Of a stretch of DNA of 64,000 nt, positions 1 to 64,000 are shown in pieces. Each line of letters begins with the position of its first letter. Within the stretch, counting starts at the first letter, position 1. The position numbers and the translations under genes were made by a program. The notes beneath the pieces are model-generated. The model saw nothing but the letters and a program-made list of their open reading frames with translations, ran no database searches and was not told the DNA's origin. Origin of the DNA: Bacteroidetes bacterium ADurb.Bin217. Its GTDB lineage: Bacteria > Bacteroidota > Bacteroidia > Bacteroidales > UBA1715. The DNA lies in NCBI GenBank assembly GCA_002069975.1, contig MWCJ01000001.1, positions 1 through 64,000 of the forward strand, in the 5' to 3' direction.

Positions 1-45
1 AGATTTGTCCATAGTAGAATAGATTTTTAAGCGAACCAAATCTAC

Positions 46-90
46 TAAAAAAGAGAAAGGAAGACTAACATCTTCCTTCTCTTAATTTTT
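46..90 (-). terminator. Terminator downstream of the superoxide dismutase gene
   Basis: A stem of about 13 bp (bases 51-64 against 71-83, one bulge) has a 6-base loop. It is flanked by an A-run on the left (U-tail for minus-strand transcripts) and a T-run on the right (U-tail for plus-strand transcripts). It may therefore serve both the minus-strand SOD gene and any plus-strand gene ending left of the window. Confidence 0.75.
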
Positions 91-149
91 TATCGGACAA
101 CAATGAAAATCAAATGCTTTTCAAACTAAAAGAATGGAAAAATCAAAAA

Positions 150-899
150 CTATTTTTTTGCTTCAGTATATTTTTTGTTTACTTCGTTCCAATTTACAAT
201 GCTATAAAATGCTGATATATAATCAACTCTGCGGTTTTGGTAGTTGAGGTAATATGCATGTTCCCAAACATCTAATCCTAAAATAGGTGTGCCTTTTTTA
301 TCTACGACATCCATAAGAGGATTGTCTTGATTTGGTGTAGAGCTAACAAATAATTTTCCATTAGCATCAACACTTAGCCATGCCCAGCCGGAGCCAAATC
401 GTGTTGTTGCAGCTTGAGAGAATTGTGCTTTAAATTCATCAAAACTGCCAAAATCTTTCATAATTGCATTTGCGATTTCTAAGTTTTCGGCTGGTTTTTC
501 GCTTCCCGAAGCCGAGAGTATAGACCAAAATAAGTTATGGTTGTAATATCCGCCTCCATTGTTGCGAACCGCAGCAGAATGTTTAGAAATAGTAGCGAGT
601 ATAAATTCAATATTTTTACCTTCGAGTTCAGTTCCTTTAATTGCTGTATTTAAATTATTGGTATATGCTCCATGGTGTTTTTCATAATGAATTTCCATAG
701 TGCGTGCATCAATATATGGTTCTAAAGCAGAATAACTGTAAGGTAATTTTGGTAATTCAAACACGGAACCTTGTACCTGTGTTTGTGTATTTGTATGTGT
801 TGTCATAATAGTTTGTTTTGAATAATTAGTATACGATATTAATTGAGCCTTACTATATAAGGATAATATTATTGCTGTTAATAAAACTGTAGCTTTCAT
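150..899 (-). CDS. Superoxide dismutase (Fe/Mn family) with a signal peptide
   Basis: Disproportionates superoxide to oxygen and hydrogen peroxide. The four metal ligands are visible: H71 (in HYEKHH), H121 (in YYNHNLFW), D210 and H214 (in LDVWEHAYY). Second-sphere residues look Mn-type or cambialistic: Gly at 117, where Fe-SODs carry the active-site Gln, and Gln191 in NQDNPL. The first 19 residues ([19 protein letters not shown]) form a hydrophobic signal peptide, so the enzyme is probably exported to the periplasm or surface. An internal ATG at 806 (residue 32) would give a cytoplasmic form, but the hydrophobic leader argues for the upstream start. It sits alone between terminators, suggesting a monocistronic unit. 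Family assignment is certain; metal preference and export are inferred. Confidence 0.95.
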
Positions 900-967
900 A
901 GTTGTAATTTTAGTTAATTAAAAACAATTAATTTTAATATATGTCGTATCATATTTAAATTACTTAC

Positions 968-1001
968 AAAAAAAAAGCCTCATAATCGAAGTTATAAGGC
1001 T
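968..1001 (-). terminator. Terminator after the 292-codon lipoprotein gene
   Basis: A 10-bp stem with one mismatch (976-985 against 992-1001) has a 6-base loop. It is followed on the minus strand by a U-run of about nine (968-976). It lies 26 nt past the stop of the lipoprotein gene. Confidence 0.85.
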
Positions 1002-1026
1002 CTTATACGAAATATATTTAGATTTT

Positions 1027-1905
1027 TTATAGATTATCAAGGATTTGAGTTAAATCGTTATCGGATATTTTTGTTAGTGTAACTACAATTGTTGTATCGC
1101 CAGTTATTGTTTTGTTTGTGGTATAACTATATAGTTGGTTTTGTTTATCTATAGCCATACAAATAAAAGTAACTTGTTCTCCAATAGGTGTTTCTATTTG
1201 TTTATGATTGTTTATTCTTACAATGCTTTGTGCTGAAGAAACATACATATACATTTCTACAGTTTCTAAATTGTCAGTTTCGGAGGTGAACGATACAATT
1301 GCTTGATTGGTATATGATGCTTGTTTTCCTGCAGCATTCCAACCTAATGATACTAATCCTAGATAACCATATTCTGTTGCAGAATAAATATCAGTAGATT
1401 TGCTCCATGTAAAAGGATCGGTTGCTTGTTGGTAATACACTGACATATCTTGATTTGCAAGAGAATCTTTAATTTCAACTTCTATAGCTTTATTTTGTCG
1501 TAATTGTAATTCGGTATCGTTTTTAAATGTGCGAATTCTTACTTCTCCTTTGCTTGTATAATATCCGTCTGAAGTATTGTTGGTAGCTTGATAATATATC
1601 ATATCCTTAATGCTGTATAGTTCTACTAGTTTTAGCGTGTATGGATAATATATGCTATCGCCGTTTGTAAATTGTAAGTCAGATTTGTTAATACAAATGC
1701 GTGTCCCTAATTTTCCTGTCAACGGGCATTCGCCTAACGTGTCGATTATGTATTCTTGTTCTTCTTGTTTTTTTGAATCAAAATACTCATTCATTGATTC
1801 GTAAGAAGTTGTTTCGGTTTCTATTCTATCTTTAGAACAGTTTTGGAATGAAATTACTACAATTATTGCTGCAACAATTGTTTGTATTTTTTGAAGTGTT
1901 TTCAT
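1027..1905 (-). CDS. Hypothetical lipoprotein
   Basis: 292 residues. The N-terminus is a short hydrophobic helix ending in SFQNC with Cys23, a loose Bacteroidetes-type lipobox followed by SKD, so a lipid-anchored envelope protein is likely. The rest is polar and rich in Thr and Tyr with alternating hydrophobic residues, suggesting a beta-rich fold. I recognise no enzyme motif or named family. The gene has its own terminator downstream and lies 82 bp from the small barrel gene upstream; co-transcription is possible but unproven. Function unknown. Confidence 0.7.
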   Translation of the reverse strand: MKTLQKIQTIVAAIIVVISFQNCSKDRIETETTSYESMNEYFDSKKQEEQEYIIDTLGECPLTGKLGTRICINKSDLQFTNGDSIYYPYTLKLVELYSIKDMIYYQATNNTSDGYYTSKGEVRIRTFKNDTELQLRQNKAIEVEIKDSLANQDMSVYYQQATDPFTWSKSTDIYSATEYGYLGLVSLGWNAAGKQASYTNQAIVSFTSETDNLETVEMYMYVSSAQSIVRINNHKQIETPIGEQVTFICMAIDKQNQLYSYTTNKTITGDTTIVVTLTKISDNDLTQILDNL

Positions 1906-1987
1906 AGTACTAAATTTTTAATGGTTTAAAACTTTATTTTGATACTTATACACAAGAACATTACAATACCCCTATGAAGGTGGAGAT

Positions 1988-2500
1988 TTATTTTCCGGGG
2001 CATTTAACAGAACTGCGTGATCCACTATGGTAACCGGCTCCGCTATTGCAGCTTAAGTCTATAAGTATACCTATGCGAATGTTAGCTTCGCGGAAAATTA
2101 AATTGTATCGATATTCAGCAAAAGGATTAAGGCAGCGGTCAGAAACAATTCCTAATCCAACTTCGCCGGCTATATTGTGTAGCTTTGCATCTTTCATTGG
2201 TGATTCTGTATAATTAAGCCAAGCATCATATGAAACGTGCCCCAGAGCATAGAGATGTGATGAACGAAACGAAAGAAATGGGACTTGAAGTCCAATGCCT
2301 GCATACACTTCACTAACTTTGTTGAAAAATGGATAATATGCTATTTGTGGCGTTATTGATATAAATGAAATTGGCACTACAGCTCGTAATTCTATGCCAA
2401 GACTTTCTGTTTGAATATTACCTGCGAGTCCGCCACCAATAGATTGAGAGTAAGAATATTGTGCAAGAAGCACGCCTATGCATATAAATAAATATTTCAT
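1988..2500 (-). CDS. Small outer-membrane beta-barrel-like protein
   Basis: About 170 residues from the ATG at 2500. The frame stays open up to 2557, but the later ATG starts a clean signal peptide (MKYLFICIGVLLAQYSYSQ), so I prefer it. The mature part has repeated amphipathic strands (for example IGGGLAGNIQTESLGIELRA and VYAGIGLQVPFLSFR), as in 8-stranded outer-membrane barrels of the OmpA/OmpW size class. The C-terminus is Ser/Gly/Cys-rich and does not end in the usual aromatic residue. No specific family recognised. Confidence 0.6.
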   Translation of the reverse strand: MKYLFICIGVLLAQYSYSQSIGGGLAGNIQTESLGIELRAVVPISFISITPQIAYYPFFNKVSEVYAGIGLQVPFLSFRSSHLYALGHVSYDAWLNYTESPMKDAKLHNIAGEVGLGIVSDRCLNPFAEYRYNLIFREANIRIGILIDLSCNSGAGYHSGSRSSVKCPGK

Positions 2501-2635
2501 ATTTTTTTTTATCAAAAATAGATATTTTTGCGTATCCATGAACGTAATGTATTTCAAACATTATTAACATTTTATAACAATTTGTATTTTGTTGGAAATC
2601 TTTATAACTTCTTTATAAGTTTCAATTTGTAAAAA

Positions 2636-2665
2636 TTGTATCGTAGGTAAAAAGGATTATATTTG
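2636..2665 (+). promoter_or_regulatory. Bacteroidetes-type promoter for ileS
   Basis: TTG at 2636-2638 and TATATTTG at 2658-2665, separated by 19 nt, match the TTG-N19-TAnnTTTG pattern of the Bacteroidetes primary sigma factor. The ileS ATG follows at 2698. Confidence 0.7.
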
Positions 2666-2697
2666 CACGATTTTATAAAAAACTTGTCAATTTCACA

Positions 2698-5600
2698 ATG
2701 AATAAGGCGTTTAAAGAATATTCGGGATTAGATTTATCTGCAGTAAACAAGGACATTCTTGCTAAGTGGATAGCAGAAGATACATTTAAACAAAGTATAC
2801 AGAGTCGTCAAGGTTCTCCGTCGTTTGTTTTTTATGAAGGTCCGCCTTCAGCAAATGGTTTGCCTGGTATTCATCATGTTATGGCTCGTGCTATAAAAGA
2901 TATTTTTTGTCGTTTCAAAACTATGCAAGGGTATCAAGTGCATCGTAAAGCTGGTTGGGATACCCATGGATTGCCGGTAGAACTTGGTGTTGAAAAGGAA
3001 TTAGGAATAACAAAAGAAGATATTGGCAAGAAAATTAGTGTTGAAGAATATAATCAAGCTTGTAGACAAAATGTAATGAAGCATACAAGTGAATGGGAGA
3101 ATTTGACACAAAAAATCGGGTATTGGGTAGATATGGAGCATCCTTATATTACCTATGATAATAAATATATTGAAACAATATGGTATTTGCTTAAACAATT
3201 GTTTGATAAAGGATTATTGTATAAAGGATATACTATTCAGCCATATTCGCCGGCAGCAGGTACTGGTTTAAGTTCTCATGAATTGAATCAACCGGGCTGT
3301 TATCGTGATGTGAAAGATACTACATGTGTTGCTCAGTTTAAGGTTATATCAAATGCTGCATCGCAATGGTTGTTGCCAAATAATTCATCGCAATTGTTTA
3401 TTTTGGCATGGACTACAACACCGTGGACATTGCCTTCAAATACAGCATTGTGTGTTGGATCAAAAATTACGTATGTGCAAGTTCAAACATTTAATCCATA
3501 TACGGCAGAACCTATCTTGGTAGTTTTAGCAAAAGAGCGTGTGTCTGCATATTTTTCTGAAAAAGGATTAGAAGCTTCAATAGATTCATTTACTATAGGC
3601 GAAAAAATATTACCATATCGTATTTTACAAGAATTTACCGGAGATAAACTTTGTGGAATATCATATGAACAACTTATACCATGGGTAACACCACAAGGTA
3701 AGGCATTTGAAGTAATAAGCGGAGATTTTGTAACTACCCAAGATGGAACCGGTATTGTTCATATAGCACCAACATTTGGTGCAGACGATGCCTTTGTCGC
3801 AAAGCAACATGGAATTACAGGTTTGTATGTGATAGATTCTAAAGGAAATCAATCACCTCTTGTTGACAAACAAGGTAGGATGATACCAATTGCAGATATG
3901 GATGCGGAATTTGTAGCTAAATATGTTTCGTTAGATATATATGAACCTTTTGCCGGAAGGTATGTCAAAAATGAATATGATGACACCTTGACCGAGCAAG
4001 ATGCAACACTTGATGTGGATATTTCTGTAGAATTAAAGAAAGCAAATAGGGCATTCAAGGTTGAAAAACATGTCCACAATTATCCTCACTGTTGGCGAAC
4101 CGACAAACCTATATTGTATTATCCTCTTGACTCGTGGTTTATTCAAACACCTAAGGTTAAAGATCGTTTAATTGAATTAAATTCAACAATTAATTGGAAA
4201 CCGGCATCAACCGGTACCGGAAGGTTTGGAAAATGGTTGGAAAATTTGCAAGATTGGAATTTGTCACGATCGCGATATTGGGGAACACCATTGCCAATAT
4301 GGGTAAGCGAAGATAAGACCGAATTACTATGTATTGGTTCCTTGGAAGAATTACAAGCAGAAATAGAAAAATCTATAGCGGCAGGAATTATGCAAGACAA
4401 TCCATTGCGAGACTTTAAACCTGGCGATTTTTCGAAAGAAAATTATGCGGTGTTTGATATGCATCGTCCATTTGTTGATAGAATTGTACTTGTGTCGAAA
4501 AGTGGAGCAAAAATGTTTAGAGAAACAGACTTAATTGATGTATGGTTTGATTCTGGTGCAATGCCATATGCTCAATTGCATTATCCATTCGAAAATAAAG
4601 AGGTGTTTAAAACGGTATACCCTGCAGATTTTATTGCAGAAGGAGTCGACCAAACTCGTGGTTGGTTTTTTACACTTCATGCATTAGCAACTATGTTGTT
4701 TGATACTGTTGCTTTCAAAAATGTAATTTCAAATGGGTTGGTATTAGATAAAAATGGCAACAAAATGTCGAAACGACTTGGAAATGCTGTTGACCCATTC
4801 AAAGAAATTGAAGAAAAAGGTTCAGACCCCTTACGTTGGTATATGGTTACTAATGCATCTCCGTGGGATAATTTAAAATACGATTCAGAAGGAATAGACG
4901 AGGTAAAACGAAAATTTTTCGGAACATTGTACAACACCTATTCGTTCTTTTCTTTGTATGCAAATTTAGATTCGTTTGCAATGCAATATCCCGAAATTCC
5001 GTATGAAAATCGCCCTGAATTGGATAGATGGATACTTTCGTTGTTACATACGTTAATAAAAGATGTAACAATGCATTATGAGAGCTACGAACCAACAAAA
5101 GCAGGTCGTTGTATTCAAGATTTTGTGATGGACAATGTGAGCAATTGGTTTGTTCGTTTATCGCGTAAACGGTATTGGAAAGGTGAGATGAATGAAGATA
5201 AAATATCGGCATATCAAACCTTGTATACTTGTTTAGAAACCGTTGCGTTACTTATGGCACCTATAGCACCATTTTATTCTGATAGATTGTTTTCTGATTT
5301 GAATGCTGTTACCGGAAGATATTTAGTTCCGTCTGTACATTTAGCTGATTTCCCAAAATATAATCAATCCAATATTGATGTGAAATTAGAAGAACGTATG
5401 GCTATTGCACAAACTGTTTCTTCTATGATATTGGCACTTCGCAGGAAAGTAGCAATTAAAGTTCGTCAGCCATTACAAAAAGTAATAATTCCAAAAATAA
5501 GTGAAGAATTCGCTCAAGATATTGCCACTGTAGCTGAAATTATAAAAACAGAAGTAAATGTAAAAGAAATTGAATTACTTGAAGATGCTTCGGGTATTTT

Positions 5601-6132
5601 GGTGAAAAAAGTAAAACTTAATTTTAAAGCATTAGGACCAAAATATGGTAAAATAATGAAGCAAATTGCTCAATATGTGTCTGAAATGAAAAATGAAGAT
5701 ATTTTTGCGTTTGAAAAGCAAGGTATATTAGATTTTGAAATTGAGGGGCAGCCTGTACAAATTTTAGTTGAAGAAGTTGAAATAATTTCGGAAGATATTC
5801 CCGGATGGCAAGTGGCAAACGAAGGTATTATAACGGTCGCACTAGATACTACTATTACCACAGAATTGTTGTATGAAGGTATTGCAAGAGAATTTGTAAA
5901 TAGAATTCAAAATTTCAGAAAAGAAATTGGTCTTGAAGTTACCGATAAAATATGTCTTGAAATTCAGAAACATGAAGCTGTGAATGCTGCTATTAGTGTG
6001 CATTCAGAGTATATTAAAGCTGAAACATTATGTGCCCAAATTAATTTATTAGATAAAATAGAACAAATAAACCAAAAAGTCGTAGAAATTGACAATACAA
6101 TTGAGACAATAATTGCTATTTCTAAGGCGTAA
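2698..6132 (+). CDS. ileS: Isoleucyl-tRNA synthetase
   Basis: Class I aminoacyl-tRNA synthetase that charges tRNA-Ile, with proofreading against valine. The HIGH-type signature is GIHH at residues 57-60 and the KMSKR loop is at 689-693. Between them lies the large CP1 editing domain (about 180-440) with the TTPWTLPSN motif. The 1144-residue length, the absence of a recognisable C-terminal zinc-finger cysteine set and the extended C-terminal region fit the long IleRS class common in Bacteroidetes. It is first in a plus-strand run with a DksA-like gene and lspA (15 and 21 nt gaps). The start is the first ATG after a good promoter. No T-box or Ile-rich leader was seen upstream. Confidence 0.97.
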   Translation: MNKAFKEYSGLDLSAVNKDILAKWIAEDTFKQSIQSRQGSPSFVFYEGPPSANGLPGIHHVMARAIKDIFCRFKTMQGYQVHRKAGWDTHGLPVELGVEKELGITKEDIGKKISVEEYNQACRQNVMKHTSEWENLTQKIGYWVDMEHPYITYDNKYIETIWYLLKQLFDKGLLYKGYTIQPYSPAAGTGLSSHELNQPGCYRDVKDTTCVAQFKVISNAASQWLLPNNSSQLFILAWTTTPWTLPSNTALCVGSKITYVQVQTFNPYTAEPILVVLAKERVSAYFSEKGLEASIDSFTIGEKILPYRILQEFTGDKLCGISYEQLIPWVTPQGKAFEVISGDFVTTQDGTGIVHIAPTFGADDAFVAKQHGITGLYVIDSKGNQSPLVDKQGRMIPIADMDAEFVAKYVSLDIYEPFAGRYVKNEYDDTLTEQDATLDVDISVELKKANRAFKVEKHVHNYPHCWRTDKPILYYPLDSWFIQTPKVKDRLIELNSTINWKPASTGTGRFGKWLENLQDWNLSRSRYWGTPLPIWVSEDKTELLCIGSLEELQAEIEKSIAAGIMQDNPLRDFKPGDFSKENYAVFDMHRPFVDRIVLVSKSGAKMFRETDLIDVWFDSGAMPYAQLHYPFENKEVFKTVYPADFIAEGVDQTRGWFFTLHALATMLFDTVAFKNVISNGLVLDKNGNKMSKRLGNAVDPFKEIEEKGSDPLRWYMVTNASPWDNLKYDSEGIDEVKRKFFGTLYNTYSFFSLYANLDSFAMQYPEIPYENRPELDRWILSLLHTLIKDVTMHYESYEPTKAGRCIQDFVMDNVSNWFVRLSRKRYWKGEMNEDKISAYQTLYTCLETVALLMAPIAPFYSDRLFSDLNAVTGRYLVPSVHLADFPKYNQSNIDVKLEERMAIAQTVSSMILALRRKVAIKVRQPLQKVIIPKISEEFAQDIATVAEIIKTEVNVKEIELLEDASGILVKKVKLNFKALGPKYGKIMKQIAQYVSEMKNEDIFAFEKQGILDFEIEGQPVQILVEEVEIISEDIPGWQVANEGIITVALDTTITTELLYEGIAREFVNRIQNFRKEIGLEVTDKICLEIQKHEAVNAAISVHSEYIKAETLCAQINLLDKIEQINQKVVEIDNTIETIIAISKA

Positions 6133-6147
6133 AAAAAGGAGGCTGAT

Positions 6148-6531
6148 ATGGAACAAGAAAAAACACGATACTCAGATGCTGAGTTAGAGGAATTCAAGCA
6201 AATAATACTTGAAAAATTGGATAAAGCAATTTTGGATTATGACCAATTGAAGCTTTCTATCCGTCATCAAGACGGTAATGATATTCAAGATACATCGCCA
6301 ACATTCAAAATATTTGAAGAAGGAGCAGCTGTGTTATCTAAAGAAGAAACCGGAAAATTAGCAGAACGACAAGAAAAGTTTATTCAGCATTTAAAAGCAG
6401 CATTAATTCGTATTGAAAATAAAACATACGGAATCTGTAGAAACAGTGGTAAACTTATTTCAAAAGATCGTTTGCGTGCAGTACCACATGCAACTTTAAG
6501 TATTGACGCTAAAAATGCAGGTACAAAATAA
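6148..6531 (+). CDS. TraR/DksA-family regulator lacking the zinc cysteines
   Basis: 127 residues: an N-terminal coiled-coil region (about 10-95), then the C-terminal globule GICRNSGKLISKDRLRAVPH. In DksA this globule carries a four-Cys zinc site; here only C97 remains, and the RLRAVPHAT segment is conserved. Such zinc-less DksA-like proteins are common in Bacteroidetes. A role in modulating RNA polymerase, by analogy with DksA, is inferred. A GGAGG-like sequence precedes the ATG. It sits between ileS and lspA, a gene order often seen in this phylum. Confidence 0.88.
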   Translation: MEQEKTRYSDAELEEFKQIILEKLDKAILDYDQLKLSIRHQDGNDIQDTSPTFKIFEEGAAVLSKEETGKLAERQEKFIQHLKAALIRIENKTYGICRNSGKLISKDRLRAVPHATLSIDAKNAGTK

Positions 6532-6552
6532 TTCCAATTCTATAGGTAGGTT

Positions 6553-7161
6553 ATGAAAAAAGAACATTGGGCTGTATTACTTGTTTTTCTTATTTTGTTT
6601 GTTGATCAGCTTACAAAAATTTTAGTAAAAACAAGTATGCATGCTGAAGAAATGATACCCGTTCTCGGTGATAGAGTTTTTATTTATTTTGTTGAAAATC
6701 CAGGGTTCGCTTTTGGAATGAAATTCGGAGGAGTTTTTGGTAAAATTGCACTTACACTTTTTCGAATTGTTGCTTCTTTTTTTATAGCATTATATATTAG
6801 GAAATTAATTAAACGTGACGCTCCTTTAGATGTTGTTATTGGTTTAAGTGCCATACTCGCAGGAGCAATGGGCAATATAATAGATAGTGCATTTTATGGG
6901 GTTTTATTTGGTGAAAGCTCGTTTGGAACTGTTGCTGAATTTTTGCCTGAATCAGGAGGGTATGCTCCATTTTTACAGGGGCATGTGGTCGATATGATAT
7001 ATTGTCCAATTTTACGCGGCACATTTCCAGATTGGTTACCAATTTTTGGGGGTGATTCATTCACTTTTTTTAGACCAATATTTAATATAGCCGATTCTGC
7101 AATTACTGTAGGTGTTATTTATTTGTTATTGTTTCAGCGAAAATTTTTTAAAGAAATATAA
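6553..7161 (+). CDS. lspA: Lipoprotein signal peptidase (signal peptidase II)
   Basis: Inner-membrane aspartyl protease that removes the signal peptide from diacylglyceryl-modified prolipoproteins. Catalytic aspartates are D147 (GHVVDMIY) and D181 (FNIADSAIT). Other family motifs are VDQLTK at 17-22, VENPGFAFG at 48-56 and GNIIDS at 107-112. Four membrane helices are evident. At 202 residues it is longer than the E. coli enzyme (164) because of an insert at about 113-143, a typical Bacteroidetes feature. The stop codon shares one base with the ATG of the next gene. The window encodes several lipoproteins that are probable substrates. Confidence 0.95.
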   Translation: MKKEHWAVLLVFLILFVDQLTKILVKTSMHAEEMIPVLGDRVFIYFVENPGFAFGMKFGGVFGKIALTLFRIVASFFIALYIRKLIKRDAPLDVVIGLSAILAGAMGNIIDSAFYGVLFGESSFGTVAEFLPESGGYAPFLQGHVVDMIYCPILRGTFPDWLPIFGGDSFTFFRPIFNIADSAITVGVIYLLLFQRKFFKEI

Positions 7162-7613
7162 TGTCAAATTTTAGTGGAATTCTAAATTCCCCATTGGGAA
7201 TACTTACAATTCGCGCTACTAAATCTGCTGTTTATTCTATCGATTTTTTTGAATCAAATGAAATGATAAAAGAAAATGATGTGATTTTAGAATGTAAACA
7301 TCAAATCGATGAATATTTTAATAAACGTAGAATTCATTTTACAATTCCAATTGAATTATCTGGTAGTTTATTTTTTTTGAATGTTTTGCATATTTGCCAA
7401 ACAATTCCTTTCGGTACCACAACTACGTATTCAAATATAGCAAATAATCTTCAAAAACCTCAAGCAAAACGAGCTGTAGGGCAAGCATTGCATCGAAACC
7501 CATTGCCAATTATAATTCCTTGTCATAGGGTCGTTCATAAACAATCAAAAAATGCAGGATATGCCGGAGAGATATGGCGAAAACAAATACTTTTGGATTT
7601 AGAAAAACAATAG
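7161..7613 (+). CDS. ogt: Methylated-DNA--protein-cysteine methyltransferase (Ogt type)
   Basis: Suicide repair protein that transfers the alkyl group from O6-alkylguanine to its own cysteine. The active site is IIPCHRVV with C121. The upstream AVGQALHRNPLP segment is the DNA-recognition helix-turn-helix with the Arg-finger region. 150 residues is short for Ogt, so the N-terminal domain is compact. The 1-nt overlap with lspA implies translational coupling. Gene name by family; Ogt versus Ada-C cannot be separated further here. Confidence 0.93.
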   Translation: MSNFSGILNSPLGILTIRATKSAVYSIDFFESNEMIKENDVILECKHQIDEYFNKRRIHFTIPIELSGSLFFLNVLHICQTIPFGTTTTYSNIANNLQKPQAKRAVGQALHRNPLPIIIPCHRVVHKQSKNAGYAGEIWRKQILLDLEKQ

Positions 7614-7626
7614 AAAATTATATAGT

Positions 7627-8676
7627 ATGAAAATTCAATTTGAACAAACAATAATCGAAAAAATAGTAATACATCGAATTGGCAATAAAAATGAAAATCA
7701 AGGTATAGAACTTTCTCATTCCGAAGTTCTTATAGAAGATGAGCATACAAAAAATATTTTGTTGTCGTTTTTTTTATCCCCATTCAAAGCACCTGATTTA
7801 TATCAATTTAATTTAGAGAAAATATCAGACGAAGATTCTGTGTTGCAAAGTATAACACGTATGTTTGATTTTGAACAAGAATTTTATGTGCAATCTGCAA
7901 ATATTGCACAAAAATTATATGCGGTATCAAATCATCCAAATATCAAACAAGGTGAATTATATGTTGTGTATTTTAGAAATTGTGAAGTTGATGAGAATTT
8001 AGTTGATGCTATTGGTATTTTTAAATCAGAAAATAAAGATACATACATTAAAGTATTCCAAGATGGTGAAAATTTTGGTGTGGAACACGAACGTGGAATT
8101 AATATTAAAAAATTGGATAAAGGTTGTATTATTTTTAATGTAGAGTCCGAAACCGGATATGCTATGAAAATATTAGATAATACCAATAAGCAAAATGAAG
8201 CATTGTATTGGATAGATGATTTTGTTGCTGCAAAAAAGATTGAAAATGAGTATTTTAACACATCTACATTTCTTCAAATTTGTAAAAATTTTACCGAGAA
8301 TGTGTTGACAGAAAAGAATAATGTAGAAAAAAATGAGCAGTTGGGATTTATGAATAAATCCTATGAATATTTTAAAGAAAATAATTATTTTGATGAGATA
8401 GATTTTAAAAAAAATGTAATTGGAAATCCAGAAATAATTGAAAGTTTTGATTCGTTTAAGCAAAATTTTGAGGAAAATTATGAAATACAGCCAAAATCTG
8501 AATTTGAAATTTCACCGGAAGCGGTAAAAAAATCAAAAAAATACGTGAGAAGTGTTATAAAACTCGATAAGAATTTTCATATTTATGTGCATTCAAAACC
8601 TGAATATATAGAGAAGGGGTTTGATTCAAATAGAAAGATGAATTTTTATAAAGTTTTTTTCGAAAAAGAGGAATAA
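7627..8676 (+). CDS. Nucleoid-associated protein, YejK/NdpA family
   Basis: 349 residues resembling the 37-kDa nucleoid-associated protein family (PF04245). It opens with a beta strand and the IVIHRIGNKNENQGIELS segment typical of Bacteroidetes members, continues with the YFLSPF-like motif (FFLSPFKAPDLYQF), and has the central VVYFRNCEVDENLVDAIGIF strand pair that in this family precedes a conserved GIFKSE region. These proteins bind DNA or the nucleoid in other bacteria; the cellular role here is inferred. It lies 13 nt after the methyltransferase gene. Confidence 0.8.
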   Translation: MKIQFEQTIIEKIVIHRIGNKNENQGIELSHSEVLIEDEHTKNILLSFFLSPFKAPDLYQFNLEKISDEDSVLQSITRMFDFEQEFYVQSANIAQKLYAVSNHPNIKQGELYVVYFRNCEVDENLVDAIGIFKSENKDTYIKVFQDGENFGVEHERGINIKKLDKGCIIFNVESETGYAMKILDNTNKQNEALYWIDDFVAAKKIENEYFNTSTFLQICKNFTENVLTEKNNVEKNEQLGFMNKSYEYFKENNYFDEIDFKKNVIGNPEIIESFDSFKQNFEENYEIQPKSEFEISPEAVKKSKKYVRSVIKLDKNFHIYVHSKPEYIEKGFDSNRKMNFYKVFFEKEE

Positions 8677-8760
8677 GACGGTAAATAATTATGTTGGTAA
8701 TTTAAATATAAATGTTATTAATAATAGAGATGTTTTCTATAACTGCATCGAAAAAAATAT

Positions 8761-8768
8761 TATTTTTG
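8761..8768 (+). promoter_or_regulatory. Possible -7 promoter element
   Basis: TATTTTTG matches TAnnTTTG, 34 nt before the lipoprotein ATG at 8803 and inside a 126-bp gap. No clear TTG lies at the -33 distance, so support is moderate. Confidence 0.4.
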
Positions 8769-8802
8769 CTGATGTTACAATTTTTAAGTTAGGAATTTCG
8801 AT

Positions 8803-9507
8803 ATGCAATTTCAAAAGAAAATTATATTTACTGTACTAAAATTATGTGTAGTTCTTTATATGTTGAATTTATTGCATTCGTGTTCTATTTCCGGAGAAAA
8901 TGAAGGTGTAATTGAATATGATATTGAATTTAACGAGGAAGAACGAAAAAAAAATGAAATAATAGATTTATTGCCAAAAACAATGAAATATTATTTTAAA
9001 AATAATAGTGCAATTAGTGAAATTAGTTATATGGGGGTTTTTAGAACTGCGTATATAAGTAATTTTGACGAAAAGACCAATACTATTTTATTCTATTTTA
9101 TGCCAAATAAGTATTATTGTACAACAGCATTTGGTGAAAAAACAATAGGGTATGATCCAATGCCCGGAATTAAATTGGAAGAAACCGGTGAAAGTAAAGA
9201 TATTAAAGGAATAAAAGCATATAGAGTACGTGTAACATTCGAAGATAAATCAATTGACCCATATGATGTGTGGTATACAAAAGATTTCAAAGTGCATAAT
9301 CCCAATTGGCATACCCCTTATAAAGATATAAATGGAGTACTTCTTGATTATAGAATTAAAATGAAGGGAATTTCAATGCATATGACAGTGAGTTCGTTTG
9401 CAGATGAAGCTGTTGATTCTGCAAAATTTCAAATTCAAAAATCATATAAAAAGGTTAATCCTAATGAAATGGATAAGATTTTTGATAAACACTTAAATAT
9501 GTTTTAA
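8803..9507 (+). CDS. Hypothetical lipoprotein
   Basis: 234 residues. The N-terminal hydrophobic segment ends in LLHSC with Cys27, a plausible lipobox. The mature protein begins GVIEYDIEF and continues as alternating strands (for example YYFKNNSAISEIS and LDYRIKMKGISMHMTVSSF). This is reminiscent of the LolA/DUF4412-like folds common in Bacteroidetes lipoproteins, though I cannot assign it firmly. It lies 12 nt upstream of ftsK, and a second LolA-like gene follows ftsK, so the whole unit may belong to envelope biogenesis. Function unknown. Confidence 0.7.
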   Translation: MQFQKKIIFTVLKLCVVLYMLNLLHSCSISGENEGVIEYDIEFNEEERKKNEIIDLLPKTMKYYFKNNSAISEISYMGVFRTAYISNFDEKTNTILFYFMPNKYYCTTAFGEKTIGYDPMPGIKLEETGESKDIKGIKAYRVRVTFEDKSIDPYDVWYTKDFKVHNPNWHTPYKDINGVLLDYRIKMKGISMHMTVSSFADEAVDSAKFQIQKSYKKVNPNEMDKIFDKHLNMF

Positions 9508-9519
9508 TTAAAAATTCGT

Positions 9520-12090
9520 ATGCAGGAGTCTCGTAATTTTTTTTCAAACGCATTTACTGATGAACGAACACGAATAGTTACAGGAATAATTGCATTATCA
9601 CTTGCAATTTTCTTATTGTTATCATTTACTTCATTTATTTTTTCATGGCAAAACGATCAAAGTGAATTGCTACATACTTCTACTTGGAAATATTTATTTA
9701 ATTCCAAACAACAACTCGAAGATCCAGCTGTAGCTCGAACATATACAAGTATTTCTGAAGTAGAACCGGAAGTCTTTGAAATTCAGAATTGGGGAGGACG
9801 ATTAGGTGCATTAGTGTCTAAAAAATTTATACACGATTGGTTCGGAATTTCTTCGTTTTTGTTTGTTTATATGTCTTTAATTATTGGATTATATCTTTTT
9901 AAAATTAAATTTAAAACCATTCGAAATCAAATATTTATAGCTACGCTTACTGTTCTTGTGGGTTCATTAACATTAGGTTATATTTTTAATGATGCATGGG
10001 ATGCGAATTTTGGAGGTTTTTTCGGTTTTTATATTAGTTATTTTTTATTAGGTAATTTAGTTGGAAAAGTTACAGCAGGTTTAATAGTGTTAATTTTGTT
10101 TACTATTTATTTGTTGTTTACTTTTAAAAATTCACTTCCGTTTATGAAATCACTTTTTGTTACAAATTCGAGCGAACAAGAAGCCAGCCAAGTGAGTTTT
10201 GAAGATTGTAACGTAGATGAAAATGTAGACGAAAATATTACTGAAGATACAGAGCAAACAGATGCAAGCGAAATAATAACACAAGAACAAAAAGTTCAAG
10301 AAGAACCTATTGTAAATTCTGTAGTGAATCATGAAGACAATGAAGCAGATGTTCAACAAAATGTTAAAGCACCTGAATTTATGCCTCATGCTGCGTTTGA
10401 AGTAGTTTCAGTTCCCGAAGGCGATGCTATTCACCATTCGATTGATGAAACAGAAGATGAAGAACTTGTATATGACAATAAAATAGAGCTTGAAGTTGAG
10501 GATATGGATATAACCAATACCATGGACAATAATGATGAAGCTGAATTTATTGTAACTGAATTACAAGATTATGATCCAACTTTAGATTTATCGCATTACA
10601 CCCTACCATCAATTGATTTATTAGAGAATCATCAATCATCGAACAACGAGGTGTCTTCTCAAGAATTATCTGAAAATAAGAATAAAATTGAACAAACATT
10701 GGGTAATTATGGAATTCAAATCGATAAAATTTCAGCAACTATTGGTCCTACTATTACTCTCTATGAAATAGTTCCTGCTGCAGGGGTAAGGATTTCAAAA
10801 ATTAAAAATTTAGAAGATGATATAGCATTAAGCTTGTCTGCATTAGGAATACGTATTATAGCTCCAATTCCAGGTAAAGGTACTATTGGAATTGAAGTGC
10901 CAAATAAAAATCCTGAAGTTGTATCTATGCGTTCTATAATTGCATCAAAAGCTTTTCAAGAAGCTAAGATGGATTTGCCTGTAGCCTTGGGTAAAACAAT
11001 TTCGAATGAAACCTATGTGTTTGATTTAACTAAAATGCCGCATCTATTAGTTGCCGGAGCAACAGGACAAGGAAAATCTGTGGGCTTAAATGCTATAATG
11101 ACTTCTTTGTTGTATAAAAAACATCCGGCACAATTAAAATTTGTGTTGGTTGACCCTAAAAAAGTAGAATTAACATTGTATCAAAATATAGAAAAACATT
11201 TTCTTGCAAAATTACCTGACGAAGAAGAAGCTATTATTACCGACACACAAAAGGTTGTAAATACGCTTAATTCTTTGTGTATCGAAATGGATAATCGCTA
11301 CGATTTATTAAAAGAAGCAAAACTCCGAAATATTAAAGAATATAATGAGCGGTTTATAGCTCGACGATTAAATCCAGAGAAAGGACATCATTATTTACCA
11401 TATATTGTGGTGGTTATTGATGAATTTGCCGATTTAATTATCACAGCAGGTAAAGAAGTTGAAATACCATTGGCTCGTTTGGCACAACTTGCTCGTGCTA
11501 TAGGAATTCATCTAATTATAGCAACACAACGTCCTGCTGCAAATATAATTACCGGAGCCATAAAAGCTAACTTTCCTGCACGATTAGCATTTAGAGTTGC
11601 ATCGGGAATAGATTCTCGTACTATTTTGGATTCTACCGGAGCAAATCAATTAATTGGAAAAGGAGACTTGCTTATAACTAAAGGAAGTGAATTGGTGCGA
11701 GTGCAATGTGCGTTTATTGATACTCCCGAAGTTGAAAAACTTACAAATTATATTAGTCAACAACAATCGTATACTTCTGCTTTCCCATTACCGGAATATA
11801 AAGGAAACGATACTTCTACAAGCTTTAACGATGATAATGATTTAGATTCATTAGATTCTATGTTCGAAGATGCTGCTCGTATTATTGTTGCTAATCAACA
11901 AGGGTCTACTTCGTTATTACAACGAAAATTAAAATTAGGATATAATAGAGCTGGTAGAATTATGGACCAATTAGAAGCGTATGGTGTAGTTGGGGCATTC
12001 GAAGGTAGTAAAGCTCGTCAGGTATTGATAATAGACGAAATGAGTTTGGAACAGTTATTGTCAAATCTGCGGAATTCTGGAAAACTTTAA
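9520..12090 (+). CDS. ftsK: DNA translocase FtsK/SpoIIIE
   Basis: Septum-located DNA pump that clears and aligns chromosomes during division. The N-terminal region (about 20-205) carries four or five membrane helices. An acidic low-complexity linker follows (about 215-385), then the motor. Walker A is GATGQGKS at 513-520, Walker B is VVVIDEFADL, and the ATQRPAANIITG segment is typical. The C-terminal gamma domain (about 790-850) contains LLQRKLKLGYNRAGRIMDQLE-like winged-helix sequence for polar-motif reading. 856 residues is normal for Bacteroidetes. lolA follows 13 nt downstream, an order also found in E. coli. Confidence 0.97.
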   Translation: MQESRNFFSNAFTDERTRIVTGIIALSLAIFLLLSFTSFIFSWQNDQSELLHTSTWKYLFNSKQQLEDPAVARTYTSISEVEPEVFEIQNWGGRLGALVSKKFIHDWFGISSFLFVYMSLIIGLYLFKIKFKTIRNQIFIATLTVLVGSLTLGYIFNDAWDANFGGFFGFYISYFLLGNLVGKVTAGLIVLILFTIYLLFTFKNSLPFMKSLFVTNSSEQEASQVSFEDCNVDENVDENITEDTEQTDASEIITQEQKVQEEPIVNSVVNHEDNEADVQQNVKAPEFMPHAAFEVVSVPEGDAIHHSIDETEDEELVYDNKIELEVEDMDITNTMDNNDEAEFIVTELQDYDPTLDLSHYTLPSIDLLENHQSSNNEVSSQELSENKNKIEQTLGNYGIQIDKISATIGPTITLYEIVPAAGVRISKIKNLEDDIALSLSALGIRIIAPIPGKGTIGIEVPNKNPEVVSMRSIIASKAFQEAKMDLPVALGKTISNETYVFDLTKMPHLLVAGATGQGKSVGLNAIMTSLLYKKHPAQLKFVLVDPKKVELTLYQNIEKHFLAKLPDEEEAIITDTQKVVNTLNSLCIEMDNRYDLLKEAKLRNIKEYNERFIARRLNPEKGHHYLPYIVVVIDEFADLIITAGKEVEIPLARLAQLARAIGIHLIIATQRPAANIITGAIKANFPARLAFRVASGIDSRTILDSTGANQLIGKGDLLITKGSELVRVQCAFIDTPEVEKLTNYISQQQSYTSAFPLPEYKGNDTSTSFNDDNDLDSLDSMFEDAARIIVANQQGSTSLLQRKLKLGYNRAGRIMDQLEAYGVVGAFEGSKARQVLIIDEMSLEQLLSNLRNSGKL

Positions 12091-12103
12091 ATTTATTTGA
12101 TGT

Positions 12104-12760
12104 ATGAAAACAATTGTAATTTCTCTTTTTTTAAGCATGTTGTCATTAACGTCTTTGTTTGCTCAAGACAATGCAACTACAAAAGCAAAAACAATTTTAG
12201 ATAATGTTTCTGCTAAAACAAAAGCCTATTCAACAATAAAAATTAATTACACATTAATACACGAAACAAAAGATAACGTAGGAAAAGGTGATAAAGCAAG
12301 TGGAACTCTTTTGTTAAAGGGAAGTAAGTACCAATTAACATTATTAGGAAATGTAATTTATTGCGATGGTACTACTATTTGGACTCATATGTTAGATGAA
12401 AAAGAAGTAATAGTAGCAAATGCAAGCCAAAAAGATGAAGTGTTTAATCCCGCTAAAATGTTAACTATATACGAAACTGGATTTAAATATAAGTTTATTC
12501 AAGAACGTTTTGAACAAAACAGAGCAATTTATATTATAGATTTATTTCCAAAAGAAGTTGAAAAGAGTGAGTATTCTCGTGTACGCTTGTATATAAACAA
12601 AGATAAATCTCAAATTTGGAAAGTTGAATACTTTGCAAAAGATAAAAATACTTACACTATTATTGTTAACTCCTTTGAAACTAATACTCCAATGAATGAT
12701 GCCGATTTTAAATTCGATAAGGCAAAACATCCCGGAGTTCAAATTATTGATGAACGATAA
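12104..12760 (+). CDS. lolA: LolA-like outer-membrane lipoprotein carrier
   Basis: 218 residues with a signal peptide (MKTIVISLFLSMLSLTSLFA, cut before QDN). It is a periplasmic carrier that moves lipoproteins from LolCDE to the outer membrane. The strand order fits LolA: SGTLLLKGSKYQLTLLGNVI, then CDGTTIWTHMLDEKEVIVAN, the WTxxxxxxQV-like core. The position directly after ftsK supports the call. The transcript is closed by a hairpin terminator 42 nt downstream. Confidence 0.85.
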   Translation: MKTIVISLFLSMLSLTSLFAQDNATTKAKTILDNVSAKTKAYSTIKINYTLIHETKDNVGKGDKASGTLLLKGSKYQLTLLGNVIYCDGTTIWTHMLDEKEVIVANASQKDEVFNPAKMLTIYETGFKYKFIQERFEQNRAIYIIDLFPKEVEKSEYSRVRLYINKDKSQIWKVEYFAKDKNTYTIIVNSFETNTPMNDADFKFDKAKHPGVQIIDER

Positions 12761-12801
12761 AAATGTTTGTAATTCTAGATTTTTAAAAAATTATTTTGTA
12801 T

Positions 12802-12838
12802 ATTTCACTATTCTGCAGAGGGTAGTGAAATTTTTTTT
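12802..12838 (+). terminator. Terminator after lolA, abutting the next start codon
   Basis: A perfect 9-bp stem (12802-12810 against 12823-12831) has a 12-base loop and is followed by eight Ts to 12838. The ATG of the acyl-CoA reductase gene starts at 12841, only two bases later. Confidence 0.85.
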
Positions 12839-12840
12839 AC

Positions 12841-13872
12841 ATGGATTTACAGGCACGCATACAATCATTTGTTCGGTTCAAAGAAATAATTTCTTCGAAT
12901 TTGCAAATTGCTACTCCATTATTTGAAGATGTATTGTATAGAGCCGAAGCACAAAATCCTTGGTTTACTCGTAAAAATATTTTGCACGCATTTAATTCAA
13001 TATGCTCAATACTCGAAGAGTCTGAATTAACAGCATGGGTGCAACATTACAACATCGAAAAAACTCAAGTTAAAACAATTGCCTTGGTGCTTGCCGGAAA
13101 TATTCCTATGGTTGGATTTCACGATGTGTTGTGCGTACTTATAAGTGGCAATAAGATGCAAGTAAAATTGTCATCGAAAGACACTGTGCTTATGACTTAT
13201 GTGTTGAAAACACTTCAAAGTATTGAGCCACAATGGGGCGAATATATTACGATAGAATCGCATATAGTAAAAGGATTTGATGCAATTATAGCAACGGGGA
13301 GTTCAAATTCGTCGCGATATTTTGAATATTACTTCGAAAAATATCCACATATAATTAGAAAAAACAGAAATTCTGTTGCTGTTGTTCTTGATTCCGATAC
13401 ATCTGATATATATACAAAATTAGCTTCGGATATATTTAGTTATTTTGGGTTGGGGTGTAGAAATGTTTCAAAATTGTATGTACCCAAAGATTTTTCTGTG
13501 TCTCATTTTTTTGAAGCTATTCAATCATATGATTATATAGTGGCTCATTCTAAATATATGAATAATTATGAATATAATAAATCTATTTATTTAGTTGGAG
13601 GTCAGCAGCATTACGATAATGGTTTTGTCTTACTTACCGAACATAATTCAATAAGTTCTCCTTTAGCTGTTGTATATTTTGAAAAATATGTGAATTTTGC
13701 ACAGGTACAAGAACAATTGCAAGCATTAAGCAGCAATATTCAATGTATAGTTAGTACCGAAGATGCGTTTTATAAAAAAAATGTATTGCCGGGGTATACT
13801 CAATGTCCCTCATTATGGGATTATGCTGATGATATTGATACAATGAATTTTTTATTACAATTTACAGTATGA
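12841..13872 (+). CDS. Acyl-CoA reductase, LuxC family
   Basis: 343 residues of the aldehyde-dehydrogenase-like LuxC fold. It reduces fatty acyl-CoA (or an acyl-enzyme) to aldehyde with NADPH. The likely catalytic cysteine is C206 in YFGLGCRNVSKLYVP. The nucleotide-binding strand LVLAGNIPMVGFHDVL (82-97) and IATGSSNSSRYFEYYF (150-165) match family patterns. Without luciferase genes nearby, a bioluminescence role is excluded; lipid or aldehyde metabolism is inferred. The ATG is fixed by an in-frame stop at 12826 and lies right behind a terminator, so transcription must come from readthrough or a cryptic start. Its end overlaps the next gene by 4 bp. Confidence 0.88.
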   Translation: MDLQARIQSFVRFKEIISSNLQIATPLFEDVLYRAEAQNPWFTRKNILHAFNSICSILEESELTAWVQHYNIEKTQVKTIALVLAGNIPMVGFHDVLCVLISGNKMQVKLSSKDTVLMTYVLKTLQSIEPQWGEYITIESHIVKGFDAIIATGSSNSSRYFEYYFEKYPHIIRKNRNSVAVVLDSDTSDIYTKLASDIFSYFGLGCRNVSKLYVPKDFSVSHFFEAIQSYDYIVAHSKYMNNYEYNKSIYLVGGQQHYDNGFVLLTEHNSISSPLAVVYFEKYVNFAQVQEQLQALSSNIQCIVSTEDAFYKKNVLPGYTQCPSLWDYADDIDTMNFLLQFTV

Positions 13873-14432
13873 TTTATAAATTTAGAGTTATAAGCGATGA
13901 AAATGAAACATTTTTGCGCGTAATTGAAATTTCAAAACAGGATAATTTTTTAAGTTTACATGATTGTATTCAAGCATCGTGTAATTATGACAGTACTCAA
14001 ATGACGTCGTTTTTTGTGTCTAACAAAGATTGGGAAAAATTACAAGAACTTACTTTGTTTGATATGAAAGATGATACTACCAAAACAATTCCAATGCAAA
14101 AAGCAAAATTGCAAGATTATGTGTCAAAAGTTGATGATACATTAATTTATGTGTTCGATTTTTTTGCCGATAGAGCATTGTTTTTGACATTGGTTGAAAT
14201 AAAAAAAGAAGATAAAAAAGTTCATTATCCTGTATGTTCATATGAAACGGGTAATCCTCCTATTCAATTGTTACAGGAAGAAGATGAGTTTACTCAAATG
14301 TTTAATGATTTAGAAGATGGGGCAGAGCTTGAAGATTTTGATGATTTAGATGAGGATATAAAAGGTGAATTTGATGATTATAATGAATTCGACGAGTTTG
14401 GTGGAAGTGCCGAATACGACAATGAGTATTAA
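13869..14432 (+). CDS. pRiA4b ORF-3-like protein
   Basis: 187 residues. The N-terminal 135 residues (MIYKFRVIS..., DFLSLHD-like helix, then YVFDFFADRALFLTLVEI) fit the plasmid pRiA4b ORF-3-like family (PF07929), which is widespread but functionally uncharacterised. The C-terminal 45 residues are strongly acidic (DLEDGAELEDFDDLDEDIKG), a tail typical of Bacteroidetes members. An ATGA overlap with the acyl-CoA reductase gene and a 15-nt gap to miaA suggest one operon. No function should be assumed from the family name; nothing here indicates a mobile element. Confidence 0.8.
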   Translation: MIYKFRVISDENETFLRVIEISKQDNFLSLHDCIQASCNYDSTQMTSFFVSNKDWEKLQELTLFDMKDDTTKTIPMQKAKLQDYVSKVDDTLIYVFDFFADRALFLTLVEIKKEDKKVHYPVCSYETGNPPIQLLQEEDEFTQMFNDLEDGAELEDFDDLDEDIKGEFDDYNEFDEFGGSAEYDNEY

Positions 14433-14447
14433 TATTTGCAATATATA

Positions 14448-15353
14448 ATGAAGTATGTTGTAGTAATTTCCGGACCGACTGCTGTGGGTAAAACAGCTTT
14501 GTCTATTGCTATTGCACAATATTTTAATACAGAAATAATATCGGCAGATTCTCGTCAATTTTTTAAAGAAATTCCAATAGGAACTGCGGCTCCATCATAT
14601 GAAGAAATGAATCTTGTGCATCATCATTGTGTTGGGAATTTAAGTATTACCGATTATTATAATGCTTTCAAATTCGAACAAGATGCATTACAAATACTTT
14701 CTAAGTTATTTAATAATCATGACATTGTAATTGTTTCCGGCGGTTCTGGATTATATATTGACGCATTATGTAATGGGATTGATGATATTCCAGATATAGA
14801 TAGTAACATAAGACAATATGTAATTAATCAATACACTTCGCAAGGTATTGAAAGTTTGCGTTCTACGTTGCAAAAGTTAGATATTGAATATTATCGTATC
14901 GTAGATTTAAAAAATCCAGCTCGTTTAATGCGAGCTATTGAGGTGTGTTTGCAAACGGGTAAAACCTATACCAGTGTTCGAACTCAAACATCAAAAAAAA
15001 GAGATTTTGTTACAATAAAAATTGCATTGAATCTGCCTCGTAATCAGTTATATGAACGTATTAACGCTCGAGTTGATGCTATGATAACAGAAGGATTGGA
15101 GCAAGAGGCTAAAAGTGTTATTCATTATAGAAATCAAACAGCACTCAAAACTGTAGGGTATAAAGAGTTATTTGATTATTTTGATGGAAATATATCTAAG
15201 CAAGATGCAATTGATACGATTAAACAAAATACTCGGAATTATGCTAAACGACAAATATCTTGGCTTAAACGTGATAGTTTATATACTTGGTTTGAGCCGC
15301 ATAATGCATCTGAAATAATTTCTTTTATTGAGCGTATAATAGACGGGGAATAG
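14448..15353 (+). CDS. miaA: tRNA dimethylallyltransferase
   Basis: Adds a dimethylallyl group to A37 of tRNAs reading UNN codons. The P-loop is GPTAVGKT at residues 9-16, and ISADSRQFFKEIPIGTA contains the conserved DSRQ segment. The GGSGLYIDAL and KTVGYKELFDYFDG segments are also family motifs. The frame stays open from a TTG at 14436, but the ATG at 14448 gives the usual short N-terminus (MKYVVVISGPTAVGKT) and is preferred, giving 301 residues. Confidence 0.96.
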   Translation: MKYVVVISGPTAVGKTALSIAIAQYFNTEIISADSRQFFKEIPIGTAAPSYEEMNLVHHHCVGNLSITDYYNAFKFEQDALQILSKLFNNHDIVIVSGGSGLYIDALCNGIDDIPDIDSNIRQYVINQYTSQGIESLRSTLQKLDIEYYRIVDLKNPARLMRAIEVCLQTGKTYTSVRTQTSKKRDFVTIKIALNLPRNQLYERINARVDAMITEGLEQEAKSVIHYRNQTALKTVGYKELFDYFDGNISKQDAIDTIKQNTRNYAKRQISWLKRDSLYTWFEPHNASEIISFIERIIDGE

Positions 15354-15460
15354 TGACATTGTTGTTTTAATTCAATCTGTGGTTTTATTTGCCGATTTTT
15401 TCGAAATAAACTTTAATACTTTTTTTTAAATTCCTTTATACATTCAATAAAGAGAAAGTG

Positions 15461-15468
15461 TATATTTG
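15461..15468 (+). promoter_or_regulatory. -7 promoter element before the MerR gene
   Basis: TATATTTG matches the Bacteroidetes -7 box, 44 nt before the ATG at 15512. A GTG at 15458 that would extend the gene lies upstream of the expected transcript start, which supports the ATG. No obvious TTG at -33. Confidence 0.5.
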
Positions 15469-15511
15469 TTGTAATAATAAAGAATTTGTTATATTCATAA
15501 AAAATAAATAC

Positions 15512-15847
15512 ATGAAACACATTGAATTATCACCCGATAAATTGTTCTATACAATTGGTGAAGTCGCCGATATGTTTGAAGTAAATACTTCGTTAATTCG
15601 ATTTTGGGAAAAAGAATTTAGTGTAATTAAACCTAAGAAAAATGCCAAGGGTAACAGATTGTTTACTGCTGGAGATATAGAAAATTTTAAGCTTATTTAT
15701 TTTTATGTTAAAGAATTAGGAATGACACTCAAAGGAGCTCAAAAAAAATTATCGGAAAATAAACAAGCGGCAATGTCTACTTTGAGTATAGCTGATAGAC
15801 TAACAGGAATAAAATCAAAATTGTTGGAAATACACGCAAATTTATAA
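15512..15847 (+). CDS. MerR-family transcriptional regulator
   Basis: 111 residues. A MerR-type winged helix-turn-helix occupies about 12-80: YTIGEVADMFEVNTSLIRFW, then RLFTAGDIENFKLIYFYVKELGMT in pieces. The effector-binding domain is reduced to a short C-terminal helix, and no metal-binding cysteines are present, so it is not a metal sensor of the classic kind. Small MerR proteins of this form are conserved in Bacteroidetes, and their targets are generally unknown. It is a single-gene unit with its own promoter, convergent with the phosphatase gene 29 nt away. Confidence 0.85.
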   Translation: MKHIELSPDKLFYTIGEVADMFEVNTSLIRFWEKEFSVIKPKKNAKGNRLFTAGDIENFKLIYFYVKELGMTLKGAQKKLSENKQAAMSTLSIADRLTGIKSKLLEIHANL

Positions 15848-15876
15848 TTTTAAATTTTATACAAATTTGGGGAAAT

Positions 15877-17925
15877 TTATATTTCAAAGCCAAGTATTAA
15901 AATATCGTCAACTTGTTCTTGTTTCCCTTTCCATGTTTCATGAGTTTCTTCGAGTATAGTTTTTTGCTCTGGCATTGTTTTATTTGAAGATGAAGTTAGT
16001 ATTTGTTTGAATCTTCGTTTCGAAAAGCGTTTATTTAAATCACCGCCAAATTGGTCTGCATATCCGTCAGTAAACATAAAGACTTTGTCGTTTTCTTGTA
16101 ATGTAAATATTTTGTTGGTGAATTTTGGCATTTCGGATGCATAATCTTTATGAAGTGAAAATTTATCTACTGTTAGTTCATATAATTCATGATTTCTTAT
16201 AATATAAATAGGGTTATAGGCTCCGGCATATTCCATCGTTTTCGAGCTATGATCAATTAAACAAACAGATATATCCATACTGTCACGCGTCATATGATCA
16301 TCGTGGTTATTAATAGTTTCAGAAAATAATAGTCCTAGTTTATGTAAAATATCATGAGGGGAAATGTCATGGTTTTTTGAAACAATTTGGTTGAGAAATG
16401 ATATGCCGAGCATACTTAAAAATGCTCCCGGTATTCCATGACCGGTACAATCTGCTGTTACAATATATGTTTTTTTTCGTTTTTCCGATATCCAATAAAA
16501 ATCGCCACTAACGATATCTCGTGGTTTGTATAAAATAAAATGATCTTTAAATACCGATGAAAATTTGTATTTGTTTGGCAAAATCGCATTTTGTAGACGT
16601 TTAGCATACGTCATACTTTGTTTTATCTCTTTATATTGTTGTGCAATTTTTTTGTTTTGTTCTTGTAGTTGAGCATTTTGATTACTTATAAGTATGGTGC
16701 GTTTTTGAATCATATCCTCCAAAAATTTATTTGATTTTTGGAAAAATTCTCGAAATTGAGTAATTGTTGCAACTGATAAAAGAGTTATTTGACCAGCAAA
16801 GCCTAATTTTATGCTATTTGATGAAATAATAGGAATGTCAAAAATTGCAAAATTTCGACATACATAAATTAAAACTGTAGTAAAAATGAAAAATAGAGAT
16901 AATACAAAGAGTGTATTGTAATGATTTTTTTGTTTATAGTATTTATATATGGCTAATGTTGTTATAAAACAAATAATTAAAACCGAAAAAATATTTACAG
17001 TTATAAAACTATAATAATTATAGGGATAAGGAAATAAATTCCATATGAAAACTAAGAGAGCTATAGCATACAAAAATTTTGAAATATTTTTTATAACGGT
17101 ATGTGTTTCTAAAAATATGTTAGTAAACACAACCATTGAAATAGATGATAATATTGCAAAGAAAATAATTGAAATATTTGAAATAAACGTAAAATTTGGC
17201 CAAAGAAATTGAAATGCGTATCCATCAATTATAAATAGAAAAAATGCCATGCTTGTTGTATACAATGCAAGAAATAAGAAGTGTAATCGTTTAAATTCTA
17301 CATACATGAAAATTAAAAATATTATAGAAAATAGAATATATCCATAATAAATAGATGAAAAGAAATCACTTCGGGCATGTATTTGAGCCGTATTGTCTAT
17401 GTGCGATAAGGAAATAGGGATACGCGTTGCTTCTCCAATATTAAAAATTCGAATAAAGTATGTAATTTGAGCATTTGCAGGGATTTCGAGTTTAAAAATA
17501 AAATGTCTATTCTGAATTTGACGACTATTATATGGAAAATTTTCACCAGTAATTACAACATCTTTTATTATTGAATCTTGAACTTTAAAAAAACGAATGT
17601 CATTTAATAATGGATATTCAAAAATTAGATGATATACATGTGTGGAATATCCATCATTTTTAAAATCAAGCTTCAACCAAAATGCAGAACTAGAAAAACC
17701 TCTGTTTTCTTTGATTGTATGTAACGGTGTAAAATCAATATCGGCTACAGGCGATATGAAATTGTATATTGTAAGTAATGTTGATGTATCTTCGAAAAAA
17801 CCAATATGTTGTTTTTGTAATATATATTGACTTGAGTCTGTAAGTTTAATAATTGGAATATGAGTTGCTTGCGCAAATATTGTAATACTCAAAAAGGCAA
17901 TTATATGAAGTAAATATTTTCTCAA
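15877..17925 (-). CDS. 7TM sensor with a PP2C (SpoIIE/RsbU-type) phosphatase domain
   Basis: 682 residues. A signal peptide (1-20) leads into a periplasmic sandwich domain like 7TMR-DISMED2 (about 25-180). Seven membrane helices follow (about 185-400, 7TMR-DISM type). Next is a coiled coil (about 405-450, RTILISNQNAQLQEQNKKIA) and a C-terminal PP2C phosphatase domain. Metal-binding signatures are visible: SGDFYW (about 472) and ADCTGHGIPGAFLSMLG (about 491), plus MFTDGYADQFGG near the end. Such proteins dephosphorylate anti-sigma-factor antagonists or related partners in response to an external signal. No partner kinase or STAS gene is adjacent, so the pathway is unknown. Confidence 0.9.
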   Translation of the reverse strand: MRKYLLHIIAFLSITIFAQATHIPIIKLTDSSQYILQKQHIGFFEDTSTLLTIYNFISPVADIDFTPLHTIKENRGFSSSAFWLKLDFKNDGYSTHVYHLIFEYPLLNDIRFFKVQDSIIKDVVITGENFPYNSRQIQNRHFIFKLEIPANAQITYFIRIFNIGEATRIPISLSHIDNTAQIHARSDFFSSIYYGYILFSIIFLIFMYVEFKRLHFLFLALYTTSMAFFLFIIDGYAFQFLWPNFTFISNISIIFFAILSSISMVVFTNIFLETHTVIKNISKFLYAIALLVFIWNLFPYPYNYYSFITVNIFSVLIICFITTLAIYKYYKQKNHYNTLFVLSLFFIFTTVLIYVCRNFAIFDIPIISSNSIKLGFAGQITLLSVATITQFREFFQKSNKFLEDMIQKRTILISNQNAQLQEQNKKIAQQYKEIKQSMTYAKRLQNAILPNKYKFSSVFKDHFILYKPRDIVSGDFYWISEKRKKTYIVTADCTGHGIPGAFLSMLGISFLNQIVSKNHDISPHDILHKLGLLFSETINNHDDHMTRDSMDISVCLIDHSSKTMEYAGAYNPIYIIRNHELYELTVDKFSLHKDYASEMPKFTNKIFTLQENDKVFMFTDGYADQFGGDLNKRFSKRRFKQILTSSSNKTMPEQKTILEETHETWKGKQEQVDDILILGFEI

Positions 17926-18028
17926 GTTCTCGATTTTTTTAATTCTTGTAATTGTACGAGTGCCTTTGATAAATAGTTATGTGTGAGTATTGTTTTTATT
18001 TTGCGTTTTTAATGATTTGCATCATCGT

Positions 18029-18559
18029 TTATTCTAAATCTAAAATACCGTCGGGAATAATTAGTGTTAGTTTTTTATTTTCAGAATCAATTTCAATAAG
18101 TAGTTCGGAGGAAAAAGGGATGAGTATTTCTTGATTGTTACTTGTTTCTACAGCAAGAACAACATTCATTGAATATTCCATAACATCTGTTATAGTGCCA
18201 ATGTATTCCTTATCGGAATGCAACGAATAACCTAGTAATTCGTGTGTGTGATTTTCTGATTCTTGTTCTGTAATTATATTTGAAGGGACAAATAACGTGT
18301 ATCCACATATAGTTTCTGCTAATTGAGTTGTGGTAATATCATCGAATTGAATATATGTGGCACCACCTTTTGTTTTGCAGGATTGAATAAAAAATGGAAC
18401 TAATTTATGCTGTATTTCTAATAGTACATATTCAATTTCTTTGCAAACAGAATTGTAATCAGAACTGAGATTAACAAGCACAAACCCTTCGTTGCCGTGA
18501 GTTCTGGCTATCTTTCCTATAGGAATGCAATCGTGTATATTTGGAAACGTGTGTGGCAT
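18029..18559 (-). CDS. rimM: Ribosome maturation factor RimM
   Basis: Binds ribosomal protein S19 and assists maturation of the 30S head. 176 residues from the ATG at 18559: an N-terminal RimM barrel (CIPIGKIARTHGNEGFVLVN) and a C-terminal PRC barrel (LLGYSLHSDKEYIGTITDV, ending in IPDGILDLE). A frame extension to a TTG at 18589 would start inside a terminator hairpin and is rejected. It lies directly downstream of rpsP, as in most bacteria, but is separated from it by a strong terminator, so its expression depends on readthrough or another start. Confidence 0.92.
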   Translation of the reverse strand: MPHTFPNIHDCIPIGKIARTHGNEGFVLVNLSSDYNSVCKEIEYVLLEIQHKLVPFFIQSCKTKGGATYIQFDDITTTQLAETICGYTLFVPSNIITEQESENHTHELLGYSLHSDKEYIGTITDVMEYSMNVVLAVETSNNQEILIPFSSELLIEIDSENKKLTLIIPDGILDLE

Positions 18560-18563
18560 ATTC

Positions 18564-18599
18564 AAAAAAAAGGTGTCTTTTGAATGCAAAAGACACCTT
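18564..18599 (-). terminator. Perfect terminator/attenuator between rpsP and rimM
   Basis: A 12-bp perfect stem (18588-18599 against 18570-18581, loop GCATTC) is followed on the minus strand by seven Us (18564-18570). rpsP ends 21 nt before it and the rimM ATG starts 4 nt after the U-run. Confidence 0.9.
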
Positions 18600-18619
18600 G
18601 ATATAGATTATTTGTAAAA

Positions 18620-19192
18620 TTATTCTGCAGGAGTTTCTTCTGGTGCAGTATCCTCAGCAACTTCTTTAGTTTCTTCTGAAGTTTCTTCAGTTTCTACAAC
18701 TTCTTCAGCAACTTCTTCGGTAGAAGCTTCAGCTGCTTGTTGTTTTTTTAGAATAGCTTCTTCACGTTTTTTGCTAACTTCTAATTCTGCAGCAGAACGT
18801 TTTTTAAGAGCAGCTTGTTTGTCAGATGAAAGTTTAGAAATTACATTTTCATCTTTTTTACGTTTTTCCTCTAAAAATGCTTGGAATTTTTTCTCAAGAG
18901 CAGCTTCGTCAAATGCACCTTTTTTTACGCCACCTTGTAAATGTTTCATGTATAAAACACCTTCGTTTTTTAAGATAGAACGTACAGTGTCGGTTGGCTC
19001 TGCTCCGTTGTTTAACCAAAAAAGAGCTCTGTCGAATTTTAATTCTACTTTAGTTGGGTTTACTGTAGGATTGTATGTACCGATTTTTTCGATAAATTTA
19101 CCATCACGTGGTGATCTGCTGTCAGCAGCTACAATGTGATAGAAAGGACTCGCCTTCCGTCCGTGTCTTGCTAATCTAATTTTAACAGCCAT
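18620..19192 (-). CDS. rpsP: 30S ribosomal protein S16
   Basis: 190 residues. The first 85 or so are the S16 core ([36 protein letters not shown]). Bacterial S16 is often about 80-90 residues. Here a Lys/Ala-rich helix and then a very acidic Glu/Val/Thr tail follow, an extension usual in Bacteroidetes. The tail has repetitive codons for Glu-Glu and Thr-Glu. First gene of the rpsP-rimM unit, with a clear promoter upstream. Confidence 0.96.
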
Positions 19193-19233
19193 TGTATAGT
19201 TTTGATTTTAAAAATTAATAAAAAATTAGGCTG

Positions 19234-19262
19234 CAAAATTACATCATTTTTTAACTCTACAA
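19234..19262 (-). promoter_or_regulatory. Promoter for rpsP
   Basis: On the minus strand TTG (19262-19260) and TAATTTTG (19241-19234) are 18 nt apart, matching the Bacteroidetes consensus, 42 nt before the rpsP start. Confidence 0.65.
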
Positions 19263-19569
19263 AGTTTTGAACATGTTTTTTTTAAGATATTCAATACGTT
19301 TCCTATATTACAAATATTCATGTTTGTTTTTTTTACCAGAATTAATCAATAGAAGACTTTGAAAAAATCAAATTATTGATTCCCTGAAGGTAACCATCTC
19401 GATAGATTGGGGCAGGCTTATTTAAATTTTGTTTGAAGTATTTGAAAAATAGTGAAATACAAAATATTAATCTATAACGCAATTCCTATTGTGTAAATTG
19501 GGTATAAGAAAGCCTTATATTTTTGGATAAAAAAAATGCTGTGATGTTCTATTATTCTAAGAGTTTTTA
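19263..19569. other. Intergenic stretch between divergent genes, mostly unexplained
   Basis: About 300 bases between the rpsP promoter and the promoter of the next plus-strand gene. Mostly A/T runs, with one less AT-rich segment at about 19380-19422 (containing GGTAACCATCTCGATAGATT). AATCAAT near 19343 and ATTGATT near 19374 form an inverted pair about 25 nt apart. No ORF, tRNA or recognisable RNA gene was found. Confidence 0.5.
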
Positions 19570-19577
19570 TACATTTG
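19570..19577 (+). promoter_or_regulatory. -7 promoter element of the envelope cluster
   Basis: TACATTTG matches TAnnTTTG, 30 nt before the ATG at 19608. There is no good TTG at -33. Confidence 0.45.
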
Positions 19578-19607
19578 TAATATAACAGATATTTCAAATC
19601 AAAGTTC

Positions 19608-22397
19608 ATGAGTCTACAAAAGAAAATTCTTACCGCAATAATTCTTATATGTTTAATTGGTATTATCTCATTTTTTTATGTGTTTATGAAAAAGAAAACA
19701 CAGGTAATTCAAAACAATGTATATGAGTTAATTGCAGACAATACGGTAGCGTTTGTTGAGATTAAAACGCTGTCTGATTTGTTTGAATTGCAAAAATCTG
19801 AACATGTATTTTGGGATGATATTTCTAAGTTGCCATTATTTTCAACTACATCACAATTTGCGTTCACGCTTGATTCTGTAATTTCTAAACGAACTGAGTT
19901 TTCTACGTTTTTACAAAATAATTTTATTGTTTCGTTGTTGCAAGTTGGTAAGCATAAGTTGGAAAATGTATTTTTTATTCCACTAATAGATGAGCAGCAA
20001 AAGGCGGTAGTTAATCAATTGTTTGAACAAGCATATCCGCATCTTACCTTACATTCATATGATTACGATGGAAAATGTAAGATTAATAATTTTTTGGAGC
20101 CGGGTTCTAAAGTAAACAAACTTTCGTATACTATCTCAAATAATTGTATTATTGTATCAGCCTCTCGCGTGCATATCGAAAATGCGGTAAGAGCTTTTTA
20201 TGACAAAACTCATGTGTTGCAAAACGAACAGTTTGTTAAAGTCAAAAAAACAGCGGGCTCTAAGGTGTATGCGAATATATTTGTTAATTTTAAACACGTA
20301 TCAAAAGCTTTATCGCTTATTGTTGCCGATGAGGCGAAGCAAAGTTTTTCCGAAAGCAATTTTTTTGGCTCGTGGAGTGAGTTTGATATTACTCCTAAAG
20401 ATAATGCATTGTTATTGAATGGTTTTACTGCCGTAAGTTCAGATGAAGAATATTTAAGTATTTTTAAAAATCAACAAGCTGTAAAGTTAAGTATTACCTC
20501 AATTATTCCGGCAGGTATAGCCGGGTTTGTGTCTCTTGGAATTTCTAATGGCACACAATTTCGCAATTCGTATGAAGCATACTTAAGAAAAACTGATGCG
20601 TATAATCCATATAAGCAGGGTATTGCCGAAATTAATTCAGCATTTTCTGCATCCAATCAAGATGCTGTTAATATAATTGCAGCAATGAATGAATGTATTG
20701 CAGATGAGGTTGCTGTAGTTTATGGAAATGCAGGTGAAACAAACATATATGAAAATTCATTTGCAGTATGTAAAACGAAAGGTAAACAGCAAGCTCTTGA
20801 TGTATTATTGCCAATATTTGACAGTTATTGTGAAAAGACAAAAAAAAATATGTCTGATATTACAACCACCTACACATTAGATAATTCTTCGGTATACACT
20901 ATGTATGCATTGCCAGTAGCTACAATACCTGAGGTGTTGTGGGGAAAGCTTTTTTCGAAAGTGCAAGCCAAATATGTAACGTTTATTGAAGATTATTTGA
21001 TTTTTGGTTCTAGTATTCAAGCATTGCAACGATATGTGAGTGCATATGAACTTCAAAAAATTCTTGCTAATGAGCAGGAATTCAAAAAAATACAAAATAA
21101 TATATTATCTACGTATACCATTTATGCCTATTCTCAAGTATCAAAATCAACTAAATTTTATGAAGATATAGTTGATGAAGAATCTAAATCTCAAATTCAA
21201 AAACAGAGTGAATTGCTTAAAAAATGTAACTCTTTGGTAGTGCAAATATCAGTAGATCACGAAATGTTTTATAATAATATTTATCTAAATTATAGTGGTG
21301 TTCAGGAAGAAAAGCCACAAACGGTGTGGGAAAGTTATATAGATACTGCAATAATTTGTAAGCCTAAATTTGTTGATACACAAGCCGGCGATATCACTAT
21401 ATTGGTGCAAGATGGATTTTATAATTTAATTTTGTTAAATAATAGTGGTAAAATACAGTGGAAAAAACCTTTGAAAGAGCCTATAATAAGTGAATTCTAT
21501 CTGATTGATTATTTTAAAAACGGAAAAACACAATATTTGTTCAATACGGCTTCGGCTATTTATATTGTAGATAGATTAGGAAATTTTGTTGATTCATATC
21601 CTTTGAAATTAAAATCATCTGCAACTGCTGGTATTTCTGTGTTTGATTACGACAAAAATAAAGAATATCGAGTGTTTGTGCCTTGTGCTAATAAAAAAAT
21701 ATATTTATATACTATTAAAGGTCACGAAATTAAAGATTGGAAATTTGGGCAAACAGAAACCGAAGTAACAACCCCTTTGCAGCATTTTGTTGCCGAAGGT
21801 AAAGATTATATAGTGTTTGCCGATAAATTTAACATGTACATTGTTAATCGTAAAGGCGAGACACGTGTAACTGTTCAAGAGCAAATACAAAAATCTCATA
21901 ATAATACGTTTACTTTAGAACCTACTGTTGGAAAAGTTCCTGCACGAATTGTAACAACTGATGTTCAGGGGAATGTAAAATTTATAGAATTTTCAGGAAA
22001 AGTATCTACTTTAGAATTATCAAATCGTAGTCCTAATCATTTTTTTGAATACAGGGATTTTAATAACGATGGTAGCAACGATTTTATGTTTCTAGACAAT
22101 CAAGAACTCGAAATTATTTCGCAACAAAAGAAAAATATTAGTAATTTTGTGTTTCAAGCTCCTATAACTATGCGACCTGTAGTATATAAATTTTCTGACA
22201 ATGTATACAAAATTGGTGTTGTTGATAATACTAATTCAAAAGTATATGTGATAAATGGAAATGGTACTTTGCATAAAGGATTTCCTTTAAAAGGCAAGTC
22301 GTTATTTACAATTGGGTTTTTATATAAACACTCTAACACATTTAATTTAATTATTGGTGGTGAAGAAAATTTCCTATATAATTATGAAATTAAATAA
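19608..22397 (+). CDS. Membrane-anchored protein with a propeller-like C-terminal half
   Basis: 929 residues; no family recognised with certainty. An N-terminal helix (about 7-27, ILTAIILICLIGIISFFYVF) anchors it with the bulk outside the cytoplasm. The first half (about 35-560) resembles DUF3352-type proteins (NNVYELIADNTVAFVEIKTL). The second half (about 580-929) has repeated blade-like units, such as DYDKNKEYRVFVPCANKKIY, DFNNDGSNDFMFLDNQELEI and KVYVINGNGTLHKGFPLKG, of the VCBS/FG-GAP or PQQ-propeller sort. It is followed within 34 nt by a large lipoprotein and then a DUF5723 protein, so a role in an envelope complex is inferred. Confidence 0.65.
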   Translation: MSLQKKILTAIILICLIGIISFFYVFMKKKTQVIQNNVYELIADNTVAFVEIKTLSDLFELQKSEHVFWDDISKLPLFSTTSQFAFTLDSVISKRTEFSTFLQNNFIVSLLQVGKHKLENVFFIPLIDEQQKAVVNQLFEQAYPHLTLHSYDYDGKCKINNFLEPGSKVNKLSYTISNNCIIVSASRVHIENAVRAFYDKTHVLQNEQFVKVKKTAGSKVYANIFVNFKHVSKALSLIVADEAKQSFSESNFFGSWSEFDITPKDNALLLNGFTAVSSDEEYLSIFKNQQAVKLSITSIIPAGIAGFVSLGISNGTQFRNSYEAYLRKTDAYNPYKQGIAEINSAFSASNQDAVNIIAAMNECIADEVAVVYGNAGETNIYENSFAVCKTKGKQQALDVLLPIFDSYCEKTKKNMSDITTTYTLDNSSVYTMYALPVATIPEVLWGKLFSKVQAKYVTFIEDYLIFGSSIQALQRYVSAYELQKILANEQEFKKIQNNILSTYTIYAYSQVSKSTKFYEDIVDEESKSQIQKQSELLKKCNSLVVQISVDHEMFYNNIYLNYSGVQEEKPQTVWESYIDTAIICKPKFVDTQAGDITILVQDGFYNLILLNNSGKIQWKKPLKEPIISEFYLIDYFKNGKTQYLFNTASAIYIVDRLGNFVDSYPLKLKSSATAGISVFDYDKNKEYRVFVPCANKKIYLYTIKGHEIKDWKFGQTETEVTTPLQHFVAEGKDYIVFADKFNMYIVNRKGETRVTVQEQIQKSHNNTFTLEPTVGKVPARIVTTDVQGNVKFIEFSGKVSTLELSNRSPNHFFEYRDFNNDGSNDFMFLDNQELEIISQQKKNISNFVFQAPITMRPVVYKFSDNVYKIGVVDNTNSKVYVINGNGTLHKGFPLKGKSLFTIGFLYKHSNTFNLIIGGEENFLYNYEIK

Positions 22398-22430
22398 TTT
22401 GATGTATATTAGTAAAAATATTCTACCGGC

Positions 22431-24653
22431 ATGAAACACTTTTTTAACCATCAAATATCTCTGATTGCTTTATTGCTCCTTATTTTGATGTATTCTTGCG
22501 TTAAAGATCATTTTGATGTACGCGAAAAATTTTCATCAGATATTAAATGGAATCCTTCTATAGCATTGCCTTTAGCTTATGGTAATTTAACACTAGGAGA
22601 TATTGTTAAAGAGCGTCAAGATACAATTCAGCATATTAGCGAAACAGAACTTGGATATGGTTCGCAAGATACAGATAAGGTAATACAGTTGCGTTATGGT
22701 ATAGATTCGGCTCGTAAAATTGATATTATGCGTCTACCGGTTATGGAGCCGTATGATACTACTCTGTTTTTAAAGCCAATACAGTTATTAGATGTTCATA
22801 CTGTTTTTAGTGAAACTGTTAATGATTTGTTGCAAGATAATTTTTCAAATACCGATTATACCGATTATCAAAATTATGAAGCTACCTCGCCACCGCCTAT
22901 TACCGTTACAGAGCGTATTGCCGATAAGGTAGAAACATATAGTTCTCAGGCTTTACCATTTACTGTTATAGAATATGCTGTGTTATCCGAAGGTAATATG
23001 GAAGTTGAATGTATCAATAATTTTACTGTTCCTATAATGACGGATGTTGCAATTTTAACAGATTCGGCAGGAATTCGACAAGAAATAGCGGTGTTTGATT
23101 TTAGTAATGGCGGAACTCAATGGATTGCTCCCGGAGCTTCGCTTAGCGATGTGTTTACATTTAATAATACATATTTAGGGTCTCAAATATTATATGAATT
23201 CAGAAATTTGCGTTTTGCCGATGCAGCAAATGTTACCGTTGATTTATCAAATGTTATTCAATTGGATATTAATTTAACTCAATTAAAAGCATCTCGCGGT
23301 AAAGCCGTTGTTCCGCAGCAAACTATTTCAATGGATTCGCTTGTGTATGTAACTATTCGTGATAAAGATGTTTCAAAAAAAATATATAGAATAATAATTG
23401 ATGAAGGTTTAATTCATTATAAAATAACTTCAAGTATAGATGTTGCTACAGAGTTTTTGGTTACATTTGAATCAATGACTTTCGAAAATGACACAGTTAC
23501 AAAATTTGCTGCTCTCAATAAATTGAACCCTGTAGAAGAAGCCGATTGGTATTTGAATGATCATGAAACAGATTTAACTACAAATCCGGAACAACCATTT
23601 AACTCTATTCCAATTCGTTTAGGATATAAAGTTTATACCGGAACCGAACTTTTGGAATTTGGACCGCATCAAAATATTAATATTCAAATTTCAAATCCTG
23701 ATAGTATTGTGTTTCAATATTTAGAAGGAAATATGGGGAAAATAGAAGAAAATGTTTTTACCGATACTTTAGACTTTGAAATTGAAGATTTTTTAAAAAA
23801 TTTCTTATCGGGTGAAATTACATTTTACGATCCGAAATTACGTTTAGTATATAGTAATCCTATTGGAATTCCCGGGGAATTTGAGATGAAATTGGTTGGT
23901 AAAAATTCCGATGGCGATTCGGTAAGTGTATTTAGAGATAATGCAAATTCGTTTGAAATACATGCCCCCGAATGTGAGCAGGTAAAACAGGGGGAGGTTA
24001 TAGTTTCGAATATTGAATTCAATAAAAATAATACGAATATTGTTGATTTTATTAAGTTATTGCCAAATAAGATTGAGTATTCCGGAATTTACAAGATAAA
24101 TGCAGATGCACCCGACGAAAATTCAATTGTAAACTGTGTGTCGAATGTAGGAGATGCACGATTAACTGTAGAAGTAGAGTTGCCTATGAAGCTGTCTATT
24201 AAGGATTTGGTTTTGCAACAAGAAGTTGTTTTATCCGAAATTCCTGAAATTGAAAATATTTCTAATATTGAAAGTTTACGTTTGTACGTCTATACCGAAA
24301 ATCAATTGCCTCTTGATGTTAAACTTACTATCACAATGCTCGATACAACACTTGAAGAAGCTGCTCAAGAATTGGGAGTGCTTGACGTTATTGTTTTAGA
24401 ATCCGGAACTACTATTAATGGTAAAGTTTCTCGTAATTCATCGAATAAAAATACAGAAGAAATTATTTTAACTTCTGCTACCGATTCGCGGCTCGAAAAA
24501 TTTCTACAATCTAACAAATTGCGATTGCAAATTAAAGTAGAAACTGATCAACAGGGAGATGTGCCTGTGATTTTTTATACCTATTACGGATTGAAGTTTA
24601 ATTTGGCTGTTGATGGTAAATTTTTGTACGAAGGAAGAATAAATATGGATTAG
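22431..24653 (+). CDS. Large hypothetical lipoprotein
   Basis: 740 residues. The signal ends in LMYSC with Cys23, followed by VKD, a convincing Bacteroidetes lipobox. The mature protein is Asp/Thr/Asn-rich and strand-rich, with no catalytic motif recognised. Two segments (about 130-330 and 420-700) look like repeated beta-sandwich modules. It lies 33 nt after the propeller-like gene and 2 nt before the DUF5723 gene, so the three are almost certainly one transcript and may act together at the outer membrane. Confidence 0.65.
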   Translation: MKHFFNHQISLIALLLLILMYSCVKDHFDVREKFSSDIKWNPSIALPLAYGNLTLGDIVKERQDTIQHISETELGYGSQDTDKVIQLRYGIDSARKIDIMRLPVMEPYDTTLFLKPIQLLDVHTVFSETVNDLLQDNFSNTDYTDYQNYEATSPPPITVTERIADKVETYSSQALPFTVIEYAVLSEGNMEVECINNFTVPIMTDVAILTDSAGIRQEIAVFDFSNGGTQWIAPGASLSDVFTFNNTYLGSQILYEFRNLRFADAANVTVDLSNVIQLDINLTQLKASRGKAVVPQQTISMDSLVYVTIRDKDVSKKIYRIIIDEGLIHYKITSSIDVATEFLVTFESMTFENDTVTKFAALNKLNPVEEADWYLNDHETDLTTNPEQPFNSIPIRLGYKVYTGTELLEFGPHQNINIQISNPDSIVFQYLEGNMGKIEENVFTDTLDFEIEDFLKNFLSGEITFYDPKLRLVYSNPIGIPGEFEMKLVGKNSDGDSVSVFRDNANSFEIHAPECEQVKQGEVIVSNIEFNKNNTNIVDFIKLLPNKIEYSGIYKINADAPDENSIVNCVSNVGDARLTVEVELPMKLSIKDLVLQQEVVLSEIPEIENISNIESLRLYVYTENQLPLDVKLTITMLDTTLEEAAQELGVLDVIVLESGTTINGKVSRNSSNKNTEEIILTSATDSRLEKFLQSNKLRLQIKVETDQQGDVPVIFYTYYGLKFNLAVDGKFLYEGRINMD

Positions 24654-24655
24654 TA

Positions 24656-26245
24656 ATGAAGTTTGTTTATACCTATATAATTGTTGCCGTAGTTAGTTTT
24701 TGGAGCATACATAATTCGTATGCACAAATAGACAATACCATGTATTTTATGGATCGTTTACCGCAAGCAAATTATATAAATCCTTCGGCATATCCTGAAT
24801 GTAAATTTTTTATTGGTGGTCTCATTGTTCCAATTGTAGGGCAGCTACCACCGCCTATTACATTTGCGGTTAATACGCCATTAGATTGGAATGATGTGGT
24901 TTTTAAGGGGCGATGGGAATACTCCGATTCGTTAATTCATCCCTTACATCCTAATGCAAATTTGAATGATTTTTTAAAGAAAATTCATACCTATAATCAT
25001 ATTTCTACAGATTTTCAAACAAGTATTCTGTATCTAGGTTTTAAACAAGGTGCAAGTAATTTTTGGTCGTTCGATGTATCCAATAGAATGTATATGCATG
25101 TTGGTATACCCGGCAATTTAATAAAATTTCCAATATTAGGGAACGGTGAATTGCGTGATGCAGATTTTACAGGCTTATATATGAATACAAATTTGTATAA
25201 CCAAATAGCATTAGGTTACAAACGCCAAGTTACTCGATATTTTAGTGTTGGAGCAAAAGTAAAGTATTTGATAGGTATTGCAAATGTGTATACTTCCGAG
25301 TCATCTATTGCACTCAAAACATCAGAAAATGTTAATCATTTATCAACTACATCAAATTATGTAATTCATGCAACGGCACCTTTAGAAGTATCTTTGCAAG
25401 AAAATGGAGATATTGAAGATATTAATTTTGTTGAATTCAATCAAAATGATATTTCGAATGAAATCATAAAAAATGCTTTTCTTACCGGTAATAGGGGGGT
25501 GGCATTTGATGTTGGGTTTTCGAAAGATTGGAATAGTGAGTTTACATATTACCTTAATATTGAAGATTTTGGATTTATTAATTGGAAGCGAAATACTCAT
25601 ACATTAAGTTTAGTTGGCGATGCAAGTAACGAAGGAGGATTTGAATATAAAGGTGTTGAAATAACTGATATTGATAATTTAGGAGAGCAATTAGCTCCAA
25701 ATTTTGATTCTATTATAACAAAATTTGATTTTGATTATTCAACAAGTTCATATCGAAGTCCAATGCCATTCAAAATATACGGTGGTGCTCGGTATAAACT
25801 TAGCCCTAAATTATATATTGGTGCAGTAGGACGTTTTGAAAAAATGAGTTTTGGATTCCGTCCTTCAGCTGCAGTTTCGTTAAATTATCGCCCCGGAAAA
25901 TTTGGGGCTTTTACTCTAAGTTATTCGTATTTAAATCATAATTTTAATAATATTGGACTAGGCACCACATTACGTATAGGTCCGGTGCAGTGGTATTTTA
26001 TTTCCGATAATTTATTAGGTACAGCATTACTCCCTCATCAAAGTCGTTCTATGAGTTTGCGTATGGGGTGTAATTTAGTTTTTGGATATAAAGACAAGGA
26101 AAAACCTCAAAAAGCATTACCAATGTTTAATAGTAGTATGCAGGGAGCAGGAAATAAAAAAGTTCCTAAATTTGGACAGGTGAATTCTAAAAAAGGTTCT
26201 CGCGAAAAGAAAAAATACAAAACTATTAGTGCACCTAAAAATTAG
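24656..26245 (+). CDS. DUF5723-family outer-membrane protein
   Basis: 529 residues with a signal peptide ending SYAQ (about 24). The mature N-terminus (NTMYFMDRLPQANYINPSAY) and the following GLIVPIVGQLPPPI stretch are characteristic of the Bacteroidetes DUF5723 family, predicted long beta-barrels of the FadL/PorV kind. Many alternating strands end near RIGPVQWYFISDNLLG. The last 50 residues are basic and low-complexity (KKGSREKKKYKTI), unlike a barrel terminus, so they are probably periplasmic. Function unknown. Third gene of the cluster. Confidence 0.78.
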   Translation: MKFVYTYIIVAVVSFWSIHNSYAQIDNTMYFMDRLPQANYINPSAYPECKFFIGGLIVPIVGQLPPPITFAVNTPLDWNDVVFKGRWEYSDSLIHPLHPNANLNDFLKKIHTYNHISTDFQTSILYLGFKQGASNFWSFDVSNRMYMHVGIPGNLIKFPILGNGELRDADFTGLYMNTNLYNQIALGYKRQVTRYFSVGAKVKYLIGIANVYTSESSIALKTSENVNHLSTTSNYVIHATAPLEVSLQENGDIEDINFVEFNQNDISNEIIKNAFLTGNRGVAFDVGFSKDWNSEFTYYLNIEDFGFINWKRNTHTLSLVGDASNEGGFEYKGVEITDIDNLGEQLAPNFDSIITKFDFDYSTSSYRSPMPFKIYGGARYKLSPKLYIGAVGRFEKMSFGFRPSAAVSLNYRPGKFGAFTLSYSYLNHNFNNIGLGTTLRIGPVQWYFISDNLLGTALLPHQSRSMSLRMGCNLVFGYKDKEKPQKALPMFNSSMQGAGNKKVPKFGQVNSKKGSREKKKYKTISAPKN

Positions 26246-26409
26246 AATGTTCAATTAATGTATTCATATACGAGAATTAAACATGCTCATATAAATATCC
26301 CGTTTTTTAAAGTTTTTTTTTCTTTAACATCTCATATTTTTTTAAAAGGGAGTAGAATGTAAAATATTTGTTTTGAAACATGGTTTTCATGTAACTTGCA
26401 ACAAAAATT

Positions 26410-26958
26410 ATGAATACATTACTTGCTGTAAATCATTATTCCGACATTTTACCTCAGTATCGCAATACACCTATATCTTTATTGTTTGAATATCATAATT
26501 TCAAAATTCCTTTTAAAATTTATCATTCTGCACAAATACTTGTGGGTATGTGTATGGATAATCGTAAGTATTTGCATATCCCCGATAACTTTGCATATAT
26601 ATTAAGGTCGGGTGGCGGAAATTTACGCAACAGTGAGTTTAAAGTGTCGTACGCTATTGCAGTTGGAAATATTTCTTACATAGCACTTATAGGACATACA
26701 AATTGTGGCATGGTACAATTGGTACAACGCAAACAATTGTTTATTTCTGGTTTGGTTTCAAATGCCGGTTGGTCGTATTTACAAGCCGAACAGCATTTCG
26801 ATACTTTTTCAAAACAATTCGAAATAGAAAACGAAATTGATTTTACAGTTCAAGAGTCGCGTCGAATACAAGAGTTGTATCCCAAAGTTACAGTTGTTCC
26901 TTTGTTATTTAAAGTTGAAGATTCCAAATTATATCAAATTGTGAATGACGAACGCTAA
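26410..26958 (+). CDS. Beta-carbonic anhydrase-like protein
   Basis: 182 residues. The three zinc ligands and the Asp-Arg dyad of beta-class carbonic anhydrases are present: C48, D50 and R52 in VGMCMDNRK, H96 and C99 in GHTNCGM. The rest of the fold (YILRSGGGNLRNSEFKVSYA for the RNAGG-like loop) also fits. It probably hydrates CO2 to bicarbonate; the related carbonyl-sulfide or CS2 hydrolases share the same motifs and cannot be excluded. A 164-bp A/T-rich gap separates it from the envelope cluster, and no clear promoter was found. Confidence 0.8.
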   Translation: MNTLLAVNHYSDILPQYRNTPISLLFEYHNFKIPFKIYHSAQILVGMCMDNRKYLHIPDNFAYILRSGGGNLRNSEFKVSYAIAVGNISYIALIGHTNCGMVQLVQRKQLFISGLVSNAGWSYLQAEQHFDTFSKQFEIENEIDFTVQESRRIQELYPKVTVVPLLFKVEDSKLYQIVNDER

Positions 26959-26996
26959 GTATCATTATATTTTTAATGTTTTTTTTAAGCTTGTTT

Positions 26997-27025
26997 TTGT
27001 AGAGTAAAAAAAATAAGTATATTTG
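26997..27025 (+). promoter_or_regulatory. Promoter for tRNA-Arg
   Basis: TTG at 26997-26999 and TATATTTG at 27018-27025 with an 18-nt spacer. The tRNA begins 14 nt after the -7 box. Confidence 0.7.
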
Positions 27026-27038
27026 CACCTTAAAAAAT

Positions 27039-27112
27039 GGCTCCGTAGCTTAATTGGATAGAGCATCTGACTACGGATCAGAAGGTTGGGGGTTCGAGTC
27101 TCTCCGGAGTCA
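27039..27112 (+). tRNA. tRNA-Arg (anticodon ACG)
   Basis: A full cloverleaf. The acceptor is GGCTCCG paired with CGGAGTC (one G-U), and the D arm is around GCTTAATTGGATAGAGC. The anticodon stem is TCTGA/TCAGA with loop CTACGGA, giving anticodon ACG at 27073-27075. The T arm is GGGGG-TTCGAGT-CTCTC with two G-U pairs. The discriminator is A. The CCA end is not encoded and must be added. With A34 converted to inosine it reads CGU, CGC and CGA. Confidence 0.96.
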
Positions 27113-27114
27113 CA

Positions 27115-27150
27115 AAACGAGTTGTATGATTTCATGCAACTCGTTTTTTA
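27115..27150 (+). terminator. Terminator of the tRNA-Arg transcript
   Basis: A 10-bp stem (27115-27124 against 27137-27146), continued by a 4-bp inner stem after one mismatch, ends in a T-run from 27144. It starts 3 nt after the tRNA. Confidence 0.88.
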
Positions 27151-27196
27151 TTTATTATCGAGTATGTTTTGTGAAATCTGCTATTTATAAAAAATG

Positions 27197-27204
27197 TATA
27201 TTTG
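27197..27204 (+). promoter_or_regulatory. -7 promoter element before the small unknown gene and rsgA
   Basis: TATATTTG, 16 nt before the ATG at 27220. It makes the alternative TTG start at 27202 implausible. Confidence 0.5.
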
Positions 27205-27219
27205 CTAAAAAATGTAATT

Positions 27220-27648
27220 ATGATAACTTTAGAACTAACAGAAACTCAAATGCAAGATATATTACAAATGGTATATCTTGGCGAATGGATGACACAAGCA
27301 TATGGTTCGAATGAACATGCACAAGAGTATGAGGAACTTATTCAAAAATTATATGAAGTTGCTCATAATAATGGAATTGAAAGCGATGTGAATTATGATA
27401 AAAAACTTGGAGGGTATGTTCCTACCGATGAATTTGAGACTTTCTGCGATGAGTTAATTCAACAATATGATGAACATACTTTTTGGGAAGAATTGATTAT
27501 GCGTATGGCAACCAAAGAATTGCAAGCCCAAGGTGGCGAATCTTTATCATCGGTTGAATACGAAAAACAATTACAAATATTAATTCGAAAATACGAACAA
27601 GAATGTAACGAGCATGGTATCGAACATTTGACGTTTTCCAAATTATGA
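27220..27648 (+). CDS. Conserved-looking small acidic protein
   Basis: 142 residues from the ATG at 27220. Predominantly helical and rich in Glu and Gln (MITLELTETQMQDILQMVYL, then QEYEELIQKLYEVAHNNGIE). No signal peptide or membrane segment, so probably cytoplasmic. I recognise no family. Its stop overlaps the rsgA ATG (ATGA), so the two are translationally coupled, which suggests a shared role in ribosome assembly or simple co-expression. Confidence 0.7.
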   Translation: MITLELTETQMQDILQMVYLGEWMTQAYGSNEHAQEYEELIQKLYEVAHNNGIESDVNYDKKLGGYVPTDEFETFCDELIQQYDEHTFWEELIMRMATKELQAQGGESLSSVEYEKQLQILIRKYEQECNEHGIEHLTFSKL

Positions 27649-28571
27649 AAGGACTTGTTGTAAAATCTACCGGGAGTTGGTATCGTGTACTTGCCGATAA
27701 TAGAAGCGTTTTTGAATGTAGAATTAAAGGTAAACTCCGATTGGATGATTCTAAAAGTACCAACCCTATTGCTGTCGGCGATAGAGTAGAATTTACCCTC
27801 GAAGATAATACACGTGGTATTATTTCGGAAATTTTAGAACGAAAAAATTACATCATTCGTAAAGCTTCTAACTTATCTAAACAATCGCATGTAATTGCTG
27901 CCAATGTAGATAGGGCATATTTAGTAGTAACTATTCATAGTCCACAAACATTATTGTCGTTTATTGATAGGTTTTTGGTATCGGCTCATGCGTATGATAT
28001 TCCGTGTACGATTGTAGTTAACAAATACGATACACTAGTTTCTGAGCCCGATATTACTCTGTTTGAAGAGTGGAAGCGAATATATGATTTAGCCGGATAT
28101 GAATTACTTGAAGTTTCGGCACATAGCGGTCATAACATACAAACATTGAAACATCAGATGAAAGGTAATATATGTGTCTTTGCTGGTAATTCGGGCGTTG
28201 GTAAATCTTCACTTATTCATGCTTTAGATCCACAAACGTCTGTAAAAATACAAGAAATTTCTAAAGCTCATAGTAAAGGTCAACATACAACAACGTTTGC
28301 CGAAATGTTTGAGCTCGATTTTGGTGCATATATAATTGATACTCCTGGAATTAAGGCTTTTGGTTTGCTTGATTTTGATACAGATGAACTAGCTCATTAT
28401 TTTCCGGAAATATTTAGGATTTCATCTCGCTGCCAGTTTCATAATTGTACTCATTTGCACGAACCAAATTGTGCTGTTTTGGAGGCTGTAGAACGAGGAG
28501 AAATTCCCGTAAGTCGTTTCGAAAATTATGTTTCTATTTGCTTTGATGAACAAACAAAACATAGAAAATAA
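27645..28571 (+). CDS. rsgA: Ribosome small-subunit-dependent GTPase A
   Basis: Circularly permuted GTPase acting late in 30S maturation. An OB-fold domain (about 1-75) is followed by G4 NKYD (126-129), G1 GNSGVGKSS (181-189), switch region KGQHTTTF, and G3 DTPG (232-235). The C-terminal zinc knuckle has C263, C268, H270 and C276. The G4-before-G1 order is diagnostic. The gene converges on acpH with a 24-nt gap. Confidence 0.96.
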   Translation: MKGLVVKSTGSWYRVLADNRSVFECRIKGKLRLDDSKSTNPIAVGDRVEFTLEDNTRGIISEILERKNYIIRKASNLSKQSHVIAANVDRAYLVVTIHSPQTLLSFIDRFLVSAHAYDIPCTIVVNKYDTLVSEPDITLFEEWKRIYDLAGYELLEVSAHSGHNIQTLKHQMKGNICVFAGNSGVGKSSLIHALDPQTSVKIQEISKAHSKGQHTTTFAEMFELDFGAYIIDTPGIKAFGLLDFDTDELAHYFPEIFRISSRCQFHNCTHLHEPNCAVLEAVERGEIPVSRFENYVSICFDEQTKHRK

Positions 28572-28572
28572 A

Positions 28573-28597
28573 TTAACGTCAACTTCTCTGTTGAATT
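28573..28597. repeat. 25-bp intergenic repeat, copy 1
   Basis: Begins TTAACGTCAACTTCT, ends TGTTGAATT and differs at one base from 34053-34077. It contains the inverted pair TCAAC/GTTGA with a 6-base loop. It fills the gap between the convergent rsgA and acpH genes and touches the acpH stop. Confidence 0.7.
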
Positions 28598-29174
28598 ATT
28601 CCTTTTGTTGAGCAACAAAGTTCTGTAATTCGGGAAAAAATTCCTGAAAATGTAATTCTAATTCTTTATAATTTCTTTTAAAAACATCAATGCATTCCAT
28701 AGTGTGTTGCGGTAAGCTTGTGCGAGTTGCCATTCGAGATAATACTTTTTCTAAACCATAAAATGATGCATAGTAGCGCATCCAATTGTTGTATACTAAA
28801 GAAGGAATAAGTTGTTGTGCCCGTTTCGGTACTAGGTGGTAGTATTTTAGTAGACTGTTGTATGTAAATTCAATAAATACGTCGCGTTGAATATTGGTAT
28901 ATGAGTTCCAATGTGTGGAGAGTAAGTGGTCGTATAGTATGTCAACTATAATTCCAGCATATCTTCCGTAAATTGGTTTAAAAATTAGAATGCTTTGTTT
29001 TACAATAGTTGAATTATCGGCAAAATTATCGATACTTCTATGCAATAAAATTCCTTTTTGTATTGCAGGAGGGTAAAGGGTATGAGAATTGCCTTTTACA
29101 AAATCACCTAAAAAATTTCCAACAATAACTTGTTCATCAGTTCCCGACAGAAATGAATGTGCTAATGAATTCAT
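28596..29174 (-). CDS. acpH: Acyl carrier protein phosphodiesterase-like protein (AcpH/DUF479)
   Basis: 192 residues of the HD-like AcpH family (PF04336), which removes the phosphopantetheine arm from acyl carrier protein. Family signatures: LAHSFLSGTDEQVIVGNFLG near the start, DFVKGN, IQKGILLHRSIDNFAD (His and Asp candidates for the metal site) and IVDILYDHLL. Bacteroidetes members are usually annotated only as DUF479, so substrate is inferred from the family. It overlaps lpxK by 4 bp (ATGA). Confidence 0.82.
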   Translation of the reverse strand: MNSLAHSFLSGTDEQVIVGNFLGDFVKGNSHTLYPPAIQKGILLHRSIDNFADNSTIVKQSILIFKPIYGRYAGIIVDILYDHLLSTHWNSYTNIQRDVFIEFTYNSLLKYYHLVPKRAQQLIPSLVYNNWMRYYASFYGLEKVLSRMATRTSLPQHTMECIDVFKRNYKELELHFQEFFPELQNFVAQQKE

Positions 29175-30199
29175 TTGGAAATGTGTGTTTGAATGAGTGA
29201 TTGGAATTCGGTTTCGGAATCATTCAAGAATGTAATTCCAATTGATAAAACATATATTGGTAATTGATTTCGTGTAATTTCAAGAATTTTAGGAGCATCT
29301 TTTTCTGTTGTTACTATGGTAGTTCTATATGTTTTGTATTGTTGTAAAATTAATGCATAATCATCGTTGGTGTATATATGATGGTCGGCAAAATTTAGAT
29401 GTGTTATATCTTTACAGTATTGCGATATAAACGTATACATTGGTTTCGGTTGGGCTATACCGGTTACCAACAATATGTGTTTGCTCGAAAGTATTGTTGG
29501 AATATCATGTTGCTTTTTACTCTCAGCTTCATAAATTGAAGTATATTTGATTGTTGTAAAAAAAAGAGTTTGTTTGGTAATGTGCAATTTTCTTTTCCAC
29601 ATTTCCATTTCTGTATTTGTAAGGTTATTTGGACATTTTGTAATAATAATGCTGTGAGCTCTCTCTAATGCGTAAGTTCCCTCGCGGAGCATACCTCCCG
29701 GGAAAACGCAATCATTCCAAATAGGTCTGTTGTAATCTATTAATACAATATTTAGTCCTGATTTTATAGCACGGTGTTGAAATGCGTCATCGAGAATTAT
29801 TGCTTGAATAGTAGGATTGTCTTGTAATAATTTGGTAACACCTAAAACACGTTTTTCGCATACAGCAACGTTTGTTTTTTGTAATTTTTTGTATAAAAAG
29901 TATGGTTCATCGCCTAATTCATCAACCGTAGTTAAAGGGCTGGCTAACAGGTACCCTTTGGTTTTTCGTTTATAGCCTCTACTTAAAATTGCTGTGCGAA
30001 ATGTGTCTTGCAGCAATGAACATATATATTCCACATGAGGAGTCTTGCCTGTTCCACCTACGGTAATATTACCAACACAAATAGTAGGCGTTGTAAACGA
30101 TGTTGATGAATACAAACCTGTATCATAAGCCTTGTTACGGAGGTATGTTAGTGTCCAATATAAAGGGGAAAATACACAGAAGATTCTTTGAAATTTCAT
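29171..30199 (-). CDS. lpxK: Tetraacyldisaccharide 4'-kinase
   Basis: Inner-membrane kinase phosphorylating the 4' position of the lipid A precursor. The P-loop is GGTGKTP at 48-54, following CVGNITV. AILSRGYKRKT and LGDEPYFL are standard LpxK motifs, and ILDDAFQHRAI holds the catalytic-region DDxxQH. 342 residues is normal. It lies between sppA (16-nt gap) and acpH (4-bp overlap), giving an envelope-lipid operon. Confidence 0.95.
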   Translation of the reverse strand: MKFQRIFCVFSPLYWTLTYLRNKAYDTGLYSSTSFTTPTICVGNITVGGTGKTPHVEYICSLLQDTFRTAILSRGYKRKTKGYLLASPLTTVDELGDEPYFLYKKLQKTNVAVCEKRVLGVTKLLQDNPTIQAIILDDAFQHRAIKSGLNIVLIDYNRPIWNDCVFPGGMLREGTYALERAHSIIITKCPNNLTNTEMEMWKRKLHITKQTLFFTTIKYTSIYEAESKKQHDIPTILSSKHILLVTGIAQPKPMYTFISQYCKDITHLNFADHHIYTNDDYALILQQYKTYRTTIVTTEKDAPKILEITRNQLPIYVLSIGITFLNDSETEFQSLIQTHISK

Positions 30200-30215
30200 T
30201 GAGAAAATGTATACA

Positions 30216-31994
30216 TTAATTAATTTTTAGAATATACGGTAGTTGCATATATATTCCTTGTTGTTTCGGAATCTCTTTGGTTAACGTACTTATTTGTGCA
30301 ATTTCTTTACCGAATAAAGCTTCAATTTCTTTTGATAGAGATTGTTGTCCTGATATTTTATCGAGAATAATTTCAATTGCAGATTTTTGTTCCGGATAGA
30401 TTTGGAGGTTATAATTACCTCCTAATTGAGCTTTTTTGTCAGCTATTGCTATGGCTGTATTTACGCCTCCGATAGTGTCTATCAGACCAATTTTTAAAGC
30501 ATCGGTTCCACTCCAAACTCTACCTTGAGCAATTGTTTCTACTTGCTGTATAGATAATTTACGGCCTTGAGCAACACGTTCTTTAAATGTAGTATAGGTG
30601 TTTTCAATATTTTTTGAAATTACCGCATGTTCATAACTGCTAACTTTTCGTGCAGGACTACCTAAATCGGCATAAGAACTTGAATTAACAGTATCTATAC
30701 TAACACCAATTTTGTTAAATAATTCCTGTGTGTTAAACAGCATGCCAAAAACACCTATGGACCCCGTTATGGTTGTAGATTCTGCAACAATAACGTGAGC
30801 AGGGCATGCAATATAATATCCACCCGAAGCTGCAACATCGCCCATTGATACAATTGTAGGTTTTGCTTGTGCTGCTAATGAAACTTCATGCCATATTGAT
30901 TCCGAAGCAAGAGCAGACCCTCCACCTGAATTAATACGCAATATTATAGCTTTTACCGTACTATCTTTTCGAGCGTTTCGAATAAGTTCGCAAAACGATT
31001 CGCTGTAAATGCCGGTATTATCTCCTTTGCCCGATTGAATAGTTCCCGAACCAATAATGAGTGCAATTGTGTTTTTATTTTGATTATTGGTTTTTTCAAT
31101 TTCACGACACATAGGAATGTATGAATCTAATGTTACAAATGATATGTCGTCTTTTTGTTCTATTGCAATTCTTTTTTTGAGGGTGGTTATAAAATCATTA
31201 TAATAAAGAAGGGAATCAGTAAGTCCCAATGCATAAGAGTTTTCGGCATTCCATACCAAAAGTGAGTCTGCAATAATTGATAAAGGTTTTTTTATATGAG
31301 AACGTTGTGTCTGAATTGATTCTGTATATTTTTTCCACAAATTCGAAACAAGAGCTTGTATTTGTTCCCTATTTTCGGCACTCATTGTATTTGACGTAAA
31401 CGATTCTACATAGCTTTTATATTTACCTACTTTAAAAACTACCGGTTCTACCCCAATTTTATCCAATAAATTTTTGAACGAAACAAATTGTGAGGATATG
31501 CCCGAAAGTTCAAACATTCCCTGTGGATTTATAAATATACTATCGGCAACCGAAGCGAGTAAATATGATTTCTGCGTATACATATCACTGTAAGCATATA
31601 TAAATTTGCCCGATGTTTTAAAATCTAATAAAGCTTTGCGAATTTCATTCAATGTTGTGTATCCCGCTTGAATTATATCGGTATGTAAAACTATTCCAGT
31701 TATTTGTGTATCTGTTTTTGCATGATGTATGGCTTGTAATATATCATGAATTCCTAAAATTGATGAATTGTCGCTTAAAGGTGAAATACCTTGAAAAGGA
31801 TTTGTTTCCGATAATTCTTGGATAGGTTCGTGAAGACGAATAAGTAGTAGACTTTTATCTTTAATTTCAATATCGGTAGTGTTACTCGAAGCTATAATTC
31901 CTGCTACAACAATAAAAATAATGAGAACAAACAATGCTAAGCCTAAAAAAGTTCCCGATGCGGTAACGAATAAATATTTAAAAAAACGTTTCAT
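30216..31994 (-). CDS. sppA: Signal peptide peptidase SppA, 67K type
   Basis: Membrane-bound serine protease with a Ser-Lys dyad that digests released signal peptides. One N-terminal membrane helix (about 14-36). The general-base lysine is K193 (GKYKSYVESF) in the first half and the nucleophile is S390 (GDVAASGGYYIA) in the second. This split of the dyad across a tandem duplication is typical of the long form. 592 residues matches E. coli size. First gene of the sppA-lpxK-acpH unit. Confidence 0.94.
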   Translation of the reverse strand: MKRFFKYLFVTASGTFLGLALFVLIIFIVVAGIIASSNTTDIEIKDKSLLLIRLHEPIQELSETNPFQGISPLSDNSSILGIHDILQAIHHAKTDTQITGIVLHTDIIQAGYTTLNEIRKALLDFKTSGKFIYAYSDMYTQKSYLLASVADSIFINPQGMFELSGISSQFVSFKNLLDKIGVEPVVFKVGKYKSYVESFTSNTMSAENREQIQALVSNLWKKYTESIQTQRSHIKKPLSIIADSLLVWNAENSYALGLTDSLLYYNDFITTLKKRIAIEQKDDISFVTLDSYIPMCREIEKTNNQNKNTIALIIGSGTIQSGKGDNTGIYSESFCELIRNARKDSTVKAIILRINSGGGSALASESIWHEVSLAAQAKPTIVSMGDVAASGGYYIACPAHVIVAESTTITGSIGVFGMLFNTQELFNKIGVSIDTVNSSSYADLGSPARKVSSYEHAVISKNIENTYTTFKERVAQGRKLSIQQVETIAQGRVWSGTDALKIGLIDTIGGVNTAIAIADKKAQLGGNYNLQIYPEQKSAIEIILDKISGQQSLSKEIEALFGKEIAQISTLTKEIPKQQGIYMQLPYILKIN

Positions 31995-32033
31995 TGCGTA
32001 TATATTTATGTTTCTTTTGTATAAGATTTCTTA

Positions 32034-32041
32034 CAAATGTA
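32034..32041 (-). promoter_or_regulatory. -7 element for the sppA operon
   Basis: On the minus strand TACATTTG lies 40 nt before the sppA start. No TTG at -33 was found. It overlaps the spurious upstream ATG of folK. Confidence 0.4.
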
Positions 32042-32090
32042 CTTGTATTGTTTGAATAAGAAAACAGAAACAGTAAAAATTATTATTGAT

Positions 32091-32585
32091 ATGAATCATG
32101 TTTGGTTGTTATTAGGAGCAAATTTGGGAAATGAGTTGCAATTATTTTCGCAAGCTATTGCAGCTATTGAATCTCAAATTGGTGTGTGTGTTGCTCAATC
32201 ATATGTATATACAAGTCCGCCCTGGGGATTTAGCCATGCAAATAAGTTTTATAATCAAGCTTTGGAAGTAAAAACAGAATTATCTGCCGAATCTGTGTTA
32301 CAAGCTTGTTTGTTAATAGAGCAAGACTTAGGCAGAACGCGTAAATTCAACAGTGGATATCAAGCAAGAATTATTGATATTGATATAGTATACTATAATT
32401 CAAGTATTATAGATTTAGAGTATTTGCATATACCACATTCGCTTATGCATACTCGCAAATTCACTCTCGTACCTTTGAGTGATATTGCCCCAGAGTATAT
32501 GCATCCTATTTTGCATAAAACAACACTTCAACTATTGGCTGAATGTGTGGATGATGCAACTGTTACGCGATTGGAGGGGGAGTAA
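32091..32585 (+). CDS. folK: HPPK: 6-hydroxymethyldihydropterin pyrophosphokinase
   Basis: Folate biosynthesis: transfers pyrophosphate from ATP to 6-hydroxymethyl-7,8-dihydropterin. The N-terminus LLLGANLGNE is standard, YTSPPWGF is the substrate loop, and YQARIIDIDIV contains the metal-binding aspartates D96 and D98. The frame continues up to an ATG at 32037, but that adds a poorly matching N-terminus, so the ATG at 32091 (165 residues) is chosen. It converges on nhaD with a 3-nt gap. Confidence 0.93.
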   Translation: MNHVWLLLGANLGNELQLFSQAIAAIESQIGVCVAQSYVYTSPPWGFSHANKFYNQALEVKTELSAESVLQACLLIEQDLGRTRKFNSGYQARIIDIDIVYYNSSIIDLEYLHIPHSLMHTRKFTLVPLSDIAPEYMHPILHKTTLQLLAECVDDATVTRLEGE

Positions 32586-32588
32586 TTA

Positions 32589-33923
32589 TTAATTGAACAA
32601 TATAAATGTTCCAGCACCAGCTAAATAGCCAATTAATGCTAATAAGCTTATTTTTTTAAGATACCACATAAAGTCAATTTTTTCTAAACCCATAGCAGCA
32701 ACACCTGCTGCAGAACCTATTATAAGTATACTGCCTCCTGTTCCCGCACAATATGCCAAAAACTCCCAAAATGTACCGTCTACCGCAAAAACTCCTGCCG
32801 ATTGTATGGAATACATTCCCATAGACCCGGCAACTAATGGAACATTGTCAATTATGGAAGAAAGAATTCCTATTACAATATTTATAACATACACATTTTT
32901 ATTGGTAACATCGTCGAGCCAGCCGCCTAATTGTGCTAGATGACCTGCAGATTGTAATGCTGCAACTGCAGATAAAATACCCATAAAAAAGAATATTGTT
33001 GGGGTATCTATGCGTTTGAGGACATTATATACATTCAGTTTTTTTCTATATTCAGGTGCTTTTTTAGCAAGCATAATTTCGGTAGTAATCCATAATATGC
33101 TTAATCCTAAGAGCATTCCCATAAATGGAGGTAAATGAGTGTAGGTTTTAAATATTGGTACAAATAATAAACTACCAACACCAATGGCAAAAATTATTTT
33201 TCGGTGTCGAACACTCGTATATTCCTTTTCGTCATTTTCTTTTTTTGGTTTTTCTATAGTGCCTTTCAATATAAAACTAAGAATAGTAAGAGGTACTACA
33301 ATGTTAATAATACTTGGTAATAGTAACGATTTTATAATAGCTGCTGCTGTTACTTGACCGCCAATCCAAAGCATTATGGTAGTTACATCACCTATGGGCG
33401 ACCATGCTCCGCCGGCATTTGCTGCTATTACAATAATGCTGGCAAACATCCATCTGGTTTTTTTGTCGTCTATTAATTTTCGTAACAATGCTATCATTAC
33501 TATGGTTGTAGTTAAATTATCGAGAGCTGCCGACATGAAAAAGGTTATAACCCCAATAATCCACAAAAGTTTTACTTTTTTCTTTGCAGTTATTTTGTCG
33601 GTTATTATTTTAAACCCTTCGTGTTGGTCTACAACTTCTACTATAGTCATCGCTCCTAATAAGAAAAATAGAATTTGAGCAATTTCTATAATATGATGTT
33701 CGAGTTCTTCAACAATAAAATGTGTGATGTCTACAGATCCTTGAGTTGCTGTCCAACTTGGGCTAAACCCAAGATTTAAAATTGTGGTATTGTTGAGCAT
33801 GTATACTGTCCATAACGCAACACCAATAAATAATGCACTTGCTGCTTTGTCAATTTTAATTGTATGTTCCATTGCTATAGCTGTATAGCCGAGAACAAAA
33901 ATGAGAATCATTAAATAAAACAT
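32589..33923 (-). CDS. nhaD: Na+/H+ antiporter NhaD
   Basis: 444 residues with about 11-12 membrane helices, ion-transporter superfamily. Motifs supporting NhaD: MSAALDNLTTTIVMIALLRK, NAGGAWSPIGDVTTIMLWI and SSIIDNVPLVAGSMGMY, the last two being the re-entrant half-repeats with Asp and Asn in the transport path. It exports Na+ or Li+ in exchange for protons and supports pH and salt homeostasis. A monocistronic minus-strand gene. Confidence 0.92.
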   Translation of the reverse strand: MFYLMILIFVLGYTAIAMEHTIKIDKAASALFIGVALWTVYMLNNTTILNLGFSPSWTATQGSVDITHFIVEELEHHIIEIAQILFFLLGAMTIVEVVDQHEGFKIITDKITAKKKVKLLWIIGVITFFMSAALDNLTTTIVMIALLRKLIDDKKTRWMFASIIVIAANAGGAWSPIGDVTTIMLWIGGQVTAAAIIKSLLLPSIINIVVPLTILSFILKGTIEKPKKENDEKEYTSVRHRKIIFAIGVGSLLFVPIFKTYTHLPPFMGMLLGLSILWITTEIMLAKKAPEYRKKLNVYNVLKRIDTPTIFFFMGILSAVAALQSAGHLAQLGGWLDDVTNKNVYVINIVIGILSSIIDNVPLVAGSMGMYSIQSAGVFAVDGTFWEFLAYCAGTGGSILIIGSAAGVAAMGLEKIDFMWYLKKISLLALIGYLAGAGTFILFN

Positions 33924-34025
33924 AGGAAAATAGTATTTGAATAATTTTTTTTATATTAAAAAACCATGTAAAAATATATAATATTAGTATTGAACTTTAT
34001 TTTTTACTCGTTTTTTTTAGAAAAT

Positions 34026-34077
34026 ATTTAGAAACTGTTTAAATTTCATTATTTAACGTCAACTTCTATGTTGAATT
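34026..34077. repeat. Composite intergenic repeat (shared with 55.8 kb and 28.6 kb)
   Basis: The left 30 bases (34026-34055, with GAAACTGTTTAAATTT) match 55810-55839 at 28 of 30 positions. The right 25 bases (34053-34077) match 28573-28597 at 24 of 25. The two halves are contiguous here but separate elsewhere, so this copy links two repeat families. Confidence 0.7.
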
Positions 34078-34094
34078 CCTAGGTAACTTAAGTA

Positions 34095-34147
34095 CTTGCT
34101 AACTTTCTAAACTTTCAAATTCATTCAACGTTCAATCTTCAAACTTT
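34095..34147. repeat. AACTTTC/TTCAA low-complexity repeat
   Basis: Irregular repetition of AACTTTC, TTCAA and similar words. The reverse complement contains TTTGAAAGTTT, also found twice at 58154-58184. Non-coding and just ahead of the CLC promoter. Confidence 0.55.
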
Positions 34148-34152
34148 TTTAG

Positions 34153-34160
34153 TATATTTG
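34153..34160 (+). promoter_or_regulatory. -7 element for the CLC gene
   Basis: TATATTTG, 44 nt before the ATG at 34205. No TTG at the -33 distance. Confidence 0.5.
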
Positions 34161-34204
34161 CCTTTCAAAAAAAATAGCATAAGTAATGCTACTAAAACAT
34201 TACT

Positions 34205-35989
34205 ATGAAAATAAATCAAAATAAATTACTTATACAGTTTCTTCGTTGGAGATTGCAACATGTTACCGATAAGCAATTTGTATATATATTAAGTGTTGTT
34301 ATCGGATTAATTGTAGGGGTAGCTGCTGTAGTGTTAAAAACACTAGTACATGCTATTCGTCATTTGGTACACATATGGTCGCCATTCGAAGAGGGAAATT
34401 TTTTGTATTTTTTCTTACCTATGGTAGGTATAGCGGCTGCTGTATTGTTTATGAAGTATATAGTTAAAAGTAATATACGACATGGCGTGCCAAGTGTATT
34501 GTATGCTATATCTATGGAACAGGGGAAAATAAAGCCTCATCAAACATTTTCTTCAATTATTACCAGTGCTCTTACTGTTGGGTTTGGTGGTTCTGTTGGA
34601 TTGGAAGGTCCGAGTATAGTTACCGGGGCTGCAATAGGTTCTAATGTTGGTAGAATATTACGGTTGAAATACAAACAAATAATTTTACTTATTGGTTGTG
34701 GTTCGGCAGGGGTAATGGCTGCGATATTTAATGCTCCGGTTGCTGCACTGGTGTTTGCTCTTGAAGTTATTGTACTTAATCTTGCAATGAGTTCTATAGT
34801 GCCACTATTATTAGCTTCGTCGGCAGCTACACTTACTTCATATTTTTTTGTAGAACAAGATGTATTGTTTCATGCCGTAGAATTATTTAATAAAGGCTAC
34901 GAAATTCTCGATGTGCCATCGTTTGTTGTTTTGGGGGTATTTACCGGTTTAGTGTCGGTGTATTTCAAACGAATGTACATAGCTATAGAAGCTAAATTCG
35001 AAAAAATTGAAAGTCGTAAACATCGGTTGTATATAGGTGGAGGTTTATTAGGATTATTGTTGTTTTTCTTCCCTTCATTATATGGCGAAGGATATGAATT
35101 TATAAATATGGCATTTCGTGGCGATTATTCTTTCTTATTTGCCAATAGTATTTTTGTAATATTTGAAAAAAGCTTTCTGCTTACGTGTGTCTTGTTTTGT
35201 GCTGTAATTTTAATTAAAGTTATAGCTTCTTCACTTACGTTTGGCGCCGGAGGGGTAGGAGGAATTTTTGCCCCTTCTTTATTTATTGGAGCCATTGTTG
35301 GCTTGTTTTTTTGGTATGTGTTCGAGTATTTTCAAATAGATGCTCCGGTTACGTTATTTGTATTGCTTGGTATGTGTGGAACTATTGCAGGGGTATTACA
35401 TGCTCCACTTACCGGTATTTTCCTTATAGCTGATATTACCAGTGGGTATGGCTTGTTTGTTCCTCTTATGATAGTGTCTGCAGTATCATATGCTACTGTT
35501 CGTATTTTCGAAAATAATTCGGTGTATACTTATTTGTTGGCAAAACGCAAGCAGTTAATCACACATAACAAAGATCAATCGGTTTTAACATTATTGCAAA
35601 TTAAGAAACTTATTGAAACGGATTTTAACACCGTGCACGTAAATGCTACTTTAGGAGAACTAATAGAGGTTATAAAATATGCAAAACGCAATATTTTCCC
35701 GGTAGTTGACGACGATGGTGTGTTGCACGGAATTGTAAAATTAGACGATATTCGACATATTATGTTTTCGCCCGAAAAGTATAATAAAATTGATGTGCGT
35801 ACGGTAATGCATATGCCTAAATATTATTTTTCTCCCACCGACGATATGGACGATGTGGTTGCGGTTATCCAAAAAAGCGGTCATTTTAATTTCCCTATAC
35901 TCGACAATGGTAAGTATATAGGGTTTATCTCTCGTGCAACTGTCTTCTCCGAGTATCGAAAAATTTCAGAGTTTTTTTCGGAAGAATAA
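34205..35989 (+). CDS. CLC-type chloride channel/transporter with CBS domains
   Basis: 594 residues. A CLC membrane domain (about 25-450) carries GSVGLEGP at 129-136, with E134 as the gating/proton glutamate, and GAGGVGGIFAPS at about 347-358. Retention of E134 suggests a Cl-/H+ exchanger or a gated channel. The position of the central chloride-binding serine (GSGIP in E. coli) reads RHGVP here, as in another known bacterial clade. Two CBS domains (about 470-594) follow and may bind adenine nucleotides. Single-gene unit. Confidence 0.92.
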   Translation: MKINQNKLLIQFLRWRLQHVTDKQFVYILSVVIGLIVGVAAVVLKTLVHAIRHLVHIWSPFEEGNFLYFFLPMVGIAAAVLFMKYIVKSNIRHGVPSVLYAISMEQGKIKPHQTFSSIITSALTVGFGGSVGLEGPSIVTGAAIGSNVGRILRLKYKQIILLIGCGSAGVMAAIFNAPVAALVFALEVIVLNLAMSSIVPLLLASSAATLTSYFFVEQDVLFHAVELFNKGYEILDVPSFVVLGVFTGLVSVYFKRMYIAIEAKFEKIESRKHRLYIGGGLLGLLLFFFPSLYGEGYEFINMAFRGDYSFLFANSIFVIFEKSFLLTCVLFCAVILIKVIASSLTFGAGGVGGIFAPSLFIGAIVGLFFWYVFEYFQIDAPVTLFVLLGMCGTIAGVLHAPLTGIFLIADITSGYGLFVPLMIVSAVSYATVRIFENNSVYTYLLAKRKQLITHNKDQSVLTLLQIKKLIETDFNTVHVNATLGELIEVIKYAKRNIFPVVDDDGVLHGIVKLDDIRHIMFSPEKYNKIDVRTVMHMPKYYFSPTDDMDDVVAVIQKSGHFNFPILDNGKYIGFISRATVFSEYRKISEFFSEE

Positions 35990-36122
35990 TTGTTAACTTT
36001 TTTGTATAAAATTTATTTGGTAAATTCAGTAAATTTTAATTAATTTGTTAGGAATTGCAACTATTTCGGTTCGAAATGAGTCTTGCAGTAGTATTCTAGT
36101 GTTTATTTGAAACTGTTTATAT

Positions 36123-39100
36123 ATGAAACCAACAAAAACTATCCCTCACAACATGCGTAAATTCCTCGCAACAACGTATTTAGTATTATTGTCGGCTTTG
36201 TTTCTTCCTGCGTTTTCGCAAGTAGATTTTGAGTTTTGGTTTGCTGCTCCGTATGCATCACAGCAACATAACCCGAATGCTTTAGGTCCGGGTGGTAGAC
36301 CAATTTATTTGCACGTAGCTACGCAAGATGCACCTGCAACTATAGAAATTTCTATGCCTGCCGATCCTACGTTTCCGGTAATTACGCTAAATCTTGCTGC
36401 TCAAAAGTCTGATTCGGTAAATTTAACTCCATATTTGTCGAAAATTCAAAGTAGCAATCAAGGAAATGTGATAGAAAATAAAGGTCTATATATTCGTTCA
36501 AATGCTTTGATTACTGCGTATTACGAAATATCATCGGTGCTCAATGGCGATTTCTTTTCTTTGAAAGGTCAAAATGCGTTGGGGAGAGAATTCTATGCTC
36601 CGTTGCAAAATAAATATAACAATAGTGACTATCACTCTATAAATCATAACGACCCTTATGGTTTATATACCGTAGCCGACCCTGCGTATTCATATATTAT
36701 CATTACTGCTACCGAAAACAATACCGAGGTTTCTATTACTCCTACCGGTAACGCGGTTGGTATTCCTGCCGGAACTACTAAAACAGTCCTTTTGAATAAA
36801 GGTCAAACCTATGTGGTACGTTCGGTGAACGAATTGCAAATGCCTCGATTAGGTGGCACCAAAATTACATCGACCAAAGATGTTGCGGTAACAGTAGGTG
36901 ATGACTCTATGTTTCCGCAAGATTTTACAGTAAATAATGACTGTGAGGACTATGCCGGCGACCAAATTGTTCCTACCAGCATAATTGGAAAAGAGTATTG
37001 GGTGGTAAAAGGTCAAGGGTATAAATTAGGAACTACAGGTTCTTCGGCAGGTAAAGAGTATACCGAATATGTGTTTGTTACAGCAACGCAAGCCAATACT
37101 CAAATTTTTATTGATGGAAGTTTTCATACAACATTAAATGCAGGGCAACAAGTTGCAATAGATTTGGGTGGACCTACAACCTCAAATTACAAATTTGTAA
37201 TGGGTGATAAGCCTATTTATGTGTTTCATGTATCGGGATATCAATGTGAGATGGCGGGAGCATTGTTGCCTCCTATCGATCAATGTACCGGTTCGTATAA
37301 AACAGGATTTGCTCGTACATATGGTTCCAAATTATACGAAAACTTTTGGATGAACCTTATGGTTAAAGGTAATGGTGAAGCAAATTTTACAATAGACGGA
37401 GTGCCGCATCCTAAAATTCAAGGTGCAACATGGCAAACTATTTTAGGTACCGACTGGAAAGTAGCTCGTATAGAATTTACGCAAGCTGAATTACCTGTAG
37501 GAGCACATTTTATACAAAATCCTACGAATTTATTCCACATGGCAATGATGAACTCTCGGTCGTATGATTGGGGAAGTGGTATTGGGCTTATGGGAGCATC
37601 GTACGGGTATTTTTCGAATTTCAACGAAAATAAACCACGTGCAATTATTGTAAATAATAATGATACTGCAATAGTAGTAGCTCGCGGTACTCTTGTGAGT
37701 TTGCTTGCGAGTGGTGGATATGCGTTTAATTGGACAGGATATATTTGGAATGGAACCGATTGGGATATGTTGCCTGCGCCCTATTTTATGACAAATACAT
37801 CAGTAGAAAATCCACAAGTAACTATAAATGCCGACGGATATTATAAATATACCGCTTCTATTACTACCGAATGTTATGGCGTGCAAACAAGTAGTGTGTA
37901 TATTAGTATAGTTCCGCCTGCCAATTTGAACAATATTTACGATACCGTGTGTGCAACTCCACCATATACCGATGTAAGTGAATTCTATAATTTGTACAAT
38001 TTAGAAGATACAATAGTTGGTGTACAAGGTGATAGACTAAAATATTATGTGCAAAGTTGGTATAAATGGGTGAATGCGAGTACGGAAGTTTGGGATGATT
38101 TTGAAATGAATAGGAATTATATAGGTGTTCCTAATAATGGTACAATAACACCAGTAGTTAATCCATTACTTATAGCACCTAATGTCTCGTCAACTGTTGG
38201 GCATTTAGTTAAAACTACTATGTCAGCAAATAATCCACCTACTAGGGAAACTGGGTACATTGATTGGAATGAATATAATCAAGCTGTATGGCTCGACTAT
38301 AATTTATCTGCAAATCCTCTAAATGTAGCCTATGGAGGTGTTTTTTCTTTAGATGTTATGTATGATGGTTCTCCATTAGAAAATTGGATGAATGGAAATC
38401 ATACAGTTTACATGGAACTATTTAATTCTAATGGTGTAATGGTTCGTCAAGAGCAAACTATACCTTATTCTGAAATCACTTCGCCAACATGGAGACGTAT
38501 GACTTTTGATTTTTCTAGTTATTCTTCTTTGCAATCAGTTACGAAAATTAGAATAAGAGCATATATTCCTCATTGGGTTCAATCTGTATTACCAATAGGT
38601 TATTATTTTGATAATTTTAATTTGCAAACTAATCGACACAAAGAAACAATAACAAATCCTGCACAATATCGCATTACCGATAACGATACTCTCATAGCTA
38701 TTGTAAAAAATGAATTAGATCCTACTCGTACCGATTCGGCATATGTGTATTTGCAAGTATTGCCTCCGGGTAAAGGGCCAAAAGATGTAACACTTGACCC
38801 TATGTGTGCAACCAATGGTAATCAGTATGTGGGTTTTGACTTAACACAATACAATTACGAAGTAGGTGGTGCCTTAATAGCCGATAAAAATTGGTTCCTC
38901 AATCAAGCTTTAACATTACCTGTTACCGATCCAACGAATGTAACCGTAACCGGCACCCAAACATTCTGGGCTCAAATAGATGATGAGTGTGGTGGAGTAG
39001 GGTCGCTTACCGTACAAATTTCGCCACAACCCAACGTAATGGATGCCACCGAGCAAGTATGCGAAAATGTTGATATTGGCGGCGATAGAGGTATTCTCGA

Positions 39101-42100
39101 TTTATCGACTATGAAAAATCGTGTTACAACAAACCTCGATGCTACGATAGAATGGTATTCAGATGCAGCTCGTACTACATTGGTGCCTAATATAAACCAA
39201 GTATTTCCAACCGATGGGCAGGAGTATTATGCTAATGTATATTATAATGCTACATGTATAGCTCATGCTACGCTTACTGTTACTGTTATTCCGTTGAGCG
39301 ATGTTACATTCAATAACCAAAGTGTTTGTATTGATGCCGGAACTGTAATATTAAATGCGACGCCTGCCGGTGGTGTGTATACCGGTCCCGGTGTTACAGG
39401 TAATATATTTAATCCTGTAACTGCAGGTGCTGAAACTCACGAGATTTCATATACCATTTCAAATTTATCGTGTAATTATACCAAAAAAGCAACATATACC
39501 GTGCATCCTTTGGTTAGTGCTACTATAACACAAGTACCTGCCGGTAAATTGCAAGTAAATGGTACAGCTACTTTACAAGGAGCTATAAGCCCCGGTGCTT
39601 TGGCAAATTATAATTATTCGTGGACAAATGCTTCGTTATTATCAAACCCTACATCTATTAGTCCTACTACTCTTCCTTTAACACAACCTACTAATTATTG
39701 CTTAATAGCAACCGATAAAGTTACAGGGTGTGATGATACAGTATGTGTGCTTGTAGATGTGTATGTTCCTATAGCTGTAGATATGCAGTTTTCTGCAAAT
39801 CCTGTATGTGCCGGAGAACCTGTTACTGTAAGGGCAAACAGAACCGGTGGTTTTGGTCCGTTCCAATATACATGGACTATACCGGGAGGAACAGATTATA
39901 CAATGCTTAACGACTCAGTTGTGCGTATTAATAATCCGCAAACTACTATAAATATTTCGGTAACTGCTCGCGATTTGGGAATTACACCAAATGATGTGAT
40001 ATCAGATTCTGATGTATTAACGGTAAATCCTCGTCCTGTTATTTCTATTGCAAATGTAACACCTACAGTGTGTCAAAATAGTCCATTATCTATAACTCCA
40101 TCTGTTTCGGGAGGAACACCGGCATATACACACCTGTGGTCGCAAGATACTCAAATCTTAACGTCTGCTACCAATGTGCAAACAGCTGTGGTAAATACCA
40201 CTACCAATACCGGAACATATAATTTACGATATACAGTAACCGATGCTAATAATTGTAGTGATTTTGAAGATGTTACTGTTCGAATTAATTCTAATCCTGT
40301 AGTGCAAGCTATTGCTGACCCGGATACAACATGTATTGACAATACTGTTCAACTAAATGGAACTGTAACACAAGGGGTAACTGCAGGTGGGGTACACGAG
40401 TGGATTTCTAATTCAGGTAGTTTACCAGGATTATCAAATACTGTAATTCCAAATCCGGTATTTACACCAACAGCAATAGGGGTACATAGATTCCAATACA
40501 TTTTTACCGATGCTCAAGGATGTAAAGACACTTCGGATATTGTGCGTGTGCGTATAGAGCCTAAACCAAGTGTTACAATAAATCCTGTTGCTCCACAGTG
40601 CGAAAGCAATTTGGGCGTGCAATTGTCAGCAGTGCCTGTTGTAAACGGTGTTGATAATCCTACTTTTACATACAATTGGACAGGTGCAGTAACATCTACA
40701 CAAGAAAGTCCTTTACTTGATATTTCACAAGCAAGCACTAAGACAGTATCATTAACGGTAACAGCAAATAATGGTTGTACATCTGACCCCGCAACAATAA
40801 ATGTAGTGGTGAATCCAAATCCGCTTGCGCAAATTATTACCCCACAACCTATGACAGTGTGTGCCGGAAGTACATTGAATTTACAAGCGAACAATACTAC
40901 ACCGGGTATTCAATATACGTGGAGTGGAACAGCACAATCATATATTTCGCCAACAGTAGGTACTCCGGTTACATTTACTGCCCCTACTATAGTTAGTCCA
41001 ACACAATCATATACTGTAATACTTACTGCAACCAACACTACAACAGGTTGTACCGCACAAACGAATGCAGATATTCTTGTATATCGTCAACCGGTAATTT
41101 CATTGGGTAACGATTTGGAATTATGTGTTGGAGCATCTACTATTTTGAATCCTACTATTACGTATGCAGTGCAGCCTATTAGCGAGATTCGTTGGGTGCT
41201 AGATACAACAGAATTAAGTAATACAAGTACTCTAAATCCTACATTTACACAAAAAGAGTTGAAAGATTATACTGTAGGATTACGCATAACCGATGCGAAT
41301 GGTTGTCAAGGGTATGATGAAATAGATATTACCGGATTGGCAAATCCAACTGCCGATGCAGGTCCCGATAAAACAGCCGATTGGAATACCGCCTTTGGTT
41401 TAACAGGAAGTGCATCTGGTGGAGCACCGGGGTATACGTGGTTGTGGCAACCGCAAGACTCTTTAACTTCGGCAAATACTGTTCAAAACCCTACTTCAAT
41501 TCTTAAAGAAAGTACGTGGTTTGAACTCGAGGTTACTGATAGTAAAGGATGTAAAGATGTAGACTCCGTGTTGATTACTGTGATTGGTCAGCCGATTTCT
41601 GTAACAATTATACAATATCCTACTGCTATTTGCGAAGGTCAAAATGGTACACTCGAAGCTATTCCATCGGGAGGTTCGGGAGTGTATACATACGAATGGG
41701 CAGAGGCTGCGAATCCAACGGTGGTAATAGGTACTAATAAAACACTGCCAATAGTCGCTACTGTTAACAAACAATATTTAGTTCGTGTAAGTAGCGATCC
41801 GTTTACTCCGGCAACTGCATTTAAAACGGTTGTAGTAAATCCGTTGCCTACGCTTTCTATTCAAGGAACAAATGTGAAAGAAATATGTTTGAATTCTTCA
41901 ACTGTAATTACTCCACAAGTTCAAGGAACCAGTCCGTTTACGTATGCATGGACCGATGGTAGCCCGTTTGTAATAACTACCCCATCGTACACCTATAATA
42001 ATTCTCAAAACCCTGGTGTACAGGTGCTTAATTTAGAGGTTACAGATGCAAATGGTTGCAAAGAAGATGTAGATGTTACAGTAACAGTACACGATTTACC

Positions 42101-44894
42101 AACAGTAGCTATAATTCCCCCAAATCCTTCGGTGTGTGTGAATAACGATTTAACACTTACAGCACAAGTAACTGGTAATGGTTTAGCACCGTATGTGTAT
42201 GCATGGACAGAATCTACCGGAAAATTAACTCCAATGGGACAAACTGCAAATTTTAGAAGTTCTGTAGTAGGTCCGTTCCAAGTAAGTGTAACTGTTACCG
42301 ATGATAATTTATGTAGTGCAAGTGCAAGTCAAATAGTATTGGTAAAACCACTTGCTACATTAAAATTAAACGATGATTATTCGGTGTGTGCCGGCTCTAA
42401 TTTGGTGTTAGATATTAACCCTACAAATATTCCAGGCTCATATAGTATGAATTGGGTAGGTGGAGCACGCAATAGAATTGTAGATTCTAGCGATGTTTCA
42501 AAATCTATATTCCGTAGTAACGATGTTGGTGATTTTGATTTATATTATACAATAGCCGATTTAAATGGGTGTCCGCGAGTAGATACGGTAACTGTGCATG
42601 TATTACCTTCGGTAAAACTTGCTCCAATAACCGATAAAGATGCTTGCGTTGGAGTGTCGTTACCTATTTCGGCAAGTATTATAACAGCCGGAAATCCTGC
42701 AAATGTTCAATATGCGTGGATAGGTAATGTAATACCTACATTTGGAAATCAAACTACATTTACTGCCGGTACAGCCGGTGTATCGCAAGTAAAACTTGTA
42801 GCAACTGAGGGGCAAGGTGCTAATAGTTGTAGCGATAGTTTGAACTTTACGGTTACTGTTCATAGTAATCCACGAGTGGAAATTGTTGCAAATTACCAGC
42901 CTAATAATGTTCCTTTTGGTGCAAATGTTCAGTTAGATGCAAATATTGTCTTTCATACAACTCCAAAATATGATTATGTTTGGTATGATCCAGGGGCAAT
43001 TATATCTGGACATGATTCTTCACGAGTTTACACAATACCAATTTTAAATAATAGAACGTATAGTGTTAATGTAATCGATGAATTTGGTTGTCAGGCTATG
43101 GATTCAATTAATTTATCAACTGAAAATTATATTTTTGTTATTAAACATCCTTGTACTGATGCAATACCAGTGAATCCAAATGTTTTAGTTTCGGGTGTTT
43201 GTTTAGATGATAATTTTTATATATGTGAGGGGCAATCTATTCGTTTAGTTCCTCAATTTTTATCGGGTAATACTAACGGATTAACGTATACATGGACAAA
43301 TGATGAGGGGGTAGTTATTGCAAATACAATAAATATAACTGTTCGTCCTTCAAGAAATACTACGTATACACTAACAATAGTGAATTCTGCTGGAATGTCT
43401 TTCTCTTTACCGCAATTAGTAACAGTTAATCCAAACCCAACTGCAAATATTACTGTTTCGCCCGAATACGGAGGGACTTTTTATACGCAAGATCCATTAA
43501 CTATAAATGGTAATCCTGCAGGTGGTAGCGAACCGTATGTAAAACACACATGGGTTACTAATGTTACTTTGCTTAATTCAAATGCTCAAATTACTCAAGT
43601 TACAGTACCTTCGCCACAAAATGTTAGTTTTGTGTATTCAGTTGAAGACAGCAAAGGATGTAAAGGGACCGCGGCACGAGCTATTACAGTAATAGCTCCG
43701 GTTCAGCCAAATATAATTGGTGACGATGCTTGCGAAAAATCATCGACCGTATATTCATTAGATAGAACGTATCCGTTAGGTACTATTTATGTGTGGACTG
43801 TTAACGGTGGACAAATCATTGGTTCCGATACAAATCCTACTGTTGAGGTATATTGGCCAAATGCACGGGTTGGTGAAGTTTCGGTATTTGTAAAACCACA
43901 ATACGAAAAAGAAGCTACTCGTACCAAACAGGTTGTAATAGGTAAAATACCTGATGTTGCTATTTCGGGTCCTGTACATGTATGTCAAGGAGATGTTGCA
44001 AATTATACTGCTATAAATAAAGGAACAAACACCAATTTGGCATATTCATGGGCAGTAGCTACCGATGTTAGCAGTTCATTATTCGAACCATATTACAGTG
44101 AATGGTGGGACGGAACCGATCATGAATTATTGCAAGCAGTAAATGCTCCTGTTAACGATGTTGCTACAGTAGAGTGGAAAAACGAAGGAAAAGACAAAGT
44201 GGTACTGACTGCACGTGATGCCGGATGTAAAGTTACCGTAGATTTAGATGTTACCATACATCCACTTCCGCAACCCGACTTTACCTATGAATCGGTTGAA
44301 AAAGTATATTTCCAAAAAGAAAATGTGTATAGATTTACCGATAGTATTTATAAAGATAAACAGGTAGATTTTACTAATCTTACATTTGGAAATCCTGATA
44401 CAGCTATAATTGACCCTAATGTTTCATTCTTCTGGGATTTTGTAGGCGATGGTGTGTTTACCGAAAATACATTCAACACAAGTTATGAATACGACGAAAG
44501 TGGTAAGTTTAATGTGCAGCTTATGGCTGTAGATCAAGTATGGGGATGTAAAAATATTATTGCAAAACCACTTACGGTAATTACTAATCCTAATTGTGGT
44601 TTAAAATTCCCGAATGCATTTACACCTGATTTAACTTCGAATAACACATTCTTCCCGGTGTATAACGAAGGTGTATTAGAAACCGGTTATGAATTACGTA
44701 TATACAATCGTTGGGGTACACAATTGTGGGTAACCAATGACAAATACGCACAATGGGATGGAACCTACAAAGGAGAAATTAGCCGACAAGATGTGTATGT
44801 ATATCACTGTAAAGCGGTATGTGAAGAAAAAGATCCTGTTACCGGAAAACAACGAGAGTTGAATATTAAAGGTGATGTTACAGTAGTTAGGTAA
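36123..44894 (+). CDS. Giant surface protein: IgGFc-binding-like head, Ig/PKD repeats, T9SS type B tail
   Basis: 2923 residues. A signal peptide ends near PAFSQ (about 33). Residues 34 to about 490 match the Bacteroidetes IgGFc-binding-like N-terminal domain (FEFWFAAPY, NALGREFYAPLQNKYNN, VAVTVGDDSM). About 500-2800 is a long array of Ig/PKD-like modules with recurring words such as VCAG, VTDANGC and PTVT..P. A PKD-like module with FFWDFVGDGVF lies near 2768. The end (about 2822-2923) is a CHU_C type B sorting domain: FPNAFTPD, YELRIYNRWGTQLW, WDGTYKG, DVYVYHC. It should be exported by the type IX system and held at or released from the surface; adhesion is inferred. Two segments (residues 646-839 and about 2257-2440) differ in CpG content from the rest. 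It has its own terminator. Confidence 0.93.
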   Translation: MKPTKTIPHNMRKFLATTYLVLLSALFLPAFSQVDFEFWFAAPYASQQHNPNALGPGGRPIYLHVATQDAPATIEISMPADPTFPVITLNLAAQKSDSVNLTPYLSKIQSSNQGNVIENKGLYIRSNALITAYYEISSVLNGDFFSLKGQNALGREFYAPLQNKYNNSDYHSINHNDPYGLYTVADPAYSYIIITATENNTEVSITPTGNAVGIPAGTTKTVLLNKGQTYVVRSVNELQMPRLGGTKITSTKDVAVTVGDDSMFPQDFTVNNDCEDYAGDQIVPTSIIGKEYWVVKGQGYKLGTTGSSAGKEYTEYVFVTATQANTQIFIDGSFHTTLNAGQQVAIDLGGPTTSNYKFVMGDKPIYVFHVSGYQCEMAGALLPPIDQCTGSYKTGFARTYGSKLYENFWMNLMVKGNGEANFTIDGVPHPKIQGATWQTILGTDWKVARIEFTQAELPVGAHFIQNPTNLFHMAMMNSRSYDWGSGIGLMGASYGYFSNFNENKPRAIIVNNNDTAIVVARGTLVSLLASGGYAFNWTGYIWNGTDWDMLPAPYFMTNTSVENPQVTINADGYYKYTASITTECYGVQTSSVYISIVPPANLNNIYDTVCATPPYTDVSEFYNLYNLEDTIVGVQGDRLKYYVQSWYKWVNASTEVWDDFEMNRNYIGVPNNGTITPVVNPLLIAPNVSSTVGHLVKTTMSANNPPTRETGYIDWNEYNQAVWLDYNLSANPLNVAYGGVFSLDVMYDGSPLENWMNGNHTVYMELFNSNGVMVRQEQTIPYSEITSPTWRRMTFDFSSYSSLQSVTKIRIRAYIPHWVQSVLPIGYYFDNFNLQTNRHKETITNPAQYRITDNDTLIAIVKNELDPTRTDSAYVYLQVLPPGKGPKDVTLDPMCATNGNQYVGFDLTQYNYEVGGALIADKNWFLNQALTLPVTDPTNVTVTGTQTFWAQIDDECGGVGSLTVQISPQPNVMDATEQVCENVDIGGDRGILDLSTMKNRVTTNLDATIEWYSDAARTTLVPNINQVFPTDGQEYYANVYYNATCIAHATLTVTVIPLSDVTFNNQSVCIDAGTVILNATPAGGVYTGPGVTGNIFNPVTAGAETHEISYTISNLSCNYTKKATYTVHPLVSATITQVPAGKLQVNGTATLQGAISPGALANYNYSWTNASLLSNPTSISPTTLPLTQPTNYCLIATDKVTGCDDTVCVLVDVYVPIAVDMQFSANPVCAGEPVTVRANRTGGFGPFQYTWTIPGGTDYTMLNDSVVRINNPQTTINISVTARDLGITPNDVISDSDVLTVNPRPVISIANVTPTVCQNSPLSITPSVSGGTPAYTHLWSQDTQILTSATNVQTAVVNTTTNTGTYNLRYTVTDANNCSDFEDVTVRINSNPVVQAIADPDTTCIDNTVQLNGTVTQGVTAGGVHEWISNSGSLPGLSNTVIPNPVFTPTAIGVHRFQYIFTDAQGCKDTSDIVRVRIEPKPSVTINPVAPQCESNLGVQLSAVPVVNGVDNPTFTYNWTGAVTSTQESPLLDISQASTKTVSLTVTANNGCTSDPATINVVVNPNPLAQIITPQPMTVCAGSTLNLQANNTTPGIQYTWSGTAQSYISPTVGTPVTFTAPTIVSPTQSYTVILTATNTTTGCTAQTNADILVYRQPVISLGNDLELCVGASTILNPTITYAVQPISEIRWVLDTTELSNTSTLNPTFTQKELKDYTVGLRITDANGCQGYDEIDITGLANPTADAGPDKTADWNTAFGLTGSASGGAPGYTWLWQPQDSLTSANTVQNPTSILKESTWFELEVTDSKGCKDVDSVLITVIGQPISVTIIQYPTAICEGQNGTLEAIPSGGSGVYTYEWAEAANPTVVIGTNKTLPIVATVNKQYLVRVSSDPFTPATAFKTVVVNPLPTLSIQGTNVKEICLNSSTVITPQVQGTSPFTYAWTDGSPFVITTPSYTYNNSQNPGVQVLNLEVTDANGCKEDVDVTVTVHDLPTVAIIPPNPSVCVNNDLTLTAQVTGNGLAPYVYAWTESTGKLTPMGQTANFRSSVVGPFQVSVTVTDDNLCSASASQIVLVKPLATLKLNDDYSVCAGSNLVLDINPTNIPGSYSMNWVGGARNRIVDSSDVSKSIFRSNDVGDFDLYYTIADLNGCPRVDTVTVHVLPSVKLAPITDKDACVGVSLPISASIITAGNPANVQYAWIGNVIPTFGNQTTFTAGTAGVSQVKLVATEGQGANSCSDSLNFTVTVHSNPRVEIVANYQPNNVPFGANVQLDANIVFHTTPKYDYVWYDPGAIISGHDSSRVYTIPILNNRTYSVNVIDEFGCQAMDSINLSTENYIFVIKHPCTDAIPVNPNVLVSGVCLDDNFYICEGQSIRLVPQFLSGNTNGLTYTWTNDEGVVIANTINITVRPSRNTTYTLTIVNSAGMSFSLPQLVTVNPNPTANITVSPEYGGTFYTQDPLTINGNPAGGSEPYVKHTWVTNVTLLNSNAQITQVTVPSPQNVSFVYSVEDSKGCKGTAARAITVIAPVQPNIIGDDACEKSSTVYSLDRTYPLGTIYVWTVNGGQIIGSDTNPTVEVYWPNARVGEVSVFVKPQYEKEATRTKQVVIGKIPDVAISGPVHVCQGDVANYTAINKGTNTNLAYSWAVATDVSSSLFEPYYSEWWDGTDHELLQAVNAPVNDVATVEWKNEGKDKVVLTARDAGCKVTVDLDVTIHPLPQPDFTYESVEKVYFQKENVYRFTDSIYKDKQVDFTNLTFGNPDTAIIDPNVSFFWDFVGDGVFTENTFNTSYEYDESGKFNVQLMAVDQVWGCKNIIAKPLTVITNPNCGLKFPNAFTPDLTSNNTFFPVYNEGVLETGYELRIYNRWGTQLWVTNDKYAQWDGTYKGEISRQDVYVYHCKAVCEEKDPVTGKQRELNIKGDVTVVR

Positions 44895-44912
44895 TTATCA
44901 AATACAATAAAC

Positions 44913-44944
44913 AAAAAAAGCTGCTTTACAAAGCAGCTTTTTTT
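44913..44944. terminator. Bidirectional terminator between the giant gene and trpD
   Basis: The core stem GCTGCTT/AAGCAGC is extended by A7/T7 to 14 bp (44913-44926 against 44931-44944). Strong on the plus strand 18 nt after the giant gene, and usable by minus-strand trp transcripts. Confidence 0.9.
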
Positions 44945-45016
44945 GTTTATTGTAAGTTTGAAAACATTGTTGTCCAATAAAAAATAGAAACCGTATAAGA
45001 GTATTTTAATTTTTGT

Positions 45017-45138
45017 GTCCCGAGTGGGACGTTTTTTATTGAAGGCTGGATATATTTTACCGATATGTAATACCTATCGGTAGTATCCCGTAGGGATAAG
45101 AAATTTATTCCACCCATTAATAAGCGCCTCGTTGAGGT
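45017..45138. repeat. Cluster of four short palindromes
   Basis: GTCCC-gagt-GGGAC (45017-45030, followed by six Ts), TACCGATA-N9-TATCGGTA (45058-45082), TATCCC-gta-GGGATA (45084-45098) and a CCTC-gtt-GAGG hairpin (45126-45138). They lie in the 313-bp gap between convergent genes. No ORF covers them. The arrangement resembles mosaic palindromic elements that I recall from intergenic regions of Bacteroidetes genomes; this comparison is from memory. Confidence 0.6.
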
Positions 45139-45207
45139 ACAATATTTTTATTGGAACAGAGTGATAAAAATTTGCTTCTAATTTTTTTAAACTAATTTGC
45201 TAATATC

Positions 45208-46200
45208 CTATTGTATAGATTGTAATTTACGTAATACACATAATGCTCTACCACTTTCCAATGATTCGCGAGCTTGAAACATACATTCCTCTATAGTTTG
45301 ATGTTGACGTATACTTTTAATACCAATAGCTGCATTTGCTAACACAACTTCTGTTTGTGCTTGAGTTGCAGAATTTTGTAATATATTCATACAAATACGA
45401 ACAGCATCATCTACAGATGAACCACCGTCTATTTGATTGGGAGTTGTAGGAGAACAATTGAAGTCGAACGGTGTTACTATAGTTTCAAAATTATTAGACA
45501 TAAGCTTTACTTCACCGGTCAATGAAATTTCATCATACCCATCGAGTGCATGAATAATAATAAACTGTTTGTTGTTGTTTTGAAATAGATATTTGTAAAT
45601 TCTACCAACTTCTAAATTATACACACCAACCGATTGGGCCGCAGGGTTTGCCGGATTAACTAACGGGCCTGCCATATTAAAAAATGTTCGAACTATTAAT
45701 TGCTTACGAATAGGAGCAACTTCTTTCATAGTAGGATGGAATAAGGGGGCATGCATATAACACATGCCGGCTTTTTCCATATCGCTTTGTAATTTTGAAG
45801 AGTCGGTACTGAACGTATATCCTAATGACTCCATAAGATTTGATGATCCGCAGCCAGATGAAACGCCATAATTACCATGTTTGGCAACATGAATTCCTGC
45901 ACCTGCAACAACAAACGATGCAATAGTAGAAATATTAAAAGTGTTTTTACCATCACCACCTGTACCACACATATCTATAGTATCATACCCGTCTAAATTA
46001 ACTTTAATACAATTTTCTTTCAATGCTTCAACAAAACCGTTCATTTCATCAACGGTAATTGATCGCATAGAAAATACAGTAAGGAATGATGCTATTTGAA
46101 TTTCGTTATATTTTTTTAAACTAATATTTTGCAAAATTTCTTTTGCTTGTTCTTTCGTAAGTGTTTGATACGAATACAAATAATGAAGAATATCTTTCAT
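45208..46200 (-). CDS. trpD: Anthranilate phosphoribosyltransferase
   Basis: Second step of Trp synthesis: anthranilate plus PRPP to phosphoribosylanthranilate. MCGTGGDGKNTFNIST (about 77-92) is the PRPP loop, and KHGNYGVSSGCGSSN (107-121) the second conserved block. 330 residues is normal. Last gene of the trpEGD set, 12 nt after trpG. No trpC, F, B or A follows; the next gene is convergent. Confidence 0.96.
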   Translation of the reverse strand: MKDILHYLYSYQTLTKEQAKEILQNISLKKYNEIQIASFLTVFSMRSITVDEMNGFVEALKENCIKVNLDGYDTIDMCGTGGDGKNTFNISTIASFVVAGAGIHVAKHGNYGVSSGCGSSNLMESLGYTFSTDSSKLQSDMEKAGMCYMHAPLFHPTMKEVAPIRKQLIVRTFFNMAGPLVNPANPAAQSVGVYNLEVGRIYKYLFQNNNKQFIIIHALDGYDEISLTGEVKLMSNNFETIVTPFDFNCSPTTPNQIDGGSSVDDAVRICMNILQNSATQAQTEVVLANAAIGIKSIRQHQTIEECMFQARESLESGRALCVLRKLQSIQ

Positions 46201-46212
46201 GTAAGTTATGTG

Positions 46213-46782
46213 TTAAATGTCTAACCAGTTTTTAATTAGTTGTTTACCATCGGGTGTCAATACCGATTCGGGGTGGTATTGTACGCCTCGTACTGAATAT
46301 GTTCTATGTTTTACACTCATGATTTCACCTAGTTCGTCTACGGAAGTAACTTCAAAACAATCTGGTAATGTTTCTTTTACAGCATTCCACGAATGGTATC
46401 TACCTGCCAAAAATGGTGATGAAAACCCTTTATATAATTCGTCGCTTCCAACAATAGTAAGCTCCGATGCTACACCATGATATACCTGTGGCATATTGTA
46501 TATTTCTCCGCCATATGCTTCAACTATTGCTTGATGTCCTAAACAAACTCCTAAAATGTTTTTACTGCTTCCATATGTAGCAATTACTTGTGGCATTATG
46601 CCTGCTTCCGAAGGAATTCCCGGACCGGGCGACAAAAGTATTTTATCGTATTTTGCTACATCTTCAATCGATATTTCGTTGTTTCTGTATACATCTACAG
46701 TGTCTGTAGTTAATTCTTTAATATAATGAATAAGATTATAGGTAAAAGAATCGTAATTGTCGAGTACTAATATATGAGCCAT
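46213..46782 (-). CDS. trpG: Anthranilate synthase, glutamine amidotransferase component
   Basis: Class I glutaminase delivering ammonia to TrpE. The catalytic triad is C80 (GVCLGHQAI), H170 and E172 (VQYHPES). LLSPGPGIPSE is the conserved oxyanion-region segment. 189 residues. It lies 12 nt after trpE, and the pairing identifies it as TrpG, although a PabA role in folate synthesis could be shared, as in other bacteria. Confidence 0.95.
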   Translation of the reverse strand: MAHILVLDNYDSFTYNLIHYIKELTTDTVDVYRNNEISIEDVAKYDKILLSPGPGIPSEAGIMPQVIATYGSSKNILGVCLGHQAIVEAYGGEIYNMPQVYHGVASELTIVGSDELYKGFSSPFLAGRYHSWNAVKETLPDCFEVTSVDELGEIMSVKHRTYSVRGVQYHPESVLTPDGKQLIKNWLDI

Positions 46783-46794
46783 AATAAGTATGTA

Positions 46795-48204
46795 TTATAA
46801 TTGTTCTGCGTTATGAATTGCACTTTTAAGAGCAGCTAATTTATTATTTATTTCTTGTAATTCATTTTCTTCAATAGACTTTGCTACTACACCGGCACCT
46901 GCTTGGTAATATAATGTATTGTCTTTACTCAAAAATGAACGAATCATTATAGCTTGATTTACATTGCCATGAATGTCTATGTAACCTAAGCTGCCGCCAT
47001 AAAAGCCTCTGCCTTGGTTTTCATATGTGTCTATAAGTTCCATAGCTCTGTATTTTGGAGCCCCCGAAAGTGTTCCTGCCGGAAAAGTATCTGCAATTAA
47101 TTGTACGGGATTGGTATGTTCGTGTAATTGTGCCGATACTTTAGAAACCATATGTAACACATGCGAAAAATATTGAATTTCTCTATATTTTTCAACCGTA
47201 ACAGTATGACCGTTTCGGCTTAAATCGTTACGAGCCAAATCTACCAGCATGATATGTTCCGAATTTTCTTTTGGGTCGGCAGCAAGTTGTTTTGCAAGTT
47301 CTGCATCTTTAATGTCGTCGCCTGTTCTCCGAAATGTTCCGGCAATTGGATTAATCGTTGCTTTATTGTCGCGAATAACTATCTGAGATTCAGGTGAAGA
47401 GCCGAAAATTTTATATGTTCCAAAATCAAAAAAGAATAAATACGGAGAAGGATTTATGGAGCGCAATGTCCTATATACATTAAATTCATCACCAACAAAT
47501 GATTGCGAAAATTGCCGCGATAAAACTATTTGAATTACGTCGCCCCTAAAGCAATGTTTTTTTCCATGTGCTATTACATCAATAAATTCTTCGTCGGTAA
47601 AATTTGAAGATTCTGTACCAACAGTTTTAAATGAATAGGTGCAAAAATTCTTATTTAGAATGATAGATTCTATTTCGTCAATGGTGCTTGATTCGTTATT
47701 GTATATGTTTTCAATAATATGCATCTCACTTTTAAAGTGATTAAAGGCTATAATATAACGATAAAAATTAAACACAATTTCGGGAATGTTGTTTTCGGGT
47801 TTTGTTGGTGTATGTAATTGAATAGTTTCAAAATACTTAACAGCATCATACGAATTATACCCAAAAAAACCTTCTACTCGTAATGGAATATTTGCTTTTC
47901 GAATGGTAAACGAAGTAAAGAATTCGTGCATGTGTTGTGGTACAAATTCTTTTGATGCGGGAATGTTTAATTCTTCAAACGATTTGTCGGGATATTGTTT
48001 GTACAAAACCGAATTGTGAACCGAAATTCGAGCAATAGGTTCAAAACAAACTATTGAATAACTGTTTTCGTCGCCATTAAAATCGGTGCTTTCTAGTAGG
48101 AGTGGATTAGAAAACTTATCGCGAATTTTTAAATAAACATTTACCGGCGTTAATGTGTCTGCGAGTATTGTTTTTGAATGAGTTCTAATTTCAAAGGGTT
48201 TCAT
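46795..48204 (-). CDS. trpE: Anthranilate synthase component I
   Basis: Converts chorismate and ammonia to anthranilate, the committed step of Trp synthesis. 469 residues. LLES at 36-39 is the tryptophan feedback-binding motif, so enzyme activity is probably Trp-inhibited. The C-terminal chorismate-binding block includes IAGTFRRT, HIMLVDLARNDLSR and PAGTLSGAPKYRAMELI. The gene lies behind a leader-peptide attenuator, so both transcription and activity respond to Trp. Confidence 0.96.
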   Translation of the reverse strand: MKPFEIRTHSKTILADTLTPVNVYLKIRDKFSNPLLLESTDFNGDENSYSIVCFEPIARISVHNSVLYKQYPDKSFEELNIPASKEFVPQHMHEFFTSFTIRKANIPLRVEGFFGYNSYDAVKYFETIQLHTPTKPENNIPEIVFNFYRYIIAFNHFKSEMHIIENIYNNESSTIDEIESIILNKNFCTYSFKTVGTESSNFTDEEFIDVIAHGKKHCFRGDVIQIVLSRQFSQSFVGDEFNVYRTLRSINPSPYLFFFDFGTYKIFGSSPESQIVIRDNKATINPIAGTFRRTGDDIKDAELAKQLAADPKENSEHIMLVDLARNDLSRNGHTVTVEKYREIQYFSHVLHMVSKVSAQLHEHTNPVQLIADTFPAGTLSGAPKYRAMELIDTYENQGRGFYGGSLGYIDIHGNVNQAIMIRSFLSKDNTLYYQAGAGVVAKSIEENELQEINNKLAALKSAIHNAEQL

Positions 48205-48240
48205 ATTTGTTTATTTATTTGTGATTGTAAAATTGTATGT

Positions 48241-48276
48241 AAAAAAAAAGCTTGCCCCATGTGAGGCAAGCTTTTT
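48241..48276 (-). terminator. trp attenuator terminator hairpin
   Basis: A perfect 12-bp stem (48265-48276 against 48245-48256) has an 8-base loop and is followed on the minus strand by U9 (48241-48249, partly in the stem). It stands 36 nt before the trpE start and 33 nt after the leader stop codon. Confidence 0.93.
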
Positions 48277-48341
48277 ATATTATATTGGTATATTACGGTA
48301 TACGAGTAGCTATCTCACGATTAAAATTTGTAAGCGCCACC
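48261..48341 (-). promoter_or_regulatory. trp leader antiterminator and Trp-codon control region
   Basis: Read on the minus strand. Region 2, GTGAGATAGCT (48318-48308), covers the leader's last codons and stop. It can pair with region 3, AGCTTGCCTCAC (48272-48261), through GTGAG/CTCAC and AGCT/AGCT, which would block the terminator. Region 1, GGTGGC in the Trp codons (48341-48336), can pair with GCTACT (48310-48305), allowing two G-U pairs. A ribosome stalled on Trp codons frees region 2 for antitermination; one that finishes the leader masks it and the terminator forms. Confidence 0.8.
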
Positions 48342-48366
48342 ACCATATATGTAATTGTTGTACCAT
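48310..48366 (-). CDS. trpL: trp operon leader peptide with three consecutive Trp codons
   Basis: ATG at 48366 to TAG at 48310 encodes MVQQLHIWWWRLQILIVR, 18 residues. Three adjacent TGG codons occupy 48345-48337. An AAGGA sequence lies 6 nt before the ATG, a rare good ribosome site for this phylum. It sits between a promoter and a terminator directly ahead of trpE. This is the classic arrangement for ribosome-mediated attenuation: Trp-tRNA shortage stalls translation at the WWW triplet. The peptide itself probably has no other role. Confidence 0.9.
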   Translation of the reverse strand: MVQQLHIWWWRLQILIVR

Positions 48367-48382
48367 TGTAAATCCTTTTTTG

Positions 48383-48413
48383 CAAATATTATATTTTTTT
48401 TTATAAAAGTCAA
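48383..48413 (-). promoter_or_regulatory. Promoter of the trp operon
   Basis: On the minus strand TTG (48413-48411) and AATATTTG (48390-48383) are 20 nt apart, one mismatch from the TAnnTTTG consensus. The expected transcript start is a few bases downstream, about 10 nt before the leader ATG. Confidence 0.65.
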
Positions 48414-48602
48414 TGTTCAAATGAAAAATATGATAAATTTTATAAAATAGCTCATTTGTTTTTATGTAAAGTATTTATTATTAGTATTTTGCGTTTTAAT
48501 GCTATAGGTGGAGTTTTGGTGTATTTTTAAAGGTAATGTGTTTATTGAAATACGGAATTTATATGGTACGTATCATGTAAAGTGAAAAACATTTGCATGT
48601 GC

Positions 48603-48634
48603 TTGTTTTTTGAATAAAAATAACACTATATTTG
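48603..48634 (+). promoter_or_regulatory. Promoter of the tandem barrel genes
   Basis: TTG at 48603-48605 and TATATTTG at 48627-48634, spacer 21 nt, 20 nt before the ATG at 48655. The 180 bases between this promoter and the trp promoter are A/T-rich with nothing recognisable. Confidence 0.6.
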
Positions 48635-48654
48635 TAATGTAGATACAAATATTC

Positions 48655-49329
48655 ATGCGGCGATTAATTTATGTAATACTGATTCAATTAGGTTTTGTGT
48701 CATTGCATGCGCAAAATTCGCAATTGTTTTTTCTTTCGGGAGGATTGAGTATAGCAACAGATGTTTTAATTACCGAAAGTAAGTTCGAAGAAATGAATGG
48801 ATATTCAATGAACTATCAGCATTTGCAGTTAAATTATACAACGCTTATGTTGAATGGGAGAATGAATATTATTTCCATTGGAGAATCAGCTTCTTTGTCT
48901 GTATCTACAATACCATCGGTTGGGTTTGGAATGGCATACGAAATATTTGATGGAGGTTCGTGGTATAGTTTGGGAGCAAGTGTTCCGGCTTTTGTGGAAT
49001 TCAATTTTGGAAATGCTTCGCAATATAATGCTGTTCAAGATTTTGGTGTAGTAGTAGGAGTAGGGTATGAATATACTGTGTATCCATTGCTTGCATATCC
49101 GGTTTCCGAGACCCAAATAGAGGCTCATGAATACCGAAAAATATGGTCGCAACCTGTTTTTGAGTGTGGATTGCGGTATTATAACAAAAAAAATAGAGTT
49201 AAAGAAGTAAATTTTAAGCTTGGATATGGTGATAAAGGAAAAGATTTTATTATTTTTGGTGGTAATACGGAATTATCTAAACAAGTATTGAGTTTTCGAA
49301 TTTCATTTATAAGATTTTTTAATTATTGA
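48655..49329 (+). CDS. Outer-membrane barrel-like protein, paralogue 1
   Basis: 224 residues with a signal peptide (MRRLIYVILIQLGFVSLHAQ). The mature part is alternating beta strands ending in an aromatic run, RISFIRFFNY. It aligns along its whole length with the next gene, also 224 residues: shared LNGRMNI/FAGRMNF, PSVGFGMAYEI/PTFGIGRAYNE, FVEFNFGNAS/FIELNIGAAS and IWSQPVF/IWTEPVL. No family recognised; a small porin or structural barrel is inferred. Confidence 0.7.
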   Translation: MRRLIYVILIQLGFVSLHAQNSQLFFLSGGLSIATDVLITESKFEEMNGYSMNYQHLQLNYTTLMLNGRMNIISIGESASLSVSTIPSVGFGMAYEIFDGGSWYSLGASVPAFVEFNFGNASQYNAVQDFGVVVGVGYEYTVYPLLAYPVSETQIEAHEYRKIWSQPVFECGLRYYNKKNRVKEVNFKLGYGDKGKDFIIFGGNTELSKQVLSFRISFIRFFNY

Positions 49330-49353
49330 GTATATACATTAACTATACAAACT

Positions 49354-50028
49354 ATGAAACGATTAGCAACACTCCTACTTTTTGTAGGTATTTTCTTTCA
49401 AGGGTTCTCGCAATTAGACGAACGTGTGTTTGGACAAATTGGTGGAACGGTTGGATTTGATTTTACTCATTCTTCCGGAACAGTATTGGGAACTGAGTAT
49501 AGTAATAATCAGATAAACTACGCATCGGTAATATTTGCCGGACGTATGAATTTTTTAGAATTATCGAATAATTCCTCTATGTCTTTAGCTGTTCATCCTA
49601 CATTTGGTATTGGTAGAGCGTATAATGAAATAGGCGGTGGAAGTACGTTTTCGTTGCGAGTTCCATTATTTATTGAATTGAATATTGGAGCCGCATCAAC
49701 TGTATCTACTCGTAAAAACGAAGGTTTTGCAATAGGAATTGGAGCACAATATGTTCGTTATCCAATGTTTGGAAATGGAACTGTACCGGTAGCAAAAGAT
49801 AAAAATAACAAAGTAGTTGCTATGAGTGCTATTTGGACAGAACCTGTATTGCACATGGGGTATAAGTTTTTTGGAAAAAATTACTACTGTCGCGAAATTA
49901 ATTTGCGAGCTTCATATGCAATGCCATTTGGAACAGTAAATAATGATACAAAACTTATTAAAAGTAATATAGATTCTTTTAATTCAATGGGGGTAATGTT
50001 ATCGTTTTTGCAATACATTAATTATTAA
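49354..50028 (+). CDS. Outer-membrane barrel-like protein, paralogue 2
   Basis: 224 residues; signal peptide ending GFSQ. Same layout as its upstream neighbour, with a matching aromatic C-terminus (LSFLQYINY). The gap between them is 24 nt, so they form a tandem duplication in one transcript closed by the terminator at 50053-50080. Sequence divergence is considerable, implying an old duplication. Function unknown. Confidence 0.7.
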   Translation: MKRLATLLLFVGIFFQGFSQLDERVFGQIGGTVGFDFTHSSGTVLGTEYSNNQINYASVIFAGRMNFLELSNNSSMSLAVHPTFGIGRAYNEIGGGSTFSLRVPLFIELNIGAASTVSTRKNEGFAIGIGAQYVRYPMFGNGTVPVAKDKNNKVVAMSAIWTEPVLHMGYKFFGKNYYCREINLRASYAMPFGTVNNDTKLIKSNIDSFNSMGVMLSFLQYINY

Positions 50029-50052
50029 GTTTGTTTTCATAAATTTTTGATT

Positions 50053-50080
50053 ATGCCGATGTGAACCATCGGCATTTTTT
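50053..50080 (+). terminator. Terminator after the paired barrel genes
   Basis: A perfect 9-bp stem ATGCCGATG/CATCGGCAT (50053-50061 against 50067-50075) with a 5-base loop and a T-run to 50080. The next ATG is only 11 nt further at 50092. Confidence 0.88.
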
Positions 50081-50091
50081 ATTTCTAAAAA

Positions 50092-51459
50092 ATGAATATA
50101 TTTTCATTGTCACACTACGGAGAATTATCTACTCTTCCTTCGCCAATAAGTGCGATGACATCAGATTTTTCTCATTCATTTAGACCGGGGATAGATATTA
50201 ATTTAGGTGTTGGGTATGTTAACGACCAAACAATTCCATCGCAAGAATTATTAGACTGTTTTTCATATATACTTAAACATCAACATGCGTTTAAAAGTTC
50301 ATTGAATTATGGCGCAGCACAAGGCTCGCAAAATCTTATTCAATCTATTATTTCTTATTATGTTCGGAATTCTATAGGTGGACTAACTGCTCAAGATTTT
50401 TTGCATTTAGATGTTGCAATAGGAGCTAATGGGGCTACCAGTATTCTCGATGCTATTGCTGATGTAGTTCCCAAAGGGGTTGTATTCACCGTAGAACCAC
50501 TTTATTATATTTATACCGAAACTCTGCAACGAAAGGGATTTACTGTGTGTGCTATCCCCGAAACCGACGAAGGTATAGATATAAACTATTTAGAGCAAAC
50601 AATACAAACAATAGATAGTTCTACAATTAGTTTTTTTTACATTATTACAGTAAATAATCCAACGACGTGTATTGTGTCTAATTCGTCTAAACAACAGATT
50701 ATTCGCATAGCAGAGCAAATAGCACAAAAACGAGGCTTTAAGGTGCCTGTATTTTTTGATAAGGCTTATGAAGATATTATATATGATACTTCTGTAGAAA
50801 AACCAATTTCCGGTTTGCTTTACGATACATCAAATTGTGTTTACGAAATTGGAACATTGTCTAAAATTATTGCTCCGGCATTGCGTGTTGGTTATATTAT
50901 AGGTAGTCCTGGTAATCTGCTTACTGCAATAGTTCAACGAAATAATGATGTTGGGTTTAGTGCTTCGTTGCTGCTACAAGACATATCTTCAGTTTTTCTC
51001 GATTTGCACATAGATTCTCATAGATTAAAAGTGTTGCAGGGGTATGCACATAAATCTCAGATATTACAAAAATATATATCGGAGCATTTAGCTTCGTATG
51101 TAGAACGAGTACAGGGTGGTAAAGCAGGATTTTATATGTATATAACTTTTGGGAAAATTCAAACGCATTCGGAATCAGAATTTTATACATATCTATCTCG
51201 TAAAACAGGGGATGCAAAAATAGATGGGAAACCGAATGCTTTGCATCCTCGATTGGTGTATATTCCAGGTGCAATATGTATGACTGAGCAGAGTGAGTAT
51301 AAAGAATTACGATTACGACAATTACGAATATCGTTTGGGTTTGAAACGTCGGCAGAGTTGGAACGTGCTGTATTGCTTATGAAGGAAGCTGCCGAATATG
51401 CTCAAAAAAAAAATCCCGACACGGAATCGGGATTTAAATTTCATGAAAGAGAGTCATGA
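50092..51459 (+). CDS. PLP-dependent aminotransferase, class I/II
   Basis: 455 residues of the fold-type I family. The PLP-binding lysine is K258 in GTLSKIIAPALRVGYI, and the Arg of the substrate site is likely in LRQLRISFGF near the end. NYGAAQGSQNLIQSI and NNPTT are further family marks. It resembles MocR-less 2-aminoadipate/valine-pyruvate-type enzymes, but the substrate cannot be set from sequence. The start lies right after a terminator. The last 17 or so codons contain a hairpin acting as terminator for the opposite strand, so the C-terminal tail (QKKNPDTESGFKFHERES) may be unstructured. Confidence 0.88.
   Translation: MNIFSLSHYGELSTLPSPISAMTSDFSHSFRPGIDINLGVGYVNDQTIPSQELLDCFSYILKHQHAFKSSLNYGAAQGSQNLIQSIISYYVRNSIGGLTAQDFLHLDVAIGANGATSILDAIADVVPKGVVFTVEPLYYIYTETLQRKGFTVCAIPETDEGIDINYLEQTIQTIDSSTISFFYIITVNNPTTCIVSNSSKQQIIRIAEQIAQKRGFKVPVFFDKAYEDIIYDTSVEKPISGLLYDTSNCVYEIGTLSKIIAPALRVGYIIGSPGNLLTAIVQRNNDVGFSASLLLQDISSVFLDLHIDSHRLKVLQGYAHKSQILQKYISEHLASYVERVQGGKAGFYMYITFGKIQTHSESEFYTYLSRKTGDAKIDGKPNALHPRLVYIPGAICMTEQSEYKELRLRQLRISFGFETSAELERAVLLMKEAAEYAQKKNPDTESGFKFHERES
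51404..51435 (-). terminator. Terminator of the oxidoreductase operon, inside the convergent aminotransferase gene
   Basis: A 9-bp perfect stem (51427-51435 against 51411-51419) with loop TTCCGTG, followed on the minus strand by ten Us (51404-51413). It lies about 100 nt past the last oxidoreductase gene, within the 3' end of the aminotransferase reading frame. Confidence 0.8.
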
Positions 51460-51535
51460 AATGATATAACTATGAGTATGATTTAATAACAATTATATCT
51501 ATCAAAACCCTATATTATTTTTTATTTTTTTAGTA

Positions 51536-52087
51536 TTATAATTCTTGAATAACTTCAACTATTGCCTCCCCTTGTTTAAATGCTTCTAAATTAAGTGGTA
51601 TCAGTTTGTGAGAACGTTCAGGTAATGATTTGTATAGTCCTTTTTCTATAAATTGGATATCAATGATAGGTACAATTTTTAGTAATCCTCCCAAAACCAT
51701 AATATTAAATACTTTGGTATTCCCTAATTCTACTGAAGTTTTTGTTGCCGGAATATGATAAATATTAATATCTTTTCTTGTTGGTAAAGTCGTTAAGCCA
51801 TTGCTATCGTAAAATAATTTACCACCCGGTTTTACCGATTGTTCAAATTTATTCAGTGATTGTTGATTTAATATAATTACCGTATCAAATTCTTGCAGAA
51901 TAGGTGAATTTATTTTATTGTCGCCAACTATAACGGTAACATTTGCTGTACCTCCACGCATTTCCGGTCCATACGAAGGCATCCAACATACTTCTTTTCC
52001 TTGCATCATTCCGGCATATGCCAAAATTTTCCCCATTGATAAAACGCCCTGACCACCAAAACCTGCAATGAGTATATCTTCGTTCAT
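51536..52087 (-). CDS. 2-oxoacid:ferredoxin oxidoreductase, gamma subunit
   Basis: 183 residues. MNEDILIAGFGGQGVLSMGK is the typical start, and WMPSYGPEMRGGTANVTVI is the conserved subunit signature. It works with the alpha, beta and ferredoxin subunits encoded upstream to oxidatively decarboxylate a 2-oxoacid to acyl-CoA and reduced ferredoxin, an oxygen-sensitive anaerobic reaction. 33-nt gap from the beta gene. Substrate (2-oxoglutarate or branched-chain 2-oxoacid) undecided. Confidence 0.9.
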   Translation of the reverse strand: MNEDILIAGFGGQGVLSMGKILAYAGMMQGKEVCWMPSYGPEMRGGTANVTVIVGDNKINSPILQEFDTVIILNQQSLNKFEQSVKPGGKLFYDSNGLTTLPTRKDINIYHIPATKTSVELGNTKVFNIMVLGGLLKIVPIIDIQFIEKGLYKSLPERSHKLIPLNLEAFKQGEAIVEVIQEL

Positions 52088-52120
52088 AGTTTTAATTTTT
52101 TACATGAAAAATAATTACAA

Positions 52121-52903
52121 TTATTGAGGGAGTTTGATATCTCCTAAAGGATACGATCGAAACATATTTTCTTCCATCCATTTGTTTGATTCTACGGGAG
52201 TCATTTTCCATCCGGAATTGCAATTACTTACAATTTCTACAAAGCTAAGACCTTTATTTAGTTTTTGATTTTCGAATGCCGTTTGTATAGCTTTTTTGCA
52301 TTTTCTTACATTTGCCGGGGTATGAACAGATTGTCTTGTTACATAGTAGGTGCCGGGTAATTTTGCAACCAATTCGGTAAGCGACAGCGGATATCCGTGA
52401 GTATCCATATTGCGACCATATGGCGATGTTGAAGAAACCATTCCGGGTAGGGTAGTAGGAGCCATTTGTCCTCCTGTCATACCGTATATACCATTGTTAA
52501 CGAAGAATATCGCAATATTCTCACCTCTATTACAAGCATGAATTGTTTCACCCGTTCCTATTGCAGCCAAATCACCGTCTCCTTGATAGGTAAATACATA
52601 TTTATCAGGCATAGTTCGTTTTATACCTGTAGCTAAAGCAGGTGCCCTTCCATGAGCCGCTTGTTGCATATCTATATTCATAAACTCGTATGCGATTGCA
52701 GTACACCCAACGGGAGCAATACCAATAGTGTCGTGAGTTATATTTAATTCTTCAACAACTTCCATTATTAATCGATGAACTACACCGTGACCGCATCCAC
52801 CACAATATGAAAAGGGAGTATCGGTAAGATTTTTAGTTTTTGTAAAGATTTTTTTTGCACCTTGTGCAAGCAATTCTTTTTTATATGTTTCTATATCGCT
52901 CAT
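52121..52903 (-). CDS. 2-oxoacid:ferredoxin oxidoreductase, beta (TPP-binding) subunit
   Basis: 260 residues. The thiamine diphosphate site is GDGD (108-111) to NNGIYGMTGGQ (136-146). FSYCGGCGHG has the CxxC found in members of the 2-oxoglutarate/branched-chain group. Bacteroidetes homologues are annotated either as 2-oxoglutarate or 3-methyl-2-oxobutanoate oxidoreductase, and sequence reading alone does not separate them. It follows the alpha gene by 8 nt. Confidence 0.93.
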   Translation of the reverse strand: MSDIETYKKELLAQGAKKIFTKTKNLTDTPFSYCGGCGHGVVHRLIMEVVEELNITHDTIGIAPVGCTAIAYEFMNIDMQQAAHGRAPALATGIKRTMPDKYVFTYQGDGDLAAIGTGETIHACNRGENIAIFFVNNGIYGMTGGQMAPTTLPGMVSSTSPYGRNMDTHGYPLSLTELVAKLPGTYYVTRQSVHTPANVRKCKKAIQTAFENQKLNKGLSFVEIVSNCNSGWKMTPVESNKWMEENMFRSYPLGDIKLPQ

Positions 52904-52911
52904 AGTGTCAA

Positions 52912-53982
52912 TTATTTAAGGAATAATGAAACAAATTTCTCAAATACCTCAGTTGATGAAGTTACGCCACCCCCCATTCTTCCATAATGGTAAACAGGAA
53001 TTTTACATCGAACAGCAAGTTCTACATCTTCTATCATTTGTCCTGCACTCATTTCTACACACAATATTCCTTTTAGTGAATCGGAAAGTTCAAAAAGTCG
53101 TTTTGATGGAAACGGAAATAATGTTATAGGTCTTAATAATCCTAATTTAATTCCGTTTTTTCGAGCCATAGTAATAACCGTTTGCGATATGCGTGCACTT
53201 ATGCCGTATGCTACAATAATATATTCTGCATCGTCGGTCATTATTTCTTCATAACGAACTTCAGTATCTTTCATTCGTTGAAATTTTGCTTGAAGTTTAA
53301 TGTTGTGATTTTCTTGAACTTCAGGATCTAAATACAATGAAGTTATATAATTGCGTTCTCTATCTGGAGTTTTTCCGGTTGTAGCCCAGTCAAGTATTTT
53401 ATTTTCGCGGGGAAGTTGTGGCGTAAGGGTAACTTTTTCCATCATTTGACCAATAGCACCGTCAGATAAAATCATTACAGGATTACGATATTTAAAAGCT
53501 AATTCAAATCCTAAACCTACATGGTCATATTGTTCTTGTACGGTACTTGGAGCTAATACTATCATATTGTAGTCGCCATGTCCACCACCTTTAACCGATT
53601 GAAAATAATCTGCTTGCGAAGGTTGTATCGTGCCCAAGCCAGGACCACCTCTTACTACATTTACTATAAGTCCTGGTAATTCTGCACCTACCATATACGA
53701 AATGGCTTCTTGTTTTAAGCTAATACCGGGACTTGACGATGATGTCATTGCTTTTTTACCACAGGCAGCAGCTCCATACACCATATTAATGGCTGCAATT
53801 TCACTTTCTGCTTGAATTACTACCATTCCGGTACGTTTGTTATATGGATCTTCGTATGCTAAATATTCAATAATTTCTGATTGTGGTGTAATAGGATATC
53901 CGAAATAAGCATCGACTCCAAAACGAATAGCAGCTTCGGCTATCGCTTCATTTCCTTTCATTAATTGAATGTCTTCTCCCAT
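52912..53982 (-). CDS. vorB: 2-oxoacid:ferredoxin oxidoreductase, alpha subunit (VorB-like)
   Basis: 356 residues. MKGNEAIAEAAIRFGVDAYF and GYPITPQSEIIEYLA are the standard N-terminus of the pyruvate-family pyrimidine domain, with SSSPGISLKQEAISYMVGAE following. The C-terminal domain includes GLLRPITLFPFPSKRL. The length (about 350) matches proteins annotated VorB in Bacteroidales. The symbol is by resemblance and substrate is inferred. It lies 24 nt after the ferredoxin gene. Confidence 0.9.
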   Translation of the reverse strand: MGEDIQLMKGNEAIAEAAIRFGVDAYFGYPITPQSEIIEYLAYEDPYNKRTGMVVIQAESEIAAINMVYGAAACGKKAMTSSSSPGISLKQEAISYMVGAELPGLIVNVVRGGPGLGTIQPSQADYFQSVKGGGHGDYNMIVLAPSTVQEQYDHVGLGFELAFKYRNPVMILSDGAIGQMMEKVTLTPQLPRENKILDWATTGKTPDRERNYITSLYLDPEVQENHNIKLQAKFQRMKDTEVRYEEIMTDDAEYIIVAYGISARISQTVITMARKNGIKLGLLRPITLFPFPSKRLFELSDSLKGILCVEMSAGQMIEDVELAVRCKIPVYHYGRMGGGVTSSTEVFEKFVSLFLK

Positions 53983-54006
53983 AATATTTTAATTCACAGT
54001 TTAGAA

Positions 54007-54228
54007 TTATTTTACTTTGTATACGGTAATCACAACATCTGGACATACCATAGCACAACTTGCGCATCCGGTGCATTGATCATAATTTTTCATGTAACTG
54101 AAATGATACCCCTTGCCGTTAACTAAATGATTCATATCTAAAACATCAAACGGACAAGCCTTTACACATAATTCGCATCCTTTACATGCTTCTGTGTTAA
54201 ACTCTACAAACCCCCTCGCTTTTGCCAT
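54007..54228 (-). CDS. Two-cluster 4Fe-4S ferredoxin subunit
   Basis: 73 residues. Two CxxCxxCxxxC sets: C15, C18, C21, C25 and C52, C55, C58, C62, enough for two [4Fe-4S] clusters. It is the electron-accepting subunit of the oxidoreductase encoded just downstream and is first in the operon (order: ferredoxin, alpha, beta, gamma). Confidence 0.95.
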
Positions 54229-54271
54229 TCAATTTAAAATTTATTGTTTGTTTACAATATTTTAACGTACG

Positions 54272-54279
54272 CAAATTTA
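54272..54279 (-). promoter_or_regulatory. -7 element of the oxidoreductase operon
   Basis: On the minus strand TAAATTTG lies 44 nt before the ferredoxin start. No TTG at -33. Confidence 0.45.
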
Positions 54280-54350
54280 TACGTTTTCGTTAATTAAAAA
54301 AATTGTATTCCATATTATTGGACTTTATTGGCAGATAAACCTTTCAAGTA

Positions 54351-55736
54351 TTACTGATTTTGCTCATGTAATAGTGTTGAAAACATTTTTATAATTTTTC
54401 TGCGTTGTTTTTCAATCGTTTCTATTTTTTTTGAATCTGTCATTTGCATATAATTATATCGAATCATATGAAATGTTTTTTTTGCTATTAATGAATATTC
54501 AAAACTAATAACTCCACATGCTAATAATAGTATGGCAAAAGGAAAAATATACCAAAACGAAAGATTTGTTACTGAAATAAAAATAATCCCGTATAGTAAA
54601 TATATAATGGGTCCCAATAGATAGGTAAAACCAAAATTTATACTATTATGAAATTGTGGATCTTTAGCTAGCTTTTTAGCTAACGAATTGAATTTGAAAT
54701 AAAAAAATGCATGAGTACAATAGCCTATAGCAAAAATAGGAAAGAGAACCGTTAATATAAAAGACTGTAATATAATACCAAACGTATCGCCTCCATGTTT
54801 TGCTACCAACCAGTCGCGCATGTTGTATTCTGATAATAATTGTTTGTATGTATTTGTTTGGTTTTTTAATTCGGTATATGTGTCCGGTTTAGAATTAAAA
54901 CAATTGTCTAATATTTCAATTATTTTTTTGTGAGCAGTAAACTTAACTGTTGCTTTTTTTCCTTGTAATCCAAGAATAGTTTGTGCTTGTTTTTCGCAAA
55001 TGTATCGCAACGAATCGTATACGTTATAGTTGTCATCGGTGTGAGCAATATGAATCATTTCTTTTTTTAATTCTTGCTCTATGTCTTCACGCATTTTGTT
55101 TTGTGCTTCTTGCGGATTGTTTTTGAATATATCTTCATATTGTTTTACAGGAATTGGTGTTCCGAAGTTTACATGAACATTTCCGCGAAGTCGGGTATAA
55201 TTGGAGTAATTAATTCCTACAGGGAGTATGTGAGTGTTAAGTGAAAAATTATGTGCATCTTCGGCTAAAAAAGCTATTCGTGGTACAGCTTTTTTTGTTT
55301 CGCGTAATCTGCGAAACCCCCAGTGTGTACCTTCGGGGAATAATGCTAAAACTTTATTTGCTGCTAAAATATCGATACATTTTTGAAACACAATTTCGTT
55401 GTTTGCTAATTGTTCTTTTCCATCGCGTTGTCTAAATGCCGGCATAATTCGCATAAATCTTAATATACGCGCTGCAATTGGATTTTTAAAGATATCAGCA
55501 CGAGCCAACCACGTAATTTGGCGAGTTTCTATGCCTAAAATCACCAACGGATCCATGAGTGAATTTTGATGATTTGCAGCTATTATTATTGGATATTTTG
55601 CATAGAGACGATTAAGGTTAGTCCATGTGATATTTTTGTACCACACAAAAAATATTACACGAAACAATGTGATGTGTAAAACGGTATATACAAACGAAAA
55701 TTTTTCAGGTCTACCTAAATCAAGTTTCATACTCAT
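54351..55736 (-). CDS. PlsC-like lysophospholipid acyltransferase
   Basis: 461 residues. The acyltransferase domain has ANHQNSLMD with H56 and D62 (spacing of five rather than the canonical four) and FPEGTH at 133-138. An N-terminal membrane-associated segment (about 17-33) and two to three helices at about 320-420 anchor it. The length is about twice that of PlsC, the added half being the membrane region. Its acceptor may be a lysophosphatidic acid or another lysolipid. It is transcribed towards the oxidoreductase operon, 122 bp away. Confidence 0.85.
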   Translation of the reverse strand: MSMKLDLGRPEKFSFVYTVLHITLFRVIFFVWYKNITWTNLNRLYAKYPIIIAANHQNSLMDPLVILGIETRQITWLARADIFKNPIAARILRFMRIMPAFRQRDGKEQLANNEIVFQKCIDILAANKVLALFPEGTHWGFRRLRETKKAVPRIAFLAEDAHNFSLNTHILPVGINYSNYTRLRGNVHVNFGTPIPVKQYEDIFKNNPQEAQNKMREDIEQELKKEMIHIAHTDDNYNVYDSLRYICEKQAQTILGLQGKKATVKFTAHKKIIEILDNCFNSKPDTYTELKNQTNTYKQLLSEYNMRDWLVAKHGGDTFGIILQSFILTVLFPIFAIGYCTHAFFYFKFNSLAKKLAKDPQFHNSINFGFTYLLGPIIYLLYGIIFISVTNLSFWYIFPFAILLLACGVISFEYSLIAKKTFHMIRYNYMQMTDSKKIETIEKQRRKIIKMFSTLLHEQNQ

Positions 55737-55751
55737 AATTTTTTAATAGAA

Positions 55752-55759
55752 CAAATGTA
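55752..55759 (-). promoter_or_regulatory. -7 element of the acyltransferase gene
   Basis: On the minus strand TACATTTG is 15 nt before the start codon, implying a very short leader. Confidence 0.45.
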
Positions 55760-55814
55760 CTATTTTTAATGAAATTAGTATTGTATATATATTCAAATTC
55801 TTAAAGGTAATTTA

Positions 55815-55969
55815 GAAACTGTATAAATTTTATTATTTATTTAATTTTTGTTCTTTTGAAATTTATATTTCATCAAAATCTCCTCAAATAGGAAAGCTAT
55901 TCTAGTAGATTTTTATTTATTTGAAGCTCAAAATCTCAAAAAAAATTTAATTAAAATCTAAACAGTTTC
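55815..55969. mobile_element. Candidate MITE-like element with inverted ends
   Basis: 155 bp. The left end, GAAACTGTATAAATTTTA, and the reverse complement of the right end, GAAACTGTTTAGATTTTA, agree at 16 of 18 bases. No ORF inside. No clear target duplication at the borders. The left end also matches 34031 onward. Non-autonomous element or a repeat used in gene regulation; unproven. Confidence 0.5.
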
Positions 55970-56012
55970 GTGGAAATTCTATTGTAATGTGTTTTAAAAC
56001 GAATTGATGAGT

Positions 56013-56044
56013 AAAAAAAAGGTCGCATGAGAGCGACCTTTTTT
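56013..56044 (-). terminator. Terminator after the PEP carboxykinase gene
   Basis: GGTCGC/GCGACC stem (56021-56026 against 56033-56038) extended by A/T pairs to 12 bp, with loop ATGAGA. It ends about 20 nt past the gene and is usable in both directions. Confidence 0.88.
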
Positions 56045-56064
56045 AAGTATGTTTAGGTAACGAA

Positions 56065-57861
56065 TTACGCTAATTTTGATTCTAATGTTGCTAATTCAGC
56101 TGAAAGAGCAGCAGGGATTTTATTGCCAAAACGTGCATAGTGTTCTTTGATTAATTCAACTTCTGCTTTCCAAAGGTTTTTGTCAACTTTTAATAATTCT
56201 TCCATATCAGCTTTTGATACGTCAAGTCCTTCAACATTGATTCCATCAACAGTTGGAACAAAACCGATTGCAGTTTCAATAGCTTCTGCTTTACCAACAC
56301 AACGGTCAAAAATCCAAGCAAGTACACGTGAATTTTCGCCGAAACCTGGCCATAACCAACGTCCAGTTTCGTCTTTACGGAACCAGTTAACGTTGAATAT
56401 TTTAGGTAATTTAGTTTTGTCAGGAGCAGTTTCTCCAATTTTGATCCAATGTCCGAAGTAATCAGCCATGTTATATCCGCAGAATGGTAACATTGCAAAT
56501 GGGTCGCGACGAACACCTGCAGCTAAACCAATAGCAGCAGCAGTAACTTCTGAACCAACAACAGAACCAATAAATGTTCCGTGAGCCCAACTACGTGCTT
56601 CATATACTAAAGGTACAGTGCTTGGACGACGACCACCGAATAAAATAGCTGAAATAGGTACACCAGCAGGATTTTCCCAATCTGGGTCAATACATGGGCA
56701 ATTGCTTGCTTTTGCGGTAAAACGTGCATTCGGGTGTGCTACTTGAACATCACTACCTTTTGTATATGTTTCTCCTTTCCAAGATATTGTGCCTTCAGGG
56801 CAATCCCATCCTATACCATCCCACCAAATATCACCATCTGGAGTTAAACCAACGTTTGTGTAAATAGTATCTTTATCACACGAATGCATTGCGTTAGGAT
56901 TAGTATGCTCAGAAGTAAATGGAGCAACACCGAAGAACCCAGCTTCTGGATTGATTGCATATAATTGACCGTCTTTACCGAATTTCATCCATGCGATATC
57001 GTCACCAATTGTTTCAACTTTCCATCCCGGAATAGTTGGAATAAGCATTGCCAAGTTTGTTTTACCACAAGCCGATGGGAACGCTGCTGCGATATATTTT
57101 TTAACACCTTGTGGGTTAGTTATACCTAAAATTAACATGTGTTCTGCTAACCAACCTTCTTGTTTTGCCATATATGAAGCAATACGAAGAGCTAAACATT
57201 TTTTACCTAATAATGCATTACCTCCGTATCCAGAACCAAACGACCAAATTTCAGATGTTGATGGAAAATGAGAAATGTATTTTTCTTCGATTGGAGCACA
57301 AGGCCAAGCCACGTCTTGTTGTCCTGGAGCTAATGGAGCTCCAATTGAATGTATACAGGGGATGAAATCACCATCGCCTAATACATCAAGTACTGCTTTG
57401 CCCATACGGGTCATGATTCTCATGTTTACAACAACGTATGCAGAATCAGTAATTTCAACACCGATTTTTGCAATATTTGAACCTAATGGTCCCATGCTGA
57501 AAGGAATAACATACATAGTACGACCTTTCATACAACCTTTGAATTTTTCCAATAAAATATCTTTCATATCTTTTGGTGACATCCAATTGTTAGTTGGTCC
57601 TGCATCTTCTTCTTTGTCAGTACAAATATACGTTCTGTTTTCTACACGAGCTACGTCACTTGGGTCTGATTGATAATAGTATGAGTTTGGACGTTTTTTA
57701 TCGTCTAATTTCACTGCTGCACCACTTGCAACCATCATGTCGTTAAGGCGATTGTTTTCTTCTTCTGATCCGTCACACCAATATACTGAATCCGGTTGGC
57801 ATATTTGAGCCCACTCGTTTACCCAGTTAATGAGTTTTTGATTTTTCGTTAAATTTGTCAT
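56065..57861 (-). CDS. pckG: Phosphoenolpyruvate carboxykinase, GTP type
   Basis: Interconverts oxaloacetate and PEP with GTP/GDP: gluconeogenesis, or CO2 fixation in fermenters. 598 residues from the ATG at 57861. The kinase-1 loop FPSACGKTN (about 261-269, with the hyper-reactive Cys265 of GTP-type enzymes) and [12 protein letters not shown] are diagnostic. A frame extension to a TTG at 57912 is rejected; it would leave a non-homologous leader and overlap the promoter region. Many Bacteroidales use the ATP-type enzyme instead, so the GTP form is informative about this lineage. Confidence 0.95.
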
Positions 57862-57921
57862 CTTTTTAAAACGTTTAGTTAATATTAATTTTTTTATGTT
57901 TTCTTGTTTCAAACATTAGCT

Positions 57922-57950
57922 CAAAAATAGTCAAAATTCCCCAATTTCAA
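57922..57950 (-). promoter_or_regulatory. Promoter of pckG
   Basis: On the minus strand TTG (57950-57948) and TATTTTTG (57929-57922) are 18 nt apart. A leader of about 55 nt precedes the ATG. Confidence 0.65.
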
Positions 57951-58321
57951 AATTGTATATGTTTTTATTTTGTGTGTTTACTATGCTTTTTGTGAAAAAA
58001 AAAGATGTGAGATGTTTTTATTATGTATTTGAAATTCAGTTTTTTATGTTTTGTTTTTTGTGTGAATTTCTACTATTTTTGTATACATACTCATAAAAAT
58101 ACATGTATTATATCAGCACTTTTTAGAGTAAAGATTTTGTAGGGAGATTTTTTAAGTTTGAAAGTTTGTAAAGTTTGAAAGTTTACCTGCATATTTGGTA
58201 ATATTTACTAACACTAATAACGGACAAATAATAGAAGAAAATCAAATAATTACATATATGATTATTCAAATAAGTTGGTTTTGAATGCTTAGGGTGAAAT
58301 ATGCAGCGGAAGAAAAACGTA
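57951..58321. other. Intergenic stretch between pckG and plsY
   Basis: About 370 bases, A/T-rich. It holds a plus-strand TATTTTTG at 58074-58081 with no plus-strand gene behind it, and the tandem 17-bp repeat at 58154-58187. No ORF, RNA gene or plsY terminator was recognised. Confidence 0.5.
58154..58187. repeat. Two tandem copies of a 17-bp unit
   Basis: AAGTTTGAAAGTTTGTA is followed directly by AAGTTTGAAAGTTTACC, identical in the first 14 bases. Reverse-complement words of the same kind occur at 34095-34147. Confidence 0.65.
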
Positions 58322-58963
58322 TTACTTATTTCGGCTACGTTTGAATAAATAAGCTTTATTTTCTTCTTTTCGAAGGAGTCGCTCTATATTTTTTTTGTGG
58401 GTAAGAACTAATAATACCGAAAATAATACCGAAAAAAACATGAGTGAAACTATAGTTGTTTTAGTAATTAGAATTATTACAATTGGAAATGTAAAGCCTG
58501 CCATTAGTGAACTAAGCGATACATATTTAGTAACTAATAATGTAAGTATGAATACTGCAAACGCTGCAAATGCTGGAATAGGTGCAATAGCAAGAGCTAA
58601 TCCTAATAATGAAGCTACACCTTTTCCTCCTTTGAATCCCACATAAATAGGAAATATGTGACCTATTACAGCCGAAATGCCAAACAATAATTGTAAATTA
58701 ACATAATGTGGTGTGCCGGCAATAAGGTACGGGAAAAATATAACTAATTTTGAAGCGAAAAATGATTTAAATACATCAAATGCAAATACAGGAATTCCGG
58801 CTTTTTTGCCTAGTACCCGAAATGTATTTGTTGCACCTGCATTACCACTTCCATGTTCACGAATATCTATACCGTAAAATGCTTTCCCTATCCATACCGA
58901 TGTGGGAATAGAACCAAGTAAGTAAGATAATACTGTTGCTAAAAAAACGTATAATGCTTCCAT
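58322..58963 (-). CDS. plsY: Glycerol-3-phosphate acyltransferase PlsY
   Basis: Integral membrane enzyme that acylates glycerol-3-phosphate from acyl phosphate, the first step of phospholipid synthesis. The three conserved loops are present: GSIPTS (17-22), SGNAGATN (39-46) and GFKGGKGVAS (109-118). About five to seven membrane helices. 213 residues is usual. Single gene 141 bp from ligA; no terminator seen. Confidence 0.95.
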   Translation of the reverse strand: MEALYVFLATVLSYLLGSIPTSVWIGKAFYGIDIREHGSGNAGATNTFRVLGKKAGIPVFAFDVFKSFFASKLVIFFPYLIAGTPHYVNLQLLFGISAVIGHIFPIYVGFKGGKGVASLLGLALAIAPIPAFAAFAVFILTLLVTKYVSLSSLMAGFTFPIVIILITKTTIVSLMFFSVLFSVLLVLTHKKNIERLLRKEENKAYLFKRSRNK

Positions 58964-59104
58964 AAGGGGTCTCTCTATATTTTATGCAAAAGTCATTAAT
59001 TTTTTTGTTTTAGCCAAGTTTTTTAATGATTTTTTAATGTTAACTACATATAACGTGTATTATATCAATGTTTTGTATATAAAATTTTAACATTGCAATA
59101 CTAC

Positions 59105-61117
<2,013 letters not shown>

Positions 61118-61201
61118 TCAAAAATACGTTTTTTTTTTGTTACGTGAAAGTGTTTTTTTTGAACTTATTAGATGATTTATGCTTACGCTTGCAAATAGCA
61201 A

Positions 61202-63058
61202 TTACCATGTGTATTGTAGTCCTACTTGTAATCCTATCCAAGTGTCAATAGAGATGTCGTTTGTTGTATATGATTGCGAATATAAAGGAATTTGACTTTG
61301 TGGTAGAGGAGAGGTGTCGATTTCGGATTTATTATACATGATAGCTTTATACGAGGGACCTCCAAAAAATCGTATATGATTTCCCATGCCAAAAGATAAA
61401 GAACTTGATGCAGTATATAATTGAATATGATTTGCTTGTTTTCTAATATCTTGAGCTATATTAGTAACTGTTGCATCTATGTGTAATTGAATACGTTTTT
61501 TGTATCGAAATATAGTTCCTAAGCCATATTCAAGTCCTGCCATGTATGTTTGGGTTGGGTAAAATGTTGTAAGTCCTATGGTTGTATATAGTCTATGTGT
61601 TCCAAATTGAGACAAAGCTGAAATGCCTCCTGTTTCGTTAATTTGTAATGAAACGGAATGATAGCCATGCTTTACGAAATTTAACAACCCAATGGAAACA
61701 CCCGAAACAGTATCGGCAATATTTATTATTCCTATTTGCACGCCGTCTACTTGTTGAGCTTTGTTAAAAAATCCTGCTATTTGTATTCCTCGAATAGATT
61801 TTTTAGAAATATTAGTAAACCCTGCTATTTGCATACCTTCGACTGAATCTCCACAAATATTAGCAAACCCACTTGTTTGAATTCCATGAACATGAACATG
61901 CGAAATATTTGTAAAACCAGCAGCTTGAATACCCGATAATTGTTCGGTAATATTAGCAAATCCACTCATTTGTATACCTGATTTTTTTTTCTTACTAATA
62001 TTTGAGAATCCGGCAATTTCGATGCCTTGTACAGAATCTTTAGTGATATTAGAAAAGCCTGCTATTTGAATTCCTTTACTTGTTCCATTAGTATGGTTAA
62101 AGAATCCTGCTATTTGAGCTCCGCGTACATATCCACCTGTAATATTTCCAAATCCGGAAATTTGCAGACCTTTAACATGAGTCCTATTCATATTCAGGAT
62201 ACCACCAATTTCACAGCCCGATACTCCATACGAATATCCTGCAATTGCGTTTAACGATACAATGTTTGTAATAGTTCCACTTAATGAATGGTTGGTTCCA
62301 ACATATGGTACTAATGAAATTTGAAACGGACGTTCGGTAAAAAAGTCAATATTAGAAGCATGTGTTTGAATTTCTTTTGTTAGAAGTTTCGAAATTATTC
62401 CAACTTGTTCAATAGCCTGTTTCGATAGTTGTTTTCCAATTACAAGTATGTTTGTATCTTGTATTGCTTTGGTCGTAAGTGAAATGGTGAGCGTGCTGTC
62501 TGTTTGTTGATTAAACACCATAACGGTGTCTACATAGTTTTGATTTTGAATCGCAATTGCAATATCGTCATGAGCATTCATAGTAAGTTCAAAATTTCCT
62601 TGAGCATCGGTTAATGTTTGTTGTTTTCCATTAATTGAATATACTGAAGTATTAGAAATTCCTGTTCCAGAAGTAGCTTCTTTAACGGTACCTTTTATTT
62701 GTACGGGTTTTTGTTGTTTGGCTGTTGCTACTTGTTTACTAGTTTTTTGTTTTTGTATAATTATGTAATTACCGGTTGTTTTGTATGTATATCGTGTGCC
62801 AAATATTTGATGTAAAATAATTTGCACTTCTTTTTGATTTGCATGAATTGAAATAACTGAGTCAAGTGGAATAATATCAGGATTGTACGAGAAATATACT
62901 TGAGCTTTCGAGCTAATTTCTGCAAATGCTTTTTCAATAGTTATTTGCGTGTAATGAATATCAATTTTTTTGCTCAACGGATATACTTGTGCATAAGTGC
63001 CTGTTTGTGATGCTATACACATTAGGCATACAATGATGAATGTACATATATTATTCAT
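61202..63058 (-). CDS. STN-domain outer-membrane protein with 16-residue surface repeats
   Basis: About 618 residues from the ATG at 63058; an earlier ATG at 63073 is possible. A signal peptide ends TYAQ (about 24). An STN (secretin/TonB short N-terminal) domain (about 31-105) and a carboxypeptidase-regulatory-like beta domain (about 119-198) follow. The central array (about 281-465) has about twelve units of the pattern GIQxAGFxNIxxxxx, like LA_2272-type surface repeats, probably a beta-solenoid or barrel strands. The C-terminal 130 residues look like barrel strands (GLTTFYPTQTYMAGLEYGLG). There is no TonB plug or SusC-type receptor. It overlaps fecR by 8 bp, implying coupled signalling. Confidence 0.75.
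   Translation of the reverse strand: MNNICTFIIVCLMCIASQTGTYAQVYPLSKKIDIHYTQITIEKAFAEISSKAQVYFSYNPDIIPLDSVISIHANQKEVQIILHQIFGTRYTYKTTGNYIIIQKQKTSKQVATAKQQKPVQIKGTVKEATSGTGISNTSVYSINGKQQTLTDAQGNFELTMNAHDDIAIAIQNQNYVDTVMVFNQQTDSTLTISLTTKAIQDTNILVIGKQLSKQAIEQVGIISKLLTKEIQTHASNIDFFTERPFQISLVPYVGTNHSLSGTITNIVSLNAIAGYSYGVSGCEIGGILNMNRTHVKGLQISGFGNITGGYVRGAQIAGFFNHTNGTSKGIQIAGFSNITKDSVQGIEIAGFSNISKKKKSGIQMSGFANITEQLSGIQAAGFTNISHVHVHGIQTSGFANICGDSVEGMQIAGFTNISKKSIRGIQIAGFFNKAQQVDGVQIGIINIADTVSGVSIGLLNFVKHGYHSVSLQINETGGISALSQFGTHRLYTTIGLTTFYPTQTYMAGLEYGLGTIFRYKKRIQLHIDATVTNIAQDIRKQANHIQLYTASSSLSFGMGNHIRFFGGPSYKAIMYNKSEIDTSPLPQSQIPLYSQSYTTNDISIDTWIGLQVGLQYTW
61664..62218 (-). repeat. About twelve tandem 42-48-bp coding repeats
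   Basis: Encodes units of mostly 16 residues, such as GIQIAGFSNITKDSVQ, GIEIAGFSNISKKKKS, GIQTSGFANICGDSVE and GMQIAGFTNISKKSIR. The GxQxxGFxN core is constant and the last six residues vary, consistent with expansion by slippage or recombination. Confidence 0.85.
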
Positions 63059-64000
63059 TTGCTTGCAGTACATACGTAGAATCTTGTTTTATACATGTAA
63101 AGTCTAAAGTTGTGCCCATAATCCACAGAATAGTGTCAATAGGTTGGTTTTCGAATGTCGATGTAAATCGCATATTTTCGAGTTCTTTTGATGCTATAGT
63201 AATATTTACAGAATAGTTTTTTTCTAAGAGATGTATAATGTCGATTATTTTTGTTTTTTGAAACAAAAGTGTTTTGTTGTGCCAAAATAAATCTACTCCT
63301 TTTTCGGGTTTAAGTTTTAAAAGCTTTTGTGTTTGTTTGTTATATATGCCTTTGTCTCCGGCTTCTAACGTAACCAATGCTGTGTCTGTGTGGTGTACTG
63401 CAAAAAACAAAACCTTGCCTGATTCTACAATTACCTCAATTTCGGGCTTATTGGCACGCGATATAACATTGAATTTTGTTCCAACAACTTTAATTATTGT
63501 GTTTTCTGTTTTTACTAAAAATGGTTTTTCAGGATTTTTAGTAACTGTAAAAAATACTTCACCTTGCATGGTTATTTCGCGAGTTGGTGCTTCAAAATCA
63601 GAAACTTCTATTTTAGAATCAGGAGCTAATGCAATAGTAGAGCCGTCAGTTAACGTGTCGTGTATTGATGTGTTTTTTGCCGCTATTTGTTGCATTTCGC
63701 TGCGAGGATTCAAAATAACATAAATAGAAATAATAACTAATGGAATTATCACAATTGCTGCAATACGAAAAAGCATGCGGAGATTAAGTTTTTGTACTTT
63801 ACCTTTTTGTTTTTGAGCTTCAAACGAATCAATACGCGAACTCATGTGTTTCCATGCCTGAGCAACATCTACATCAACGGGTTTCGGTAATAGTATTCCG
63901 GATTGTTCCCATACTTGTTTGCATTGTTCAATGTACTCGGCATGTTCGGGCTTTGATTGTATCCATGCTTCGATAATTGACGCATCGGCGGTGCTTATAT
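63051..64000 (-). CDS. FecR-family anti-sigma factor (5' end outside the window)
   Basis: The frame is open to the window edge. An ATG at 63845 begins MSSRIDSFEAQKQK, but the upstream codons continue in frame without a stop. They encode AWIQSKPEHAEYIEQC and VDVDVAQAWKHM, typical of the cytoplasmic FecR N-terminus. One membrane helix follows (about 30 residues after the ATG), then the periplasmic FecR domain (LTDGSTIALAPDSKIEV, EVFFTVTKNPEKPFLVKT, VGTKFNV) and the C-terminal DUF4974-like domain (LLEKNYSVNITIASKE). It probably holds an ECF sigma factor inactive until the STN protein signals. The sigma gene would lie beyond 64000. Confidence 0.9.
   Translation of the reverse strand, partial: ISTADASIIEAWIQSKPEHAEYIEQCKQVWEQSGILLPKPVDVDVAQAWKHMSSRIDSFEAQKQKGKVQKLNLRMLFRIAAIVIIPLVIISIYVILNPRSEMQQIAAKNTSIHDTLTDGSTIALAPDSKIEVSDFEAPTREITMQGEVFFTVTKNPEKPFLVKTENTIIKVVGTKFNVISRANKPEIEVIVESGKVLFFAVHHTDTALVTLEAGDKGIYNKQTQKLLKLKPEKGVDLFWHNKTLLFQKTKIIDIIHLLEKNYSVNITIASKELENMRFTSTFENQPIDTILWIMGTTLDFTCIKQDSTYVLQANE

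Follow-up and report, generated by a model that had tools for sequence, protein, structure and literature searches.

A trp leader of the Bacteroid-trp kind ahead of trpEGD in Bacteroidetes bacterium ADurb.Bin217 and its counterparts in the order

The DNA analyzed here, hereafter the window, is a 64,000-nt stretch of contig MWCJ01000001.1 from Bacteroidetes bacterium ADurb.Bin217, and it carries a short trpEGD operon on the minus strand. The trpE gene for anthranilate synthase component I occupies positions 46795 to 48204 with its ATG start codon at 48204, and is followed by trpG (anthranilate synthase component II, 46213-46782, TIGR00566 over the cut-off) and by trpD (anthranilate phosphoribosyltransferase, 45208-46200, TIGR01245 over the cut-off), which closes the operon. 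Between trpD and a convergent gene for a 2923-aa PKD-like surface protein lies a long symmetric terminator-like hairpin (44905-44952), which is probably a two-way terminator. The LLES motif that the initial annotation had pointed out in TrpE was found at residues 36-39, where it aligns with LLES of solved bacterial anthranilate synthases. In TrpE, LLES is an established component of the Trp feedback site, and judging from the sequence such a site is plausible in this protein. The trp pathway of the genome is split, with trpC-trpF on another contig near a chorismate-mutase-like gene and trpB-trpA on a third, next to a hisH-like gene.

Toward trpE on the minus strand, a putative promoter (TTGACT ... 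TAATATTTG, 48385-48413), proposed from its match to the consensus, is followed by a leader ORF at 48310-48366. This ORF starts with ATG at 48366, ends with TAG at 48310 and encodes an 18-aa peptide, MVQQLHIWWWRLQILIVR, in which three consecutive Trp codons occupy 48345-48337; a mini-ORF of this WW or WWW type is kept in relatives. Region 2 (48308-48318, minus strand) has the form GTGAG-AT-AGCT, with GTGAG at 48318-48314 and AGCT at 48311-48308, and the leader stop codon lies between the two segments and overlaps them. According to folding and covariation, region 2 has two alternative partners, region 3 in an antiterminator or the leader in a 1:2 helix. Region 3 (48261-48276, minus strand), supported by the same two lines of evidence, comprises the left terminator arm together with a portion of the loop; here AGCTTGCCTCAC pairs with region 2, the segments being AGCT at 48272-48269 and CTCAC at 48265-48261. 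The intrinsic terminator (48241-48276, minus strand), recognized by sequence, folding and covariation, begins after a spacer of 33 nt from the leader ORF and has a 14-pair stem (48276-48245), a loop of 4 and nine U residues at 48249-48241. The perfect 12-bp stem claimed by the initial annotation corresponds to 12 contiguous Watson-Crick pairs, which are extended by a U.G and a C-G pair. The rest of the anatomy it had described, namely an 18-codon WWW ORF, a stop codon inside region 2, a terminator with U9 and then trpE, was likewise confirmed in the sequence, and the GTGAG/CTCAC and AGCT/AGCT segments that it proposed for the antiterminator are present and form an exclusive helix that covaries in relatives. 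A short ORF with adjacent Trp codons is thus located before the first trp gene, and an intrinsic terminator separates it from the first structural gene.

The region 48204-48413 folds at -41.1 kcal/mol (z = -3.96), and none of 200 dinucleotide shuffles folded as low. When we searched for mini-ORFs with adjacent Trp codons and a strong terminator within 130 nt downstream, the 64 kb window gave one WW mini-ORF with a strong terminator, which is the trp leader, and 20 Markov-randomised windows of the same composition gave none. Examination of both the trpCF and the trpBA loci of the genome detected no second WW leader with a terminator; therefore, only the first steps of the pathway, encoded by trpEGD, would be under an attenuator of this kind.

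To assess how widely this layout is kept, we sought TrpE in 99 genomes, drawn from the genus, the family and the order. A close TrpE was found in 46 genomes, the window's own included, and each of them was examined upstream of the gene. In 45 of the 46 we observed, ahead of trpE or trpB, a mini-ORF of 11-26 codons with WW or WWW and a terminator after it. In the sole exception, G082, the contig starts about 815 nt before trpE. The 45 genomes contain 48 leaders, 28 directly ahead of trpE and 20 ahead of trpB; for most of the 28 this placement is positional, as the DNA retrieved includes no more than the opening trpE codons. Since the search itself required adjacent Trp codons, all 48 leaders have them by construction, and the evidential weight lies in the fact that nearly every trpE-bearing genome yields a leader at the right place. 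The initial annotation had named relatives without the Trp codons and the hairpin as evidence against its reading; both are carried by 45 of the 46.

This result also bears on the possibility that the terminator is controlled by a Trp-binding protein or a repressor, of the TRAP or TrpR type, and that the WWW ORF is incidental. Certain other bacteria control their trp operons through proteins of these types. A search of the genome gave no match to Trp_repressor (PF01371) or to TrpBP (PF02081, TRAP), although control genomes gave matches to both, and the leader does not class as a TRAP leader. Moreover, a protein switch would not require the WW codons and the stop position that are kept in 45 of 46 relatives. 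We therefore regard control by such a protein as highly improbable compared with control by translation of the leader.

The promoter is the weakest part of the leader anatomy in the window, and its match is imperfect. What the initial annotation called a recognisable promoter corresponds to a TTGACT...TAATAT pair; it agrees with the sigma-70 consensus at 9 of 12 positions, such sites were no commoner than in shuffles, and the Bacteroidota -7 box TAnnTTTG is inexact, reading TAataTTTG with one extra base. Of the 48 leaders, 30 have the exact box in the 80 nt before their ATG, and each of these 30 belongs to a genome other than the window's. A Shine-Dalgarno-like AAGGA is located at 48373-48377, 6 nt before the leader ATG of the window; the same scan flagged no other leader among the 48, and we leave this AAGGA uninterpreted. 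Since the leaders mostly have no Shine-Dalgarno-like sequence, attenuation would need a translation start independent of such a sequence, together with a ribosome that paces RNA polymerase.

To evaluate the helices, 46 leaders from outside the genus of the window were aligned, and they align well. In the terminator helix, 93.5% of the cells are paired, two-sided changes occur in 13 of 13 pairs, and the covariation score is 0.611 versus 0.269 in shuffles. The antiterminator helix is formed by the segment around the leader stop (consensus AGUCGUGAG) and the terminator loop with the upper right arm (CUCACGAC). Its cells are paired in 76.7%, and at most 39% when the helix is slid; 7 of its 8 pairs show two-sided changes, and its covariation score of 0.358 compares with 0.252 for shuffles and 0.06-0.15 for slid positions. 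Among the leaders this helix takes the forms GUGAG/CUCAC, GUAAG/CUUAC, UUCAGU/ACUGAA and UAGUUGCA/UGCAACUA. When the pairing of region 2 with its own terminator apex was compared with that of swapped apices, none of 5000 swaps was as good for all leaders, and none of 10000 when one leader per cluster was used. This comparison replaced per-leader p-values for the longest 2:3 duplex, which were dropped because they were weak and confounded by the terminator arms in the search range. The 1:2 helix is less well supported, with 61.8% paired. Covariation across related trpE leaders, suggested as a check by the initial annotation, thus revealed compensatory changes in both the terminator and the antiterminator helix. 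The exclusive antiterminator is in this way evident in the relatives, and in the window the helix is present but weak: its own 2:3 apex pairing is -7.7 kcal/mol versus a mean of -11.7 kcal/mol, and it ranks 16 of 31 against swapped apices, no better than a typical one.

Folding with a ribosome placed on the leader was performed with the 3′ edge of the ribosome assumed to be 15 nt past the first P-site base. With a ribosome on the first, second or third Trp codon and the RNA made up to CUCAC, the predicted probability of the antiterminator is 0.95. When no ribosome is present this probability is 0.00, region 2 is held by the leader, and only the terminator can form; a ribosome on the stop codon covers region 2, and again only the terminator forms. 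Comparison of the masked and the unmasked leader, which had been proposed earlier, therefore gave the predicted outcome, in that a ribosome at the Trp codons frees region 2 and one at the stop codon hides it. In all ribosome states the completed terminator prevails over the antiterminator, at about -23.2 kcal/mol for the finished RNA versus -8.6 kcal/mol for the 2:3 intermediate. Because of this large difference at equilibrium, antitermination would have to be kinetic, decided while RNA polymerase makes region 4.

Conservation, covariation and ribosome-placed folding all support the reading given by the initial annotation. On the observed anatomy, its conservation and the covariation of the alternative helices in relatives, the element in the window is very probably an attenuator of the Bacteroid-trp type in which a ribosome governs transcription of the trpEGD operon, and ribosome stalling, kinetic competition and an effect on expression would be expected as follows. 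With ample charged tRNA-Trp, the leading ribosome would reach the stop codon and mask region 2, so that the 3:4 terminator forms and transcription ends ahead of trpE. With little charged tRNA-Trp, this ribosome would instead stall at the WWW codons and leave region 2 unoccupied. Through GUGAG/CUCAC and AGCU/AGCU, region 2 would then bind the left terminator arm and the loop ahead of synthesis of the right arm, which would allow transcription to proceed. If the leader is not translated, it would pair with region 2 (1:2), and the terminator would form.

The weak 2:3 pairing in the window, together with a score under the Rfam cut-off, would also fit a decayed leader, in which the ORF and the hairpin persist and regulation has been lost since the antiterminator is too weak. 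Nevertheless, all the elements are intact and both helices form, and G001, a relative of the same genus, keeps the same layout and a matching region 2/3 (TGTGAG/CTCACA) despite changes in the surrounding sequence. Decay is thus very improbable. For a functional attenuator, a 2:3 helix weaker than that of most relatives means that the dynamic range may be small.

A well-established leader of this logic is trpL of E. coli, which has adjacent Trp codons, four RNA regions and a stop codon that lets the finishing ribosome mask region 2. The window shares the attenuation logic with the enterobacterial family (Trp_leader, RF00513) and differs from it in having three Trp codons instead of two, in sequence, and in controlling only trpEGD; its score with RF00513 is 23.2 bits, below the gathering score of 41. 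The closer family is the Bacteroidete tryptophan peptide leader RNA (Bacteroid-trp, Rfam RF01692), described from Bacteroidetes by Weinberg et al. in 2010 (PMC2864571). RF01692 aligns from end to end (model positions 1-131) with 48393-48265 of the window; the score of 41.3 bits, with E 0.0014 when 401 nt were scanned, is below the gathering score of 49 for this family.

Scans with RNA families address a third explanation, direct control at the RNA level by a T-box or another riboswitch that senses tRNA or Trp, as might be thought from a structured 5′ leader and terminator before an amino-acid operon. No T-box or riboswitch family reached its gathering score in the window, and the top match at E up to 10 was Bacteroid-trp, which is a peptide leader; a riboswitch also leaves the ORF with Trp codons unexplained. 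We consider this extremely unlikely and the least probable of the explanations.

Bacteroid-trp and the leader of the window agree in phylum, in the position ahead of trp genes and in the WW or WWW peptide. They differ in that the aligned RF01692 model stops within the left terminator arm and so does not cover the terminator in full; the covariation of the two exclusive helices is shown separately, in the present analysis. Across the 99 relatives, RF01692 gave a match in 42 at E up to 1 and exceeded its cut-off in 6, including G007 and G009 of the same family as the window genome (52.8 and 57.5). We then used a covariance model, R1, made from the aligned leaders with the terminator included, G007 and G009 in and the genus of the window left out. 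R1 found the window leader (48366-48240) with an E value of 3.3e-17 at 71 bits, the next match in the whole genome being 33.8 bits, and homology to members over the RF01692 cut-off in the same family of genomes is thereby indicated. The two models, with the terminator (R1) and as given by Rfam, score the window at 71 and 41 bits, respectively. A phylum scan with R1 gave many low-scoring matches, many of them partial to the terminator end of the model, and only the high, full-length ones are meaningful.

The leader of the window is thus a divergent, previously unlisted member of the Bacteroid-trp type, and the kind itself is already known. The statement of the initial annotation that it appears little described in this lineage overrates its novelty, as the class was described in 2010 and has also been noted in Flavobacterium psychrophilum. 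A 2019 paper places Bacteroid-trp ahead of the trp operon of that species (PMC6414381), and a 2021 transcriptome study infers leader-peptide attenuation before its amino-acid operons (PMC9723704). The likeness to the window is attenuation by a leader peptide before amino-acid operons in a Bacteroidota species; the difference is that F. psychrophilum belongs to another lineage of the phylum and that the evidence there, as far as the available parts of both papers go, is transcriptome mapping and homology, with no test of mechanism (PMC9723704, PMC6414381). A literature search of partial coverage found no paper testing the mechanism in Bacteroidota.

In three genomes, two complete WW or WWW leaders with terminators were found in series, about 100-350 nt before trpE (L055 in G018, L072 in G068 and L085 in G092). 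These genomes belong to three different families, and no obvious second promoter is seen between the units. For mgtCBR of Salmonella, attenuators in tandem have been reported (PMC3641672), and no report of tandem trp attenuators was found in the literature covered. Tentatively, and with somewhat less than even confidence, the trp attenuator of the order can be viewed as a regulatory unit that is retained when its operon context is altered: it stays with trpEGD, the first committed steps, when the pathway is split, as in the window's genome, is ahead of trpB elsewhere, and is doubled in series in three lineages, which could give two-step control in a tandem form that is perhaps undescribed.

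The RF01692 cut-off under-detects the class in this order, being exceeded in 6 of 99 genomes, compared with a layout present in 45 of the 46 that bear trpE. These results indicate that trp attenuation by a translated leader appears to be nearly universal in the members of the order with a close trpE.
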